Assembly (NCBI GenBank): GCA_030835825.1
Contig: JAURRA010000025.1
Coordinates: 1-50,767 of the forward strand
DNA from: Flavobacteriaceae bacterium
Lineage (GTDB): Bacteria > Bacteroidota > Bacteroidia > Flavobacteriales > Flavobacteriaceae
Direction of reading: 5' to 3'
Length of the DNA: 50,767 bases
How positions within the stretch are numbered: position 1 is the stretch's first letter; every line of letters starts with the position of its first letter. The notes under the pieces were generated by a model, which saw nothing but the letters and a program-made list of their open reading frames with translations, was not told where the DNA came from and did not search any database. The position numbers and the translations under genes are program-made. Below, piece by piece: positions 1-50,767 of this stretch.

Positions 1-42
1 CCCCAATTATGTCATAATGCTATGAACGCTTTCTCGCATCTC

Positions 43-70
43 AAAACTACTCGAAGCGAGGTTTTTTTTT
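43..70 (+). terminator. Rho-independent terminator, rightward
   Basis: Arms AAAAC/CTCG and CGAG/GTTTT pair around an AAG loop with a two-base TA bulge. A run of nine T follows at 62-70. The T run lies on the plus-strand side, so it best serves a rightward gene ending left of the window. It could also weakly stop the leftward tRNA-Thr transcript, for which the U-run is only GUUUU. Confidence 0.5.
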
Positions 71-74
71 AAAG

Positions 75-148
75 AGCCGATAGAGGGACTCGAACCCACG
101 ACCTGCTGATTACAAATCAGCTGCTCTAGCCAGCTGAGCTATATCGGC
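75..148 (-). tRNA. tRNA-Thr (anticodon TGT)
   Basis: On the minus strand a full cloverleaf is readable. The acceptor stem is GCCGATA/TATCGGC with discriminator U, the D stem is GCTC/GAGC, and the anticodon stem GCTGA/TCAGC carries the loop TTTGTAA, which gives anticodon UGU (Thr). The T arm GTGGG-TTCGAGT-CCCTC has one U-U mismatch. No CCA is encoded. It lies downstream of hpf, a position commonly seen in Bacteroidota, and appears to have its own promoter between the two genes. Confidence 0.97.
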
Positions 149-167
149 AACTTTCACTTTTTTAAAC

Positions 168-196
168 AAAAAAAAGTCCGTCTTTTCAAACGGACT
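168..196 (-). terminator. hpf Rho-independent terminator
   Basis: Read leftward, a perfect 7-bp stem (AGTCCGT at 196-190, ACGGACT at 181-175) with an 8-nt loop is followed by a run of U (168-174). It sits 60 bp after the hpf stop codon and before tRNA-Thr. Confidence 0.8.
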
Positions 197-197
197 G

Positions 198-228
198 CAA
201 ATGTATCGAAATATTTAATGATTCAAAA
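198..228 (-). promoter_or_regulatory. Promoter for tRNA-Thr (-33 TTTTG, -7 TACATTTG)
   Basis: On the minus strand TTTTG (228-224) and TACATTTG (205-198) are separated by 18 bp, matching the Bacteroidota sigma-A consensus TTTG-N19-TAnnTTTG. The predicted start (about 194) falls inside the upstream arm of the hpf terminator. The tRNA transcript would therefore carry only part of that hairpin. Confidence 0.6.
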
Positions 229-255
229 TATTTTTTGCAAAAATAAATTAGTGCT

Positions 256-552
256 CTAGTTGCGTAATTTTTGCTTGTGTTTCAGCAATTGTCTTTCAAG
301 GGAGTCTGCTGACTGATCAATACCTTCCTCAAAAGATTTAGCTGATTTTTTTACAATTAATGTTTCGTTTGGAACCTGTAGCCGGACTTCAACAATTTTA
401 TTGGTTTTGTCACTGCTGTTTTCAACTTTCAAGAATACATCTGTTGCAATGATGCGATCGAAGAACAACTCTAATTTCCCTAAGCGTTTTGAAATAAATT
501 GTTTCAATTCATCATCTGAAGTAAAGTGAATGGCGTGTATATCTATATTCAT
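256..552 (-). CDS. hpf: Ribosome hibernation-promoting factor, short form
   Basis: This 98-aa protein belongs to the HPF/YfiA family. Members bind the 30S decoding centre in stationary phase and stop translation or prepare ribosomes for dimerisation. The sequence shows the expected beta-alpha-beta pattern: an N-terminal strand (MNIDIHAIHF), a helix with a DELKQFISKRLGKLE pattern, strands rich in V/I/L, and a basic C-terminal helix ending KHKQKLRN. At 98 aa it is the short type, with no C-terminal dimerisation domain. The gene begins 15 bp after xerC and is probably co-transcribed with it. A strong terminator follows. Assignment is by family resemblance and by the xerC-hpf-tRNA order. Confidence 0.93.
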   Translation of the reverse strand: MNIDIHAIHFTSDDELKQFISKRLGKLELFFDRIIATDVFLKVENSSDKTNKIVEVRLQVPNETLIVKKSAKSFEEGIDQSADSLERQLLKHKQKLRN

Positions 553-567
553 AGGTCTTTGATTAAA

Positions 568-1470
568 TTAATTTGATTTTCTATTTTTTCGTGGATGGGT
601 ATTTTGATATACCTTCTTGAGCGCAGCAATATTAGAGTGAGTATAAACTTGGGTAGCTGCTAAACTCGAATGTCCCAACAACTCTTTGGTGGCATTTAAA
701 TTTGCACCACCTTCCAACATATGTGTAGCGAATGTGTGTCTTAAGATGTGTGGACCAATCTGTTTTTTAGTTGTAACCTGTGTCAAGTATTTCCGCACTA
801 AATTGTAAACGAACTGCGGATAGAGTATATTGCCTTTGTTATTCAAAAATAGTTGGTTGGTCTCAGCGGTGAAACAGGTACGCCGCGCACGGAGATACAT
901 GTCAAGAGCATCACAAATAGATTTAGTCAATGGAATGAGGCGTTCCTTATTACGCTTGCCCAAAACTTTTACAGTTTTCAAATTTAAATCTATATCATTG
1001 ATTTGAAGCTGTATCAGTTCGGCACGTCGCATTCCTGTTTGGTACAAGAGCTCTAAAATAAGTTTGTCTCTCATGCCTTGAAACGTTTTAGGGAAATCAA
1101 GCCCGTCTAAAAGCAAGCTCATTTCTTGAATCGACAAAGGTGTCATTGCTCTTTTGGCGGTTTTGAGCGTATGATGGATTTTCATAGGATCATCCTGCCT
1201 AACACCAATCTTTATGAGAAACTTAAAATATGATTTTAGGGCACTAATTTTTCTGTTAATCGTTTTGTGATCCAAATTTTGATCGGACAGCACTCCTATC
1301 CACGACCTGATGTCAGTATATTCAATTTCGGACTCTGATTTATCTTTGAGATAATTCCTATTAAAATTAATGAATGACTTGATGTCATTTTGATAGGCAA
1401 TAATTGTATGACTAGAATAATTCTTTTCTTTATTTAAATGGTCCAAAAAAGATTCTAGTGAAAACACCAT
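568..1470 (-). CDS. xerC: Tyrosine recombinase XerC
   Basis: A 300-aa site-specific tyrosine recombinase of the XerC/XerD type, which resolves chromosome dimers at dif. The N-terminal SAM-like core-binding domain spans about residues 1-85. The catalytic domain carries all six expected residues: Arg148 (in TGMRRAEL), Lys172 (GKRNKERLIP), His241 and Arg244 (HILRH), His267 (LGHSS) and nucleophile Tyr276 (QVYTH). The ATG at 1470 is preferred because it gives the usual start MVFSLESFLDHL; an upstream in-frame start would add ten residues unlike the family. XerC versus XerD cannot be settled from sequence alone. The fixed neighbourhood with hpf and rpsU fits the chromosomal Xer protein rather than a mobile integrase. 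Confidence 0.92.
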   Translation of the reverse strand: MVFSLESFLDHLNKEKNYSSHTIIAYQNDIKSFINFNRNYLKDKSESEIEYTDIRSWIGVLSDQNLDHKTINRKISALKSYFKFLIKIGVRQDDPMKIHHTLKTAKRAMTPLSIQEMSLLLDGLDFPKTFQGMRDKLILELLYQTGMRRAELIQLQINDIDLNLKTVKVLGKRNKERLIPLTKSICDALDMYLRARRTCFTAETNQLFLNNKGNILYPQFVYNLVRKYLTQVTTKKQIGPHILRHTFATHMLEGGANLNATKELLGHSSLAATQVYTHSNIAALKKVYQNTHPRKNRKSN

Positions 1471-1533
1471 ATTAGCCTGAATTGAACCTACAAAATACAA
1501 AATAAAATGAAGAAACTGGGGTGGAATAGCAAA

Positions 1534-1731
1534 TTAGAGCAACTCTTGAAGGCTTACCTTAAATAAATGACAAATGCTGTCTATTTTGCCAATCCATGCC
1601 GAGGTCTCGCCACGCTCCATCCTAGAGTAGGCTGACTGAGACATATTTAGCATGCCTGCGACATAACTTTGTGTCATGCTATTTTCGATACGCAGAGCTC
1701 GGATTTTCTTTCCTAAAACTTTGTTTAACAT
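1534..1731 (-). CDS. Small XRE-family HTH regulator
   Basis: A 65-aa protein consisting almost entirely of a helix-turn-helix of the Cro/CI (XRE) type. The pattern is IRALRIENSMTQSYVAGML, then NMSQSAYSRMERGE for the recognition helix, followed by a short helix with ICHLFKVSLQELL. It has no second domain, so ligand sensing is not evident. The targets are unknown. A stand-alone XRE protein can be an autoregulator or the antitoxin of a pair, but no toxin gene is adjacent: xerC lies 63 bp downstream and rpsU lies upstream. A TAnnTTTG box lies just ahead of the start. Confidence 0.8.
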   Translation of the reverse strand: MLNKVLGKKIRALRIENSMTQSYVAGMLNMSQSAYSRMERGETSAWIGKIDSICHLFKVSLQELL

Positions 1732-1753
1732 CGCGATTTTATCACAGTAAAAA

Positions 1754-1761
1754 CAAATTTA
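1754..1761 (-). promoter_or_regulatory. -7 box TAAATTTG upstream of the XRE gene
   Basis: On the minus strand TAAATTTG lies 22 bp before the ATG at 1731. No TTTG is found at the usual spacing, so only the -7 element is supported. Confidence 0.4.
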
Positions 1762-1821
1762 AGTTAAAGAAATGCCAAAAAGAAAATTTCCCTAAAACAG
1801 GGTAAAGGTTGGTATTTAGGC

Positions 1822-1848
1822 AAAAAAAAGCCCGCATCAGCGGGCTTT
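1822..1848 (-). terminator. rpsU terminator
   Basis: Leftward, a perfect 9-bp stem (AAAGCCCGC / GCGGGCTTT) with loop TGAT runs into eight U. It lies 13 bp beyond the rpsU stop codon. Confidence 0.85.
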
Positions 1849-1861
1849 CTAAAAAAAAATT

Positions 1862-2056
1862 TTAATTCTGTTCAGCATCTCTAAGACGCTGAATGTATTG
1901 TGCTTTTTTAACCTCTGCTCTGCGAACAATAGAAGGTTTTTCAAATTCTTTACGACTTTTAAGTCCACGCATAGTACCCGTTTTATCGAACTTACGTTTG
2001 AAACGCTTTAACGCTCTATCGATATTTTCGCCGTCTTTAATTGGAATTATTAGCAT
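1862..2056 (-). CDS. rpsU: 30S ribosomal protein S21
   Basis: A 64-aa bS21 protein of the small ribosomal subunit. In Bacteroidota it sits near the anti-Shine-Dalgarno region of 16S rRNA and helps occlude it. Family features: the start MLIIPIKDGENIDRALKRFKRKF, then a KTGTMRGLKSRKEF segment and a basic helical tail with RAEVKKAQ. Length and composition are normal. It has its own promoter-like sequence and a strong terminator, so it appears to be a single-gene transcript. Confidence 0.95.
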   Translation of the reverse strand: MLIIPIKDGENIDRALKRFKRKFDKTGTMRGLKSRKEFEKPSIVRRAEVKKAQYIQRLRDAEQN

Positions 2057-2087
2057 GTTGTACTCGTTTCTTTAAAAGTTTAGGGTG

Positions 2088-2114
2088 CAAATATAATATT
2101 AAATGTGAATACAA
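2088..2114 (-). promoter_or_regulatory. rpsU promoter (-33 TTG, -7 TATATTTG)
   Basis: On the minus strand TATATTTG (2095-2088) is preceded, 16 bp upstream, by TTG (2114-2112). The predicted leader is about 28 nt. The -7 match is perfect; the spacing is slightly short for the phylum. Confidence 0.5.
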
Positions 2115-2160
2115 CGCATGGAGTAAATATTTTTTTTCGAACTACTCGAGGTATTTAGAA

Positions 2161-3008
2161 CTATTGGTCTGAAAAATCCAAATAAAGCAATATAATTCCA
2201 AGCTTATCAATTGGCAGGTTTATTGTTTTAGACAAAATGTCTTCGTTCAAAATACCACCGTGAAGACTGCGCTGTTCTAAGATATTGCGAGCCAGCTCAT
2301 AGTCAATAAACGGTATGGTTACCCATTGCTCAATCGCGGCAGAGTGTGCTTTAATCTTATTGATCTTCCTCGGGTTTAGGATTTCGAATTGTTCACCTAC
2401 TCCGTCAATCACCTCCTGAGACAACCCATTTATGCCGTGCAATTCAATCAAATCTGCAAATCCTCCAGGCGTGCCGTCGCGATAATTGATAATTTGATTG
2501 GCTCGGTAAGCTCCAATCCCATAGACCTTAACTAATTGATCAATAGTTGCCCGATTTAAATCTATTTTGTTGTTTGACAACGCTAAATTGGATTTTGCAG
2601 AATAGTTGATCCATTGTGGAAATTCAAACAACGGTTGGATTTTTTTAGCAGTTGGTCAGATATCTGAGTTACCTCCTGAAATTGCTCAGGAGAGTTGACC
2701 CAATTTCCGTTTTTACGAAATTGATTCAAACGATCTAACGCCTCGCTTGGCATATTCAAGACATAGGCGCGATAATCCGAAATAAAGTTGGGATTAAAGG
2801 GCTGCTGAGTGTAGTCAAAGGAAGGAGAAGGCGCAGTAATACGGCCTATTTCAACACGATATTGCTCCAGATCAACAGTGTTTTCTAGAATGTAATACTC
2901 GCGTCTGGGCAAGATCCTTACTATCAATAAGCTCAAGAAGACAGCACAAAGGACAATAGTCTCTATCCTTTGACGTCTATTGAAAAATATTTCTGGAAGC
3001 AAAGACAT
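2161..3008 (-). CDS. ComEA-like helix-hairpin-helix protein split by a -1 frameshift
   Basis: Two abutting reading frames together make one 282-aa protein. The first part (3008 to about 2641) starts MSLLPEIFFNRRQR, has a membrane segment (about 16-34) and a first HhH-like region (FNPNFISDYRAY ... ISDQLLKK). The second part (to 2161) continues IQPLFEFPQWIN and carries two more HhH modules: IDLNRATIDQLVKVYGIGAY and VTIPFIDYELARNI. The switch occurs at CTA AAA AAA TCC (A7 at 2640-2646). A -1 slip, or one extra A, restores a continuous family-like sequence. Anchored multi-HhH proteins of this kind are common in Bacteroidota and resemble ComEA, but a role in DNA uptake is not shown. It could be a sequencing error, a broken gene or recoding. 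Confidence 0.75.
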
Positions 3009-3026
3009 GTCAACATCAGCACATTC

Positions 3027-4622
3027 TTAACCTTTAGCCGATCGAATGGCTTCTAAATAGCGATTCAATTGTTTCTTAACAACTGGGAATAAGAAATACA
3101 GGCCTATCATATTCGGAAAGATCATGGCAAATATCATGGCATCCGAAAAGTCCCAAATTGATTTCATATTGGCCGCCGCTCCTATTACAACAAAGGCTAA
3201 AAACAATAGTTTGTAGGTCATATCAGCTTTTTTACCACGACCGAACAAATACTTCCATGATTGTAGTCCGTAATAGGACCAAGATATCATAGTTGAAACA
3301 GCGAACAATACTACTGCTACGGTCAAGAATACATTCGAATATGGGATATAATTGGCGAATGCTTTAGAAGTAATTCCAGCGCCTTCATAGGCCATGCCGT
3401 CAATAAAAACAGCTCCTGAGCCATCGCCACCATATTCAAAAAATCCTCCAAAATTAAAAATTATGATTACTAGGGCAGTCATGGTGCAAATAACTACGGT
3501 GTCAATAAATGGTTCGAGTAGGGCTACAAGTCCTTCGGAAGCCGAATAGTTGGTCTTCACTGCAGAATGCGCAATGGAAGCTGACCCAGCCCCCGCTTCA
3601 TTTGAAAAAGCAGCTCGTCTAAAGCCAATGAGCAGAACACCAATGATCCCTCCAATTCCAGCCTGAGGCGTAAACGCATTTGAGAATATCAAACCAAAAG
3701 CATCATCTACTAGCGCATAATTGACTGTGACGATATAAAAACAAGCTAATAGGTACAAAACAGCCATGAAAGGCACAATCTTTTCCGTTACTGAGGCAAT
3801 ACGCTTGATACCGCCAATAATTATGATACCTACCAATATCGCCAAAACAACTCCTATAGCAAAACCAGCGGCTGTATTTTCAAGGCCGAATAGTTCTTTA
3901 AGGACGATAGTCGCCTGATTCGACTGGGCTGCATTACCACCGCCGAAAGAACCACCGATGCAAAAGATGGCAAATAAAGCAGCTGAAAATTTACCCAAGT
4001 TGGTCCAACCTTTTTCAGCCAATCCCTTTTTTAGGTAATACATAGGGCCTCCGTAAACTGTTCCATCGGGACCGATATCTCTGTATTGTACCCCTAAGGT
4101 ACATTCGACGAACTTGGTCGACATACCCAATAATCCGCAGATAATCATCCAAAATGTGGCACCTGGTCCACCCAATGCTATAGCAAGGGCAACTCCAGCT
4201 ATATTTCCGTTTCCAACGGTTCCAGAAACTGCTGTCGCTAGCGCCTGAAAGTGACTTACCTCACCATCTTTGCTTTCATCTCGAATGGTATCTGGAATAT
4301 ATCCATCAATGGCTAAATCGGTCTTCAAGGCATGATGATCTCCTTCAAGGTCTTCATATTTTCCGCGGACCGTATTAATAGCCGTACCAAAGTATCTGAT
4401 ATTGGGAAATCCAAAATAAAGTGTGAAAAAGACAGCACTAACGACAAGAATAATTAGTACCACAGGAATACCGTAAACTTCGTAAAAAACTATATCTGAA
4501 AAGAAATTGGAAACTGGAGCAAAAGCTTCGTCAATTTGTTGATCGATGCCTTTAGACTGCTCATTAGCAAGATTTACAAAAGGAAGACATGTCAGCGTAA
4601 GTGATATAAAAAGTTTTTTCAT
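3027..4622 (-). CDS. AGCS-family sodium:amino-acid (alanine) symporter
   Basis: A 531-aa inner-membrane protein of the alanine/glycine:cation symporter family (AGCS, TC 2.A.25). About ten to eleven hydrophobic helices are visible. Family signatures include GTVGNGNIAGVALAIALGGP near residue 135 and the stretch GFRRAAFSNEAGAGSASIAH near 335, which forms part of the substrate/Na+ site in this family. The N-terminus MKKLFISLTLTCLPFVNLA resembles a signal sequence, and Bacteroidota members often have a similar extension. The ATG at 4622 is preferred to an in-frame TTG at 4637. It lies 62 bp downstream of the K+ channel gene on the same strand. The amino acid carried cannot be read from sequence. 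Confidence 0.92.
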   Translation of the reverse strand: MKKLFISLTLTCLPFVNLANEQSKGIDQQIDEAFAPVSNFFSDIVFYEVYGIPVVLIILVVSAVFFTLYFGFPNIRYFGTAINTVRGKYEDLEGDHHALKTDLAIDGYIPDTIRDESKDGEVSHFQALATAVSGTVGNGNIAGVALAIALGGPGATFWMIICGLLGMSTKFVECTLGVQYRDIGPDGTVYGGPMYYLKKGLAEKGWTNLGKFSAALFAIFCIGGSFGGGNAAQSNQATIVLKELFGLENTAAGFAIGVVLAILVGIIIIGGIKRIASVTEKIVPFMAVLYLLACFYIVTVNYALVDDAFGLIFSNAFTPQAGIGGIIGVLLIGFRRAAFSNEAGAGSASIAHSAVKTNYSASEGLVALLEPFIDTVVICTMTALVIIIFNFGGFFEYGGDGSGAVFIDGMAYEGAGITSKAFANYIPYSNVFLTVAVVLFAVSTMISWSYYGLQSWKYLFGRGKKADMTYKLLFLAFVVIGAAANMKSIWDFSDAMIFAMIFPNMIGLYFLFPVVKKQLNRYLEAIRSAKG

Positions 4623-4684
4623 GATGCTTTTTTTCAAAGAATCAGCAAGATGGCGAAAAAAAATGACTAAATGAAGTTTAGAAT

Positions 4685-5716
4685 TTAAAATGTTGGCGTT
4701 CCAAATTGGAATAAAGCATGTAGCTTCTGAATTTGCTCCTCTCTTCCAAGAACAACAATATTTGACCCTGGTTCCAAAAGCTGATCGGCTTCAGGATTAA
4801 TCTTGTATTTTCCATTCTTGTCGTGATACCCAATTACCGTGCAGCCTGTTTTACTTCTTAAATCCAAGTCTTTCAGCGATTTTAATGGAGAGAGATTGTA
4901 TAGTTTTTCGACTGGTATTTCCTGGATGTTACTGTTTTCTTGACCAACTATGGTCAAATTATTTACAAACTGAATCAAATCGGGGGCGACGATTAAAGTG
5001 GCCATATGACGACCACCTATTTGTTCTGGTAAGCTAACATGATTTGCACCTGCGATTTTCAATTTGTTTAGTGACGTTTCCTTACTTGCCCTACTAATGA
5101 TTTGAATAGTTGGGTTAGCCTGACGCGCGCTAAGTACAACAAACAAATTGTCTGAATCATCGGGTAAGGCAGAAATCAAAAATTTAGCCCGACCCAGGCC
5201 AGCATTTCGAAGCACTTCGTCATCGTTGGCATTACCATGTATAACATATTGATCCTGACTCATTAGTTTCTCGCAAATCTGCTGGTCTTTCTCAACTACC
5301 ACAAAGTCACGCTGATACTCTAATAACTTTTCGGCAACCTGAACGCCATTTCGGCCATAGCCACAAATAATGACGTGATCTTTAAGTGTGTCAATTCGTT
5401 TTTGCATTTTTCTTTTCTTTAGTCGTTCAAAATTATTTTGACTCAAAATATATTCTGTAGTTACTGTAACGGTATATCCCAAAACCACCACACTATTAAT
5501 AATTAGAAAGATGGTGAATATTTTTGCTTCTGGTTCGAGAGGGGATACTTCACCAAACCCAACAGTTGTAATGGTAATGGCGGTCATATAGAACGCATCA
5601 ATCCAAGAATAGTTTGATATCACTCGAAAGCCAACTACTCCTAAAATTACCAATAATGAAAAAAACAGCAGGGCGAGGCGAATTTTTGAACTGAAAAATT
5701 TGGAGCTAAATATCAT
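4685..5716 (-). CDS. Two-helix potassium channel with RCK (TrkA-N/TrkA-C) domains
   Basis: A 343-aa channel subunit. Residues 11-35 and 64-90 are membrane helices flanking a pore loop with the selectivity filter TTVGFGE (about 50-56). This is followed by an RCK domain beginning VIICGYGRNGVQVAEKL (about 115-131, Rossmann nucleotide-binding turn GYGRNG) and a C-terminal TrkA-C domain (about 255-343). The architecture is that of MthK/Kch-type ligand-gated K+ channels acting as tetramers in the inner membrane. The start lies three bases after the PspC stop, so the two are translationally linked. Gating ligand (Ca2+, nucleotide) is unknown. Confidence 0.92.
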   Translation of the reverse strand: MIFSSKFFSSKIRLALLFFSLLVILGVVGFRVISNYSWIDAFYMTAITITTVGFGEVSPLEPEAKIFTIFLIINSVVVLGYTVTVTTEYILSQNNFERLKKRKMQKRIDTLKDHVIICGYGRNGVQVAEKLLEYQRDFVVVEKDQQICEKLMSQDQYVIHGNANDDEVLRNAGLGRAKFLISALPDDSDNLFVVLSARQANPTIQIISRASKETSLNKLKIAGANHVSLPEQIGGRHMATLIVAPDLIQFVNNLTIVGQENSNIQEIPVEKLYNLSPLKSLKDLDLRSKTGCTVIGYHDKNGKYKINPEADQLLEPGSNIVVLGREEQIQKLHALFQFGTPTF

Positions 5717-5719
5717 TGG

Positions 5720-5947
5720 TTAAAGGTCAAAAACTGAGGATCGTTTGACATAAATCAAATCCTTGATGCGCATCCAAAAGGCCAAAAATAAATAGAATGC
5801 AAAGCCAAATCCTAAAGTTACAAATGTAAGATAGATAAAACTTAAGCGAACCGTCTTGAGGCGAATACCCAGCCGGTCTCCAATTCTTTGGCATACATTG
5901 AAGCCATACTTCTGAAAAAAGTGAATCAAGTTGTGAAATACTTTCAT
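5720..5947 (-). CDS. Short PspC-domain membrane protein
   Basis: A 75-aa protein matching the PspC domain: an N-terminal amphipathic part (MKVFHNLIHFFQKYGFNVCQ), the motif RIGDRLGIRLKTVRLSFIYL and one long membrane helix (TFVTLGFGFAFYLFLAFWM), then a basic tail. PspC proteins in proteobacteria sense envelope stress. The stand-alone version found beside DUF2851 in Bacteroidota has no defined role. The ATG at 5947 gives the family N-terminus, whereas the frame stays open upstream into DUF2851 without homology. The gene sits in the 3-nt-spaced cluster with the K+ channel. Confidence 0.8.
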   Translation of the reverse strand: MKVFHNLIHFFQKYGFNVCQRIGDRLGIRLKTVRLSFIYLTFVTLGFGFAFYLFLAFWMRIKDLIYVKRSSVFDL

Positions 5948-5966
5948 AGTTAAAGGTCTGACTGAG

Positions 5967-7244
5967 TTAAAATCTCTGTGATAACATCTTGTTTCCAATA
6001 ACACATTGCAAACAAGATCTTGTATTGCAATATACTGATTTTAGATGTAATAACGCTTGGGAGTGCAATGCGCTCTGCTCATTTAATGTGAGGGGATCAA
6101 AAATCTTAATCAAGCTATTTTCCTCCTTCTGAATTGACGAGATCAAACCAACCAATTCCTCAGATGCATCATTACCAATGAATTTTTGAAAAGCAAATTT
6201 CACAGGAATGATCGTGTTGATGAGCAGTAAATCAATAAATTTTGAGGTCAATTTTTTCTTAGATGGCTTCGATACTTTTCCAAAAGTAAAATGATTGAAC
6301 CAATAGGAACCTAACTCAACAGTCAACAATTTATAAAACTCGTCTTTTATATCCATGTCCATTACATGAGAAAACAAACTTTTTTTACTGGACCAAAGCC
6401 GAGCAAATTGGGATAACCTGAGCGTTGGAAAATTGGGAGGCCGAAGTCTGAAAAACTTAGGAGAGGCACCAACAGATGCATTGAGGTCAAATTTTCGTTT
6501 TAAATAATGGTATCTCATTTGCATATCATGACAGTGAGCATCGCTCGGCTTCTCTAACAACAAACCAGACTGCCCCATGAGGACCGCCTCTAAGTCGTCG
6601 GGGTCATGAACGATCTTTTGAATCACTTTGAAAGGAACAGACCTTGCTAGAGCTTCAAAACTTTGACCATTGGTCTTGAGACCAAAGTTTTTTAGCAACA
6701 GTTGAAACAAAACAGCCTCCCAATCATTTTGAGAACTGTTGAGTTGGCTGACAATGGCCTTATATTTAAGCTCTAGTCGCTCAATATAGAGGCGTTCTAA
6801 CCAATTTTGCAAGGTGATTTGTGACATCTCTGGCCAGAAGCTAACACATGGTAAGCTTGGCGATTTGGTGCTTTTTAATTGTGTGTAAAGCTGAATGACA
6901 GCGGGCGTGATTAAGGTTTTTATTTCTAGTGTAGGCACAGCTTGTTCATTTGGCAAAATGACTTCCATGTCATGCTGCCAAACCACATGCAGTATAACAT
7001 TATTATAGGACTTGTCGTACTGATGGTTATGTCTATACCATTCACTAGATTGCAGATGCATTTCAACATTACCAGCCCATAGTTGCCCGTCTATTCTGAT
7101 GCGCGCATCAATAAAATCCGGACCGGACTCAAAATTCTGACGACCAGGAGACACCAAATCTATTCGTTCACCACTCGAAGTGTAAAGTTGGTTGAGGTTA
7201 AGTTTTTGGTGTTTCCAAACATAATGTAGAAACTCCTCTTGCAT
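5967..7244 (-). CDS. DUF2851 family protein
   Basis: A 425-aa cytosolic protein that I recognise as the Bacteroidota-specific DUF2851 family. Typical features are the start MQEEFLHYVWKHQKLN, the segment LVSPGRQNFESGPDFIDARI, the HVVWQHD motif near residue 90 and a C-terminal cysteine-rich tail (CNTRSCLQCVIG). The glycine/aspartate-rich N-terminal part recalls nuclease-like folds, but no catalytic triad can be asserted. Biochemical function is unknown. It heads the leftward group DUF2851-PspC-K+ channel-AGCS-HhH, whose close spacing suggests one operon. Confidence 0.88.
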   Translation of the reverse strand: MQEEFLHYVWKHQKLNLNQLYTSSGERIDLVSPGRQNFESGPDFIDARIRIDGQLWAGNVEMHLQSSEWYRHNHQYDKSYNNVILHVVWQHDMEVILPNEQAVPTLEIKTLITPAVIQLYTQLKSTKSPSLPCVSFWPEMSQITLQNWLERLYIERLELKYKAIVSQLNSSQNDWEAVLFQLLLKNFGLKTNGQSFEALARSVPFKVIQKIVHDPDDLEAVLMGQSGLLLEKPSDAHCHDMQMRYHYLKRKFDLNASVGASPKFFRLRPPNFPTLRLSQFARLWSSKKSLFSHVMDMDIKDEFYKLLTVELGSYWFNHFTFGKVSKPSKKKLTSKFIDLLLINTIIPVKFAFQKFIGNDASEELVGLISSIQKEENSLIKIFDPLTLNEQSALHSQALLHLKSVYCNTRSCLQCVIGNKMLSQRF

Positions 7245-7286
7245 GGCAAAGCAAGATAATTAAACCCATAAAAGAAACCAAGAAGT

Positions 7287-8267
7287 TTAATCTAAAAAAC
7301 CTTGAGAGATCATCCAATCATCATTGAATATCTTACCAAGATATCGACTACCATGATCGTGAAAAAGAACAACGACCACATCGTCTTTCTTAAAATGATG
7401 TTGTAATTGAAGCACTCCTTTAATCGCAGCTCCGGCTGAATTTCCCAAAAACATACCTTCTTCAATGGCCAGTTTGCGTGTGAAAATAGCAGCATCCTTA
7501 TCGGTCACTTTGGTAAAACCGTCTATCACATCAAAGTTGACATTTTCTGGTAAAATATCTTCGCCAATACCCTCGGTTGTGTAGGGATAAATTTCTTTGG
7601 GGTCAAATTCACCTGTTTCGTGGTATTTTTTAAAAACACTACCATAGGTGTCTACACCCCAAATTTTAGTTTTAGGATTTTTATTTTTTAAATACTTTCC
7701 TACTCCCGAAATGGTTCCCCCTGTACCTACCCCAACGACAAAGTGGGTAATTTTACCTGCAGTTTGCTCCCAAATTTCAGGGCCAGTACTTTCGAAATGT
7801 GCTTGACTATTACTGAGATTGTTATATTGATCGACATACCAAGAATTAGGTGTTTCCGTGGCCAATCGTTTTGAGACAGAGTAATATGACCGCGGATCCT
7901 CGGGTGCCACTGCCGTTGGGCAAACTACAACCTGAGCACCAACTGCTTTCAAAATATCCATTTTCTCTTTTGACTGTTTGTCAGCTAAAACAAAAATACA
8001 CTTATAACCTTTTACAGCAGCAGCGAGAGCCAATCCCATACCGGTATTTCCTGAAGTCCCCTCGATGATAGTACCTCCCGGGACAAGGCGACCATCGGCC
8101 TCTGCATCTTCGATCATCTTAACTGCCATTCTATCTTTTACAGAATTTCCTGGGTTAAACGTCTCGTATTTCGCCAGTACGAGACAGGGCAAATCAGCCG
8201 TTAGTTTATTGATCTTAATCAAAGGTGTGTTACCTATTGTCTCTAAAATATTTTTGGCGTATTGCAT
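7287..8267 (-). CDS. PLP-dependent cysteine synthase / cystathionine beta-synthase family
   Basis: A 326-aa fold-type II PLP enzyme. The PLP lysine lies in NPGNSVKDRMA (about residue 40), the substrate loop is EGTSGNTGMGLAL and the phosphate-binding loop is GVGTGGTISGVG. A C-terminal segment VLFHDHGSRYLGKIFNDDW is characteristic of cystathionine beta-synthase-like members rather than of CysK. No CBS domains follow. Likely reaction: condensation of serine or O-acetylserine with sulfide or homocysteine. The ATG at 8267 gives the conserved start MQYAKNILETIGNTPL; the frame extends upstream without homology. Sulfur donor and direction (Cys synthesis versus transsulfuration) are not resolved. Confidence 0.9.
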   Translation of the reverse strand: MQYAKNILETIGNTPLIKINKLTADLPCLVLAKYETFNPGNSVKDRMAVKMIEDAEADGRLVPGGTIIEGTSGNTGMGLALAAAVKGYKCIFVLADKQSKEKMDILKAVGAQVVVCPTAVAPEDPRSYYSVSKRLATETPNSWYVDQYNNLSNSQAHFESTGPEIWEQTAGKITHFVVGVGTGGTISGVGKYLKNKNPKTKIWGVDTYGSVFKKYHETGEFDPKEIYPYTTEGIGEDILPENVNFDVIDGFTKVTDKDAAIFTRKLAIEEGMFLGNSAGAAIKGVLQLQHHFKKDDVVVVLFHDHGSRYLGKIFNDDWMISQGFLD

Positions 8268-8321
8268 GCGGTGGTTAGTTGTGGCAAATATAGTGGGGTG
8301 CTGGACACATTTCAAAAAAAA

Positions 8322-9557
8322 TCATCTAAAACGCATTGCCGTAACTGGAGATATTTTGCGAACTAAGACCGAAGGCACCAGTAACATCAACATAGATAAA
8401 AGAAATACACCCATATTGAGGTACAGCCAATGGAAAAAATCGAGACGAACCGGCACTTGGGTGACATAATAAACAGAGGGGTCGAGAGGTACAATGCCAA
8501 ATAAATATTGAACCAACAGAAAGGATAGACCTATTAAGTTTCCGAATAGTAATCCCCAAACAATGAGATGGGCCGCGTTAAGTAAAAATATTTTCTGAAG
8601 ACTATAAGGTTGTCCACCCAGAGCCTGAAGTAAGCCAATCATAGGAGTCCTTTCTAAAATCAACACTAAGAGCGCAGTTACCATATTAATACCCGCGACA
8701 ACAATCATTATAGCAAGTATCATTTGGGTATTTTGGTCGAAAATACCAATCCATTCAAAAATTTCTGTATGCTGTTGGACTACCGTTCTGGCGTCCAAAT
8801 CGTAGTCAATTGTTTGATAAATACTTTCACTGAGAGCATCGATATTGCTGAAATCGTCAGCCATCAGAATAACCTGACCTACCTCATTGTCTTTCCATTT
8901 ATTGAGAATTTGTAGGTGTCTCAAATCTCCGAGTAAATAGGTAGCGTCTAAATCTTGAAAACCAGAATTGACAATTCCAACAATATTGAATCGCCTTTGG
9001 GCAGGCGGTCGATTTTCATCTTCCCTCAAAAAATACATAGCTAACGGATCGCCCAACTTCAACCCCAATCGTTTCGACAAATATTCAGAAATCACCACAT
9101 CATTGCTTAGGGTGTCTCCGATAACCGGGAGTCGACCTTCACGCAAGTAATCTTTGAATTTTCCCCAACCAAACCGATAGTCAAGACCCTTAAACACAAC
9201 CCCCTCAAAGTCTGTCTCCGTGCGAACAATACCAAACTTATTGGCCTCAAGATAAATTGAAGCTATGCCTTCGATCCCATTTAATTGGCGCATTAATTCA
9301 TCTTCAACCTTGACAGGAACCAAGGATTCGTCGGAGCGATTGCCATCAAAATTGGAAATAGAAATGTGCCCCTTGTAGGCGATGATTTTGTTTCGAATTT
9401 CTTGCTGTAACCCAGTGCTAGTAGCAATGGCAATAAGCATTACAATCATGCCAACAGCAATTGCACCAATTCCTATTTTAATGATAGGAGCAGAAACACT
9501 ACTTTTATAGTGTTTGGAACTCATCATTCGCCTAGCGATAAAAAATTCAAACTTCAA
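8322..9557 (-). CDS. LolC/LolE-like ABC permease (FtsX/MacB fold)
   Basis: A 411-aa inner-membrane permease. It has one N-terminal helix (about 26-48), a large periplasmic domain (about 50-270) and three C-terminal helices, the architecture of LolC/E, which extract lipoproteins from the inner membrane in partnership with LolD ATPase. The C-terminal segment LLVLILERTPMIGLLQALGG is the coupling region typical of this family. The start codon is TTG (9557): MKFEFFIARRMMSSK matches the usual N-terminus, and the alternative ATGs ten codons later would remove it. No ATPase gene is adjacent. The divergent namZ-like start is only six bases away. Confidence 0.85.
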   Translation of the reverse strand: MKFEFFIARRMMSSKHYKSSVSAPIIKIGIGAIAVGMIVMLIAIATSTGLQQEIRNKIIAYKGHISISNFDGNRSDESLVPVKVEDELMRQLNGIEGIASIYLEANKFGIVRTETDFEGVVFKGLDYRFGWGKFKDYLREGRLPVIGDTLSNDVVISEYLSKRLGLKLGDPLAMYFLREDENRPPAQRRFNIVGIVNSGFQDLDATYLLGDLRHLQILNKWKDNEVGQVILMADDFSNIDALSESIYQTIDYDLDARTVVQQHTEIFEWIGIFDQNTQMILAIMIVVAGINMVTALLVLILERTPMIGLLQALGGQPYSLQKIFLLNAAHLIVWGLLFGNLIGLSFLLVQYLFGIVPLDPSVYYVTQVPVRLDFFHWLYLNMGVFLLSMLMLLVPSVLVRKISPVTAMRFR

Positions 9558-9563
9558 ATTACT

Positions 9564-10748
9564 ATGATATCAAAATCGATGTTCAAAAATACTCTTTTAT
9601 TCATTGTCTTTTTGACTTGGGGTTGCCAAGGTCAAAATAGCCCTATCATTTTAGGTATTGAGCAATTGGATGCTTATATACCCTTGTTAACTGGCAAGGC
9701 GGTCGGCATTGTCGCGAACGCATCCAGTGTAATTCCAACTGAAAAAGAAACAAAGACACATTTGATCGATAGTTTATTGACTAAAAACATCAATATCAAG
9801 GCTGTGTTTGCTCCTGAGCATGGATTTCGTGGCACGGCCGCCAATGGCGCTTACATTGAGGACGAAGTAGATCCAAATACTAAATTACCCATTCATTCAC
9901 TTCACGGTAAGGACATCAAGCCTACCCCCAATCAGTTGAGCGGAATAGACCTAATACTTTTCGATTTACAAGATGTTGGCCTTCGATTCTATACCTACAT
10001 ATCAACCCTCCACTATGTCATGGAAGCCTGTGCCGAGCAGGGCGTCTCTCTAGTGATCTTAGATCGGCCAAATCCAAACGGTCACTACATTGACGGTCCC
10101 ATACTGGAAAAAGAATATCAAAGTTTTGTTGGTATGCACCCTGTTCCAATTGTCTATGGGATGACCATTGGAGAGTATGCTCAAATGATTAATGGGCAAG
10201 GGTGGTTAAAGAATGGTCTAATTTGCGATATTACTGTAATTCCACTCCAATATTACACCCATCAAACAAGGTATGATCTACCATTGCGGCCATCACCAAA
10301 TCTAAGGACAGCAAAATCCATAAACCTTTATCCGAGTCTTTGCTTATTTGAAGGCACAGACATTAGTATTGGGAGAGGAACCGACACTCCTTTTGAGATT
10401 TTTGGTAGCCCTTCGCTGTCTCCAGAGGAGTTTGATTTTTCTTTCAAACCAGTTTCCCAGCAAGGAGCCGTTAATCCGCCCCACCTCGGGAAACAATGTT
10501 TTGGAAAAGATCTGTCCAAAACCGAAGATTTGAGCGCCATTCGCTTAGACTGGCTTGTTGAAACCTTTAAAGACTACCATAAAAAGGGCATTCCTTTTTT
10601 TAATAATTATTTCAATAAACTGGCTGGAAATTCTGGTTTGAGAAAATCGATTGAACGGGGTGAATCGGCTCAAAGTATCTCTGCGGGTTGGCAAGAAGGT
10701 TTGGAACGATTTAAGGTGATTCGATCAAATTACCTCATCTACAACTGA
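9564..10748 (+). CDS. namZ: DUF1343 / NamZ-type exo-beta-N-acetylmuramidase lipoprotein
   Basis: A 394-aa protein of the DUF1343 family, characterised in other bacteria as NamZ, an exo-muramidase that releases terminal MurNAc from peptidoglycan fragments. The N-terminus has a lipoprotein signal (LLFIVFLTWG before Cys), implying a periplasmic lipid anchor. Conserved stretches include FAPEHGFRG, FDLQDVGLRFYTY, LDRPNPNG, EGTDISIGRGTDTPFEIFGSP and the C-terminal FKVIRSNYLIY. ATG 9564 is chosen because it precedes the signal peptide closely. The 3' end overlaps the convergent sterol-desaturase gene by ten bases. A role in cell-wall recycling is inferred from the family. Confidence 0.88.
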   Translation: MISKSMFKNTLLFIVFLTWGCQGQNSPIILGIEQLDAYIPLLTGKAVGIVANASSVIPTEKETKTHLIDSLLTKNINIKAVFAPEHGFRGTAANGAYIEDEVDPNTKLPIHSLHGKDIKPTPNQLSGIDLILFDLQDVGLRFYTYISTLHYVMEACAEQGVSLVILDRPNPNGHYIDGPILEKEYQSFVGMHPVPIVYGMTIGEYAQMINGQGWLKNGLICDITVIPLQYYTHQTRYDLPLRPSPNLRTAKSINLYPSLCLFEGTDISIGRGTDTPFEIFGSPSLSPEEFDFSFKPVSQQGAVNPPHLGKQCFGKDLSKTEDLSAIRLDWLVETFKDYHKKGIPFFNNYFNKLAGNSGLRKSIERGESAQSISAGWQEGLERFKVIRSNYLIYN

Positions 10749-11575
10749 GGTTTTTGGGTTGGTTTTTGATAGGGCTGAAAGGGCTGGGTGAGCAGTGATG
10801 ATACGCGGCCATTAGCTTCCCTGTCTGGAAATACATCAACACCATATACCAATTTCTCGCGATCTAGGGTCATAAAAGTTCCAAATAAACGGTCCCAAAC
10901 TGAGAAAATATTCCCGTAATTCGAATCGGTGTAGGGCAGCACATGATGATGATGTATTTTATGCATATCTGGAGATACGATAACATAACTCAGCCACCTA
11001 TCTAGTTGCTTTGGCAATAAAATATTGGCGTGATTGAATTGAGTAGCTATTAAGGACATCGATTGGTACAGCATCACAATTCCCATTGGCGCTCCTAAAA
11101 TGACCACACCTATCAAAGTAAAACCAAATCGAACTACACTTTCTAATGGGTGGTGTCTATTTGCAGTTGTGGTATCGACGTTTTGATCAGAATGATGCAC
11201 CAAATGCACCATCCAAAGCGGCTTTACGCGGTGTTCAATGTAATGCGGGAGATACGCTCCAATGAAGTCCATTAAAAGTAACCCTAACAGCACATAAAGC
11301 CATAGGGACATCTCTGGTAACCAATTTAAAATTCCAAATTCATGATTTACAACCCAGTCGGAAGAACTTAACAAAAGAAAGGCTAAAACGAAATTAATCA
11401 CAATGGTTGTCAATGTGAAAAACAAATTGGGAATGGCGTGTTTCCACTTTCTGTAATTGAATTTAAACAAAGGTATAGATCCTTCAAGCAGCCAAAAAAA
11501 GGTTAACCCACCTACTAAAATTATTGACCTATGGAGAGATGTTATTGTTTCAAAGTAAATGAGCAGATTTTCCAT
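10739..11575 (-). CDS. Sterol desaturase / fatty acid hydroxylase family protein
   Basis: A 278-aa integral membrane di-iron enzyme of the fatty acid hydroxylase superfamily. The histidine clusters that bind iron are present: HYIEH (about 110), HLVHH (about 125), NRHHPLE (about 138) and HKIHHHH (about 205), followed by the conserved NYGNIFSVWDRLFGTF. Four to five hydrophobic segments lie before and between them. It probably hydroxylates or desaturates a membrane lipid; the substrate is unknown. It is the last gene of the leftward group that starts with the TPR protein, 23 bp after the YkgJ-like gene. Confidence 0.9.
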   Translation of the reverse strand: MENLLIYFETITSLHRSIILVGGLTFFWLLEGSIPLFKFNYRKWKHAIPNLFFTLTTIVINFVLAFLLLSSSDWVVNHEFGILNWLPEMSLWLYVLLGLLLMDFIGAYLPHYIEHRVKPLWMVHLVHHSDQNVDTTTANRHHPLESVVRFGFTLIGVVILGAPMGIVMLYQSMSLIATQFNHANILLPKQLDRWLSYVIVSPDMHKIHHHHVLPYTDSNYGNIFSVWDRLFGTFMTLDREKLVYGVDVFPDREANGRVSSLLTQPFQPYQKPTQKPQL

Positions 11576-11598
11576 GCGCCGAAGTTAAAAAATAATTT

Positions 11599-12102
11599 TT
11601 AGAGACGAGATTTCATAGCCTCAACAATTTTATAAGCTGCTGGACAAATCCCCACATTGTTGATGGTTAAATGGCTGATCTGATGGAATTTTTTTCGGTT
11701 CGTATGAGGAAACTCTTGGCAGGCTTTAGGACGGTAGTCATAAATACTACAACGATTGTCGTCTCCTAAAAAGGTGCATGGAACACTTTGTAAGACGTAA
11801 TCATTATCCTCGTCTAATCTAAGAAACTGCTCAATAAATGTACATGGTTTAAGCCTGAACAGTTTGGCAATGCGCTCAATGTCTTTGTTTGTAAATAAAG
11901 GGCCGGTAGTCTTACAACAATTAGCGCAATCCAAACAATCTATTTGACTAAAGGTATGGTCATGCAATTCGACCATGACTTGGTCTAAATGTTTTGGTAC
12001 CCTTTTCTTTAATTTCTTAAAAAAGCTTTGGTTCTCTTTTTTCTTTTCAGCGGCCAGTTTGGGCAAAGATTGAATGAGTTTAAGGAATTCAGACAAAATC
12101 AT
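11599..12102 (-). CDS. YkgJ-family cysteine-cluster protein
   Basis: A 167-aa cytosolic protein with the CxxCxxCC cluster CLDCANCC (about 57-64) and later cysteines in KPCTF, VPCTFLGDDNRCSIYDYRP and KACQEFPH. Together these form the zinc- or iron-chelating pattern of the YkgJ/UPF0153 family, sometimes called Fe-S oxidoreductase without proof. Function is unknown. Its ATG overlaps the stop of the amidohydrolase gene by one base (TGATG), a translational-coupling arrangement. Confidence 0.88.
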   Translation of the reverse strand: MILSEFLKLIQSLPKLAAEKKKENQSFFKKLKKRVPKHLDQVMVELHDHTFSQIDCLDCANCCKTTGPLFTNKDIERIAKLFRLKPCTFIEQFLRLDEDNDYVLQSVPCTFLGDDNRCSIYDYRPKACQEFPHTNRKKFHQISHLTINNVGICPAAYKIVEAMKSRL

Positions 12103-13718
12103 CAGTTGATTTGAGGCTCTCCAGAAATGTACGTTTGAAGCACATTGGTCTTTGAAATTCGATCCAGTGGTATAGTCATGATATCTTGATCTAAGACTAT
12201 GAAATCTGCCATTTTTCCGACTTCAAGAGACCCTTTTTCATCAGCTTCAAAGTTGGCGTAAGCTGCCCAAATGGTCATACCGAAGAGAGCATCCTTTCGA
12301 GACAAGGCTTCTTCTGCTTTGAATTTTCCCGCAGGATAGCCATCCAAATCTTGACGAGAAGTAGCTGCATAGAAGGTTAAAAAAGGGCTAACACCTTCAA
12401 CAGGAAAATCGGTACCCAGGGCGATACGGCCATTAACTTCAAGCAGACTATTTAAAGCGTAAGCCCCTTGCATCCGGTCTGAACCCAAACGCTCTTCCGC
12501 CCAATACATATCACTGGTGGCGTGAGTCGGCTGAACCGAAGGCATAATATTATCAAAAGAACTAAAATCCTCAAGTGACAATACTTGAGCATGCTCGATG
12601 CGCCAACGACGATCGTGCTGACCATTTAATAACGCCCTATAGGTGTTTAAGACAACATGATTTGCAGAGTCTCCAATGGCGTGGGTATTCATTTGATAGT
12701 CAGACGCTGCAATGCGCTTTGCCGTTGCTTTGAAATGTTCTATCGAATTAACCGGAAGTCCGTGCGTATGCGGTGCGTCACTATAGGGGGCTCTGAGCAA
12801 TGCCCCTCGAGAACCTAAAGCACCATCGAGGTAATATTTGAAAGACCGCATGTGCAAGCGATCGGTTTTGACAATTGATCGGTTAAGGTAATAATTCAAA
12901 TTATCAGGTGTCGCAGAGGCCATGGCATAAACACGGATTTTCAAGTCTCCAGCGCGCTGCAAACTATCAATCAGTTCTATATCCTCTCTATCCAAGCCTG
13001 CATCATCAACTGTTGTTAAACCTAAAGCCACGCAAGCAGCTTCTGCTGCGAGAAGCGCGTTTATTCTTTCTTGACGGGTTGGCTTAGGCCAATGATTCAT
13101 CACAAGTCTTTCTGCATTGTCAATGAGTACACCTGTAGGCATACCTTGGTCCAAAACAACTGTGCCGCCTTCCATGTGACTGTCTTTTGTAACACCACCG
13201 AGATCCAATGCAGCTTGATTGCACAGCAACGCATGACCATCGATACGAGATAATGCAATCGGTGTGTCGGGAAAGAGCTTGTCTAAAATAGTTTTTTGGG
13301 GGAATTTCTGATCGACCCAATCATTTTGATCCCAACCTCGTCCCATGATATAATCCATCTTATGCTTTTCCTGAAAAACAATGATGCGCTGAACTACCTC
13401 TTCAAAACTTGAGGTACCAACAAGGTCCACTTGCTGTTCTTGAAAACCAAAATTCAAAAAATGACAATGCGCGTCGATTAATCCGGGAACTACCGTTTGC
13501 CCCTCTAAGTCGATAGTATTATCGATATCAAACTGAGATTTCAAAGTACCCTCATCTCCTACTCCTAAAATTTTACCTTCAGATACGGCTACTGCAGAAG
13601 CTGTGGGAAGTTGGTCGTTGGCGGTATAAAAATTTCCATTGACATAGAGATCAATCCGTGATTGTTTAGAACATGAGAAAAGAAATAGGGTAACAAGAAT
13701 AAAGGATAGCTTTGGCAT
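12102..13718 (-). CDS. Amidohydrolase family 3 (YtcJ-like) lipoprotein
   Basis: A 538-aa metal-dependent hydrolase. The signal MPKLSFILVTLFLFSC is a lipoprotein signal with the lipobox Cys at about 16, placing it in the periplasm. The catalytic domain shows the metal-binding HxH in GLIDAHCHFLNFG (about 85-90), the HAIGD motif, RIEHAQ and LGTDFPVEG near the C-terminus. These define the YtcJ/amidohydrolase-3 group, whose members cleave N-acyl or cyclic amides; the substrate is not predictable. The gene follows the barrel gene by 31 bp and overlaps the next gene by one base. Confidence 0.9.
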   Translation of the reverse strand: MPKLSFILVTLFLFSCSKQSRIDLYVNGNFYTANDQLPTASAVAVSEGKILGVGDEGTLKSQFDIDNTIDLEGQTVVPGLIDAHCHFLNFGFQEQQVDLVGTSSFEEVVQRIIVFQEKHKMDYIMGRGWDQNDWVDQKFPQKTILDKLFPDTPIALSRIDGHALLCNQAALDLGGVTKDSHMEGGTVVLDQGMPTGVLIDNAERLVMNHWPKPTRQERINALLAAEAACVALGLTTVDDAGLDREDIELIDSLQRAGDLKIRVYAMASATPDNLNYYLNRSIVKTDRLHMRSFKYYLDGALGSRGALLRAPYSDAPHTHGLPVNSIEHFKATAKRIAASDYQMNTHAIGDSANHVVLNTYRALLNGQHDRRWRIEHAQVLSLEDFSSFDNIMPSVQPTHATSDMYWAEERLGSDRMQGAYALNSLLEVNGRIALGTDFPVEGVSPFLTFYAATSRQDLDGYPAGKFKAEEALSRKDALFGMTIWAAYANFEADEKGSLEVGKMADFIVLDQDIMTIPLDRISKTNVLQTYISGEPQIN

Positions 13719-13749
13719 ATTGTTTTTTTCAAAGATAATCAAGGACTCC

Positions 13750-15456
13750 CTACCAATCAAAATTATAATGTAAACCTACCAAGGCCTGAATTCCTTGAAC
13801 ATTGTAAAAACCCCATCGGGCCTGCTTAGCATCAAAAATATTATTGACACGCGCCTCCGCACTCCACCGTTCTGACAATTTATAAACGGTGCTCCAATTG
13901 ATGTCTGCAAAGCTTGAAATATTAATGGTTTCTGTCAAATTACCATTGGCCTCATTGGTATAAGCCAACACATCTTTTCTATCGCCAAAAAATATACCGA
14001 TTAAACTCATGGACCAATTATCTGACAAAGTCGCATTAATTATTAATGCTGCTTCTAGATTTGGTCGGTTGAAAAAATAAGTTTGTTCGGAGGTCGAAAA
14101 TTGATTGTAAGTTCCACTAACATGAATCGTTGCTTTGTCAAAACCTGTATACATAAGTCCAGTCTTAAAACTACTGGTTTTAATGTCATCAATCAACAGC
14201 CCAAAACTATTTCCGAAGGAATAATCTTGGAATATATTTTCATCTATGGCGTTCAAAACAAACATCGATTTGCGTTTAGCACTCTCATAACTTGCACTTG
14301 CATTCCAACCCCAATCTGATGATAATGGCATTTCAACGCCAGCAGAAAGATGCAGGGGGATTTCCTCGGCGGAAATGCTATTATTGGGTCCGAAATAGTT
14401 ATTCCGAGAAAGAAAATTTCGATAAGTGTGTTGATCGACTTTTCCTGTTGCTTTAAATCTTAGAACTAACGCATCCACTAAATAGGACAAGTGGATATTT
14501 GGAACAATCAAAATTTCTGAAGCATCTGGGTCATCTGTCAACTGGTAATATCCTGATGCTCCCAAGTCCAAAGACAAATCGCCAGACTGAATTTTAAAAG
14601 TCGGTGAGAGCGTAAATAAGGCATGGTCAAAAGTTTGGTCTTCTTCTTGAGGTGTTTGATATTTTCTGTATTGCACAGCAAAGGTGGATTGAAAAGTATC
14701 CTCGAAAGCAGGCAGTTGCGCTAAAGTTTCGGCAAGAACTACAATTTCAGCATTGTCATAATTATCCGCTATACCATCGAATTGAATCTCCATTTTTTCG
14801 AGCCAATCCAAATCTGGTTTCAATACAGAACCCAAGCTGTAGGTCACCCATTGGTGTCCATTATTGATATCATTAAGTTGTTCTTCATGCCACAAACCTT
14901 TGGGCACACCATACCATTGTCTTTTTTGGAAACCAACCAAACCATTAATCGACCATTCATTGCTCCGTGTGATATTAGAGAAATCTAATTCAAGATGAGT
15001 TGCGCTAAAATCATCCTCTAATTTCGTTTCAGCTACGCCACCTTGGGACCCATAATGATCGAACAGCACGCTTACTTTTTTATTTATTGATAGTTTGAAA
15101 GCCCCCGAGAAATCCGCAATCAAAGTACCGTAATTACCTGCCATCATCATAAGTCGATTAGCGAAAAATTTATTGACATCTGTCAAGACAAGTTTTCTAG
15201 TATTTGGCTTGGCGGGATTAAAAACAGAGGCTACTGGAATGGACTGAATTTGGAAAGTGGTTTTCAATTTTTCCACCGCACTGGAGTTATCCGCCTCGGG
15301 CACTGATTTAATTTTTTTTGCTTCGGTGACAGAAGGAATAAAGGTTTTTTCAATATTCACGGTCTGTGTTCCCAATGAGTCATTTTCTATTTGTGCATAA
15401 GTAATAGAAGACATCATGAATAAAATGAACAAGAAAAAGTTGGTTTGTTTATTCAT
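13750..15456 (-). CDS. Plug-less TonB-receptor-like outer-membrane beta-barrel
   Basis: A 568-aa secreted protein with signal peptide MNKQTNFFLFILFMMSSITYA. After the signal comes a proline-rich segment (EKTFIPSVTEAKKIKSVPE ... IPVASVFNPAKPNTRK), then alternating amphipathic strands to a C-terminal strand ending in aromatic residues (LVGLHYNFDW), the outer-membrane insertion signal. It is often labelled a TonB-dependent receptor because the last part (WSAEARVNNIFDAKQARWGF) resembles that family. However, there is no recognisable plug domain of about 150 residues. The start overlaps the TPR gene by eight bases, so the two are probably translated together. Function unknown; a channel or assembly partner is an inference. 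Confidence 0.8.
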   Translation of the reverse strand: MNKQTNFFLFILFMMSSITYAQIENDSLGTQTVNIEKTFIPSVTEAKKIKSVPEADNSSAVEKLKTTFQIQSIPVASVFNPAKPNTRKLVLTDVNKFFANRLMMMAGNYGTLIADFSGAFKLSINKKVSVLFDHYGSQGGVAETKLEDDFSATHLELDFSNITRSNEWSINGLVGFQKRQWYGVPKGLWHEEQLNDINNGHQWVTYSLGSVLKPDLDWLEKMEIQFDGIADNYDNAEIVVLAETLAQLPAFEDTFQSTFAVQYRKYQTPQEEDQTFDHALFTLSPTFKIQSGDLSLDLGASGYYQLTDDPDASEILIVPNIHLSYLVDALVLRFKATGKVDQHTYRNFLSRNNYFGPNNSISAEEIPLHLSAGVEMPLSSDWGWNASASYESAKRKSMFVLNAIDENIFQDYSFGNSFGLLIDDIKTSSFKTGLMYTGFDKATIHVSGTYNQFSTSEQTYFFNRPNLEAALIINATLSDNWSMSLIGIFFGDRKDVLAYTNEANGNLTETINISSFADINWSTVYKLSERWSAEARVNNIFDAKQARWGFYNVQGIQALVGLHYNFDW

Positions 15457-18400
15457 GATCATTAATGATTGAAGCGTTAGTCTCTGCGGCATTTGATTGC
15501 AAGTTTTCAAGTAATTTATTGACCTCTGTTGAAATATCGGGGTAAGCATTAAAATTATCAATGAGGTGATTCAAGATATAATTGGCTTGATAATCATCAT
15601 TTAAGGCAATAAAATTGCGAGCCATTAACAATAATCCTCGCGCTGAAAACTCGGGATATTCGGGATACTCTTTAACAAGATTTTGTAATTGGTCATTTGA
15701 AGATTGAAATTGATTTTCTTGGTTCAAGAAAAAAGCCTGATAATACTTGGCCTCTGCCAAATAATTCTTCGAAACAGCTATATCTTGCAACTCAGAAAAT
15801 GATCGCTTTGACTGATCAAAAAGATTAAGTTCCAACTCGCATCTTCCTTTGATAGCCCATGTCTTGGACAACAAATCAGTTCCCAAATCTTGCACCTCCA
15901 TCAATAAACGAGCTTCTGACAGGGCATCGGTATACCCCTGTGTATCATAATAGATTTGCATTAAGTTGGAATGAGCATAACTTTGATTTTTTGGTGAAGG
16001 GTGATTGCTTGCTAAGCGTTTAAGAGGAGCAATAGCATCTGAAGATTTCCCCATGATGAGATAGGCATCCGAAAGCTGAATAAGTGCTGACTCAGAATAT
16101 GCATTCGTGGGTTGATCAATAATAAATGTCAAATGTGGAATAGCTTTTGGTAAATCGTTACTCTCAAGGAAAAGTTCACTCAAATATACATGCGATTGGA
16201 ATTGGTGTGAACCGTTGGGGAAATCAATTAAATATTTTTCTAATAGGCGTATGGCCTTAGTCACATCTCTTTCGATATATCTTTTTTGAGCGGATTCGAA
16301 ACTGAGGTCGTCAAACTGCGAATTATCGAAATCCATGAGATTAGATTTTTTAAGCCAGGCAGCATAAGCAGAAATTTCGCCCATATCAATATATATCTGT
16401 TCAATTGTGGTCAATGCTTGTCTAGATTCTTCGGGGGCAGAACGATTCAAGGCAACGGGTTTTAATGTACTCAGGGCATCACTGTTTTTACCCATATTAT
16501 AGAATAGCAATCCTTTTCTCAGGTTGGCTTTAGAAATCAAAGGACTATTAGGGATTTCAACCACCAAGCGGCTATAGCATAAAATAGCTTGGTCGTTTTT
16601 TTCTGCCTTGGCTAAGTCGTTCCCCAATATTAACAGAACATCATCGCGCCATGGCGATGAGGGAAAATCTATAGAGAAATCATTAAGTAACTGATTTTTT
16701 TTTGTCAGTTGATCTAAAAGACCCAAACATATGGCTTGCTGAAAAACTGCGTAATCATTATTCCATTTGGTCAGATTAGAAGCCTCGACATAAGCGTCAA
16801 GGGCCACACGAAAATGACTTTGGGCAAATTCACTGTCGGCAAGTCGAAGCAAAGCATCTTTTTTCCTTGCCATATCAGAAAGGCTATTGTAGGCGGAATC
16901 GAAATAAGATGCTGCACTAATAAAATCAGCAGTACTGAAATAGGCATAGCCAAGAGCATAGTCTAACTGCTTAGACTCTACAGCGTTTTCAAACGTTTTA
17001 TTTGATCGGACATTTCGGAACAGCCTAATTGCAGTTTGGTGGTTTTTAGAATCATAGGCCAGTTCTCCCAGCCAATAAGTTGAGCGCAGGCCAAGCAAAG
17101 AAGCGGCGTTACTCTCTGATGTCCTTTCAAAAAATTGTCGCGCTTTTTGGAAATTTCCATCTTGAAAAGCACTAATAGCCAAATTAAAGGTAACCGTCTG
17201 CAATGTTGCTTCATCCATAGCTTTTTTTCCAGATGCTATTATTTCATATGCGGCCTGATAATTTCTGGATGTCACATAAGCGTTAACCAAAAGCAACTCC
17301 ATTTCTTCCCTTGCAGACGAGTTAGGATATTGCGTCAGGTAGTTACTCAAAATTATAGGAACTGGCTGGAAAGGGTTGCCAATGTCATAACTAAGTTTAG
17401 CATATTGAAGGCTTGCATCGGATTTAATATCTTGATCGAAGTTGAGTTCAGAAGCATTTTTAAAAGCTGTTAAGGCTTCGGACTTTTTATCAAGTGCCAA
17501 ATAGCACTGAGCTAAATGATGGTAGGCGTTTTGAGAAACCGCATCATTGCCTTCCAAGATTCGGTTGAATTCGCTAATAGCCAATTCAAATTTATTTTGC
17601 TTGAAGTAAATATAGCCCAACTGATAAAAGTCAACATGTTCCCATTTACCTCTTATTCCTTTGTAATTTTTCAAGTAAGGCAGCGCCTCATCGTATTTTT
17701 TTAAATTGAAATAACTCTCTCCAATAATTTTAGAAAGCTGGGACACATCTTCTGATACACTTTGTTCGAGACCACGCAGAGCAAAGTCAATGGCCTTTTG
17801 AAATTCACCCTCTTTGAAGCTCTTATCTGCCTGATAGTAATTTAGACTAGACGATTGCTCTTTGGGGTCCTGCAATTGATCAAAGTATAGGGAAGCATTG
17901 AAATAATCGTCCCCTTCATAAGCCATGAAGCCCAAATAATATTTGGCGTTCTCTTTATAAATGGGACTATTGACAACCCTACTAAAATCTTTTTGGGCCT
18001 GTTCATATTTTTTACCTACAAAATAGCAGTATCCCCTTTCAAAGTATAACTCATCTCTTTGATTGGATGTAAGTTTTTGCTCATCTACTTTTTCAAACCA
18101 TTTTAAAGCATATGCAGATTGACGATTTCTAAAATAAAATTGAGCAACATCAAAATAAGCTGAGTTACGACGAGGATGTGCAGGATATGTATAAATAAAA
18201 TCATCCATCAATTGCTCAGCATTTTTTTGTTTTGTCCTCACCGCTGAACTAGCCGTATAATACGCTGACTCTGCTTTGATAAAATCGCTAGATGATGATT
18301 CACTGACACTCTCAAAAAGAGTTATTGCTGCCTGATATTGCCCTGAATCAAATAGACTAACAGCTCTCTGAAACTGACTGATTTCGGGGTCATAGGCGCC

Positions 18401-18472
18401 AGATGATTGAGACAACAATGGAGAACTAATGACCAGTAGCAGTAAAACAATAAAAGATTTTAAATTATTCAT
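15449..18472 (-). CDS. Large exported tetratricopeptide-repeat protein
   Basis: A 1007-aa protein with signal peptide MNNLKSFIVLLLLVISSPLLS. The rest is almost wholly TPR-type helix pairs. Recurrent blocks include FDSGQYQAAITLFESV, YYFVGKKYEQAQKDFSRV-like units, YFKQNKFELAISEFNRIL, YFSTADFISAASYFDSAY and YLIMGKSSDAIAPLKRLA, so roughly twenty repeats are plausible. Such solenoids scaffold protein complexes; in the periplasm of Bacteroidota they accompany secretion and assembly systems. The eight-base overlap with the following beta-barrel gene implies a working pair. It heads a five-gene leftward operon and is divergent from ftsE. Confidence 0.85.
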   Translation of the reverse strand: MNNLKSFIVLLLLVISSPLLSQSSGAYDPEISQFQRAVSLFDSGQYQAAITLFESVSESSSSDFIKAESAYYTASSAVRTKQKNAEQLMDDFIYTYPAHPRRNSAYFDVAQFYFRNRQSAYALKWFEKVDEQKLTSNQRDELYFERGYCYFVGKKYEQAQKDFSRVVNSPIYKENAKYYLGFMAYEGDDYFNASLYFDQLQDPKEQSSSLNYYQADKSFKEGEFQKAIDFALRGLEQSVSEDVSQLSKIIGESYFNLKKYDEALPYLKNYKGIRGKWEHVDFYQLGYIYFKQNKFELAISEFNRILEGNDAVSQNAYHHLAQCYLALDKKSEALTAFKNASELNFDQDIKSDASLQYAKLSYDIGNPFQPVPIILSNYLTQYPNSSAREEMELLLVNAYVTSRNYQAAYEIIASGKKAMDEATLQTVTFNLAISAFQDGNFQKARQFFERTSESNAASLLGLRSTYWLGELAYDSKNHQTAIRLFRNVRSNKTFENAVESKQLDYALGYAYFSTADFISAASYFDSAYNSLSDMARKKDALLRLADSEFAQSHFRVALDAYVEASNLTKWNNDYAVFQQAICLGLLDQLTKKNQLLNDFSIDFPSSPWRDDVLLILGNDLAKAEKNDQAILCYSRLVVEIPNSPLISKANLRKGLLFYNMGKNSDALSTLKPVALNRSAPEESRQALTTIEQIYIDMGEISAYAAWLKKSNLMDFDNSQFDDLSFESAQKRYIERDVTKAIRLLEKYLIDFPNGSHQFQSHVYLSELFLESNDLPKAIPHLTFIIDQPTNAYSESALIQLSDAYLIMGKSSDAIAPLKRLASNHPSPKNQSYAHSNLMQIYYDTQGYTDALSEARLLMEVQDLGTDLLSKTWAIKGRCELELNLFDQSKRSFSELQDIAVSKNYLAEAKYYQAFFLNQENQFQSSNDQLQNLVKEYPEYPEFSARGLLLMARNFIALNDDYQANYILNHLIDNFNAYPDISTEVNKLLENLQSNAAETNASIINDHE

Positions 18473-18662
18473 TCTAACATACAGGTTAAAGGCTTGTGCA
18501 TCGGTAACAAAGTTATTACTAATAACGCTTACTTATTCTTCAAAGTATTAAAGAGATTTTATTTATTCAATCTACTCATTTGACCCTAATAGAATTGGTC
18601 ATTCACTTTATTAAGTAATTTAATTGTGATACTTTTACCCTACTTTCAAAGCAATAACATCT
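18473..18662. promoter_or_regulatory. Divergent promoter region, TPR operon / ftsE
   Basis: A 190-bp AT-rich gap between oppositely oriented genes that must hold both promoters. On the minus strand TAACTTTG (18515-18508) is a perfect -7 match for the TPR operon, although the nearest TTTG is too far upstream (25 bp). On the plus strand only imperfect boxes (TACTTTTA, TACTTTCA) lie before ftsE. I see no small RNA or riboswitch. Confidence 0.4.
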
Positions 18663-19346
18663 ATGAGTGACTCTGTAGTATCATTTCGAGGCGTTTCAAT
18701 AGTTCAAGGAGATAAAGAGATTTTGACCAATGTAAATTTTGAGATGAAAAAAGGAGATTTTGTTTATCTCATCGGAAAAACAGGAATGGGAAAAAGTAGT
18801 TTTATAAAAACTTTAAACGGAGAATTGCCATTAAAATCTGGAGAAGGATCGATCGTTGGTTACGATCTGAAACAACTCAAATCAAAAGATATCCCGATGC
18901 TGCGTCGGCAAATTGGTGTTGTATTTCAAGATTTTAAACTCTTAGGTGATCGGAGTATTAATGACAACCTGAAATTTGTTTTACAAGCCACAGGTTGGAA
19001 AGACAAAAAAGCTATTCAAGAAAAAAGTAGGGTTGTTTTGGATAGCGTGGGCATGTCAAGTTCTGGAAATAAATTTCCGCACGAATTATCAGGGGGTGAG
19101 CAACAAAGGGTTGCCATTGCGCGAGCTCTGCTCAATAATCCGGAGTTGATATTGGCCGATGAACCAACTGGTAACCTCGATCCACAAACCAGTTTTGAAG
19201 TAATGGAGGTCTTACGAGAACTCAATAGCCAAGGGCAAACTTTTCTTATGGCGACACATGATTATGCCATACTATCCAAATACCCATCCCGAACTTTAAA
19301 GTGCGAGAATAGTAGCGTTTTTGAAGTAGTTCAACGTCAGTCTTAA
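18663..19346 (+). CDS. ftsE: Cell division ATP-binding protein FtsE
   Basis: A 227-aa ABC ATPase. The Walker A is GKTGMGKSS (about 38-46), the Q-loop is VVFQDFKLL, the signature is LSGGEQQRVAIARAL (about 140-154), Walker B is LILADEPTGNLD and the switch His lies in MATHD. FKLLGDRSINDNL after the Q-loop is typical of FtsE, which with FtsX controls peptidoglycan hydrolases at the septum. No ftsX follows: the next gene starts immediately after the stop (TAAATG) and is a glycosyltransferase. An LolD-type assignment is possible, but the sequence is closer to FtsE. Confidence 0.88.
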   Translation: MSDSVVSFRGVSIVQGDKEILTNVNFEMKKGDFVYLIGKTGMGKSSFIKTLNGELPLKSGEGSIVGYDLKQLKSKDIPMLRRQIGVVFQDFKLLGDRSINDNLKFVLQATGWKDKKAIQEKSRVVLDSVGMSSSGNKFPHELSGGEQQRVAIARALLNNPELILADEPTGNLDPQTSFEVMEVLRELNSQGQTFLMATHDYAILSKYPSRTLKCENSSVFEVVQRQS

Positions 19347-20225
19347 ATGATTTCAATTTTAATTCCTGCTTATAATAATGATGTCGCACAATTGGTGGAA
19401 ATTTTGCTCCATCAGGCCGAGCGGTCACACTTTCCATTCGAAATGATTATTGCTGATGATGGATCTACGGAAAATTTTGAACAAAACAGACTTCTCAACC
19501 ATAAAGAGCATTGCAGCTATTTTAGGTTTGAGCTAAACAAAGGACGAACTGCCACGAGACATTGGTTGGCCAACCAGGCTAAATACCCATGGCTGCTGTT
19601 CCTTGATAGCGATGTCATTCCAGTTAATGAAGATTTTTACTCCAATTATATTTCTGTAATCAAGAATAAAATTCATTGTAAGGTAGCTATTGGTGGCTAT
19701 GCCTATAGAAAGGTAAGTGAATTGAATTTTAATCTCAGGAGACAATTCGGCCGCAAAAGAGAGGAAGTTCCAGCACAAATTCGAATGAAAGCACCTTATA
19801 GATATGTTTTTTCGGGTAATTTATTAATCGACAAAGTGACTTTTTTAGCTTGCAACCCTAAAGATATAGAAGGATATGGCTTAGACCTGGTGCTAAGCGG
19901 TTCCCTTGAAAGGAATGAGACAAGCATACTTCATGTAGACAACCCTGTCTATCACGACGGCTTAGAGGATAATAAGAGGTTTTTGAGTAAGTGCCGCCAA
20001 ACCGCAGAGCAAATTATTGCATTTGAACAAAGAGGTCTTGTCAGTGCATCGCAAAGCAAACTGTTAGCGACACGTCAAAAGATCATATCAAAAAATCTTC
20101 TGTTAATAATACGATTATGGCTATGGTTAAAAATGCCATTTTTAAAACTGATTTTACAGCTTGGTATTGCACCTTTATTTTATTTAGACTTCTATAAATT
20201 GTATTTCAGTCTTTCGAAAAAATAA
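19347..20225 (+). CDS. Glycosyltransferase family 2
   Basis: A 292-aa GT-A enzyme. The N-terminus SILIPAYNNDVAQLVEIL, the nucleotide-sugar motif IIADDGSTENF (about 33-43) and the DxD-like LFLDSDVIP (about 83-91) are classic GT2 signatures. The C-terminal 40 residues are hydrophobic and basic (LLLIIRLWLWLKMPFLKLIL), suggesting membrane attachment. It begins directly after the ftsE stop codon and is presumably co-transcribed with it, yet it functionally belongs to the glycan locus to its right. It converges with fdtA, with only four bases between the stops. Donor and acceptor are unknown. Confidence 0.9.
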   Translation: MISILIPAYNNDVAQLVEILLHQAERSHFPFEMIIADDGSTENFEQNRLLNHKEHCSYFRFELNKGRTATRHWLANQAKYPWLLFLDSDVIPVNEDFYSNYISVIKNKIHCKVAIGGYAYRKVSELNFNLRRQFGRKREEVPAQIRMKAPYRYVFSGNLLIDKVTFLACNPKDIEGYGLDLVLSGSLERNETSILHVDNPVYHDGLEDNKRFLSKCRQTAEQIIAFEQRGLVSASQSKLLATRQKIISKNLLLIIRLWLWLKMPFLKLILQLGIAPLFYLDFYKLYFSLSKK

Positions 20226-20229
20226 TAGA

Positions 20230-20634
20230 TTATAATTTTGAAGCTCTAAAACTATCATACGCCCTGATATAGTCCGTTTCATCGAACATTTCAGAAGCTA
20301 AAACCAAACATACTGCTCCCGAGGAAAAATTACCCAATTCGCGCCAAATTCCAGTAGGAATCAGAAGGCCAATATGGGGTTTATTTAACATGATTTTCTG
20401 TTGTTGGTGTCCATCGTCAATCAGTACTTCAAAACTTCCACTCAATGCAACCAGACATTGCACTAAAGATTTATGAGCGTGACCGCCGCGATGGGCATCA
20501 CTGGGGACATCGTATAAGTAATATACCCGCTTGATAGGAAAAGGAAGCACTGTGCCTTCTATGACTGCCAATGAACCTCTCGGATCCTTCAGACAAGGAA
20601 TTTCAATTTGAATAACGTTTTCTAATGTATTCAT
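20230..20634 (-). CDS. fdtA: dTDP-4-oxo-6-deoxyglucose 3,4-ketoisomerase (FdtA/QdtA-type cupin)
   Basis: A 134-aa single-domain cupin of the WxcM-like/FdtA family. The start IQIEIPCLKDPRGSLAVIEG, the segment FPIKRVYYLYDVP and the catalytic HRGGHAHK (His52/His54) are diagnostic, as is the C-terminal YIRAYDSF. These enzymes isomerise dTDP-4-keto-6-deoxyglucose to the 3-keto sugar, the substrate for FdtB-type transamination. FdtA (galacto product) and QdtA (gluco product) cannot be separated with certainty by eye. Its ATG overlaps the stop of the preceding glycosyltransferase by four bases. fdtB lies 3.5 kb away on the same strand rather than adjacent. Confidence 0.85.
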   Translation of the reverse strand: MNTLENVIQIEIPCLKDPRGSLAVIEGTVLPFPIKRVYYLYDVPSDAHRGGHAHKSLVQCLVALSGSFEVLIDDGHQQQKIMLNKPHIGLLIPTGIWRELGNFSSGAVCLVLASEMFDETDYIRAYDSFRASKL

Positions 20635-21734
20635 GATGGCAGATTAAGATAGTCCTGCCATTGCCGCGCAATGCCAGCTACTGATAAATGGTCAACACTA
20701 GACTTGGCATTTGCTTTGCAAAAATCGTATAGGTCTTGATCAAAGATAAGACGATTCATCGCCTCTGCAAAAGCATGAGGGTCATAATTTCTAATTAGTA
20801 GACCATTTTGTTCGTGCTGAACAATTTCAGAAGGGCCCGATTCACAATCAACGGAAACCACAGGGGTTCCTAGAGAAAGCGCCTCAATAAGGACCCTAGG
20901 GAATCCTTCATAGCGACTTGTAAGACATATAAATTTGGCTTTCTTAATGACATAAAACGGATAATCCACAAAAGGAATCCAAAGAATATTATTAGCGATA
21001 CCAAGCGCTTTTGCAAAGGCTTTTAAATGCTGTTCATCCGGTCCCGATCCCAGTAAAACCAATGGCATCTGCTGGGAGGCGAGATCAGACTTTTGATAGG
21101 CCTCTAAAAGCAGTCTTATATTTTTACTCTTATCTTCTAATCGACCACAAAAAAGAATGAATTTTTTTGGAAGATCAGAGAAAAGATCTGAAGAAAACGA
21201 TGGAGCACTGGTCTCTGGCAAAGGATTCGGAATGGCAACAACCGACGTGATGCCTAGTTCGAAATTGGCCTTATCAGCCGCTTTTTTTGAAACAGCAACG
21301 AGACGCCGATCTTGGTACAACCATCTATTAACTCTTTTACTTGATGTAAAAACATTCTTGAAATTGTAATTTCTGATTAAGTATATTGCAGATTTTGGAT
21401 AAAGGCATTTGGTCACAATAATTTCTCTAAAAATGCTAACCCTCGCCCTATTGTCAATAATTAAATCAAATTTTTCATGTTCCAAAAAACGGCGAAATAC
21501 CAAAAGCTTTTTTAGTCGCGTAAACAGCGGGTGAAACTTAGATTTTACAGCGTGAATTTCAAACAATCTGCCTGTAAAAGAATAGGACACTCCCTTTAGG
21601 ACTGTCGCGACACAAACCTCATAACCCAATTTCTCAAAGACAAATGTCAAAGCAGCTGCAGAACGTTGCGCACCGCCATGACTCAATGAAGAAGCCACAA
21701 TACAAACTTTTTTTTTGTACGAATTTTGGTGCAT
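20631..21734 (-). CDS. Glycosyltransferase family 4
   Basis: A 367-aa GT-B enzyme. The N-terminal domain starts KKVCIVASSLSHGGAQRSAAAL, a glycine-rich acceptor-side loop typical of GT4. The C-terminal donor domain has FILFCGRLEDKSKN and the EALSLGTPVVSVDCESGPSEI block with the nucleotide-sugar-binding glutamates, followed by NGLLI. It probably transfers a hexose or N-acetylhexosamine to a lipid-linked glycan at the cytoplasmic membrane face. It overlaps fdtA by four bases. Its start is 32 bp from the divergent glycosyltransferase, with a palindromic promoter region between. Confidence 0.9.
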   Translation of the reverse strand: MHQNSYKKKVCIVASSLSHGGAQRSAAALTFVFEKLGYEVCVATVLKGVSYSFTGRLFEIHAVKSKFHPLFTRLKKLLVFRRFLEHEKFDLIIDNRARVSIFREIIVTKCLYPKSAIYLIRNYNFKNVFTSSKRVNRWLYQDRRLVAVSKKAADKANFELGITSVVAIPNPLPETSAPSFSSDLFSDLPKKFILFCGRLEDKSKNIRLLLEAYQKSDLASQQMPLVLLGSGPDEQHLKAFAKALGIANNILWIPFVDYPFYVIKKAKFICLTSRYEGFPRVLIEALSLGTPVVSVDCESGPSEIVQHEQNGLLIRNYDPHAFAEAMNRLIFDQDLYDFCKANAKSSVDHLSVAGIARQWQDYLNLPS

Positions 21735-21740
21735 TTAAAG

Positions 21741-21760
21741 TTATATTTGAACAAATGTAA
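21741..21760. promoter_or_regulatory. Palindromic pair of opposing -7 boxes between glycosyltransferases
   Basis: The 20-bp sequence TTATATTTGAACAAATGTAA is nearly self-complementary. It contains TATATTTG (21742-21749) for the rightward gene (ATG 21767) and, on the other strand, TACATTTG (21759-21752) for the leftward gene (ATG 21734). Each box is a perfect TAnnTTTG with a predicted leader of about 14 nt. No well-spaced -33 element is found for either. Confidence 0.5.
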
Positions 21761-21766
21761 TCATTA

Positions 21767-22906
21767 ATGAAGATTCTGCTACTCGGCGAATATAACGCTT
21801 CTCACTTCAACCTAAAACAAGCACTAATCGCATTGGGTCATCAAGTTCTATTGGTAGGTCACGGCGATGGTTTCAAAAAGCGTTCCGCAGATATTCTATT
21901 CAAACAACGATTCCAGCGTGGTTTTTGGTATTACTTTAGAAGGGTAATCCATAGGTTGACAAAACTAGATTTGAACAGCATTAGTATGTCTAGTCAATTT
22001 AAAAAACACCAAAGCAAATTCAAAGACTTTGACATTGTCCAATTGATCAATGAACGGCCATTTGGTTGTGTTCCAAAAACTGAATTAGAACTATTGGCTT
22101 ATATTTTCAAGCACAATAAAAAAGTGTTTCTGTTATCTAATGGAACAGACTACGTCAGTGTCAAATTTGCCATGGATAAAAAGTACAGATACGGCATTTT
22201 AACGCCCTATTTCGAGGGAAAAGGTTCTTATAAGGATTTCCTGCCAGCTTTAATTTACCTTAGTCCAGGACACAAAATTCTTCATGACTTTGTTTACGAT
22301 AATATACGTGGTGTATGTTCTTCTGACTTGGATTATCACCTGCCCTTACTAGGACACCCCAAGCATTTAGGATTGATGCCGCATCCTATATTTCTTGAAA
22401 ATTTGTCGTTTAAAAGGCTTGACACCTCTGGTAAGATTGTTATTTTTCATGGGATTAATTCTCGAAATTACTTCAAAAAGGGCAATGATATATTTGAACA
22501 AGCACTTTTAAAATTGAAGTCTACGCACGCTGACAGAATTCTAATCAAGACAGTTAAAGACCTGCCGCATCAGGAATATTTAGAGGCTTATAACGACGCC
22601 CACATCGTTTTAGATATGGTCTATGCCTATGACCAAGGTTACAATGCCCTAGAAAGTATGGCCAAAGGAAAAGTCGTATTTACTGGCGCAGAACAGGAAT
22701 GGTTAGATTATTATCAACTCAAGGAAGATGAAGTCGCTATAAACGCACTTCCCGATCCAGATCAAATATACGTCAAGCTTTGCGAGTTGATTGACAATCC
22801 GAGTTTAATAGACAAGATTAGTCGTTCGGCACGAATTTTTGTAGAAAAAACGCATGACGCCCATTTGATAGCAAGACGCAGTCTTAAAATCTGGCAAAGG
22901 TCTTAA
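21767..22906 (+). CDS. Glycosyltransferase, GT-B fold (family 1/4-like)
   Basis: A 379-aa protein with a Rossmann-like start MKILLLGEYNASHFNLKQAL and a C-terminal donor-type domain (VIFHGINSRNYFKKGNDIF, then HIVLDMVYAYDQGYNALESM and AKGKVVFTGAE). The E-x7-E-like pattern around NALESMAKGKVV is that of GT-B transferases, but similarity is weaker than in the neighbouring GT4. It is the only rightward gene inside the leftward wzx-GT4-fdtA block. Its stop codon overlaps that of wzx by shared bases (TTAA). Substrate unknown. Confidence 0.78.
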   Translation: MKILLLGEYNASHFNLKQALIALGHQVLLVGHGDGFKKRSADILFKQRFQRGFWYYFRRVIHRLTKLDLNSISMSSQFKKHQSKFKDFDIVQLINERPFGCVPKTELELLAYIFKHNKKVFLLSNGTDYVSVKFAMDKKYRYGILTPYFEGKGSYKDFLPALIYLSPGHKILHDFVYDNIRGVCSSDLDYHLPLLGHPKHLGLMPHPIFLENLSFKRLDTSGKIVIFHGINSRNYFKKGNDIFEQALLKLKSTHADRILIKTVKDLPHQEYLEAYNDAHIVLDMVYAYDQGYNALESMAKGKVVFTGAEQEWLDYYQLKEDEVAINALPDPDQIYVKLCELIDNPSLIDKISRSARIFVEKTHDAHLIARRSLKIWQRS

Positions 22907-24180
22907 GGAGTTTTAAGAAAATACCGCCGTATCAACCATGTAACAAAACCAAAATAAATGACATAGCGCACAAAATGCGCTATCACGACTCCTTCGGTTC
23001 CATAAATTGGTATAAAAACAAGAGACAATCCAAAAAATAGCATCATGGACATGATTTCTGAAGCAATAAAACTTCGAATCATTTTCTTAGCCAAAAATTG
23101 ATGTGCTACCACAACCGCAGCTAATCTCACAAAATCTCCCATCAACTGCCATTTAAACAAGGGGGCCATCCCATTAAAATCGGGATAAATCAACTGCACG
23201 ATGAAGTCGCGGAAAATATATATGGTTAACATCCCCAAGCCAAACAGAGGAAGAAGCGTTTTGTAAATATGGAAAACCTCTGATTTGAAATCAAATCTTG
23301 TAGAAATTTTGGCAAACTTCGGAATCACATAGAGGCTATAAATAGCCGTCGAAAATACCATGTAATTTTTTGAAATATTGGTAATGGCGGTCCAATAGCC
23401 GGCTTCATTGATATTCAAAACACGTTCAAGAACATCTCGCAAATATATTTCGACAGTATTTAACAAAATGTTCGAGACAAATGACATCAAGGTAAAGGCC
23501 AATAGTGCGTTTCCAAATTTATCGTGCCATTTTGGGCGAATGTTATAAATCAGCGGTTTCAACGTTTTTCCAAAAATGAACAACAAGGTAATTAGCTGAA
23601 CAAAAGGTCCAATGGCAATTGCTAAGAGAACCCCTTTCAAATGATTAAAATAGAGGCCGATTAAAATAAGTAAGGCCGATACAATATAGGCCACAAGCTC
23701 AATTTTTGCATACTTTTTCACTTGTGACATGCCATGAACCACAGCATTAAAAATTCGATGTAGCCCAATCGCTGGTGCTACAATAGCCAAGGCGTAAAAT
23801 ATTTCTGCGAATTGCGCGCTATCAAAAAACCAACGTGACAAAGGCTTTGCAAAAATCAGTAGCACTAAAGCAGAAACCAAACTACCTCCCAGAGCAAATA
23901 AAAATGATGTTGACATTAATTTTTTCAACTCATGTGGTTCGTTTTCATTTTGGGAAACAAATTTGACCATTCCGCTAAAAACACCCATTGAGGTCAAACT
24001 TGTCAGCATGGCTAAAATGTTTCTTAAATCTCCAATTTTTGCAATGCCATACTCTTCTAAAGATTTAGCCAGGATTCTTTGAACACCAAGGGTTATCGTT
24101 AATCGAATTGCGATAACCATACTATTCGCGCTAGTCACACCCAGTAATCGATTTTTTTTCAATCCTTTAATCCAATTCAT
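22903..24180 (-). CDS. Wzx-type O-antigen/polysaccharide flippase
   Basis: A 425-aa MOP-superfamily membrane protein with about twelve hydrophobic helices. The N-terminal part (IGDLRNILAMLTSLTSMGVFSGMVKFVSQ) matches the O-antigen translocase (WzxE-like) group. Such flippases move undecaprenyl-linked oligosaccharide repeat units across the inner membrane. Its ATG overlaps the fdtB stop by four bases, so fdtB and wzx are coupled. No Wzy polymerase or WaaL ligase is recognisable nearby. Confidence 0.87.
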   Translation of the reverse strand: MNWIKGLKKNRLLGVTSANSMVIAIRLTITLGVQRILAKSLEEYGIAKIGDLRNILAMLTSLTSMGVFSGMVKFVSQNENEPHELKKLMSTSFLFALGGSLVSALVLLIFAKPLSRWFFDSAQFAEIFYALAIVAPAIGLHRIFNAVVHGMSQVKKYAKIELVAYIVSALLILIGLYFNHLKGVLLAIAIGPFVQLITLLFIFGKTLKPLIYNIRPKWHDKFGNALLAFTLMSFVSNILLNTVEIYLRDVLERVLNINEAGYWTAITNISKNYMVFSTAIYSLYVIPKFAKISTRFDFKSEVFHIYKTLLPLFGLGMLTIYIFRDFIVQLIYPDFNGMAPLFKWQLMGDFVRLAAVVVAHQFLAKKMIRSFIASEIMSMMLFFGLSLVFIPIYGTEGVVIAHFVRYVIYFGFVTWLIRRYFLKTP

Positions 24181-25286
24181 GATCTAAAAGAATTTACCGC
24201 ATAAATCACCTGGTCAATTTGAGTAGCGGTCATCACTGGACTGATGGGTAAGCTTACTTGAGTTTGGCTTATTAAAGCAGTTAAAAGCAAGTCACGATCA
24301 GTCCAATGTTTATAAACACTTTGATGATGAATTGGGATCGGATAGTGAACCATGGCCTCAACGCCCTGTGCGGCCAAATGGCTTAATAAATCAGTCTGTC
24401 TATCGGTGCGAAGGCCAAATATGTGCCAGACATGATCTGAACCTCCAGAATAAAAAGGTAATACAATCAGTGGATTAACAATCTCACTCAAATAACGCTT
24501 AGCAATGTCACGTCTTAATTGGTTGTCAGAATTTAAGGCCTTTAACTTCAACGAAAGGATACAAGCCTGCATTTCATCCAAACGCGAATTCATTCCTAAA
24601 CGGCTAAATTCTCTCCTACTCGATCGTCCATAATCTCTCAATTGACGGGCCACATGGGCCAAATCACTGTTATTGGTGGTAATCATCCCACCATCACCCA
24701 AAGCGCCCAAATTTTTTGTCGGATAAAAACTAAACCCAGCAGCATCTCCAATATTGCCTGCCCGAATGGTGTCACTATATTGAGCACCATGCGCCTGAGC
24801 TGCGTCTTCTATTAGCAGGAGGTTGTGGCTCTTGCAGAATGACAATAAAGCATCCCTATCGACCAATTGCCCATACATATGTACGGCTAACACTGCCTTT
24901 ACATCTTTAGAATATTGGTTTTCAAGATCATCAAAATCCAAGTTGAAGGTGTCTAAATTAGGTTCTACGAAAACAGGGGAAAGACCTGATTTAATAATGG
25001 CCATGATTGAAGCAACATAAGTATGTGCAGGTACTAATACCTTATCCCCTTGTTTTAAGAGACCTAATTGAATATAGGACTCAAAAATTAGGGTCAGGGC
25101 GTCCAAACCAGAACCCGTCCCAATTGCTTGTGAAGTGCCGCAAAAGGAGGCGAAATCAAACTCAAAAGCACTGCACCGATCACCCAAAATATATCTTCCA
25201 CTGTCAAATACACCTTCAAATTCTTCTAAAATAGAAGCCTCAAAGCGCGAGTTTATTTGCTGTAAATCAATGTATGGAACTGTCAT
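24177..25286 (-). CDS. fdtB: DegT/DnrJ/EryC1-family sugar aminotransferase (FdtB/QdtB-like)
   Basis: A 369-aa PLP aminotransferase that uses nucleotide-linked keto-sugars. Hallmarks: IPYIDLQQIN-like start (VPYIDLQQIN), GTGSGLDALTLIF, the VHMYGQ motif, IEDAAQAHGA and the PLP lysine in FYPTKNLGALGDGG (about 190). The stretch FDSGRYILGDRCSAFE resembles FdtB/QdtB, which aminate C3 of the FdtA/QdtA product using glutamate. The four-base overlap with the acyltransferase upstream and wzx downstream defines a coupled three-gene set. The exact sugar (Fuc3N or Qui3N) is not deducible. Confidence 0.87.
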   Translation of the reverse strand: MTVPYIDLQQINSRFEASILEEFEGVFDSGRYILGDRCSAFEFDFASFCGTSQAIGTGSGLDALTLIFESYIQLGLLKQGDKVLVPAHTYVASIMAIIKSGLSPVFVEPNLDTFNLDFDDLENQYSKDVKAVLAVHMYGQLVDRDALLSFCKSHNLLLIEDAAQAHGAQYSDTIRAGNIGDAAGFSFYPTKNLGALGDGGMITTNNSDLAHVARQLRDYGRSSRREFSRLGMNSRLDEMQACILSLKLKALNSDNQLRRDIAKRYLSEIVNPLIVLPFYSGGSDHVWHIFGLRTDRQTDLLSHLAAQGVEAMVHYPIPIHHQSVYKHWTDRDLLLTALISQTQVSLPISPVMTATQIDQVIYAVNSFRS

Positions 25287-26221
25287 AATTGCATTTCAAA
25301 ATGAGATTGAATGAATTCTGTACAGCCTAATTCTTGTTTATGCTTCCATAAGCCTAGATTCATGCCATTGGGGTCATCGCTTCTCACCGAACCCATGTCA
25401 AAGTAACGAAATCCAAGTGAATCATAGTGCTCTATCAGACTAATAAAGAGAATGTCTAAAGCATAAAGGGCTTCCCCAGGATCGGTTGTCGCGCCGTATT
25501 GTGATTTAACGATTTGGTCATTAACAAATAGAGTGATTCCTGCTAGTAGTAACCCGTCTTTTGCAATACAGTATTGGATAATATTTTTTGGAAATCGATG
25601 AGCCAATAGTTCGATTTCTTCTAAAGAATGAACTGGTGCAACCTTATGCTTTGATTGCAATCGAGGAATCAAAACCAAATTCCAAAACGGTTTGAAATCA
25701 GCGGTTTGAAAAATATCAAAACCGGAATCCTTCAATTTTCGATAGCGTTTAAGCTTGGATTTATGAATTTGGTAATCGGCATAATCGATAGCCATGGTTG
25801 TTTCTCTGAAGCGATTGGCTGCTCCCAGTTTATGCCAAATCACTTGTTGACGTGTCACAAATTCTGAGTCAACAAATGAGGGCATCAACTTAATATACAA
25901 TGACTTGAGTCTGGCTTTCCTGTAATAATCCATAACTGTAACTATCAATTCCTCAATACTATCATCCGTCTCCTTGGCATGGCACAAGAGGCCACCAAAG
26001 GTCAATCCCTGATGAGAAAATAGGCAACCATCGACTTCATTGGCCGGAAAAAGTGCACACAAGGTGCCATCTTTAAAAATTAATAAGGAATGATCCCTAA
26101 ACCGATCTTGATGATAGGACATGAAATCGCGTTGAAACAAGAAAAGACCGCATGAAATCTTAGAGAGGAACTTGTCCCAAATTCCTTTATGGTGGTGTCG
26201 ATATGGCAGAAGTTCAATAAT
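25283..26221 (-). CDS. FemAB/GNAT-like acyltransferase, probable ATT start
   Basis: A protein of the GNAT/FemAB-like family found beside FdtA/FdtB in Bacteroidota, probably acylating the 3-amino sugar. Recognisable segments are FLFQRDFMSYHQDRF, SHQGLTFGGLL, HKVAPVHSLEEIELLAHRFP and FRYFDMGSVRSDDPNGMNLG. From the first usual start codon (TTG 26140) the protein would be 285 aa and would lack the family's first 27 residues. The same frame continues upstream with a convincing family N-terminus (IELLPYRHHHKGIWDKFLSK) to ATT codons at 26221 and 26218. A TAA closes the frame about 20 codons further upstream. I therefore extend the gene to 26221 (312 aa); initiation at ATT is inference. Confidence 0.78.
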   Translation of the reverse strand: MIELLPYRHHHKGIWDKFLSKISCGLFLFQRDFMSYHQDRFRDHSLLIFKDGTLCALFPANEVDGCLFSHQGLTFGGLLCHAKETDDSIEELIVTVMDYYRKARLKSLYIKLMPSFVDSEFVTRQQVIWHKLGAANRFRETTMAIDYADYQIHKSKLKRYRKLKDSGFDIFQTADFKPFWNLVLIPRLQSKHKVAPVHSLEEIELLAHRFPKNIIQYCIAKDGLLLAGITLFVNDQIVKSQYGATTDPGEALYALDILFISLIEHYDSLGFRYFDMGSVRSDDPNGMNLGLWKHKQELGCTEFIQSHFEMQL

Positions 26222-26304
26222 ACCCGATAGTTTTTGTAAATATAATAAACTCCTAGTGGTCCTTGTATTTTAAATTTTGACAACGTCATGTCGTAAAGAA
26301 CGAG

Positions 26305-26312
26305 TAAATTTG
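26305..26312 (+). promoter_or_regulatory. -7 box TAAATTTG upstream of kdsA
   Basis: A perfect TAnnTTTG lies 16 bp before the kdsA ATG, implying a leader of roughly 10 nt. TTTTG at 26275-26279 is 25 bp upstream, longer than usual, so the -33 assignment is weak. Confidence 0.45.
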
Positions 26313-26328
26313 CCACAAAATATAAGTT

Positions 26329-27141
26329 ATGAACGCTACTGCTCTTCCAAAAATAAAACACACCGCCTCGGGAAATTTCTTTCTATTAGCTGGCCCTTGT
26401 GCCATTGAAGGAGAGGAAATGGCTCTTAGAATTGCCGAAACTATCCTTAAGATATCAGACAATCTAGAAATTCCTTTTGTTTTCAAAGGTAGTTTTAAAA
26501 AGGCCAATCGAAGCAGGGTGGATAGTTTCACAGGTATTGGAGATGAAAAAGCCTTGAAAATATTACAAAAAGTGTCGAATACCTTCGACATTCCAGTGGT
26601 AACGGACATTCACGAAATTAGTGATGCATCAATGGCTGCAGCATATGTAGACGTGCTTCAAATACCAGCATTTTTGGTAAGGCAAACGGATTTGGTGGTT
26701 GCCGCCGCCGAGACAGGCAAGGTTGTGAATTTAAAAAAAGGACAGTTCATGAGTCCCGAAAGTATGTCTTTTGCAGTTCAAAAAGTACACGACAGTGGCA
26801 ACCCAAATGCTTGGATCACTGACCGTGGCACATTTTTCGGATATCAGGATTTGATTGTTGATTTTAGAGGAATTCCTGTCATGAGAAAGTTTGCCCCAAC
26901 CGTTTTAGACGTCACCCATTCTCTGCAGCAACCCAATCAAAAGCATGGTATAACAGGAGGAAAACCTGAATTGATCGAAACCATTGCCCGTGCAGGTGTT
27001 GTCAACAATGTTGATGGATTATTTATTGAAACCCATTACGATCCGAGTCAAGCTAAAAGTGATGGCGCCAATATGCTCCCATTAGACCAACTGGAAGGAT
27101 TGATGACGCGTCTGGTGAGAATTAGAAAAGCCGTTAACTAA
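26329..27141 (+). CDS. kdsA: 3-deoxy-8-phosphooctulonate (Kdo-8-P) synthase
   Basis: A 270-aa TIM-barrel aldol-type enzyme that condenses phosphoenolpyruvate and D-arabinose 5-phosphate into Kdo-8-phosphate for the LPS inner core. Signatures: FLLAGPCAIEGEEMA (about 19-33), FKGSFKKANRS (about 51-61), VTDIHE, QIPAFLVRQTDL, NLKKGQFMSP and the DATHS-equivalent VLDVTHSLQQP. The GAGCATG-like segment MAAAYVDVLQIPAFL and the C-terminal FIETHYDPSQAKSDGANMLP are typical. Length is normal. It is divergent from the acyltransferase and so lies at the right border of the glycan locus, which strengthens the LPS link. Confidence 0.96.
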   Translation: MNATALPKIKHTASGNFFLLAGPCAIEGEEMALRIAETILKISDNLEIPFVFKGSFKKANRSRVDSFTGIGDEKALKILQKVSNTFDIPVVTDIHEISDASMAAAYVDVLQIPAFLVRQTDLVVAAAETGKVVNLKKGQFMSPESMSFAVQKVHDSGNPNAWITDRGTFFGYQDLIVDFRGIPVMRKFAPTVLDVTHSLQQPNQKHGITGGKPELIETIARAGVVNNVDGLFIETHYDPSQAKSDGANMLPLDQLEGLMTRLVRIRKAVN

Positions 27142-27163
27142 AAAAAACCACCCCGAAGGGTGG
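27141..27163 (-). terminator. Leftward terminator between kdsA and the broken gene
   Basis: Stem CCACCC/GGGTGG (27148-27153 with 27158-27163) closed by a tetraloop. Read leftward it is followed by seven U (27147-27141). On the plus strand, just after the kdsA stop, the hairpin lacks a T run, so for kdsA it may be only a partial stop. Confidence 0.7.
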
Positions 27164-27194
27164 CTTAAAAAAAGAAGACTAGATTAAAGACCGT

Positions 27195-27609
27195 TTACTC
27201 TACATAAGGTTCTACCACATACGTAATGTCATTGGTTTCACCACCAGATTTTGTAATTTTAGCAATCACTCCTGACTCCTCTATAGCCCCTTCTACAACA
27301 GTTGTTGTGTAGAAATGGTGTGGCTGCAAATCTGTAATTAATTGGTGTATCACCCGTCCAAATATCTATATAAACACCATAAACGCCATCGGGAAACCAG
27401 TTGCCATTAAAGAAATCCCCTTCAAATCGCGTTTCTGACCATGAATACTCATATAGAAGCAAATCTTCGTCAATGACATACATATCCAAATCATTCTCGT
27501 AATCACCATATGGGCCTTCCCAGTCCAAACTTAAGTAGGCAAAGGCCAGCCAAAAATGGCCCATCAATAATAAAACAAGGAGGACATTCGATTGGGGTGT
27601 CGAAATCAT
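27195..27609 (-). pseudogene. Secreted beta-rich domain protein broken by a frameshift
   Basis: The first frame (27609 to about 27315) reads a WEGPYGDYENDLDMYVIDED / FPDGVYGVYIDIWTGD domain, then runs out of phase and stops at 27259. Removing one base of the TTT at 27313-27315 (minus strand CCATTTC) restores a coherent continuation: AATPFYTTTVVEGAIEESG, then VIAKITKSGGETNDITYVVE, ending at TAA 27195-27197. The domain looks like the extracellular beta-sandwich found in secreted Bacteroidota proteins, but I do not recognise a named family. The N-terminus is a poor signal peptide and may also be damaged. A single-gene remnant or a sequencing error are both possible. Confidence 0.6.
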
Positions 27610-27614
27610 ATAAC

Positions 27615-27643
27615 AACTTTTAGGTTAAGAGGAACCTAAAGTT
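27615..27643. repeat. Inverted repeat between M28 gene and pseudogene
   Basis: Arms AACTTTTAGGTT and AACCTAAAGTT pair over 11 bp with one bulged T and a 6-nt loop. It lies just after the M28 peptidase stop. It could act as a transcription stop for that gene, although no U run follows. Confidence 0.4.
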
Positions 27644-27680
27644 ACAAATAATCAAACAAATGAGGCTAGAATGTCAAATA

Positions 27681-29057
27681 TCAATTGGAAGTGCCGTATG
27701 AATCAATCAGATAAACCATTGCGGCCATAGTTGCTGCTCCGAGCTCTAACTCCCTTTTATTAATGGCATCAAAGGTGTCGATAGCTGTATGATGGTAGTC
27801 AAAATATCTCTGAGAATCAGGAAATAACCCAGCCAAAACAATCCCAGGTTTTTTCAAGGGACCAATATCGGCACCACTGCCGCCCAAATTGAAGCTATTG
27901 GTCAAATACGGCTTGAATAAATCTGACCAAGAAGCAATAAAATCAAAGCTTTCTTGATTGGCATCGATATTGAATCCTCGAGGTGTGAATCCACCAGAAT
28001 CGCTCTCCAGAGCAAAAATATGATTAAGTCCTTGAGATTTAGCAACTCGAGCATATTCCGATCCTCCTCGCAAACCATTTTCTTCATTCATAAACATGAC
28101 TGCCCTTAAAGTTCTTTTCGGTTGAATGCCCAATTTTTTAAACAATCTCAATACTTCTATTGATTGAACACATCCCGCTCCGTCATCGTGTGACCCATCA
28201 CCTAAATCCCAAGAGTCAAGGTGTCCACCCACCAAAACAATTTCATCAGGATAGGTGCTTCCTTTAATTTCACCAATGACGTTGTAAGACAGGACGTCAG
28301 GCAGGGTTTGACAGTTTTGTTTAAAATAGAATTTTAAATTGGCATCTAACTTTAAATAGCTACTTAATTTAACAGCATCATTTGTACTGATGGCTGCTGT
28401 AGGTATGTGCTCTGACCGCGGCAAATCGCCATAGGACATGGTGCCAGTATGAGGAAAATCGTCCAATCGTAAGTTCATGGATCTTACGATGGCTCCTACA
28501 GCTCCCAATTTCGACGCTTCTTTGGCGCCCTGAGTTCTTTGTCCTACGGCAGCGCCATAGGCTTGAAAAGTCAAAACCCTTGATGCTGGCATGGGCATAT
28601 TAAAAAATACAATCTTACCCTCAATTTCACTTCGGCTTCGAGATTTTAAATCTTCTAGACCATACACTTCAATGACTTCTGCCTTGATGCCTGTGGCGGG
28701 TGTTGCCACAGAACCTCCTAATGCGCATATATTGACTTTAACAGTATCACCTGGAGCTGTTTCGATATAAGCAAATTCAGGATTGCCCCTTACCCACTTT
28801 GGCACCATAACAGGTTGCAGAAATACCCGATCAAAATCTAAAGATTCCATGATCTCTTTTGTGTAAATAACGGCACGTTCGGCTCCCAATGATCCAGAAA
28901 GTCGGCCACCGATTTTATTCGAAAGGTGGTCGAGCCAGCTATAAGCCTGACCTTCTGTGAGTGCAGTCTCATAAATTTTTTTGAGCATTTCTTCATCGGT
29001 TTGCGAATAGGTGCTGAACGACAGGATCAGTGCAATAGCGAGTAAAGTATTTTTCAT
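27681..29057 (-). CDS. M28-family zinc aminopeptidase, secreted
   Basis: About 458 aa with signal peptide MKNTLLAIALILSFSTYS. A PA domain (about 110-245) is inserted before the M28 catalytic domain. The co-catalytic zinc ligands are present: His in GGHLDSWDLG, Asp in GSHDDGAG, Glu in FMNEENGLRGG (with the general base Glu before it), Asp in LESDSGG and His in FDYHHTAID. The best relatives are M28 carboxypeptidase Q-like or aminopeptidases in the periplasm. The start ATG 29057 follows directly on another ATG at 29060; either is possible. The gene begins 20 bp after the sigma-54 regulator. Confidence 0.9.
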   Translation of the reverse strand: MKNTLLAIALILSFSTYSQTDEEMLKKIYETALTEGQAYSWLDHLSNKIGGRLSGSLGAERAVIYTKEIMESLDFDRVFLQPVMVPKWVRGNPEFAYIETAPGDTVKVNICALGGSVATPATGIKAEVIEVYGLEDLKSRSRSEIEGKIVFFNMPMPASRVLTFQAYGAAVGQRTQGAKEASKLGAVGAIVRSMNLRLDDFPHTGTMSYGDLPRSEHIPTAAISTNDAVKLSSYLKLDANLKFYFKQNCQTLPDVLSYNVIGEIKGSTYPDEIVLVGGHLDSWDLGDGSHDDGAGCVQSIEVLRLFKKLGIQPKRTLRAVMFMNEENGLRGGSEYARVAKSQGLNHIFALESDSGGFTPRGFNIDANQESFDFIASWSDLFKPYLTNSFNLGGSGADIGPLKKPGIVLAGLFPDSQRYFDYHHTAIDTFDAINKRELELGAATMAAMVYLIDSYGTSN

Positions 29058-29077
29058 CATTTTAGTTTTTTTTTGAG

Positions 29078-30244
29078 TCACAATTTATTGGCAAATTGCA
29101 TCACATCTTTTTTTGAAATTTCAGATCCGCCTAAAATAAGCAATCTTTCTACAACATTTCTTAGTTCTCGTATATTTCCAGTCCAATCATAATGCTTCAG
29201 GCAATCCACTGCCTCCTGAGAAAAGACTTTCATGACAGTACCCTGGGCAGTTGTTATTTGCTTTGAAAAGTATTCTATGAGTAATGGAATATCCTCTCGT
29301 CTGTCATTTAGAGGAGGTACTTGAATTAAAATTACGGCAATACGATGAAAAAGGTCTTCTCTAAATCGGCCAGCTTCAATTTCTTTTTTCAGGTTTTTGT
29401 TGGTGGCTGCTATAACTCTGACATCAACCTTAATGGTCTTATCGCTCCCGACTCTCTGAACACGGTGTTCTTGTAGGGCTCTGAGTACTTTGGCTTGAGC
29501 CGAGAGACTCATATCTCCAATTTCGTCGAGAAACAAAGTTCCTCCATTAGCAGCTTCAAACTTTCCTGCCCTATCCTTCACAGCACTTGTAAACGCTCCT
29601 TTGACATGACCAAATAATTCACTTTCTATTAATTCACTTGGAATAGCCGCACAATTGACTTCGATTATAGGTGCCTGCGATCTGTCGCTTTTTTGATGTA
29701 TCCAATGGGCTACCAGTTCTTTCCCAGTCCCGTTGGGACCAGTAATCAAAACGCGCGCTGAGGTAGAGGCTACCTTGTCAATAATAGTCTTAATGTCTTT
29801 GATTCCTTGACTTTCGCCAATCATTTCGTAGGATTTTCCGATTTTTCGTTTTAGAATTTTATTTTCTTGTTCTAAAAATTTTCGATTCAAAGCATGACCG
29901 ATAGTGTTCATCAAATGATTCAGGTCGGGTGGTTTTGAAATATAATCAAAAGCGCCCATACGCATGGTTTCAACAGCGGTATCGAGATCGCCATGCCCTG
30001 AAATCATGATTACTGGCAGTTCTGGTTGTCGGTCTTTGATATGCTGTAACACTTCAATACCATCCATTTTCGGCATCTTGATATCACAAAGAACAAGGTC
30101 AAACTGTTGTTTTTCAATTTCTTGAAGCCCTTCAAGGCCATCTGACGCTAAATAAACATGATATGCCGCATCTTGCTCAGTCAATATCTTTTTGAGGACG
30201 CGTCTTATCGCTTCCTCATCCTCAATAATTAAAATTTTTGGCAT
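29078..30244 (-). CDS. Sigma-54-type AAA+ response regulator lacking a DNA-binding domain
   Basis: A 388-aa NtrC-like regulator. Receiver domain 1-120 with phospho-acceptor Asp54 (LVLCDIKMPKMDG). AAA+ domain about 140-372 with Walker A GPNGTGKE (169-176), the sigma-54-contacting GAFTSA loop (216-221), Walker B GGTLFLDEIGD and the arginine finger region GRFREDLFHR. The protein ends shortly after the AAA+ lid (SKKDVMQFANKL); there is no Fis-type helix-turn-helix. It could activate sigma-54 RNA polymerase from solution or through another DNA-bound partner. No histidine kinase gene is adjacent. The MscS gene ends two bases before it begins. Confidence 0.92.
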   Translation of the reverse strand: MPKILIIEDEEAIRRVLKKILTEQDAAYHVYLASDGLEGLQEIEKQQFDLVLCDIKMPKMDGIEVLQHIKDRQPELPVIMISGHGDLDTAVETMRMGAFDYISKPPDLNHLMNTIGHALNRKFLEQENKILKRKIGKSYEMIGESQGIKDIKTIIDKVASTSARVLITGPNGTGKELVAHWIHQKSDRSQAPIIEVNCAAIPSELIESELFGHVKGAFTSAVKDRAGKFEAANGGTLFLDEIGDMSLSAQAKVLRALQEHRVQRVGSDKTIKVDVRVIAATNKNLKKEIEAGRFREDLFHRIAVILIQVPPLNDRREDIPLLIEYFSKQITTAQGTVMKVFSQEAVDCLKHYDWTGNIRELRNVVERLLILGGSEISKKDVMQFANKL

Positions 30245-30246
30245 AA

Positions 30247-31080
30247 TTATTTGTTGTCGTTAGCCATGTGTATGACGCGTTGTGGAAATGGAATTACCAC
30301 ATTATTTTCTTTAAAAAGTTGATTGATTGCAAACCGCACATCGCTTTTAACTTGCGTAAAAGCAAAACTATCCTGCAGGAAAAAAACAAGCTTAAAGTTG
30401 AGAGAACTATCGCCAAAATTGGTAAACAATACAATGGGCTCTGGTATTCTCAAAACTTCTTTATGCTCTCGAGCTGCTTTGTAAAGCAAGGATTCTACTA
30501 GTCTCACATCACTACCGTAATCCACACCTACTTCAACCTCTGCCCGAACCACAGAATCATTTTCAGTCCAATTATAGATTATCGTTGTTAAATACTTGTG
30601 ATTCGGAATAATCAAAACTTTGTTTTCCATGGTCACGGCCCGAGTGGTTCTCAGTTTTATTTCCGTCACGCGACAAACAAAAGAATCTACTTCTAAAATA
30701 TCACCGACTGATACTGAACGATCTACAAGAATAAAGATTCCTGAAATGATGTCTTGAAAAAAGGTTTGTAGTGCTAATCCAACCCCGAGAAGTAAGGCGG
30801 CAGATGCTGTGAAAATAGCTGTCAATTCTACTCCCATATTCTGCAAACCTATTAGCAGTACGGCCAGATACAGAAAGTATTTTGAAAAATTATAGACTGA
30901 GGCAAATTTCATTTGATCCTCTTCTCTAAGTTTTCTGTTAGTTAATTTCTTAGAGATTTTAATAAGCAGAGAAACGGCAATTAACAGGGCAATAATTAAC
31001 AAAACCGCTTTTACAGAGATTTCTATACCTTCTCCTACAGTAGTTTTATAATTCCAAAAGTCGCGCAATTTATCTAGCAT
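30247..31080 (-). CDS. Small-conductance mechanosensitive channel (MscS family)
   Basis: A 277-aa membrane channel. Three membrane helices span about 22-110; the third is glycine/alanine-rich (FTASAALLLGVGLALQTFFQ), the MscS pore-helix pattern. It is followed by the beta domain (DIISGIFILVDRSVSVGDIL, then RTTRAVTMENKVLIIPNHKY) and an alpha/beta cytoplasmic vestibule. Function: osmotic safety valve in the inner membrane. It shares an operon with the sigma-54 regulator and the M28 peptidase. A perfect TAnnTTTG box lies upstream. Confidence 0.93.
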   Translation of the reverse strand: MLDKLRDFWNYKTTVGEGIEISVKAVLLIIALLIAVSLLIKISKKLTNRKLREEDQMKFASVYNFSKYFLYLAVLLIGLQNMGVELTAIFTASAALLLGVGLALQTFFQDIISGIFILVDRSVSVGDILEVDSFVCRVTEIKLRTTRAVTMENKVLIIPNHKYLTTIIYNWTENDSVVRAEVEVGVDYGSDVRLVESLLYKAAREHKEVLRIPEPIVLFTNFGDSSLNFKLVFFLQDSFAFTQVKSDVRFAINQLFKENNVVIPFPQRVIHMANDNK

Positions 31081-31124
31081 ATCAAAGCAAATGGGGTGTT
31101 AATACTAAAGCTTAACATTCAAAT

Positions 31125-31132
31125 CAAATATA
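31125..31132 (-). promoter_or_regulatory. -7 box TATATTTG upstream of the MscS operon
   Basis: A perfect TAnnTTTG on the minus strand, 44 bp before the ATG at 31080. No TTTG stands at the usual distance. Confidence 0.4.
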
Positions 31133-31195
31133 CCGATTTTGATTGATAGTTTGACTTTTAATTCAAACTACATTTAAATTTTGGACAAAGCGGTA

Positions 31196-32302
31196 TTAGG
31201 AAAACATATCCTTGACACGCTCAAAGAAGGACTTATCAGAACTGTTCGGTTTTGGGTCAAAATGTTCATTTTCCCTCATTTTTTCGAAAAAAGTCTTTTG
31301 TTCTTTATTCAACTCTTGAGGTGTCCAAACATTGACGTGAACCAATAAATCACCACTGCCGTATCCATTCAAACTAGGAATACCTTTGTTTCGCAGTCTT
31401 AATATCTTACCCGACTGAAGGCCCGGTTCAATTTTAATTCTGACTTTACCGGTAACTGTTTCGATATCCTTAGACCCACCCAGAACAGCCTCTGGCATGC
31501 TTACATACAGGTCATAGTGAAGATTATCTCCTTCTCTTTGTAGAAATGGATGCGCTTCAACCTGCACAACTACAATCAAATCTCCTGCAACCCCATTCTG
31601 TCCTGGAGCTTCATTCCCCTTACCTGACACCTTGAGTTGCATGCCATCTTCTACTCCTGCTGGTATCTTAATTGACACCATTTCCTCATTGGTTTTGAGG
31701 CCTTGTGCATCTGCGTCAGAAGATCTCTTATCGATCATTTCTCCTGTACCACTGCAAGTATTACAGGGGGCTGCTGTCTGCATTCTGCCGAGAATGGTAT
31801 TGGTTATCCGCGTCACTTGACCAGTCCCATTGCAATTCGAACAGGTTTTGAAAGTGGTGCCGGGAGCCTGAACCTTTCTTTTTACTTTAATTTTTTTCTC
31901 TACGCCCGTAGCAACATCTTCCAAAGTAAGATTAACTCTAATCCGAAGGTTGCTGCCTTTAAAAACACGCCTTTGGGAACCTCCACCAAAACCACCGCCA
32001 AAAGCTGAGCCAAAAATATCGCCAAATTGACTGAAAATATCATCCATGTTCATGCCACCACCGCCAAAACCACGGGCACCTTCAAAAGCCGCATGACCAT
32101 ACTGATCATATCTGGCTTTTTTATCCAGATCACTCAATATTTCATAAGCCTCAGCAGCCTTCTTAAACATGTCCTCGGCCTCTTTATCATCTGGATTTTT
32201 ATCTGGATGATATTTGATTGCCATCTTGCGATAAGCCTTTTTTATTTCTTGGGCTGATGCAGATTTTGAAATACCTAATATGTCGTAATAATCTTTTTTC
32301 AA
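31196..32302 (-). CDS. dnaJ: Chaperone DnaJ with reduced zinc centre, TTG start
   Basis: A type I Hsp40, about 368 aa, co-chaperone of DnaK. The J domain holds HPD (KYHPDKNPDD, about 31-40), then a Gly/Phe linker (GGGMNMDD ... FGGGFGGGSQ), a zinc region and C-terminal peptide-binding domains. Only two CxxCxGxG motifs are present (CSNCNGTG and CNTCSGTG) instead of the canonical four; a similar reduction is, as I recall it, seen in Flavobacteriia. No ATG fits: the frame opens with TTG at 32308 and TTG at 32302. The latter gives the family start KKDYYDILGI. The gene follows grpE by about 29 bp in one operon. Confidence 0.95.
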   Translation of the reverse strand: MKKDYYDILGISKSASAQEIKKAYRKMAIKYHPDKNPDDKEAEDMFKKAAEAYEILSDLDKKARYDQYGHAAFEGARGFGGGGMNMDDIFSQFGDIFGSAFGGGFGGGSQRRVFKGSNLRIRVNLTLEDVATGVEKKIKVKRKVQAPGTTFKTCSNCNGTGQVTRITNTILGRMQTAAPCNTCSGTGEMIDKRSSDADAQGLKTNEEMVSIKIPAGVEDGMQLKVSGKGNEAPGQNGVAGDLIVVVQVEAHPFLQREGDNLHYDLYVSMPEAVLGGSKDIETVTGKVRIKIEPGLQSGKILRLRNKGIPSLNGYGSGDLLVHVNVWTPQELNKEQKTFFEKMRENEHFDPKPNSSDKSFFERVKDMFS

Positions 32303-32331
32303 TGTCAATTGTGTTTGGCTGTGTAAGCCTA

Positions 32332-32844
32332 TTATTCTCCTATAACAACTTTCGGGAATCTAATCACCTTATCGCCAAGGGCATACCCTTTTTCAAGAAC
32401 ATCAATGATCTTGCCTTTCAGGTCTTCATTTGGTGCTGGTATTTGGGTTACCGCCTCATGGTGATCTGCGTTGAAAACATCGCCCACACCGACCTCAACA
32501 ACAACTAGGCCCTTAGATTTGAGCGTGTCATTGAGTTTGTTTTGAATTAAACTTACTCCTTCTAATAAGGCTTTTTCTTCGGTTTTGGCGATTTCTGATT
32601 GCGCCCTGTCAAAATCATCGAGTACTGGCAACAAGGAAACCATAACTTCTTGGTTAGCCGTCTTGTATAATTCAATTCGTTCTTTTATTGTTCTTTTTTT
32701 ATAGTTCTCAAACTCCGCAAATAGTCTTAAAAATTTATCCTTTTCTTGGGCTAAGAGATCCTCCACATTTGGTGACGTGTCCTCAGTTACCTCATCGACT
32801 TGGTCTGAGACTTCTTCATTATCCTTAAGCTGCTCGTCTTTCAT
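32332..32844 (-). CDS. grpE: Nucleotide exchange factor GrpE
   Basis: A 170-aa GrpE, the ADP/ATP exchange factor for DnaK. The N-terminal 40 residues are acidic and disordered (MKDEQLKDNEEVSDQ), followed by a long coiled-coil helix (LLAQEKDKFLRLFAEFENYKKRT) and the beta domain with VEVGVGDVFNADHHEAV and LEKGYALGDKVIRFPKVVIG. ATG 32844 is preferred: the longer frame upstream has no homology and covers the promoter. A well-formed promoter precedes it, and dnaJ follows. Confidence 0.95.
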   Translation of the reverse strand: MKDEQLKDNEEVSDQVDEVTEDTSPNVEDLLAQEKDKFLRLFAEFENYKKRTIKERIELYKTANQEVMVSLLPVLDDFDRAQSEIAKTEEKALLEGVSLIQNKLNDTLKSKGLVVVEVGVGDVFNADHHEAVTQIPAPNEDLKGKIIDVLEKGYALGDKVIRFPKVVIGE

Positions 32845-32870
32845 TTTAACTTTATTTTTTTCTTTACATT

Positions 32871-32904
32871 CAAATTTACTGCCATAGCGCATAAAGTGCC
32901 AAAA
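32871..32904 (-). promoter_or_regulatory. grpE-dnaJ promoter (-33 TTTTG, -7 TAAATTTG)
   Basis: On the minus strand TTTTG (32904-32900) and TAAATTTG (32878-32871) are spaced by 21 bp, an acceptable match to the Bacteroidota housekeeping promoter. The predicted leader is about 20 nt. No CIRCE-type repeat is visible. Confidence 0.6.
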
Positions 32905-32912
32905 TGTCACTT

Positions 32913-33842
32913 TTAATTTTCAGCCAAATGACTTAGGGCTTCATCGATATATAAATAATCAAATTTGAAATCTTTCTCCAATAAAACTTTAGGAGAAACC
33001 CGTGAGCCATTCAATACAATTTCACTCATTTCTCCCAAGACAGTTTTTAACACAAAACTGGGTACTGCTGGTAACACAATTTTTCTGTGAACAGACCTCG
33101 CAATCGCCTCAACAAACAATTTGTTAGATAATGGATTTGGTGCTACGCCATTAATTACTCCTGATAGTTTCTCGTCTAAAACGAAATTAAATACCCGCGT
33201 CAAATCATGGATGTGAATCCAAGATTGCCACTGATTACCAGCTCCCATAGGGGATAAAACGCCCCATTTCGCCAAAGGTTTTAACTTCTTCAAAACACCG
33301 CCATCATTGGACAACACCAATCCTATTCTTATTTTTGACAAGGTGACACCTAAGGAGTTGAAAATGTTTGCCGAGGCCTCCCATTCGGCTACAATAGACT
33401 GCAAGAACCCATTAGGCTCCTCTGTTTGAAAGGATTCGTCAAAAAAGAGATCACCACCATCAGGATATATGCCAATTGCACTCGCACAAATAATATGTTT
33501 CACCTGATTTGGGGTGTTACTCAGGCTTTCAAAAAGTGTTTCATTGGAAGAAATCCGACTGTTAATAATAGCATACTTCGCTCGATCATTCCAACGTTGG
33601 TCAATAGATGCTCCTGCCAAATTTATTACCACACTGACACCATCTAGGGCAACTGGATCTATCTCACCTAGCATTGGATTCCAATAAAAGGCCTGCATTT
33701 CGGTAGTTGAAATTAACTTGTCTTTGGACGTAGTAAGAAAATTGATTTTCCAGCCTTGTTTCTGGAAATAATCACTTAACGCAGTGCCAATGAGACCCGT
33801 GGCCCCAGCGATTAAAATTTTATGTTCTCTGTATTGTTTCAC
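32913..33842 (-). CDS. TIGR01777-type epimerase (SDR39U1 family)
   Basis: A 309-aa atypical short-chain dehydrogenase. The NAD(P)-binding start KILIAGATGLIGTALSDYF and the family's NLAGASID and ASAIGIYP segments are clear, as is the C-terminal DUF1731 part (GSRVSPKVLLEKDFKFDYL). Members are called YfcH/SDR39U1 and the reaction is unknown. Initiation is at GTG (33842); no better upstream start is seen. The gene lies between mnmD (12 bp upstream) and grpE, with the grpE promoter after its end. Confidence 0.9.
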   Translation of the reverse strand: MKQYREHKILIAGATGLIGTALSDYFQKQGWKINFLTTSKDKLISTTEMQAFYWNPMLGEIDPVALDGVSVVINLAGASIDQRWNDRAKYAIINSRISSNETLFESLSNTPNQVKHIICASAIGIYPDGGDLFFDESFQTEEPNGFLQSIVAEWEASANIFNSLGVTLSKIRIGLVLSNDGGVLKKLKPLAKWGVLSPMGAGNQWQSWIHIHDLTRVFNFVLDEKLSGVINGVAPNPLSNKLFVEAIARSVHRKIVLPAVPSFVLKTVLGEMSEIVLNGSRVSPKVLLEKDFKFDYLYIDEALSHLAEN

Positions 33843-33854
33843 CGCGCAAAAGTA

Positions 33855-34541
33855 CTATTTCTTTTTAGAGGCTCGCAACATTTCTCTCTTACCTGGTGGA
33901 CCTGGCAAACGTTCTACTTCTAAGCCTACTTCTTGCAAGGCTCTTCGGACACTTCCCTTAGCAGAGTAGGTTACCAAAACACCCCCCGATTTGAGGGAAG
34001 TCGCCATTTTTTGAAACATATGAACGGTCCAAAGTTCTGGTTGTACTCTAGCTCCAAAAGCATCAAAATAAATCAAGTCATAAGTCTCTTTGACACTAAT
34101 GGATTCAAATGTAGAATGAACTTTAGTTAATTTAAAATTTGGGGCTAAATCAGCTGGCTCATTCCATTTTGCTTTATGCATCGCCCGAAAAATATCAGCT
34201 TTAGAAATCACTGTTAATTCAATGTAATTTAAAGCTCCAATTAATTCACTATTTACAGGAAATGCCTCAACACCATCATATAAAACAAAAAAGTCTGGTA
34301 GATCATTAGCTAAAAAAGTGAGCCAAGCGTTCAAGCCAGTTCCGAATCCAATTTCAAGGAGATGGCATTGAACAGATTGTGGATTTTGAGACTTCCAAAA
34401 TCTTAAACCGTTGTGAATATAAACATGCTTGGCTTCATTAATAGCTCCATGGGTGGAATGGTAATGCTCATTCCAAGATGGGATACCAATTGTTGAAGAC
34501 CCGTCAGCTGTAATTACAATATTTCTCTCTAGTTTTTTCAT
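33855..34541 (-). CDS. mnmD: tRNA (mnm5s2U34) methyltransferase MnmD
   Basis: A 228-aa SAM-dependent methyltransferase corresponding to the MnmC2 half of E. coli MnmC, which finishes 5-methylaminomethyl-2-thiouridine at the tRNA wobble position. The SAM motif is LEIGFGTGLNAWLTF (about 62-76), the catalytic-domain motif is DLIYFDAFGARVQPELWT, and VTYSAKGSVRRALQEVG precedes the end RLPGPPGKREMLRA. The FAD-oxidase half is absent, as in other stand-alone MnmD proteins. Confidence is high from motifs and length. Confidence 0.92.
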   Translation of the reverse strand: MKKLERNIVITADGSSTIGIPSWNEHYHSTHGAINEAKHVYIHNGLRFWKSQNPQSVQCHLLEIGFGTGLNAWLTFLANDLPDFFVLYDGVEAFPVNSELIGALNYIELTVISKADIFRAMHKAKWNEPADLAPNFKLTKVHSTFESISVKETYDLIYFDAFGARVQPELWTVHMFQKMATSLKSGGVLVTYSAKGSVRRALQEVGLEVERLPGPPGKREMLRASKKK

Positions 34542-34639
34542 ATTAGGTCATTTAGGCCACAACGAGGGACACCCCCCGGATCAATTGCTAAAGTGGTTAA
34601 ATTACCTTAGCTTTACACTCTCAAAACCAAACAAAATTA

Positions 34640-35704
34640 ATGCATAATAATTTAGTGATTTCGGTAAATAAAAACCCTCAATCCAAAATCGATTCGGTCG
34701 ACTTTGGCAATCTTAATTTTGGGGCCATATTTTCCGATCATATGTTTGTGTGCGACTATCTGGAAGGTCAATGGCGGCATCCAAAAATCGTTCCCTACCA
34801 ACCGCTAAGTGTTGATCCCTCGTCACGGGTTTTTCATTATGGTCAGGCCATTTTTGAGGGTATGAAAGCCTTTAAGGACGAACAGGATCAAATTTTTCTT
34901 TTCAGGCCAGAAGATAATTTTGTGAGATTTAATAAATCTGCCAAACGTTTAGCCATGCCCGAGATTCCAAAAGAAATATTTATCGAAGGTCTCAATGCCT
35001 TGGTGCGATTGGAAGAACAATGGGTCAAAAGCGGTATGGGACTATCTTTATATCTCAGGCCATTTATGATCGCCACAGATACAGCGATTTCCGCAGCCCC
35101 ATCAAATAATTATAAATTTATCATCATCACTTCGCCAGCTGGAGTTTATTACCCCGGAGAAGTTCGGGTTTTGATCGCTGAAAAATTCAGCCGAGCGGCT
35201 GATGGCGGTGTTGGATCAGCAAAGGCAGCAGGCAATTATGCCGCTCAATTTTACCCAACTGTATTGGCACAACAAAGGGGATTTCAACAAGTGATATGGA
35301 CAGATTCTAACTCTCACCAATTTGTTGAAGAAGCTGGAACAATGAACGTTTTTTTCCGAATTGGTGACACCTTGTTAACAGCGCCAATCAGCGACCACAT
35401 TTTGGATGGAATCACTCGAAGAAGTATTTTACAATTGGCGGAGGATATGGGTATTCCGACAGAAGTGAGAAGAATTTCCGTAGAGGAAATTAAAGCAGCT
35501 GCCCGAAATGGGCAACTCAAGGAAATATTTGGCGCTGGCACAGCAGCGGTTATTAACCCAATTTGCGGATTTGAACACGCTAATGAAGCTTTTGAATTGA
35601 AAATGATTGAGAATTCCTATGCCACCATTCTTAAAAAGAAATTAACCCATATTCAACACAATTGTGCTGAAGATCCTTATCAATGGAGACAACTTGTCCC
35701 TTAA
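34640..35704 (+). CDS. ilvE: Branched-chain amino acid aminotransferase
   Basis: A 354-aa fold-type IV PLP aminotransferase that interconverts Leu/Ile/Val and their keto acids. PLP lysine lies in GVGSAKAAGNYAAQ (about 192-205). Other marks: FHYGQAIFEGMKAF, YLRPFMIAT, VEEAGTMNVFF and DGITRRSIL, all typical of type II BCAT. It is a lone rightward gene. Its TAA stop shares bases with the stop of the convergent pyrophosphohydrolase (TTAA). Confidence 0.95.
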   Translation: MHNNLVISVNKNPQSKIDSVDFGNLNFGAIFSDHMFVCDYLEGQWRHPKIVPYQPLSVDPSSRVFHYGQAIFEGMKAFKDEQDQIFLFRPEDNFVRFNKSAKRLAMPEIPKEIFIEGLNALVRLEEQWVKSGMGLSLYLRPFMIATDTAISAAPSNNYKFIIITSPAGVYYPGEVRVLIAEKFSRAADGGVGSAKAAGNYAAQFYPTVLAQQRGFQQVIWTDSNSHQFVEEAGTMNVFFRIGDTLLTAPISDHILDGITRRSILQLAEDMGIPTEVRRISVEEIKAAARNGQLKEIFGAGTAAVINPICGFEHANEAFELKMIENSYATILKKKLTHIQHNCAEDPYQWRQLVP

Positions 35705-36093
35705 TCTTTCTCGTTTAGCACCGCAGCAATATCAGGCTTAAAATAGTTAGGCCCCTTAAGTACCTTCCCGTCCTCTCGGTAAATAGGTCGCCCATCTGCC
35801 CCCAATTTACTCATATTACTGGATTGAATAACATTGAAAACCTCCTCAATTTTATACTGCAAACCATGCTCAATAATAGTCCCGCACAGAATATAAAGCA
35901 TATCTCCAAGGGCGTCTGCCACTTCGACCAAATTACCCTCATTAGCTGCCTCCAAGTACTCTTCATTTTCCTCCTGCATCAGGTCGAAACGCAATTGGTG
36001 TTTTCTTGAACCGATATGGGCTTTTGGCTCTTCGAGATAATCTAGGTTGAAGGATTTATGAAAAGTTTTTACTGCTTCTATTTTTTGTTTCAT
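35701..36093 (-). CDS. MazG-like NTP pyrophosphohydrolase
   Basis: A 130-aa all-alpha NTP-PPase family protein. The metal-binding pattern EENEEYLEAANEGN and VEVADALGDMLYILCGTI (ExxE ... ExxD) is complete. The tail GRPIYREDGKVLKGPNYFKPDI resembles phosphoribosyl-ATP pyrophosphohydrolase-like members. Likely a house-cleaning enzyme that hydrolyses noncanonical nucleotides; the substrate is unproven. It follows the SDR gene by eleven bases. Confidence 0.88.
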   Translation of the reverse strand: MKQKIEAVKTFHKSFNLDYLEEPKAHIGSRKHQLRFDLMQEENEEYLEAANEGNLVEVADALGDMLYILCGTIIEHGLQYKIEEVFNVIQSSNMSKLGADGRPIYREDGKVLKGPNYFKPDIAAVLNEKD

Positions 36094-36104
36094 CTTATAA
36101 GGTT

Positions 36105-36821
36105 TTACATAATTTTCTTAATTAACCACGAAGGCACAATCTTTAACACCCCGGCAATCAAAACCCAGCGCTTAGAGATGTAAACCTGTCTTCTTTTGCA
36201 TTGAATAGCTCTATAAATTTGACGGACAGCCTTATTCAAGGGTGACATCCAAAAAATAGCATCCCCAAGAGCCATTCGGGTGTCCACATAGCCAGGGCGA
36301 ATATCAGTGACATATACTTTGCCAGAAGCAATTTCTTTGGATTTCAGATAAAGAGATTCGAGGTAATTTACTTGAAAAGCTTTTGATGCAAAATAGGCCG
36401 GTGAGTGCCTATTTCCTCTGAGGGAGGCAATTGATGAAATTCCCACCAAATGGCCAAATCCCTGTTTTTTGAATAGCAAAAAACTCAAATCATAAATCTT
36501 GGTGGCAGACCAAACATTGGTCGAGATGGTGTCGCTTTCCATTTCCCATATCAAATTAGGATTCTCATAGCCAATTCCGGCACAATGCACAATCAAATCG
36601 ATTGATCCAAAATCTCGGATCATCTGGCCAAAATGACTTTCAATCGCTGTCAGATCTTGTATATCAAATGTATGGTAAGACAATTGAGGGAACTCAGCGC
36701 ACAATTTTTTGAGCAATTCTTCCCGACGACCTGTTATCTTGACCCTATATCCGTCTTGAGAAAGACGAATGGCCAATTCTCGTCCAATTCCCGAAGATGC
36801 TCCAAATACCACTGCGTTCAT
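36105..36821 (-). CDS. Short-chain dehydrogenase/reductase
   Basis: A 238-aa classical SDR with NAD(P) motif VFGASSGIGRELA at its N-terminus, HCAGIGYENP, catalytic Ser in VGISSIASLRG and the Tyr-x3-Lys in YFASKAF. DIRPGYVDTRM follows. The C-terminus is basic and hydrophobic (WVLIAGVLKIVPSWLIKKIM), suggesting membrane association. ATG 36821 starts right at the Rossmann strand, as expected. Substrate unknown. Confidence 0.9.
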   Translation of the reverse strand: MNAVVFGASSGIGRELAIRLSQDGYRVKITGRREELLKKLCAEFPQLSYHTFDIQDLTAIESHFGQMIRDFGSIDLIVHCAGIGYENPNLIWEMESDTISTNVWSATKIYDLSFLLFKKQGFGHLVGISSIASLRGNRHSPAYFASKAFQVNYLESLYLKSKEIASGKVYVTDIRPGYVDTRMALGDAIFWMSPLNKAVRQIYRAIQCKRRQVYISKRWVLIAGVLKIVPSWLIKKIM

Positions 36822-36864
36822 TCCGATAAAAATAACTATTTTTAACGACATTCAACGAACCAAT

Positions 36865-37050
36865 ATGTTTAGTCAAGGTCAAATTCTTTTTGGAATAATT
36901 TTCGCCATCTCATTCATCTGTTTAGCTGTAATGGCCTATCGCAAAGATGCCGTTCTTCACAAGAAATACTACAGAGGGAATCTGTGGGTTTTAGTAGCTT
37001 TCATTTCCTTTATAGGTTTAATTGCATGTATTAAATTTTTTCTAGGATGA
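36865..37050 (+). CDS. 61-aa two-helix membrane protein
   Basis: A 61-aa protein with two membrane segments (ILFGIIFAISFICLAVMAYR, then LWVLVAFISFIGLIACIKFF) joined by a basic loop DAVLHKKYYRGN. I recognise it only as a small conserved-type Bacteroidota membrane protein without a named function. Its TGA overlaps the crcB start (ATGA), implying translational coupling. The starts of this gene and of the divergent SDR are 43 bp apart. Confidence 0.75.
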   Translation: MFSQGQILFGIIFAISFICLAVMAYRKDAVLHKKYYRGNLWVLVAFISFIGLIACIKFFLG

Positions 37051-37418
37051 TCAAAGGACTCTTTTTTGTCTTTGTAGGAGGTGGATTGGGAAGCGTTATT
37101 CGTTTTTTAATTGGGAGGAGTTGGAATCAGAACATTCCGTTAGGCACATTTGCTGTCAACGTGATTGGCAGCCTTCTAATTGGTTTGGCAATGGGTTATT
37201 TTCTTAGGGAAGGCACAAGTCAAAACAACATCCATCTATTGTTTGTGGCGGGTTTTTGTGGTGGGTTCACGACCTTTTCTGCTTTTGCTATTGAGAACTA
37301 TTTATTCCTAAAAAATGGAGATATTCTTCATTTTGCGACCTATGCACTGTTGAGTTTGGCTGTTGGAATTATGGCGGTAATATTAGGTGTTTTTCTCAGT
37401 AAGTTTATTCCTTCGTAA
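37047..37418 (+). CDS. crcB: Fluoride efflux channel CrcB/Fluc
   Basis: A 123-aa membrane protein that exports fluoride as a dimeric dual-topology channel. Signatures: FVGGGLGSVIRFLIGR, LGTFAVNVIGSLLIG with the conserved Asn, and GFCGGFTTFSAFAIEN with the phenylalanine and Thr-Thr-Phe track. Four helices are visible. The gene overlaps its upstream partner by four bases and the convergent DUF1684 gene by 14. No fluoride riboswitch is recognisable in the short leader. Confidence 0.94.
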   Translation: MIKGLFFVFVGGGLGSVIRFLIGRSWNQNIPLGTFAVNVIGSLLIGLAMGYFLREGTSQNNIHLLFVAGFCGGFTTFSAFAIENYLFLKNGDILHFATYALLSLAVGIMAVILGVFLSKFIPS

Positions 37419-38004
37419 ACTTTTTTACCCCAGCTTTTATTTCCCTTGTCAAATAATTCTGAAGTGGAACAAGAGGACAAGAATACTCTGAATTATACGC
37501 GCAGTAAGGATTATACGCCTTGTTGAAGTCTAGGGAAATGGTGTCCGTTGATGGAATATCAAGATCCATATATCGCCCGCCTCCATAGGTTTCTATTCCA
37601 TTGGTTTTATCTAAGAAAGGAAGAAACAAATGATTGGCATATGCCTCAGTCTGCATTAATCTTTCACTTTGATAAACTTCCAACGCATAAGCTTGACCTT
37701 CAATCTTGAAGTCTAAAATTCCAAAAATCCGATATTGGTCAATCCGCACGCGAGTGGTAGGCATATCAAACCAATCTGAATCTGGTGTTCTAGTCAAAAC
37801 AGCGTCTACTACATAGGTGCTATCAAAAGGAAAAAAATCTAAACCCTTGAAACTTTTTAAGTCAGACTCAGTAAGAGGTGATGTTGTTGCATCTTTGAAC
37901 TCGGCATTTAATTCCTTTTGAAAAACAGTTTCTTGACTGGCAGCATGGCGTTGGTCTCCACATGACATTATGCTTAAAATTACAACAAATAATAGCTTTT
38001 TCAT
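37405..38004 (-). CDS. DUF1684 lipoprotein
   Basis: A 199-aa protein with a lipoprotein signal (LLFVVILSIMSC). The body matches DUF1684: LKSFKGLDFFPFDSTY, the central GILDFKIEGQAYALEVYQS, GGGRYMDLDIP and the conserved FNKAYNPYCAYNSEYSCPL near the C-terminus. The family has no established function. It starts one base after the end of icmF and ends inside crcB. Confidence 0.88.
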   Translation of the reverse strand: MKKLLFVVILSIMSCGDQRHAASQETVFQKELNAEFKDATTSPLTESDLKSFKGLDFFPFDSTYVVDAVLTRTPDSDWFDMPTTRVRIDQYRIFGILDFKIEGQAYALEVYQSERLMQTEAYANHLFLPFLDKTNGIETYGGGRYMDLDIPSTDTISLDFNKAYNPYCAYNSEYSCPLVPLQNYLTREIKAGVKKFTKE

Positions 38005-38005
38005 A

Positions 38006-41000
38006 TTACATGTTTCTTCTGTACTGACCTCCTACCTCAAATAAGGCATGCGTGATTTGTCCCAAAGAACAGAATTTACATACTTCCATCAATGCTTCAA
38101 AAATATTATCTCCTGCTATGGCCCTTTGATGAAGATTCAGCAGTAATTCTTTGGAATCAAAGTGATGGTGTAAAGCTCTTAAAGTTTGGATTTGATCTTG
38201 CTTTTCTTCTTCGGTAGCTCGAATTACCTCGGCTGGTAAAACAGTTGGACTACCTTTACTACTCAAAAAGGTATTTACGCCAATTATGGGGTATTCTCCA
38301 GAATGTTTCAAAGTTTCATAGTGCAAACTCTCCTCTTGAATTCTAGATCGCTGGTACATGGTTTCCATAGCTCCTAGAACTCCTCCTCGTTCAGTAATGC
38401 GATCGAATTCTAGAAGAACAGCCTCCTCTACCAAATCAGTCAGTTCTTCAATAATAAAAGAGCCTTGAACTGGGTTTTCGTTTTTGGCCAAGCCAAGCTC
38501 TTTATTGATAATTAATTGAATGGCCATCGCCCGGCGTACTGACTCCTCTGTTGGTGTTGTAATGGCTTCGTCATAGGCATTGGTATGCAAAGAATTACAA
38601 TTGTCGTATATGGCATAGAGCGCTTGCAAGGTGGTGCGGATATCATTAAAGTCAATCTCTTGAGCGTGTAAGCTGCGACCTGAGGTTTGAATGTGATATT
38701 TTAGCATTTGTGCACGCTCGTTAGCGTTGTATTTTTTAGCCATGGCTTTGGCCCAAATTTTTCTCGCTACCCTACCGATGACCGCATATTCAGGATCAAT
38801 ACCGTTGGAAAAGAAAAAAGAAAGGTTTGGCCCAAAATCATCGATCGACATGCCTCGACTCAAATAATATTCGACATAGGTAAAACCATTGGAAAGTGTC
38901 AAGGCCAATTGTGTGATTGGGTTAGCGCCAGCCTCCGCAATATGATATCCTGAAATTGACACCGAATAGAAATTTCTTATTTGATTCTCAATAAAATACT
39001 CCTGCACATCTCCCATCAATCGCAGAGCGAATTCCGTAGAAAAAATACACGTATTTTGTGCTTGATCTTCTTTTAAAATATCGGCTTGAACTGTCCCGCG
39101 AACTTGTGAAAGGGTTTTTTGTTTGATCTGGTTGTATACGTTTTTTGGCAATACTTGGTCGCCAGTAACACCTAACAGCATTAAACCCAGTCCATCATTA
39201 CCGTCAGGCAAATCGCCATTGTAAATCGGCTGTTTACTGCCCTTGGACTCAAAAATTGAATTAATTGTTTCGCTTATTTCTGCTTCTAAATTATTTTCTT
39301 TGATGTACAATTCACATTGTTGATCAATTGCGGCATTCATAAAAAAGCCCAATAACATAGGCGCTGGACCGTTAATCGTCATACTTACGGAGGTCATGGG
39401 GTCTATCAAATTAAACCCTGAATAGAGTTTTTTAGCATCATCCAAACAACAGATACTAACGCCAGCATTACCTATTTTTCCATAAATGTCTGGCCGTTCG
39501 TCGGGATCATTGCCATAAAGAGTTACACTGTCAAATGCTGTTGATAATCGTTTAGCCGGCATGGCCTTGCTCACATAGTGAAACCGCTTGTTTGTTCTTT
39601 CCGGGCCACCTTCCCCAGCAAACATCCTGGTAGGATCCTCTCCTGTTCGTTTAAAAGGATACAATCCAGCAGTAAAAGGGAAAGACCCAGGCACATTCTC
39701 TTGAAGCATCCATTGCAACAAATCACCCCAGGCCTCATATTTGGGCAGTGATACTCTCGGTATATCATTGTGGGAGAGGGATTTGGTGTGGGTTTCAATT
39801 GAAATTACTTTGCCACGAACTTTAAAGTCATATTGAGGAGATTTGTATTTCGCTTTGACAGATTCCCAGTTCAATAATATTTCCCAATAATGGGGATCCA
39901 AGTCTAATTTAATTTTCGAAAAATGAATCAATAGGGCATTTACCGTTTCCTGATCTACTGTATCCAGTTTATGGTCTCCCTTTAGAGCTATTCCCGCAGG
40001 TGATTTGATTGGCAAATGACCTGAAATAGCATAAACCGATTGGTAAATACCGAACAGTTTTTGAGCAATCGAAGCCTGTTCCTTTACCCTATCATTATAG
40101 TGTCGAATTGATTCTGTAATTTCCGATAAATACCTGACTCTAGATGGGGGTATTACAAACCTATTCTCGTCAGGAACCGATGGCATTTCTAAACTGGATT
40201 CAAATTTGCCAGAGACTTTTTTATTGAGTAGTGACATCAAATGACCATAGAGAACATTCATGCCATGGTCGTTAAATTGAGATGCCATCGTTCCATAAAC
40301 TGGGAGCATATCGTCATTTTCATCCCATAAATTGTGATTTCTTCGGTATTGTTTTTTGACGTCTCTTAATGCGTCCAAAGCACCTCTTTTATCAAATTTA
40401 TTGATGGCTACAACATCCGCAAAATCGAGCATATCAATTTTTTCGAGCTGCGTTGCTGCACCAAATTCGGGTGTCATGACATATAGGGACACATCGCTAT
40501 GCTCCAATATTTCAGTATCGGATTGACCGATACCTGAGGTCTCTAAAATAATCAAATCGTACTGAGCAACTTTCAATACAGACAACGCGTCATTGACATG
40601 CTTGGACAAAGCCAAGTTGGATTGACGGGTAGCCAGGCTTCTCATGTAGACCCTAGAGTCATTGATAGCATTCATACGAATCCTATCACCCAGAAGCGCT
40701 CCTCCAGTTTTTCTTTTCGAGGGATCAACAGAAACAATTCCAATGGTTTTGTCAGGAAAATCACGTAAAAACCGTCTGACCAATTCATCGACTAAGCTTG
40801 ACTTACCAGCACCGCCTGTGCCGGTGATGCCCAGAACTGGAGTGTCTGATTGTTCCGCATCATTTCTAACTTCTGCTATGGTCAAAGCATGTTTTACTGG
40901 AAAATTTTCAGCGGCTGAAATTATTTGAGCAATCGCAAGTGGATTTTTTTCTTTGATTTTTAACCACGCATCTCCGATATCATCTCCTAACGGAAAATCC

Positions 41001-41428
41001 GATTTTTCGACCAAATCGTTAATCATACCCTGTAAACCCAATTCTCTACCATCGTCGGGAGAGTATATGCGGGTAATACCATAATCCATCAATGCTTTTA
41101 TTTCAGCTGGAAGAATTACACCTCCACCTCCTCCAAAAATTTTGATATGACTTGCCCCTCTTTCATGAAGCAAATCATGCATGTATTTGAAATATTCATT
41201 GTGCCCGCCCTGATAAGACGTCAAGGCAATAGCATTGGCATCCTCCTGAATGGCCGTGTTGACCACCTCGTCGACACTTCGATCGTGTCCCAAATGAATT
41301 ACCTCAACGCCAGTTGATTGAATAATCCGCCGCATGATATTAATTGCGGCATCGTGCCCGTCAAAAAGTGAGGCCGCAGTGACGATACGAATTTTATTCT
41401 TTGGTTGATAGGGTTTTACAGAATGCAT
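38006..41428 (-). CDS. icmF: Fused B12-dependent acyl-CoA mutase IcmF
   Basis: A 1140-aa single-chain enzyme. Residues 1-140 form the cobalamin domain ([17 protein letters not shown] with Asp/His of the base-off motif). Residues 190-400 form a MeaB-like G-protein chaperone (Walker [13 protein letters not shown] about 200-211; AINKFDKRG). The mutase TIM-barrel follows ([37 protein letters not shown]). This three-part order is that of IcmF, isobutyryl-CoA mutase fused, which interconverts isobutyryl-/n-butyryl-CoA or related acyl-CoAs; the YPF stretch differs from the methylmalonyl-CoA mutase site. It is likely to act in branched-chain amino acid breakdown. The DUF1684 gene follows after one base. 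Confidence 0.93.
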
Positions 41429-41509
41429 AAGGCCATTTTTGTTTCGGAGGTTAAAATTACGGATTTCTCAAGTATTCCCAACACCATGTGTGGAGGAGCA
41501 GCCCATAAA

Positions 41510-42334
41510 TCAGTCTGATATACCTTGGAGAAATTGCGACATTTGATCCTGAATCAGCTGGGCTTGATGCCTGGCTGACTCAGCAAAATCGGCCCTATCA
41601 CTAGCATAAAGTATACCCCGTGAAGAATTCACCAGAAGCCCTACATTTGGAGTCATTGCCTCACGACAAACTGCTTCCAGACTACCGCCTTGTGCTCCAA
41701 CACCGGGAACTAGAAGAAAACTATCTGGTAATTCTCTGCGAATTTGGCCTAATTGTTCCGTCTTAGTAGCTCCAACCACATACATCAATCTATGGCTGTT
41801 TTGCCATAGCTTGGAAGTCCTTATAACTTTTAAAAACAAGGCTTCGGAATCATCAGTTTTAGTTTGGAAATCGACCGCACCCTGGTTGGAAGTCAAAGCT
41901 AAAAGAATGGCATATTTGCCGTCAAAAGTCAGAAAAGGCTCCACCGAATCGGCTCCCATATAGGGTGCTATGGTGACGCTATCAAAACCCAAGGTGTCAA
42001 AAAATGCTTTTGCATATCGCTCGCTTGTATTCCCAATATCGCCCCTTTTAGCATCTGCAATGGTGAAATGATCGGGATATTTTTCATTGAGATAAGCTAT
42101 AGTTTTCTCTAAGGCCATCCACCCTGTTACCCCATGTGCTTCATAGAATGCCGTATTGGGTTTATAGGCCACGCATAGATCATGTGTAGCGTCAATAATG
42201 GCTTTGTTAAATGCAAAGATGGGATCTTCTTCCTGCAACAAATGTGAAGGTATTTTAGCCATATCAACATCCAATCCGATGCATAAAAAGGATTGTTTCT
42301 TAAAAATTTGTTCGGTGATCTTCTGACTGGTCAT
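41510..42334 (-). CDS. pyrF: Orotidine 5'-phosphate decarboxylase (type 2)
   Basis: A 274-aa TIM-barrel enzyme making UMP, the last step of pyrimidine synthesis. The catalytic motif is [20 protein letters not shown] (about 92-111), with [14 protein letters not shown] at the start and [12 protein letters not shown] near the phosphate-binding end. Length fits the longer PyrF type 2. The ATG is three bases after the prfA stop, so the two form an operon. Confidence 0.95.
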
Positions 42335-42337
42335 GAA

Positions 42338-43414
42338 TCAAATGGTATTATCTGGATCTTTTAATTTTTCTGTATTCTCAGCCAACATTAATTCATCCAA
42401 TAGTTTTTGAATATCCCCATTAATCACGTTCTGTAAATCGTATAAGGTCAGCCCAATTCTATGATCAGTCACACGACCTTGAGGATAGTTGTAGGTCCTG
42501 ATTTTTGCCGATCGATCTCCAGTGGAAACCATGCTCTTGCGTTTTTCAGAATCCGCAGCCATTTTTTTGGCTAATTCAGCTTCGTATAATCTGGACCTTA
42601 AAACTTTTAAAGCTTTTTCTAAATTTTTATGTTGGGATTTTTGATCTTGACAACTGACAATAATCCCTGTTGGTTCGTGGTGTAGCTTGATGGCAGAATA
42701 GGTTGTATTGACCGACTGTCCTCCTGGTCCGGTCGATGTTGTGCGCTCGATACGAACATCTTGCATATCCAATTCAACGTCAAACTCTTCGGCCTCAGGC
42801 AAAACTATAACTGTAGCTGCACTGGTATGCACCCTTCCTTGAGTTTCGGTCTGTGGCACGCGCTGCACGCGGTGAACACCTGCTTCAAACTTCAAAATGC
42901 CATAAACATCCTCTCCGTTGACCTCAAAAATCACCTCTTTAAATCCACCCGAAGTACCTTCGTTACTATCGACCAAGCTGACATTCCAACCGCGGCCTTC
43001 ACAATATTTGACATACATTCGGAACAAATCGCCTGCAAAAATACTCGCCTCATCCCCACCGGCACCAGCTCTAATTTCAACTACCGCGTTTTTAGCATCT
43101 TCCGGGCTCTTAGGAATGAGCAAGAATTTTATTGTTTCCTCCAATTCTGGAAGTTTCTCCTTGGCATCATCCAGCTCCATTTTAGCCATTTCAACCATTT
43201 CTGCATCCGATCCATCAGCTATGATCTCTTCGGCTTCGAGAATATTAGCTGCCAATTTTTCATAAACTGTACCTATATCCACCAATTTCTTGAGGTCTTT
43301 ATATTCCTTATTCAACTGAACATATCGCTTCTGGTCTGCTATTATATCGGGCTGAATGATCAGATCATTAATCTCGTTAAAGCGCTGTTTTACTATTTGA
43401 ATTTTTTCTATCAT
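42338..43414 (-). CDS. prfA: Peptide chain release factor 1
   Basis: A 358-aa class I release factor that reads UAA and UAG. The PxT codon-recognition motif is PQT (187-189, in [17 protein letters not shown]) and the peptidyl-tRNA hydrolysis motif is [13 protein letters not shown] (GGQ at 231-233). No programmed frameshift site is visible, as expected for RF1. A -7 box TAAATTTG lies upstream. A 241-aa open frame on the opposite strand is a shadow. Confidence 0.97.
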
Positions 43415-43433
43415 GCGATGTGCATTGAGGGTG

Positions 43434-43441
43434 CAAATTTA
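43434..43441 (-). promoter_or_regulatory. -7 box TAAATTTG upstream of prfA-pyrF
   Basis: Perfect TAnnTTTG on the minus strand, 19 bp before the prfA ATG. It lies in the gap between purM and prfA and would allow prfA-pyrF to be transcribed separately from purM. Confidence 0.45.
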
Positions 43442-43482
43442 TACTTTTTTAAAAGGTTGAATTTTAGAAACTTAGACCAGCG

Positions 43483-44664
43483 CTAATGGTAATCAAAATT
43501 ACCGTAAATGCTTTCAATCGTCAGTCTTTTCTTTGGGGAAGATTCAACACGACCGATTACTTGTGCAGCCACACCAAAGGATTCGGAAATAGCAATGATG
43601 TCACCAGCAACTTCAGGAGAGACATACAGTTCCATGCGATGTCCACAATTAAAAACTTGATACATTTCTTTCCAGTCAGTCTTTGACTGCTCTTGAATCA
43701 ACTTGAATAAAACAGGTACTTCAAACAGATTGTCTTTGATTACGTGAACATCATCGACAAAATGCAGCACTTTGGTTTGAGCTCCGCCACTACAGTGCAC
43801 CATCCCATGGATATTTAATCCGTTGTATTTCTCAAGGATTTGTTTGATAATTGGAGCATATGTCCTTGTTGGAGAAAGAACCAGTTTGCCAGCATCCAGG
43901 GGTACACCGTTCACTGGATCGGTAAGATGAGTTTGGCCGGAATAAATTAATTCCGAAGGCACGGAGGCATCGAAACTTTCTGGAAATAAGTTGGCCAAAG
44001 ATTTATGAAATACATCGTGTCGTGCAGAAGTCAATCCATTGCTCCCCATGCCGCCATTGTAATGTGATTCGTAGGTTGCTTGACCCGAAGAAGCTAATCC
44101 AACAATGACATCTCCCGGAGTAATGTTGGCATTATCAATAACATCAGAGCGTTTCATTCTAGCGGTTACAGTGGAATCGACAATAATAGTTCTTACTAAA
44201 TCGCCAACATCAGCTGTTTCACCACCAGTACTATGGATTTGAACGCCCTGATTTTTAAGGTCTGCGATGAGTTCTTCCGTACCTTCTATGATCGCCCCAA
44301 TAACAGCGCCGGGTATCAAGTTTTTATTTCTCCCAATGGTGGAAGAAAGCAAGATATTTTCTGTTGCGCCTACGCAAATCAAATCATCGAGATTCATAAC
44401 CAAGGCGTCTTGAGCAATGCCCTTCCACACACTAAGATCGCCTGTAGTTTTCCAATACATATAGGCTAGAGCACTCTTTGTTCCTGCACCATCAGCGTGC
44501 ATGATCAGACAATACTCGGGATCATTGGTTAAATAATCGGGGACAATTTTACAGAATGCTTTTGGAAAGAGGCCTTTGTCTACATTTTTAATAGCCACGT
44601 GGACCTCGGATTTCGTAGCAGAAACACCGCGCTGATCATAGCGAGATTGAGTTGATTTAGACAT
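43483..44664 (-). CDS. purM: Phosphoribosylformylglycinamidine cyclo-ligase (AIR synthase)
   Basis: A 393-aa PurM-family enzyme forming aminoimidazole ribotide in purine synthesis. Evidence: SRYDQRGVSATKSEVHVAI at the start, MHADGAGTKSALAY, AQDALVMNLDDLICVGA, the ATP-binding STGGETADVGD and VIVGLASSGQATYES. It is longer than the roughly 345-aa enteric enzyme because of an N-terminal extension and a longer C-terminal domain, the form common in Bacteroidota. ATG 44664 fits the family start and the promoter box 18 bp upstream. Confidence 0.92.
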   Translation of the reverse strand: MSKSTQSRYDQRGVSATKSEVHVAIKNVDKGLFPKAFCKIVPDYLTNDPEYCLIMHADGAGTKSALAYMYWKTTGDLSVWKGIAQDALVMNLDDLICVGATENILLSSTIGRNKNLIPGAVIGAIIEGTEELIADLKNQGVQIHSTGGETADVGDLVRTIIVDSTVTARMKRSDVIDNANITPGDVIVGLASSGQATYESHYNGGMGSNGLTSARHDVFHKSLANLFPESFDASVPSELIYSGQTHLTDPVNGVPLDAGKLVLSPTRTYAPIIKQILEKYNGLNIHGMVHCSGGAQTKVLHFVDDVHVIKDNLFEVPVLFKLIQEQSKTDWKEMYQVFNCGHRMELYVSPEVAGDIIAISESFGVAAQVIGRVESSPKKRLTIESIYGNFDYH

Positions 44665-44681
44665 ACATTTGTGCGCTTGTG

Positions 44682-44689
44682 CAAAGGTA
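44682..44689 (-). promoter_or_regulatory. -7 box TACCTTTG upstream of purM
   Basis: Perfect TAnnTTTG on the minus strand, 17 bp before the purM ATG, with a predicted leader of about 14 nt. It lies just downstream of the glnN terminator. Confidence 0.5.
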
Positions 44690-44702
44690 ACATAATAAAT
44701 GA

Positions 44703-44739
44703 AAACGCCCGATGGGAAATGAATCTCCATCGGGCGTTT
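44703..44739 (-). terminator. glnN terminator
   Basis: A perfect 13-bp stem (AAACGCCCGATGG paired with CCATCGGGCGTTT) with an 11-nt loop, 16 bp after the glnN stop. Read leftward it ends in four U, a short but acceptable run. Confidence 0.75.
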
Positions 44740-44754
44740 GAGAAAAAAGTAAGC

Positions 44755-46941
44755 TTACTTGGTAAAGAGTAATTCGCGGTATTTGGTCAATGGCCAAATT
44801 TCATCATCGATGAGCAACTCTAGCTTATCACAGTGATATCTAATGGTATCAAAGTAAGGCTTGACTTTGTTGCAGTATGTTTCCGCTTTGACTTGCACAT
44901 CCTCAATAGTATTGGCCGCTTTTCTTTTATTGATCAAATCTGTCACCCCAGAATTGATTGCAGCTACCCTAGCAGAAATGTCCTCAATTAAGGTTAATTG
45001 CTCTGCTGCATACTTTTTGAATCCTGCGCCGTAAATGTCTTTCAAACCTTTTACGTTCTCGATTAAAGTGTTTTGATATTTCAGAGCTGTTGGTATTACA
45101 TGATTGCGCGCAATATCGCCCAGTACTCTGGCCTCAATTTGGACTCTCAGGGTGTATTCTTCAATTTCTATTTCGTGACGCGCCTCAATTTCAGTTTTAT
45201 TCATCACACCAAGTGATTCGTAGAGCGCTATAGTCGCAGGAGCAATTTCCACCTTCAACGCCTCAGGCGTAGTTTTGTTATTACTTAACCCGCGTTTTTT
45301 GGCTTCTTTTTCCCAAGCATCGCCATAGCCATTACCCTCAAATAAAATGCGCTCGGAAGACTTGATATACTCACGCAAGACGTTAAAAATTGCGTCGTCT
45401 TTCTTCATGTCTTTTTTGGTAATTAACGCGTCTACATCGGCCTTAAACACCTTTAATTGGTTGGCTATAATAGTATTCAACACAGTCATTGGCTTGGCGC
45501 AATTGGCCAAAGAGCCAACCGCACGAAACTCAAACTTATTTCCAGTGAAGGCAAAGGGAGAAGTTCTGTTTCGGTCAGTGTTGTCCAGCAAAATTTCTGG
45601 AATTTTACCCACCACATTGAGTTTCAGTTCGGTCTTTTCCTCAGGCGAAAGCTTGCCCTTGGTCACCTCTTTCAAACCTTGTAACACGCTTGTCAATTGT
45701 GATCCAATGAATACTGAGATAATTGCAGGTGGCGCTTCGTTTGCTCCCAAACGATGATCATTACTAGCTGATGCTATTGAAGAACGGACAAGCTCTTCAT
45801 TATCATTTACTGCTTTAATAGTATTGACAAAGAAGGTCAAAAACTGCAAATTGCTCATTGGTGTTTTACCTGGGCTCAATAAATTAACCCCAGTATCTGT
45901 GCTTAAACTCCAGTTGTTGTGTTTTCCCGAACCATTTACTCCCGCAAACGGTTTTTCGTGCATGAGCACTTTAAAATTATGTCGAGAACCAACACGATCC
46001 ATAATATCCATTATTAGGGAATTATGATCCACGGCCAAGTTAGCCTCTTCATAAATAGGCGCCAATTCGAACTGATTTGGCGCGACTTCGTTATGTCTTG
46101 TCTTTACCGGAATACCCAACTTCATGCACTCCATTTCCAAATCCATCATAAAAGACATTACCCGAGCAGGGATACTGCCAAAATAGTGGTCATCGAGTTG
46201 TTGACCTTTGGCCGGGGCATGACCTAACAGGGTACGACCCGTTAAAACGATATCTGGTCTGGTTGCTGCCAAGGTACTGTCAACTAGAAAATATTCTTGT
46301 TCCCATCCTAGGGAGGCATTGACCTTCTTGACGTTCTTGTCAAAATATTTTACAACATCTACAGCCGCGTGATCTACCGCTTGTAATGCTCTTAAAAGAG
46401 GTGTTTTATAATCCAAAGCCTCACCAGTGTAGGCCACAAATACCGTTGGAATACAAAGTGTTGTTCCATAGATAAATGCTGGAGATGTAGGGTCCCATGC
46501 TGTATAGCCTCGAGCTTCAAAGGTGTTTCTAATACCTCCATTTGGAAAACTAGAAGCATCTGGTTCTTGTTGTACCAACTGTCCACCTCCAAATTTTTCG
46601 ACCGACATACCCCCTTCAATAGTTTCAAAAAAGGCGTCATGCTTTTCAGCTGTCGCACCGGTTAAAGGCTGAAACCAATGGGTATAATGTGTCGCCCCCT
46701 TGGACATGGCCCAGTCTTTCATCGAGGAAGCAATTTGATCAGCGATGTTACGGTCTATTTTAGAACCGGTTTCTACAGCTGACATGACTGCGCTGTAGGC
46801 ATCTTTTGTTAGGGACTGACGCATCGTGTTTTGGTTAAACACATTTTGACCGAAAAGGTCAGAACGACGTTCGGTTTCAGTAATTTTTACAGGCGTACGC
46901 GTTAAACTCTGTTTAATCGCATCAAAGCGCATTGAAGACAT
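44755..46941 (-). CDS. glnN: Glutamine synthetase type III
   Basis: A 728-aa GSIII, the large dodecameric glutamine synthetase that dominates in Bacteroidota. N-terminal SSMRFDAIKQSLTRTP and LFGQNVFNQNTMRQ, THYTHWFQPLTGATAEKHD, the catalytic HEKPFAGVNGSGKHNNWSL (ATP/glutamate site), NRTSPFAFTGNKFEFRAVGS and the long C-terminal helical region are all family marks. Adds ammonium to glutamate. Transcribed alone, with its own promoter box and terminator. No PII gene is nearby. Confidence 0.97.
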   Translation of the reverse strand: MSSMRFDAIKQSLTRTPVKITETERRSDLFGQNVFNQNTMRQSLTKDAYSAVMSAVETGSKIDRNIADQIASSMKDWAMSKGATHYTHWFQPLTGATAEKHDAFFETIEGGMSVEKFGGGQLVQQEPDASSFPNGGIRNTFEARGYTAWDPTSPAFIYGTTLCIPTVFVAYTGEALDYKTPLLRALQAVDHAAVDVVKYFDKNVKKVNASLGWEQEYFLVDSTLAATRPDIVLTGRTLLGHAPAKGQQLDDHYFGSIPARVMSFMMDLEMECMKLGIPVKTRHNEVAPNQFELAPIYEEANLAVDHNSLIMDIMDRVGSRHNFKVLMHEKPFAGVNGSGKHNNWSLSTDTGVNLLSPGKTPMSNLQFLTFFVNTIKAVNDNEELVRSSIASASNDHRLGANEAPPAIISVFIGSQLTSVLQGLKEVTKGKLSPEEKTELKLNVVGKIPEILLDNTDRNRTSPFAFTGNKFEFRAVGSLANCAKPMTVLNTIIANQLKVFKADVDALITKKDMKKDDAIFNVLREYIKSSERILFEGNGYGDAWEKEAKKRGLSNNKTTPEALKVEIAPATIALYESLGVMNKTEIEARHEIEIEEYTLRVQIEARVLGDIARNHVIPTALKYQNTLIENVKGLKDIYGAGFKKYAAEQLTLIEDISARVAAINSGVTDLINKRKAANTIEDVQVKAETYCNKVKPYFDTIRYHCDKLELLIDDEIWPLTKYRELLFTK

Positions 46942-46963
46942 ATTTTTTGATTTAAATGAGGGA

Positions 46964-46971
46964 CAAATGTA
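46964..46971 (-). promoter_or_regulatory. -7 box TACATTTG upstream of glnN
   Basis: Perfect TAnnTTTG on the minus strand, 22 bp before the ATG. The region further upstream holds a short CCCTA-A6-TAGGG hairpin (47001-47016) but no TTTG at the normal distance. Confidence 0.45.
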
Positions 46972-47060
46972 AATTATTTAATTTATTTTTAATGATACCC
47001 CCCTAAAAAAATAGGGATAGTGTTAATAAATCAATTAAAATGTTGATATAAAGGAAAAAA

Positions 47061-48005
47061 TTAGGGGGTATTGAAGGTTAAATACATAAAAATAAGATAT
47101 GCCACGAATAAAACCAATCCTTTTGACCTGGTAACAAACATGCGTTTGGGTAAAAGAAGCATTAGAGCTACTGCGACAGCATAGGCTAGCATCCAAATGA
47201 GATTGACATTTAAGGCCTCTGCCTCAGTCACTTGAATTGGAATAATCATGGCCGTAAGACCCAAAACAGCACCGATATTAAAAATATTGGATCCAATCAA
47301 ATTTCCTAACGAAATAGCCTTCTCTTTTTTAGCAACCGATATCAAGGATGTCGCTAATTCGGGGACGCTCGTTCCAATAGCAACTACAGATACCGAAATA
47401 ACAGTTTCACTCACATTAAATGCTTCGGCCAAGTCAATAGCTCCTGTTACAAGAAATTCTGAGCCCACATAAAGCGCCGCACCTCCAATGACTAAACACA
47501 TTATTAATTTGAATAGCGAAACCTCAGCAAGAACAATCTGATCCACTTCTTCTAAGTCGGGATTTGATTTTGTTCGCAGTAGAAATAGAACAAAGGCTAC
47601 TAAAGCAGTAAACAAGATTAAACCTTCAAGACGTGATATCATTCCATCATTCTGAATGAAGTAATAGAGAACAAACGAAAAAATCATCATTGTTGGCCAA
47701 TTTAATCTGAAAAAAGACCGATCGACGGCAATCAAACCAACCATACCGGTTAGCCCAAGAACTAAACCTATATTAGCAATATTTGAACCCACAACATTGT
47801 TGATGGCAATGGCTGAAGCACCATCCAAAGCTGCGTTTAGGCTCACCAATAGTTCCGGTGCTGACGTAGCGAAAGACACTACGGTCATCCCGATGACCAT
47901 TTTAGACAAATTCAACCGAAAGGACAGTGCGACAGACCCTCTCACAAGAAAATCTCCCCCTACCGACAACAACGTCAACCCTAGTAAAACAAATATTACG
48001 CTCAT
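47061..48005 (-). CDS. Calcium/sodium antiporter (CaCA family, YrbG-like)
   Basis: A 314-aa inner-membrane exchanger with about ten helices in two inverted halves. Each half carries the ion-binding alpha repeat: VVSFATSAPELLVSL with NNVVGSNIANIGLVLG in the first, and VVAIGTSVPELATSLIS with GNLIGSNIFNIGAVLG in the second. This is the typical YrbG/CaxA-type sodium/calcium exchanger. The leader is very short (about 5 nt from the predicted start). It is divergent from the 50-aa protein gene. Confidence 0.95.
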   Translation of the reverse strand: MSVIFVLLGLTLLSVGGDFLVRGSVALSFRLNLSKMVIGMTVVSFATSAPELLVSLNAALDGASAIAINNVVGSNIANIGLVLGLTGMVGLIAVDRSFFRLNWPTMMIFSFVLYYFIQNDGMISRLEGLILFTALVAFVLFLLRTKSNPDLEEVDQIVLAEVSLFKLIMCLVIGGAALYVGSEFLVTGAIDLAEAFNVSETVISVSVVAIGTSVPELATSLISVAKKEKAISLGNLIGSNIFNIGAVLGLTAMIIPIQVTEAEALNVNLIWMLAYAVAVALMLLLPKRMFVTRSKGLVLFVAYLIFMYLTFNTP

Positions 48006-48013
48006 ATTGGGAG

Positions 48014-48050
48014 CAAAAGTAGTACAATATATTTCAAAACATTACTTTTG
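48014..48050. promoter_or_regulatory. Divergent promoter pair: inverted CAAAAGTA ... TACTTTTG
   Basis: TACTTTTG on the minus strand (48021-48014) faces the antiporter gene, and the same octamer on the plus strand (48043-48050) faces the 50-aa gene. The two are perfect inverted copies with 21 bp between. The predicted starts give a 5-nt leader leftward and an almost leaderless transcript rightward. Confidence 0.5.
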
Positions 48051-48053
48051 AGG

Positions 48054-48206
48054 ATGAAGAAAATTATCTTTCAAATTTTAGCTAGAGTCAACAAACTGCT
48101 CCTTCCAAGTCTCAGCAAAAGAGGGCTTGATTTGTCAAAGGCTTCTAAACTTCAACTGATGCTGTTTGGATGGAGACTCTTTGTGACCAAGAGATCGCTC
48201 AACTAA
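48054..48206 (+). CDS. 50-aa conserved basic protein
   Basis: A short reading frame: MKKIIFQILARVNKLLLPSL, then KRGLDLSKASKLQLMLFGWR and LFVTKRSLN before TAA. It has an amphipathic basic N-terminus, an LDLSKASK block and a tryptophan-containing segment. From memory, similar proteins of about 50 residues with a KILAK.NK..LPS....LDL.KASK pattern occur across Bacteroidota and are sometimes labelled SsrA-binding protein, apparently by propagated error. Function is unknown. A perfect -7 box ends four bases before the ATG, so translation may be leaderless. Confidence 0.75.
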   Translation: MKKIIFQILARVNKLLLPSLSKRGLDLSKASKLQLMLFGWRLFVTKRSLN

Positions 48207-48236
48207 TACTGCTTCCGCGATAAATAATCTCCTTAG

Positions 48237-48269
48237 TTTTTGCTATTGCTCCAAAAGCGGTTATATTTG
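48237..48269 (+). promoter_or_regulatory. tRNA-Arg promoter (-33 TTTTTG, -7 TATATTTG)
   Basis: TTTTTG at 48237-48242 and TATATTTG at 48262-48269 are separated by exactly 19 bp, the ideal spacing for this phylum. The predicted start lies about 4-8 nt before the tRNA. Confidence 0.75.
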
Positions 48270-48280
48270 CACCCTTATCA

Positions 48281-48354
48281 GGCCTCGTGGCGCAACTGAA
48301 TAGCGCACTTGATTACGGCTCAAGAGGTTACAGGTTTGAATCCTGTCGAGGTCA
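48281..48354 (+). tRNA. tRNA-Arg (anticodon ACG)
   Basis: Cloverleaf on the plus strand: acceptor GGCCTCG/CGAGGTC with one G-U pair and discriminator A, D stem GCGC/GCGC, anticodon stem CTTGA/TCAAG with loop TTACGGC (anticodon ACG, normally edited to ICG by TadA), and a perfect T stem ACAGG/CCTGT. CCA is not encoded. Its own promoter and terminator flank it. Confidence 0.97.
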
Positions 48355-48401
48355 CTTCTTTTAAAAGCGAATTTTTACCTTTCGCCAAATTCAAAAGCCA
48401 T

Positions 48402-48426
48402 AAGCCCCTATTGCAGGGGCTTTTTT
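48402..48426 (+). terminator. tRNA-Arg terminator
   Basis: AAGCCCC (48402-48408) pairs with GGGGCTT (48416-48422) around a 7-nt loop and leads into six T. It lies 47 bp downstream of the tRNA. Confidence 0.85.
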
Positions 48427-48618
48427 AATGTCCCATTTTTTGAAAAAAAGCAAGATCAAATAGCTTTTTTACGGCATCCAATTATAGGCAATTGCACAGC
48501 AATCTTATTTTAGGCCTGTTTTCCCTTACTTTGAAAGCACATGTTTTTGTCACCTTGATTTTAAATTGATCGAATAATGGCATAACAGGCAACTCAACTA
48601 TAGCAGATGGAGGCATTA
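48427..48618. other. Non-coding gap downstream of tRNA-Arg
   Basis: This 192-bp stretch holds no convincing gene. One AT-rich hairpin, AAAAAAGC/GCTTTTTT (48444-48451 with 48463-48470), could end the leftward sulfatase-fold gene, since leftward it leads into seven U. Nothing else is recognisable. Confidence 0.4.
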
Positions 48619-50538
48619 TTATTTTAATCTTCTATCGATGATTCGATCATAATAGTCTTTGATAAAAGCCTTGCACTCTAATTCTATAATATCCATCTCA
48701 CTGTTGCGCTTTTCGATGAGATTATTTTCAAGACCCAAGTCACTATTGCGGTAAAAGCCAACAGCTTTGCTGCCGTCAAAAATACAAATGTAATTGCCGC
48801 TTGTGTAGCGGAAATAAGGCCCGTCGGCATTCAGTACAAAAGGTTTGGCTTCGGTGTCCAACAAACTTCTACCCCAACTACGAAAGGGCTTCTCGTAACC
48901 CGTCAATTCGGCAATAGTTGGGTAAATATCTATTTGTTGTGCCAAGCTAGTATCCTTTCCGACAAAAGTTCCTTTTGGTGAATAAATCAAAATGGGTACG
49001 GCAAATCGGTTTATAGGCTTGAGGTATTCCTCATAGTGAATCGTGTTAGTGTGGTCGGCAGTGATAATAAAAATGGTATCTTCAAACCATGGCTCTTTGG
49101 CAGCGGCGTCAAAAAAGGTTTTAAAAGCGTAATCAGTATAGCCCACACACTGATGCATGGGATTAAAACCCATAGGAAACTTTCCTTCGTAAGCCTTTGG
49201 AACGATATACGGGTCGTGTGAGCTGACAGTAAAAATAGTCGCAAAAAACGGACTGTCTTTCTGATCGAGGGTATTTTTGACAAATCCAAAAAACGGTTCA
49301 TCCCAAATACCCCAAAAGCCATCGAATTGAGAATCATCATTGAACTCGATTTTACCATAGTAATGGTCAAACCCCAGAATATTTGAAAATCCAAGAAACC
49401 CCATTGAGCCATTCGGTGCGCCGTGAAAAAAAGAAGTGTCATAACCTTGTGACTTTAGGATAGAAACCACTGATTCTATGGGCTGATTACCATAGGGCGA
49501 AGAGGTGAAAGCGTCTTGGAAAGAGGGTATTCCAGCCAAAACAGAGGACATACCATGTATGGACTTTCTTCCATTGCCAAAGGCATTGGGAAAAATCAAA
49601 CTATGGGAAGACAAAGAATCTAAAAAGGGTGTAAAACTCTGGTAATCAGTTATATTTTTACCTTCATTGAAGGCGCCCATATACTCCCTCCCCATGCTTT
49701 CAGTTATAAAAACAACCACATTGGGTAGATTTTCAACACCATAGGAATACTGTTTGATGGGATTTACCAAAGAATCAACTAGAGCAGTGTCCATGGTATA
49801 GGATACTTTCTTAAAGGTCTTTTTATTAAAAGTTCTAATGATAGTGAAAGGGGTGTTGAGAATGAGATCAGCATGTTGCATTTTGGTGATATGTCGATTG
49901 GCATCAATTAAATTAATTGGACGCGTACTCTTTCTGAAATCGCCACGTATACCTCCAATCATTAATGTGGCCACGACAAAAAAAGAAATGACCGAGCTCA
50001 ACCCATAATAGAAATATCCCTTAGAATAAGGAGTTTGAGTTACTCTAATTTTTTTATAGAGATAAATCCACAAGCTGGCACAAAGGATGAATAAGGCTAA
50101 AACATGCCAATAAGTTCCCAAAAATCTCAGGAGCATACTCAGTTTATTCGCTTCGTTCTTAACCACATCCCACTCTGAAACAGTGGTCCGACTGAAGGTG
50201 TACTTGTAATAAATAAAATCTATGAAATTGGCAGCATAGCCAATCAAATTTGGTATGAAATAAACATAGAACAACATGGATTGATACCTCGGACGGGGGT
50301 TAATCCACAAAGGCAACATAGACAATACCACAAATAATCCGTTCAGATAAAAAATAGCTGTGGTGTCAAAGGTCAGACCGTAATAACAGAGTTGTAAAAA
50401 CTCATAGACAGAATTGACGTCCAACAAGTCGCTGTTGTAAACAAAGAAAAAAAATCGACTGATAAAATAAAAGACATAGGCCAACAAAAGCCTATAAATC
50501 ATCGATTGGTATTCGCTCGTTCTAAAAAATTGCATCAT
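48619..50538 (-). CDS. LtaS-like sulfatase-fold phosphotransferase
   Basis: A 639-aa membrane protein. The N-terminal half has about five helices (to residue 210), and the C-terminal half is a periplasmic alkaline-phosphatase/sulfatase domain. Metal-site motifs are VVVFITESMGREYMG, GNGRKSIHGMSSVLAGIPS with the likely Ser nucleophile, and FIITADHTNTIHYEEY. This is the LTA-synthase-family architecture. Gram-negative Bacteroidota lack lipoteichoic acid, so the enzyme probably transfers a phospho-alcohol group to a lipid or glycan; that is inference. Starts are the tandem ATGs at 50538 and 50535. A -7 box TACTTTTG (50568-50561) lies upstream. Confidence 0.9.
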   Translation of the reverse strand: MMQFFRTSEYQSMIYRLLLAYVFYFISRFFFFVYNSDLLDVNSVYEFLQLCYYGLTFDTTAIFYLNGLFVVLSMLPLWINPRPRYQSMLFYVYFIPNLIGYAANFIDFIYYKYTFSRTTVSEWDVVKNEANKLSMLLRFLGTYWHVLALFILCASLWIYLYKKIRVTQTPYSKGYFYYGLSSVISFFVVATLMIGGIRGDFRKSTRPINLIDANRHITKMQHADLILNTPFTIIRTFNKKTFKKVSYTMDTALVDSLVNPIKQYSYGVENLPNVVVFITESMGREYMGAFNEGKNITDYQSFTPFLDSLSSHSLIFPNAFGNGRKSIHGMSSVLAGIPSFQDAFTSSPYGNQPIESVVSILKSQGYDTSFFHGAPNGSMGFLGFSNILGFDHYYGKIEFNDDSQFDGFWGIWDEPFFGFVKNTLDQKDSPFFATIFTVSSHDPYIVPKAYEGKFPMGFNPMHQCVGYTDYAFKTFFDAAAKEPWFEDTIFIITADHTNTIHYEEYLKPINRFAVPILIYSPKGTFVGKDTSLAQQIDIYPTIAELTGYEKPFRSWGRSLLDTEAKPFVLNADGPYFRYTSGNYICIFDGSKAVGFYRNSDLGLENNLIEKRNSEMDIIELECKAFIKDYYDRIIDRRLK

Positions 50539-50560
50539 AGTCCTTTCTGCTTCTAGCCCA

Positions 50561-50568
50561 CAAAAGTA
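50561..50568 (-). promoter_or_regulatory. -7 box TACTTTTG upstream of the LtaS-like gene
   Basis: Perfect TAnnTTTG on the minus strand, 22 bp before the ATG at 50538. No well-spaced -33 element is seen. Confidence 0.45.
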
Positions 50569-50646
50569 TGAAAGTATGAGGATTCTAAGTTGTGATAGCA
50601 AAAGCTTCTACCATTAGCTGAAAGAACCTGTAAAGACATCCTTAAC

Positions 50647-50767
50647 TTACTCAAGATAAATCTTAGTGATGGCCAACTCATGACTCCCATTGATCTGTTC
50701 AGCTGTCATGCCAGGTCCTAACGAAATTTGAATGAATTCAGCTCTTAAAAGATCGAATTGGTCCTGA
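50647..50767 (-). CDS. 3' end of an unidentified gene (runs off the window)
   Basis: The last 39 codons of a leftward reading frame reach TAA at 50647-50649. The peptide includes FDLLRAEFIQISLGPGMTAE and ends ELAITKIYLE. Sequence quality looks coding and the frame is open to the window edge, but the fragment is too short to assign a family. Confidence 0.5.
   Translation of the reverse strand, partial: QDQFDLLRAEFIQISLGPGMTAEQINGSHELAITKIYLE

Follow-up and report, generated by a model that had tools for sequence, protein, structure and literature searches.

What might a long exported TPR protein and an outer-membrane barrel do together, when the barrel appears to have no plug? The question is raised by two overlapping genes in the window, by which we mean the whole stretch of DNA analyzed, 50,767 nucleotides from a Flavobacteriaceae bacterium (Table 1). 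Open reading frames and coordinates confirm the initial annotation of a 1007-residue exported TPR protein and a 568-residue barrel overlapping by 8 nt. In the translated frame, the N-terminus of the TPR protein is hydrophobic and ends ...SPLLSQ. The barrel frame spans 13750-15561 (-), and the ATG at 15456 gives the 568-residue product, beginning MNKQTNFFLFILFMMSSITYAQ. Promoter-like sites (25 vs. 23.1 expected in the promoter scan) and terminator-like sites (7 vs. 6.9 expected in the terminator scan) were at the level of shuffled sequence. The annotation had assigned no role to either protein, in agreement with our literature search, in which no description of the pair was found among open-access papers.

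Table 1. Coordinates of the gene pair, its neighbors and the features of the barrel tail in the window.
Feature	Position	Strand	Description or basis
TPR solenoid protein gene	15449..18472	(-)	1007 aa, ATG, signal peptide; no lipobox seen
Outer-membrane barrel of TonB-receptor type, predicted plugless	13750..15456	(-)	568 aa
Overlap of TPR gene end and barrel gene start, 8 nt	15449..15456	(-)	sequence
Conserved N-terminal tail, predicted disordered, in the usual place of the plug (barrel residues 23-96)	15169..15390	(-)	pLDDT<50 for 17-93; column conservation
TonB-box-like strand TQTVNIEK (barrel residues 30-37)	15346..15369	(-)	column conservation, N-termini
Amidohydrolase lipoprotein	12102..13718	(-)	PF07969 (Amidohydro_3), E 1.8e-81; local passenger
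CxxCxxCC protein	11599..12102	(-)	PF03692; local passenger
FA_hydroxylase, fatty-acid hydroxylase family membrane enzyme	10739..11575	(-)	PF04116; local passenger
FtsE-like ABC ATPase	18663..19346	(+)	divergent from TPR gene; TIGR02673 FtsE best match

The barrel gave no match to any Pfam family, the PHROGs search found no family for it, and its single sequence matched nothing among PDB sequences at E<=1. A TonB-receptor-like C-terminus had been proposed, in agreement with which the C-terminal region weakly matches models of TonB-dependent receptors (e.g., residues 508-584, E 1.8e-4). Among PDB sequences, a profile of the barrel (A6) matched nothing but the C-terminal regions of BtuB and of siderophore receptors. 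AlphaFold2 models built from 28 and 71 sequences reached pLDDT values of 77.1 and 85.5 (pTM 0.79 for the latter), with the barrel at about residues 100 to 566 and residues 17-93 below pLDDT 50 in both. Residues 97-566 aligned on residues 135-594 of BtuB (3m8b; Z 22.0, rmsd 3.1, 392 aligned), which is the barrel minus its plug. The plugless barrel of the initial annotation holds in the predicted structure, which has no plug domain in the first 93 residues. As modelled, the protein is a BtuB-type TonB-receptor barrel without a plug. Within the tail that takes the plug's place, residues 30-37 have a conserved, alternating hydrophobic pattern across 71 barrels, of which 99% have a hydrophobic residue at columns 33 and 35, and we take this strand to resemble TonB boxes.

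The gene pair is found in almost all the sampled bacteria of the Bacteroides-Flavobacterium group. Profile A6, built without the 16 barrels from other classes, matched 190 of 197 genomes of the class, four of them weakly (G399, G404, G471, and G526, E 1e-6 to 1e-4); these four matches may be ordinary TonB receptors. With a TPR profile (A7) and a threshold of E<=1e-30, 95 of 99 class genomes gave a match. In 72 of 75 class genomes, the window's own included, the TPR gene lies upstream of the barrel gene on the same strand and no more than 1.2 kb away; this set comprises genomes with both gene positions printed, favors strong hits and partly shares genomes with the other counts. The two genes adjoin in 29 of 30 loci of the order (one being the window's own), in all 80 named Flavobacterium loci, many with about 1 kb between the genes, and in 35/35 loci from other orders, a set from which locus L157 of genome G036 was excluded. 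They also adjoin in 38 of 40 loci, most of them from additional families, drawn from positions printed in the barrel-profile listing of class genomes. The genomes behind these pair counts, and behind the neighbor counts below, are related, and the counts are not independent. The 16 other-class loci used below were chosen for frames of about 530-620 aa, which favors plugless barrels.

The same gene order recurring across the class indicates that the pairing is more than chance. The initial annotation had proposed that the two proteins are coupled, and independent occurrence of the genes proved rare. Where the barrel was unlinked, a TPR homologue was still found in 5/5 genomes searched and also in the three unlinked genomes of the 75, and a single discordant genome (G435) has a full TPR gene and no match to the barrel profile. 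Three genomes (G381, G417, and G431, the last with 5% contamination) each carry two TPR genes and two barrels, arranged as two adjacent pairs. Both the coupling and the absence of the plug are strongly supported. Most class genomes sampled hold one TPR match; a second match in G100 lies in an 875-aa frame. The genomes of f95 seem to have neither gene.

The pair was initially seen as part of a five-gene operon, and its three downstream genes were described correctly: Pfam identifies an amidohydrolase, a cysteine-cluster protein and a membrane enzyme, and the amidohydrolase, from the ATG at 13718, has an N-terminus (MPKLSFILVTLFLFSC) that is lipobox-like by eye. However, the operon does not stand as a unit. 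Relatives of the amidohydrolase were found in the fetched flank at E<=1e-20 in 8/80 Flavobacterium loci and in 0/91 other loci. The FA_hydroxylase and CxxC genes had no relatives at that threshold (0/171 related loci), nor any in the 80 Flavobacterium loci at E<=1e-8. The five-gene operon is local, and its downstream three genes are outside the conserved module.

Other neighbors recur. The FtsE-like gene of the window has FtsE as its best model (TIGR02673, E 4.3e-69), with 232.4 bits, below the cut-off of 264.85. In the window, in 78/80 Flavobacterium loci and in 16/40 further-family loci, an FtsE gene adjoins the TPR gene in divergent orientation; elsewhere this is rare (1/51, from 1/35 class and 0/16 other-class loci). 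In G036, where barrel and TPR genes are apart, FtsE still adjoins the TPR gene. Downstream of the barrel, on the same strand, TolQ-TolR genes occur in 16/35 class loci, which are all 16 of families f16, f21, and f22, and in 11/16 other-class loci, 8 of them from family f36. In these 27 of 51 loci they mostly come after a HU-CCDC81/SPOR gene. Linkage was seen in 2/40 further loci (L215 and L240). TolQ-TolR is unlinked to the barrel in the window, in 19/35 class, 5/16 other-class and 38/40 further loci; in L238 it lies on the opposite strand. FtsE and TolQ-TolR never occurred together in one locus among the 35 class, 16 other-class and 40 further loci.

The first gene past the barrel matched HU-CCDC81 in 18/29 and SPOR in 15/29 class loci scanned (E<=0.01); the remaining six of the 35 (L144, L146, L150, L153, L160, and L163) lacked a clear same-strand next gene. 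In other classes the first gene past the barrel was SPOR in 14/16 loci. A 2017 paper in Cell Cycle on HU-CCDC81 domains may already describe part of this neighborhood. The window's genome also carries a HU-CCDC81/SPOR gene (L197) and a TolQ-TolR-TonB-FolC cassette unlinked to the pair (L195). With profiles of barrel-linked cassettes, the TolQ of L195 scored 249 bits vs. 155 for the genome's general ExbB/ExbD cluster, and its TolR 125 bits vs. 38 and 26. NCBIfam models fail to separate TolQ from ExbB: in a control, the general ExbB encoded in the same genome also best matched tolQ. Among four TonB-like proteins scanned with Pfam, that of L174 was above the TonB_C cut-off and that of L138 below it, and those of L145 and of the own genome's L195 gave no TonB match. 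A large frame after TonB in L174 was considered as a TPR gene and rejected, being unlike TPR by eye and without a match to the TPR profile. Glycosyltransferase genes lie beyond FtsE in the window and in many Flavobacterium loci.

Many TPR-type Pfam families match the TPR protein, and those above cut-off are solely of this type, YfiO and BTAD included. Its best NCBIfam model is tol_pal_ybgF (TIGR02795; 162 bits, cut-off 90.1, 7 stretches), a score inflated by the repeats. The BamD model TIGR03302 also passes (82.8 bits, cut-off 81.4, 4 stretches), which makes the TPR matches unspecific. CpoB was the best natural PDB match of the TPR profile (6g5s, 5.3e-19).

Taken together, the recurrent FtsE, HU-CCDC81/SPOR and TolQ-TolR-TonB-like neighbors point to an energized envelope machine of the Tol/Ton type in division. 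The initial annotation had thought of an export or assembly machine, which in the light of these neighbors is not the best reading. We propose, at just under an even chance, that a proton-driven machine of the Ton/Tol type transmits force to the outer membrane in growth and division, and that the pair forms its end in the periplasm and outer membrane. A TolQ-TolR motor would drive a TonB/TolA-like protein across the periplasm, and the C-terminal domain of this protein would grip the TonB-box-like strand in the flexible N-terminal tail of the barrel. With no plug to extract, force would fall on the barrel, and hence on the outer membrane, and no nutrient pore would be opened. The long TPR solenoid could act as a coordinator in the manner of CpoB, bound to the barrel tail, to peptidoglycan enzymes or to both, and the HU-CCDC81/SPOR protein and FtsE may link the machine to the septum. 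The pairing, the missing plug, the conserved tail and the gene neighborhoods are shown by the analysis, and we infer the division role, the pulling, every binding event and the membership of the cassette in the machine; the gene neighbors suggest that the pair helps to draw the outer membrane inward at division. The usual machinery for this step has not been identified in the Bacteroides-Flavobacterium group, and the phylum is reported to be without identifiable tol-pal loci (PMC12204202). It is a more tentative idea, of somewhat lower probability, that the pair is the missing Bacteroidota equivalent of Tol-Pal: a TolQ-TolR-TonB/TolA-like motor would pull directly on an integral barrel that has a TonB box and has lost its plug, together with a giant CpoB-like TPR partner and a HU/SPOR protein reaching from DNA to septum, and force would fall on the outer membrane itself at division. 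A pair present in nearly all class genomes sampled, with FtsE, SPOR or TolQ-TolR-TonB-like genes as recurrent neighbors, is a concrete and testable candidate. If the proposal is true, a plugless TonB receptor that retains its box would uncouple pulling from the opening of a pore, with consequences for our view of the TonB mechanism.

The pair can be compared with several known systems. It shares with TonB-dependent transporters of the BtuB type the fold of barrel residues 97-566 and a TonB-box-like strand close to the N-terminus of the mature protein, and differs from them in the predicted absence of the plug, in the gene for a TPR partner that precedes the barrel gene at nearly all loci, and in the motor cassette and SPOR gene near the barrel in many lineages. 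With Tol-Pal and CpoB it shares a TPR protein, TolQ-TolR and a TonB/TolA-like protein co-encoded in many lineages, SPOR and FtsE neighbors, and a YbgC-family thioesterase gene near the TPR gene in 6 loci of family f17 (one scanned). However, an integral barrel stands in place of Pal and TolB, neither of which was among the neighbor genes scanned or identified. CpoB/YbgF combines a coiled coil with a short TPR domain and is linked to PBP1B and Tol. CpoB is given as a 28 kDa protein (PMC7391070); the present TPR protein is about four times its length. PorE, a periplasmic protein of the same phylum, is described as a proposed Bacteroidetes substitute for Tol-Pal in outer-membrane tethering, a lipoprotein whose parts resemble CpoB, TolB, a carboxypeptidase and Pal (PMC12204202). 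The present TPR protein, in contrast, matches solely TPR-type Pfam families above cut-off.

Other explanations have to be weighed against this machine. TPR proteins with open barrels are a recurrent export layout, as in AlgK-AlgE, PgaA, BcsC, and Slam, each of which combines a TPR scaffold with an unplugged barrel. Together with a lumen that no plug fills in the AlphaFold2 model, this layout speaks for a two-part transporter, in which the barrel would be an export pore (for polysaccharide, lipid or surface lipoprotein) that is gated or fed by the TPR protein. We regard this as unlikely, since the barrel is of the TonB-receptor type with a TonB-box-like strand, unlike those systems as generally known, and the Slam TPR domain (PF24575) scored 16.7 bits vs. 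a cut-off of 35.2. A dedicated exopolysaccharide exporter in particular fits poorly with presence in nearly all class genomes sampled and mostly one TPR match per genome, and none of the recurrent neighbors identified formed a cluster for polysaccharide synthesis, the glycosyltransferases beyond FtsE notwithstanding. The receptor-type barrel, its box-like strand and the TolQ-TolR-TonB-like cassette close by in many lineages would also suit an energized importer or lipid recycler. In such a device the TPR protein would stand in for the plug, and pulling by TonB would open the barrel to a substrate from the envelope, such as peptidoglycan fragments or phospholipid. This, too, seems rather unlikely: the HU/SPOR and FtsE neighbors favor division over uptake, and the recurrent neighbors identified include no substrate-binding lipoprotein.

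The BamD score and a passing YfiO model (PF13525, 29 bits, cut-off 25) would fit an accessory module for the biogenesis of outer-membrane proteins or for type IX secretion, with the TPR protein as a BamD-like scaffold. However, such models match TPR proteins broadly, and ybgF scored higher. BamD/YfiO is an outer-membrane lipoprotein of roughly 240 residues, whereas the present protein has 1007 and, by eye, no cysteine at the end of its signal peptide. The type IX secretion model PorW/SprE (NF052312) reached 61.7 bits vs. a cut-off of 250. An assembly role is quite unlikely. The pair also differs from the novel BAM subunits of F. johnsoniae as published: BamG resembles FadL, BamM is a surface lipoprotein with a PPI fold and BamP is partly periplasmic and confined to Flavobacteriaceae (PMC12611786). 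The present pair joins a TPR solenoid to a barrel of the BtuB type and occurs across the class, unlike BamG, BamH, BamM or BamP. Identity with BamM and BamP was considered and is excluded by this subunit architecture. Finally, the pair could be real and have another function, with the TolQ-TolR-TonB, HU/SPOR and FtsE linkages being inherited neighborhoods that are functionally meaningless. The neighbors kept do vary by lineage, and the housekeeping genes FolC, HolA and PyrB/PyrR (named by eye) and, once, topoisomerase I also adjoin. Against this hardly probable reading, SPOR follows the barrel in most other-class loci, TolQ-TolR recurs 3' of the barrel in distant classes (f36, f46, f47, and f57), and the TolQ-TolR linkage persists in L215 and L240, where no TPR gene is adjacent.

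The pairing of the exported TPR protein with the barrel is established, in numbers drawn from overlapping genome and locus samples that are not independent counts. Among the 75 class genomes (our own included) with printed coordinates for both genes, 72 carry the TPR gene upstream of the barrel gene, on the same strand and within 1.2 kb. The same order was found on the same strand in 80/80 named loci from Flavobacterium and relatives, many of them with a gap of about 1 kb between the two genes, directly upstream in 35/35 loci of other orders, and in 38/40 loci mainly from further families. In the order itself, the TPR gene adjoins the barrel gene in 29 of the 30 fetched loci, that of the window among them. 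The coupled pair proposed in the initial annotation is thus borne out. Searches of open-access literature brought up no earlier account of it.

A sequence profile built from related barrels matched 190 of 197 class genomes (four weakly), and its TPR counterpart matched 95/99 at E ≤ 1e-30. The four genomes missed by the TPR profile have no confident barrel either (no match in G393 and G436, 1.3e-4 in G399 and 5.4e-5 in G404). In the order, 53 of 99 genomes have a barrel match, including all 16 sampled from the family of the window, whose own genome (1.62 Mb, 30 contigs) holds a single barrel match and a single match to the TPR profile.

On independent occurrence, which the initial annotation had set against coupling, the linkage in those 72 genomes favors the pair, but G435, present in both samples, has a full TPR gene without a barrel match. 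In G413, also in both samples, the barrel profile has no match and TPR is represented by a fragment at the end of a contig. The genes lie apart in G403, G424 and G452, which are genomes of families f94 and f106. At L240 (G403) and L215 (f106), the barrel keeps HU, TolQ, TolR, TonB-like and FolC genes beside it. In G036, the exception within the order, the TPR gene (36% identity) is elsewhere and adjoins FtsE. Sixteen loci with frames of about 530–620 aa were fetched from other classes of the phylum. Eight have a TPR gene of 1000–1094 aa directly upstream of the barrel; the remaining eight, all f36, do not, and the four f36 genomes searched each encode a TPR homologue elsewhere (995–1008-aa frame, 20–21% identity, E 7.7e-14 to 2.7e-35).

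Several genomes show variations. Three members of family f95 (G404, G436, G462) have no confident barrel, and TPR is also absent from G404 and G436, the two searched for it; joint loss is possible in this family. Two adjacent pairs, duplicated together, occur in G381, G417 and G431 (the last with 5% contamination). G100 has a second TPR match away from its barrel locus (C1:1170328-1172604, E 7.1e-213, 875-aa frame). In F. johnsoniae CI04 (L067), a PhzF-family gene at 9003-9866 fills the gap between the two genes.

The five-gene operon did not hold as a unit. Relatives of the amidohydrolase were found in 8/80 Flavobacterium-set loci and 0/91 others, and relatives of the CxxCxxCC and FA_hydroxylase proteins in 0/171. 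Because the former is rare and the latter two are absent at related loci, the operon is a local arrangement. In the window sequence, the TPR and barrel genes overlap by 8 nt.

Features of the window around the TPR-barrel pair
Feature	Position	Strand	Basis
TPR protein, exported, 1007 aa	15449-18472	-	ORF
Barrel, 568 aa	ATG 15456, stop 13750	-	ORF
Three genes after barrel: Amidohydro_3 lipoprotein, CxxCxxCC protein, FA_hydroxylase protein		-	family matches
FtsE-like ATPase, divergent, other side of pair	18663-19346	+	best match TIGR02673 (4.3e-69, under model cut-off)
LolC/E- or FtsX-like membrane permease, near region	8322-9557	-	recognized by eye

Two AlphaFold2 models (28 sequences, mean pLDDT 77.1; 71 sequences, pLDDT 85.5, pTM 0.79) leave residues 17–93 without confident structure and place the barrel from residue ~100 to 566, confirming the missing plug. 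BtuB was the top PDB match of the first model (Foldseek, 1nqg, E 1.7e-18), and residues 97–566 of the second superpose on BtuB 135–594 (VIA-align, 3m8b, Z 22.0, rmsd 3.1, 392 aligned). The models and this alignment therefore establish, as predicted structure, a TonB-dependent transporter barrel that shares the fold of BtuB but lacks its plug.

The disordered tail is conserved over 71 barrels. Hydrophobic residues occupy columns 33 and 35 in 99% and column 43 in 100%; column 46 is A in 60/71, column 48 is K or R in 71/71, and column 68 is Y in 70/71 and F in the window. TonB boxes read DTLVVTA in BtuB and DTITVTA in FhuA. The tail strand, TQTVNIEK in the window (about residues 9–16 of the presumed mature barrel), EEIEVVRPYKP in L149, and LPEFIIEGK (L178) and LPEFIVTGK (L180) in two loci from other classes, resembles them in what we take to be a putative box. 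Plug removal cannot be the working mode of a conserved barrel with such a strand and no plug.

In families f16, f21 and f22, the order is TPR, barrel, HU-CCDC81 and/or SPOR, TolQ, ExbD/TolR and TonB/TolA-like (16/16 loci), ending in FolC in 15/16 (FolC, HolA and PyrB being assigned by eye). Same-strand TolQ and TolR genes follow that of the barrel in 16/35 class and 11/16 other-class loci (8 of the 11 from f36), and lie downstream in 2/40 further loci. At E ≤ 0.01, the gene 3' of the barrel, scanned in 29 of the 35 class loci, matches HU-CCDC81 at 18 of them and SPOR at 15; in other-class loci it matches SPOR in 14/16. A divergent FtsE gene stands beside TPR in 78/80 Flavobacterium-set loci (in the other two, contigs start inside or near the TPR gene), 1/35 class, 0/16 other-class and 16/40 further loci. 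In these last three sets, FtsE and TolQ-TolR never occurred together at one locus.

Motor linkage to the pair is absent in many lineages, including our own, whose genome has an unlinked TolQ-TolR-TonB-FolC cassette (L195) and an HU-CCDC81/SPOR gene (L197). The L195 cassette is closer to the barrel-linked cassette than is the general ExbB/ExbD cluster of the same genome (TolQ, 249 versus 155 bits; TolR, 125 versus 38 and 26). NCBIfam does not separate TolQ from ExbB, as the general ExbB also scores best as tolQ. Among four TonB-like proteins, that of L174 alone passes the Pfam TonB_C cut-off; L138 falls below it, and those of L145 and L195 gave no Pfam TonB match.

These neighbors, namely the proton-driven motor cassette, the SPOR domain and FtsE, are invoked for a Ton/Tol-type role in division, the best-supported explanation of the pair, to which we give about an even chance. 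The motor would pull on the barrel itself and thereby on the outer membrane, and the TPR protein would act as coordinator in the manner of CpoB. The TPR profile has CpoB as best natural PDB match (6g5s, 5.3e-19), and ybgF is the best NCBIfam model for the protein. It also scores above the cut-off of the BamD model (82.8 versus 81.4), and the TPR matches are therefore unspecific. Export, energized uptake and a role in assembly are possible functions as well. For the division role, SPOR domains are described as binding denuded septal glycans (PMC6895207). Another source describes the phylum as without identifiable tol-pal loci, proposes PorE and expects other systems (PMC12204202); the pulling machine, if real, would be the tol-pal equivalent that the phylum seems to lack.

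Some further genes were noted. Our genome has a second motor cluster (L196, G000:C2:58000-69000), used as control, in which ExbB is accompanied by two ExbD-like genes and one for a small membrane protein. Adjoining it is the gene of an exported protein of 232 aa, which may belong to the small outer-membrane proteins. In the same genome, the HU-CCDC81/SPOR gene is followed by a gene recognized by eye as a hot-dog-type acyl-CoA thioesterase (L197:4665-5195). Thioesterase genes also lie near the TPR gene in f17 (L139:3740-4195, L150, L153, L159, L170, L173); several of them run opposite to TPR and are separated from it by a DoxX-like gene. That of L139 belongs to the YbgC/FadM family (TIGR00051, above cut-off) and scores 70.9 bits, below cut-off, with the tol-pal thioesterase model; in E. 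coli, the tol-pal operon begins with ybgC. In L168 (f24), DNA topoisomerase I follows the pair.
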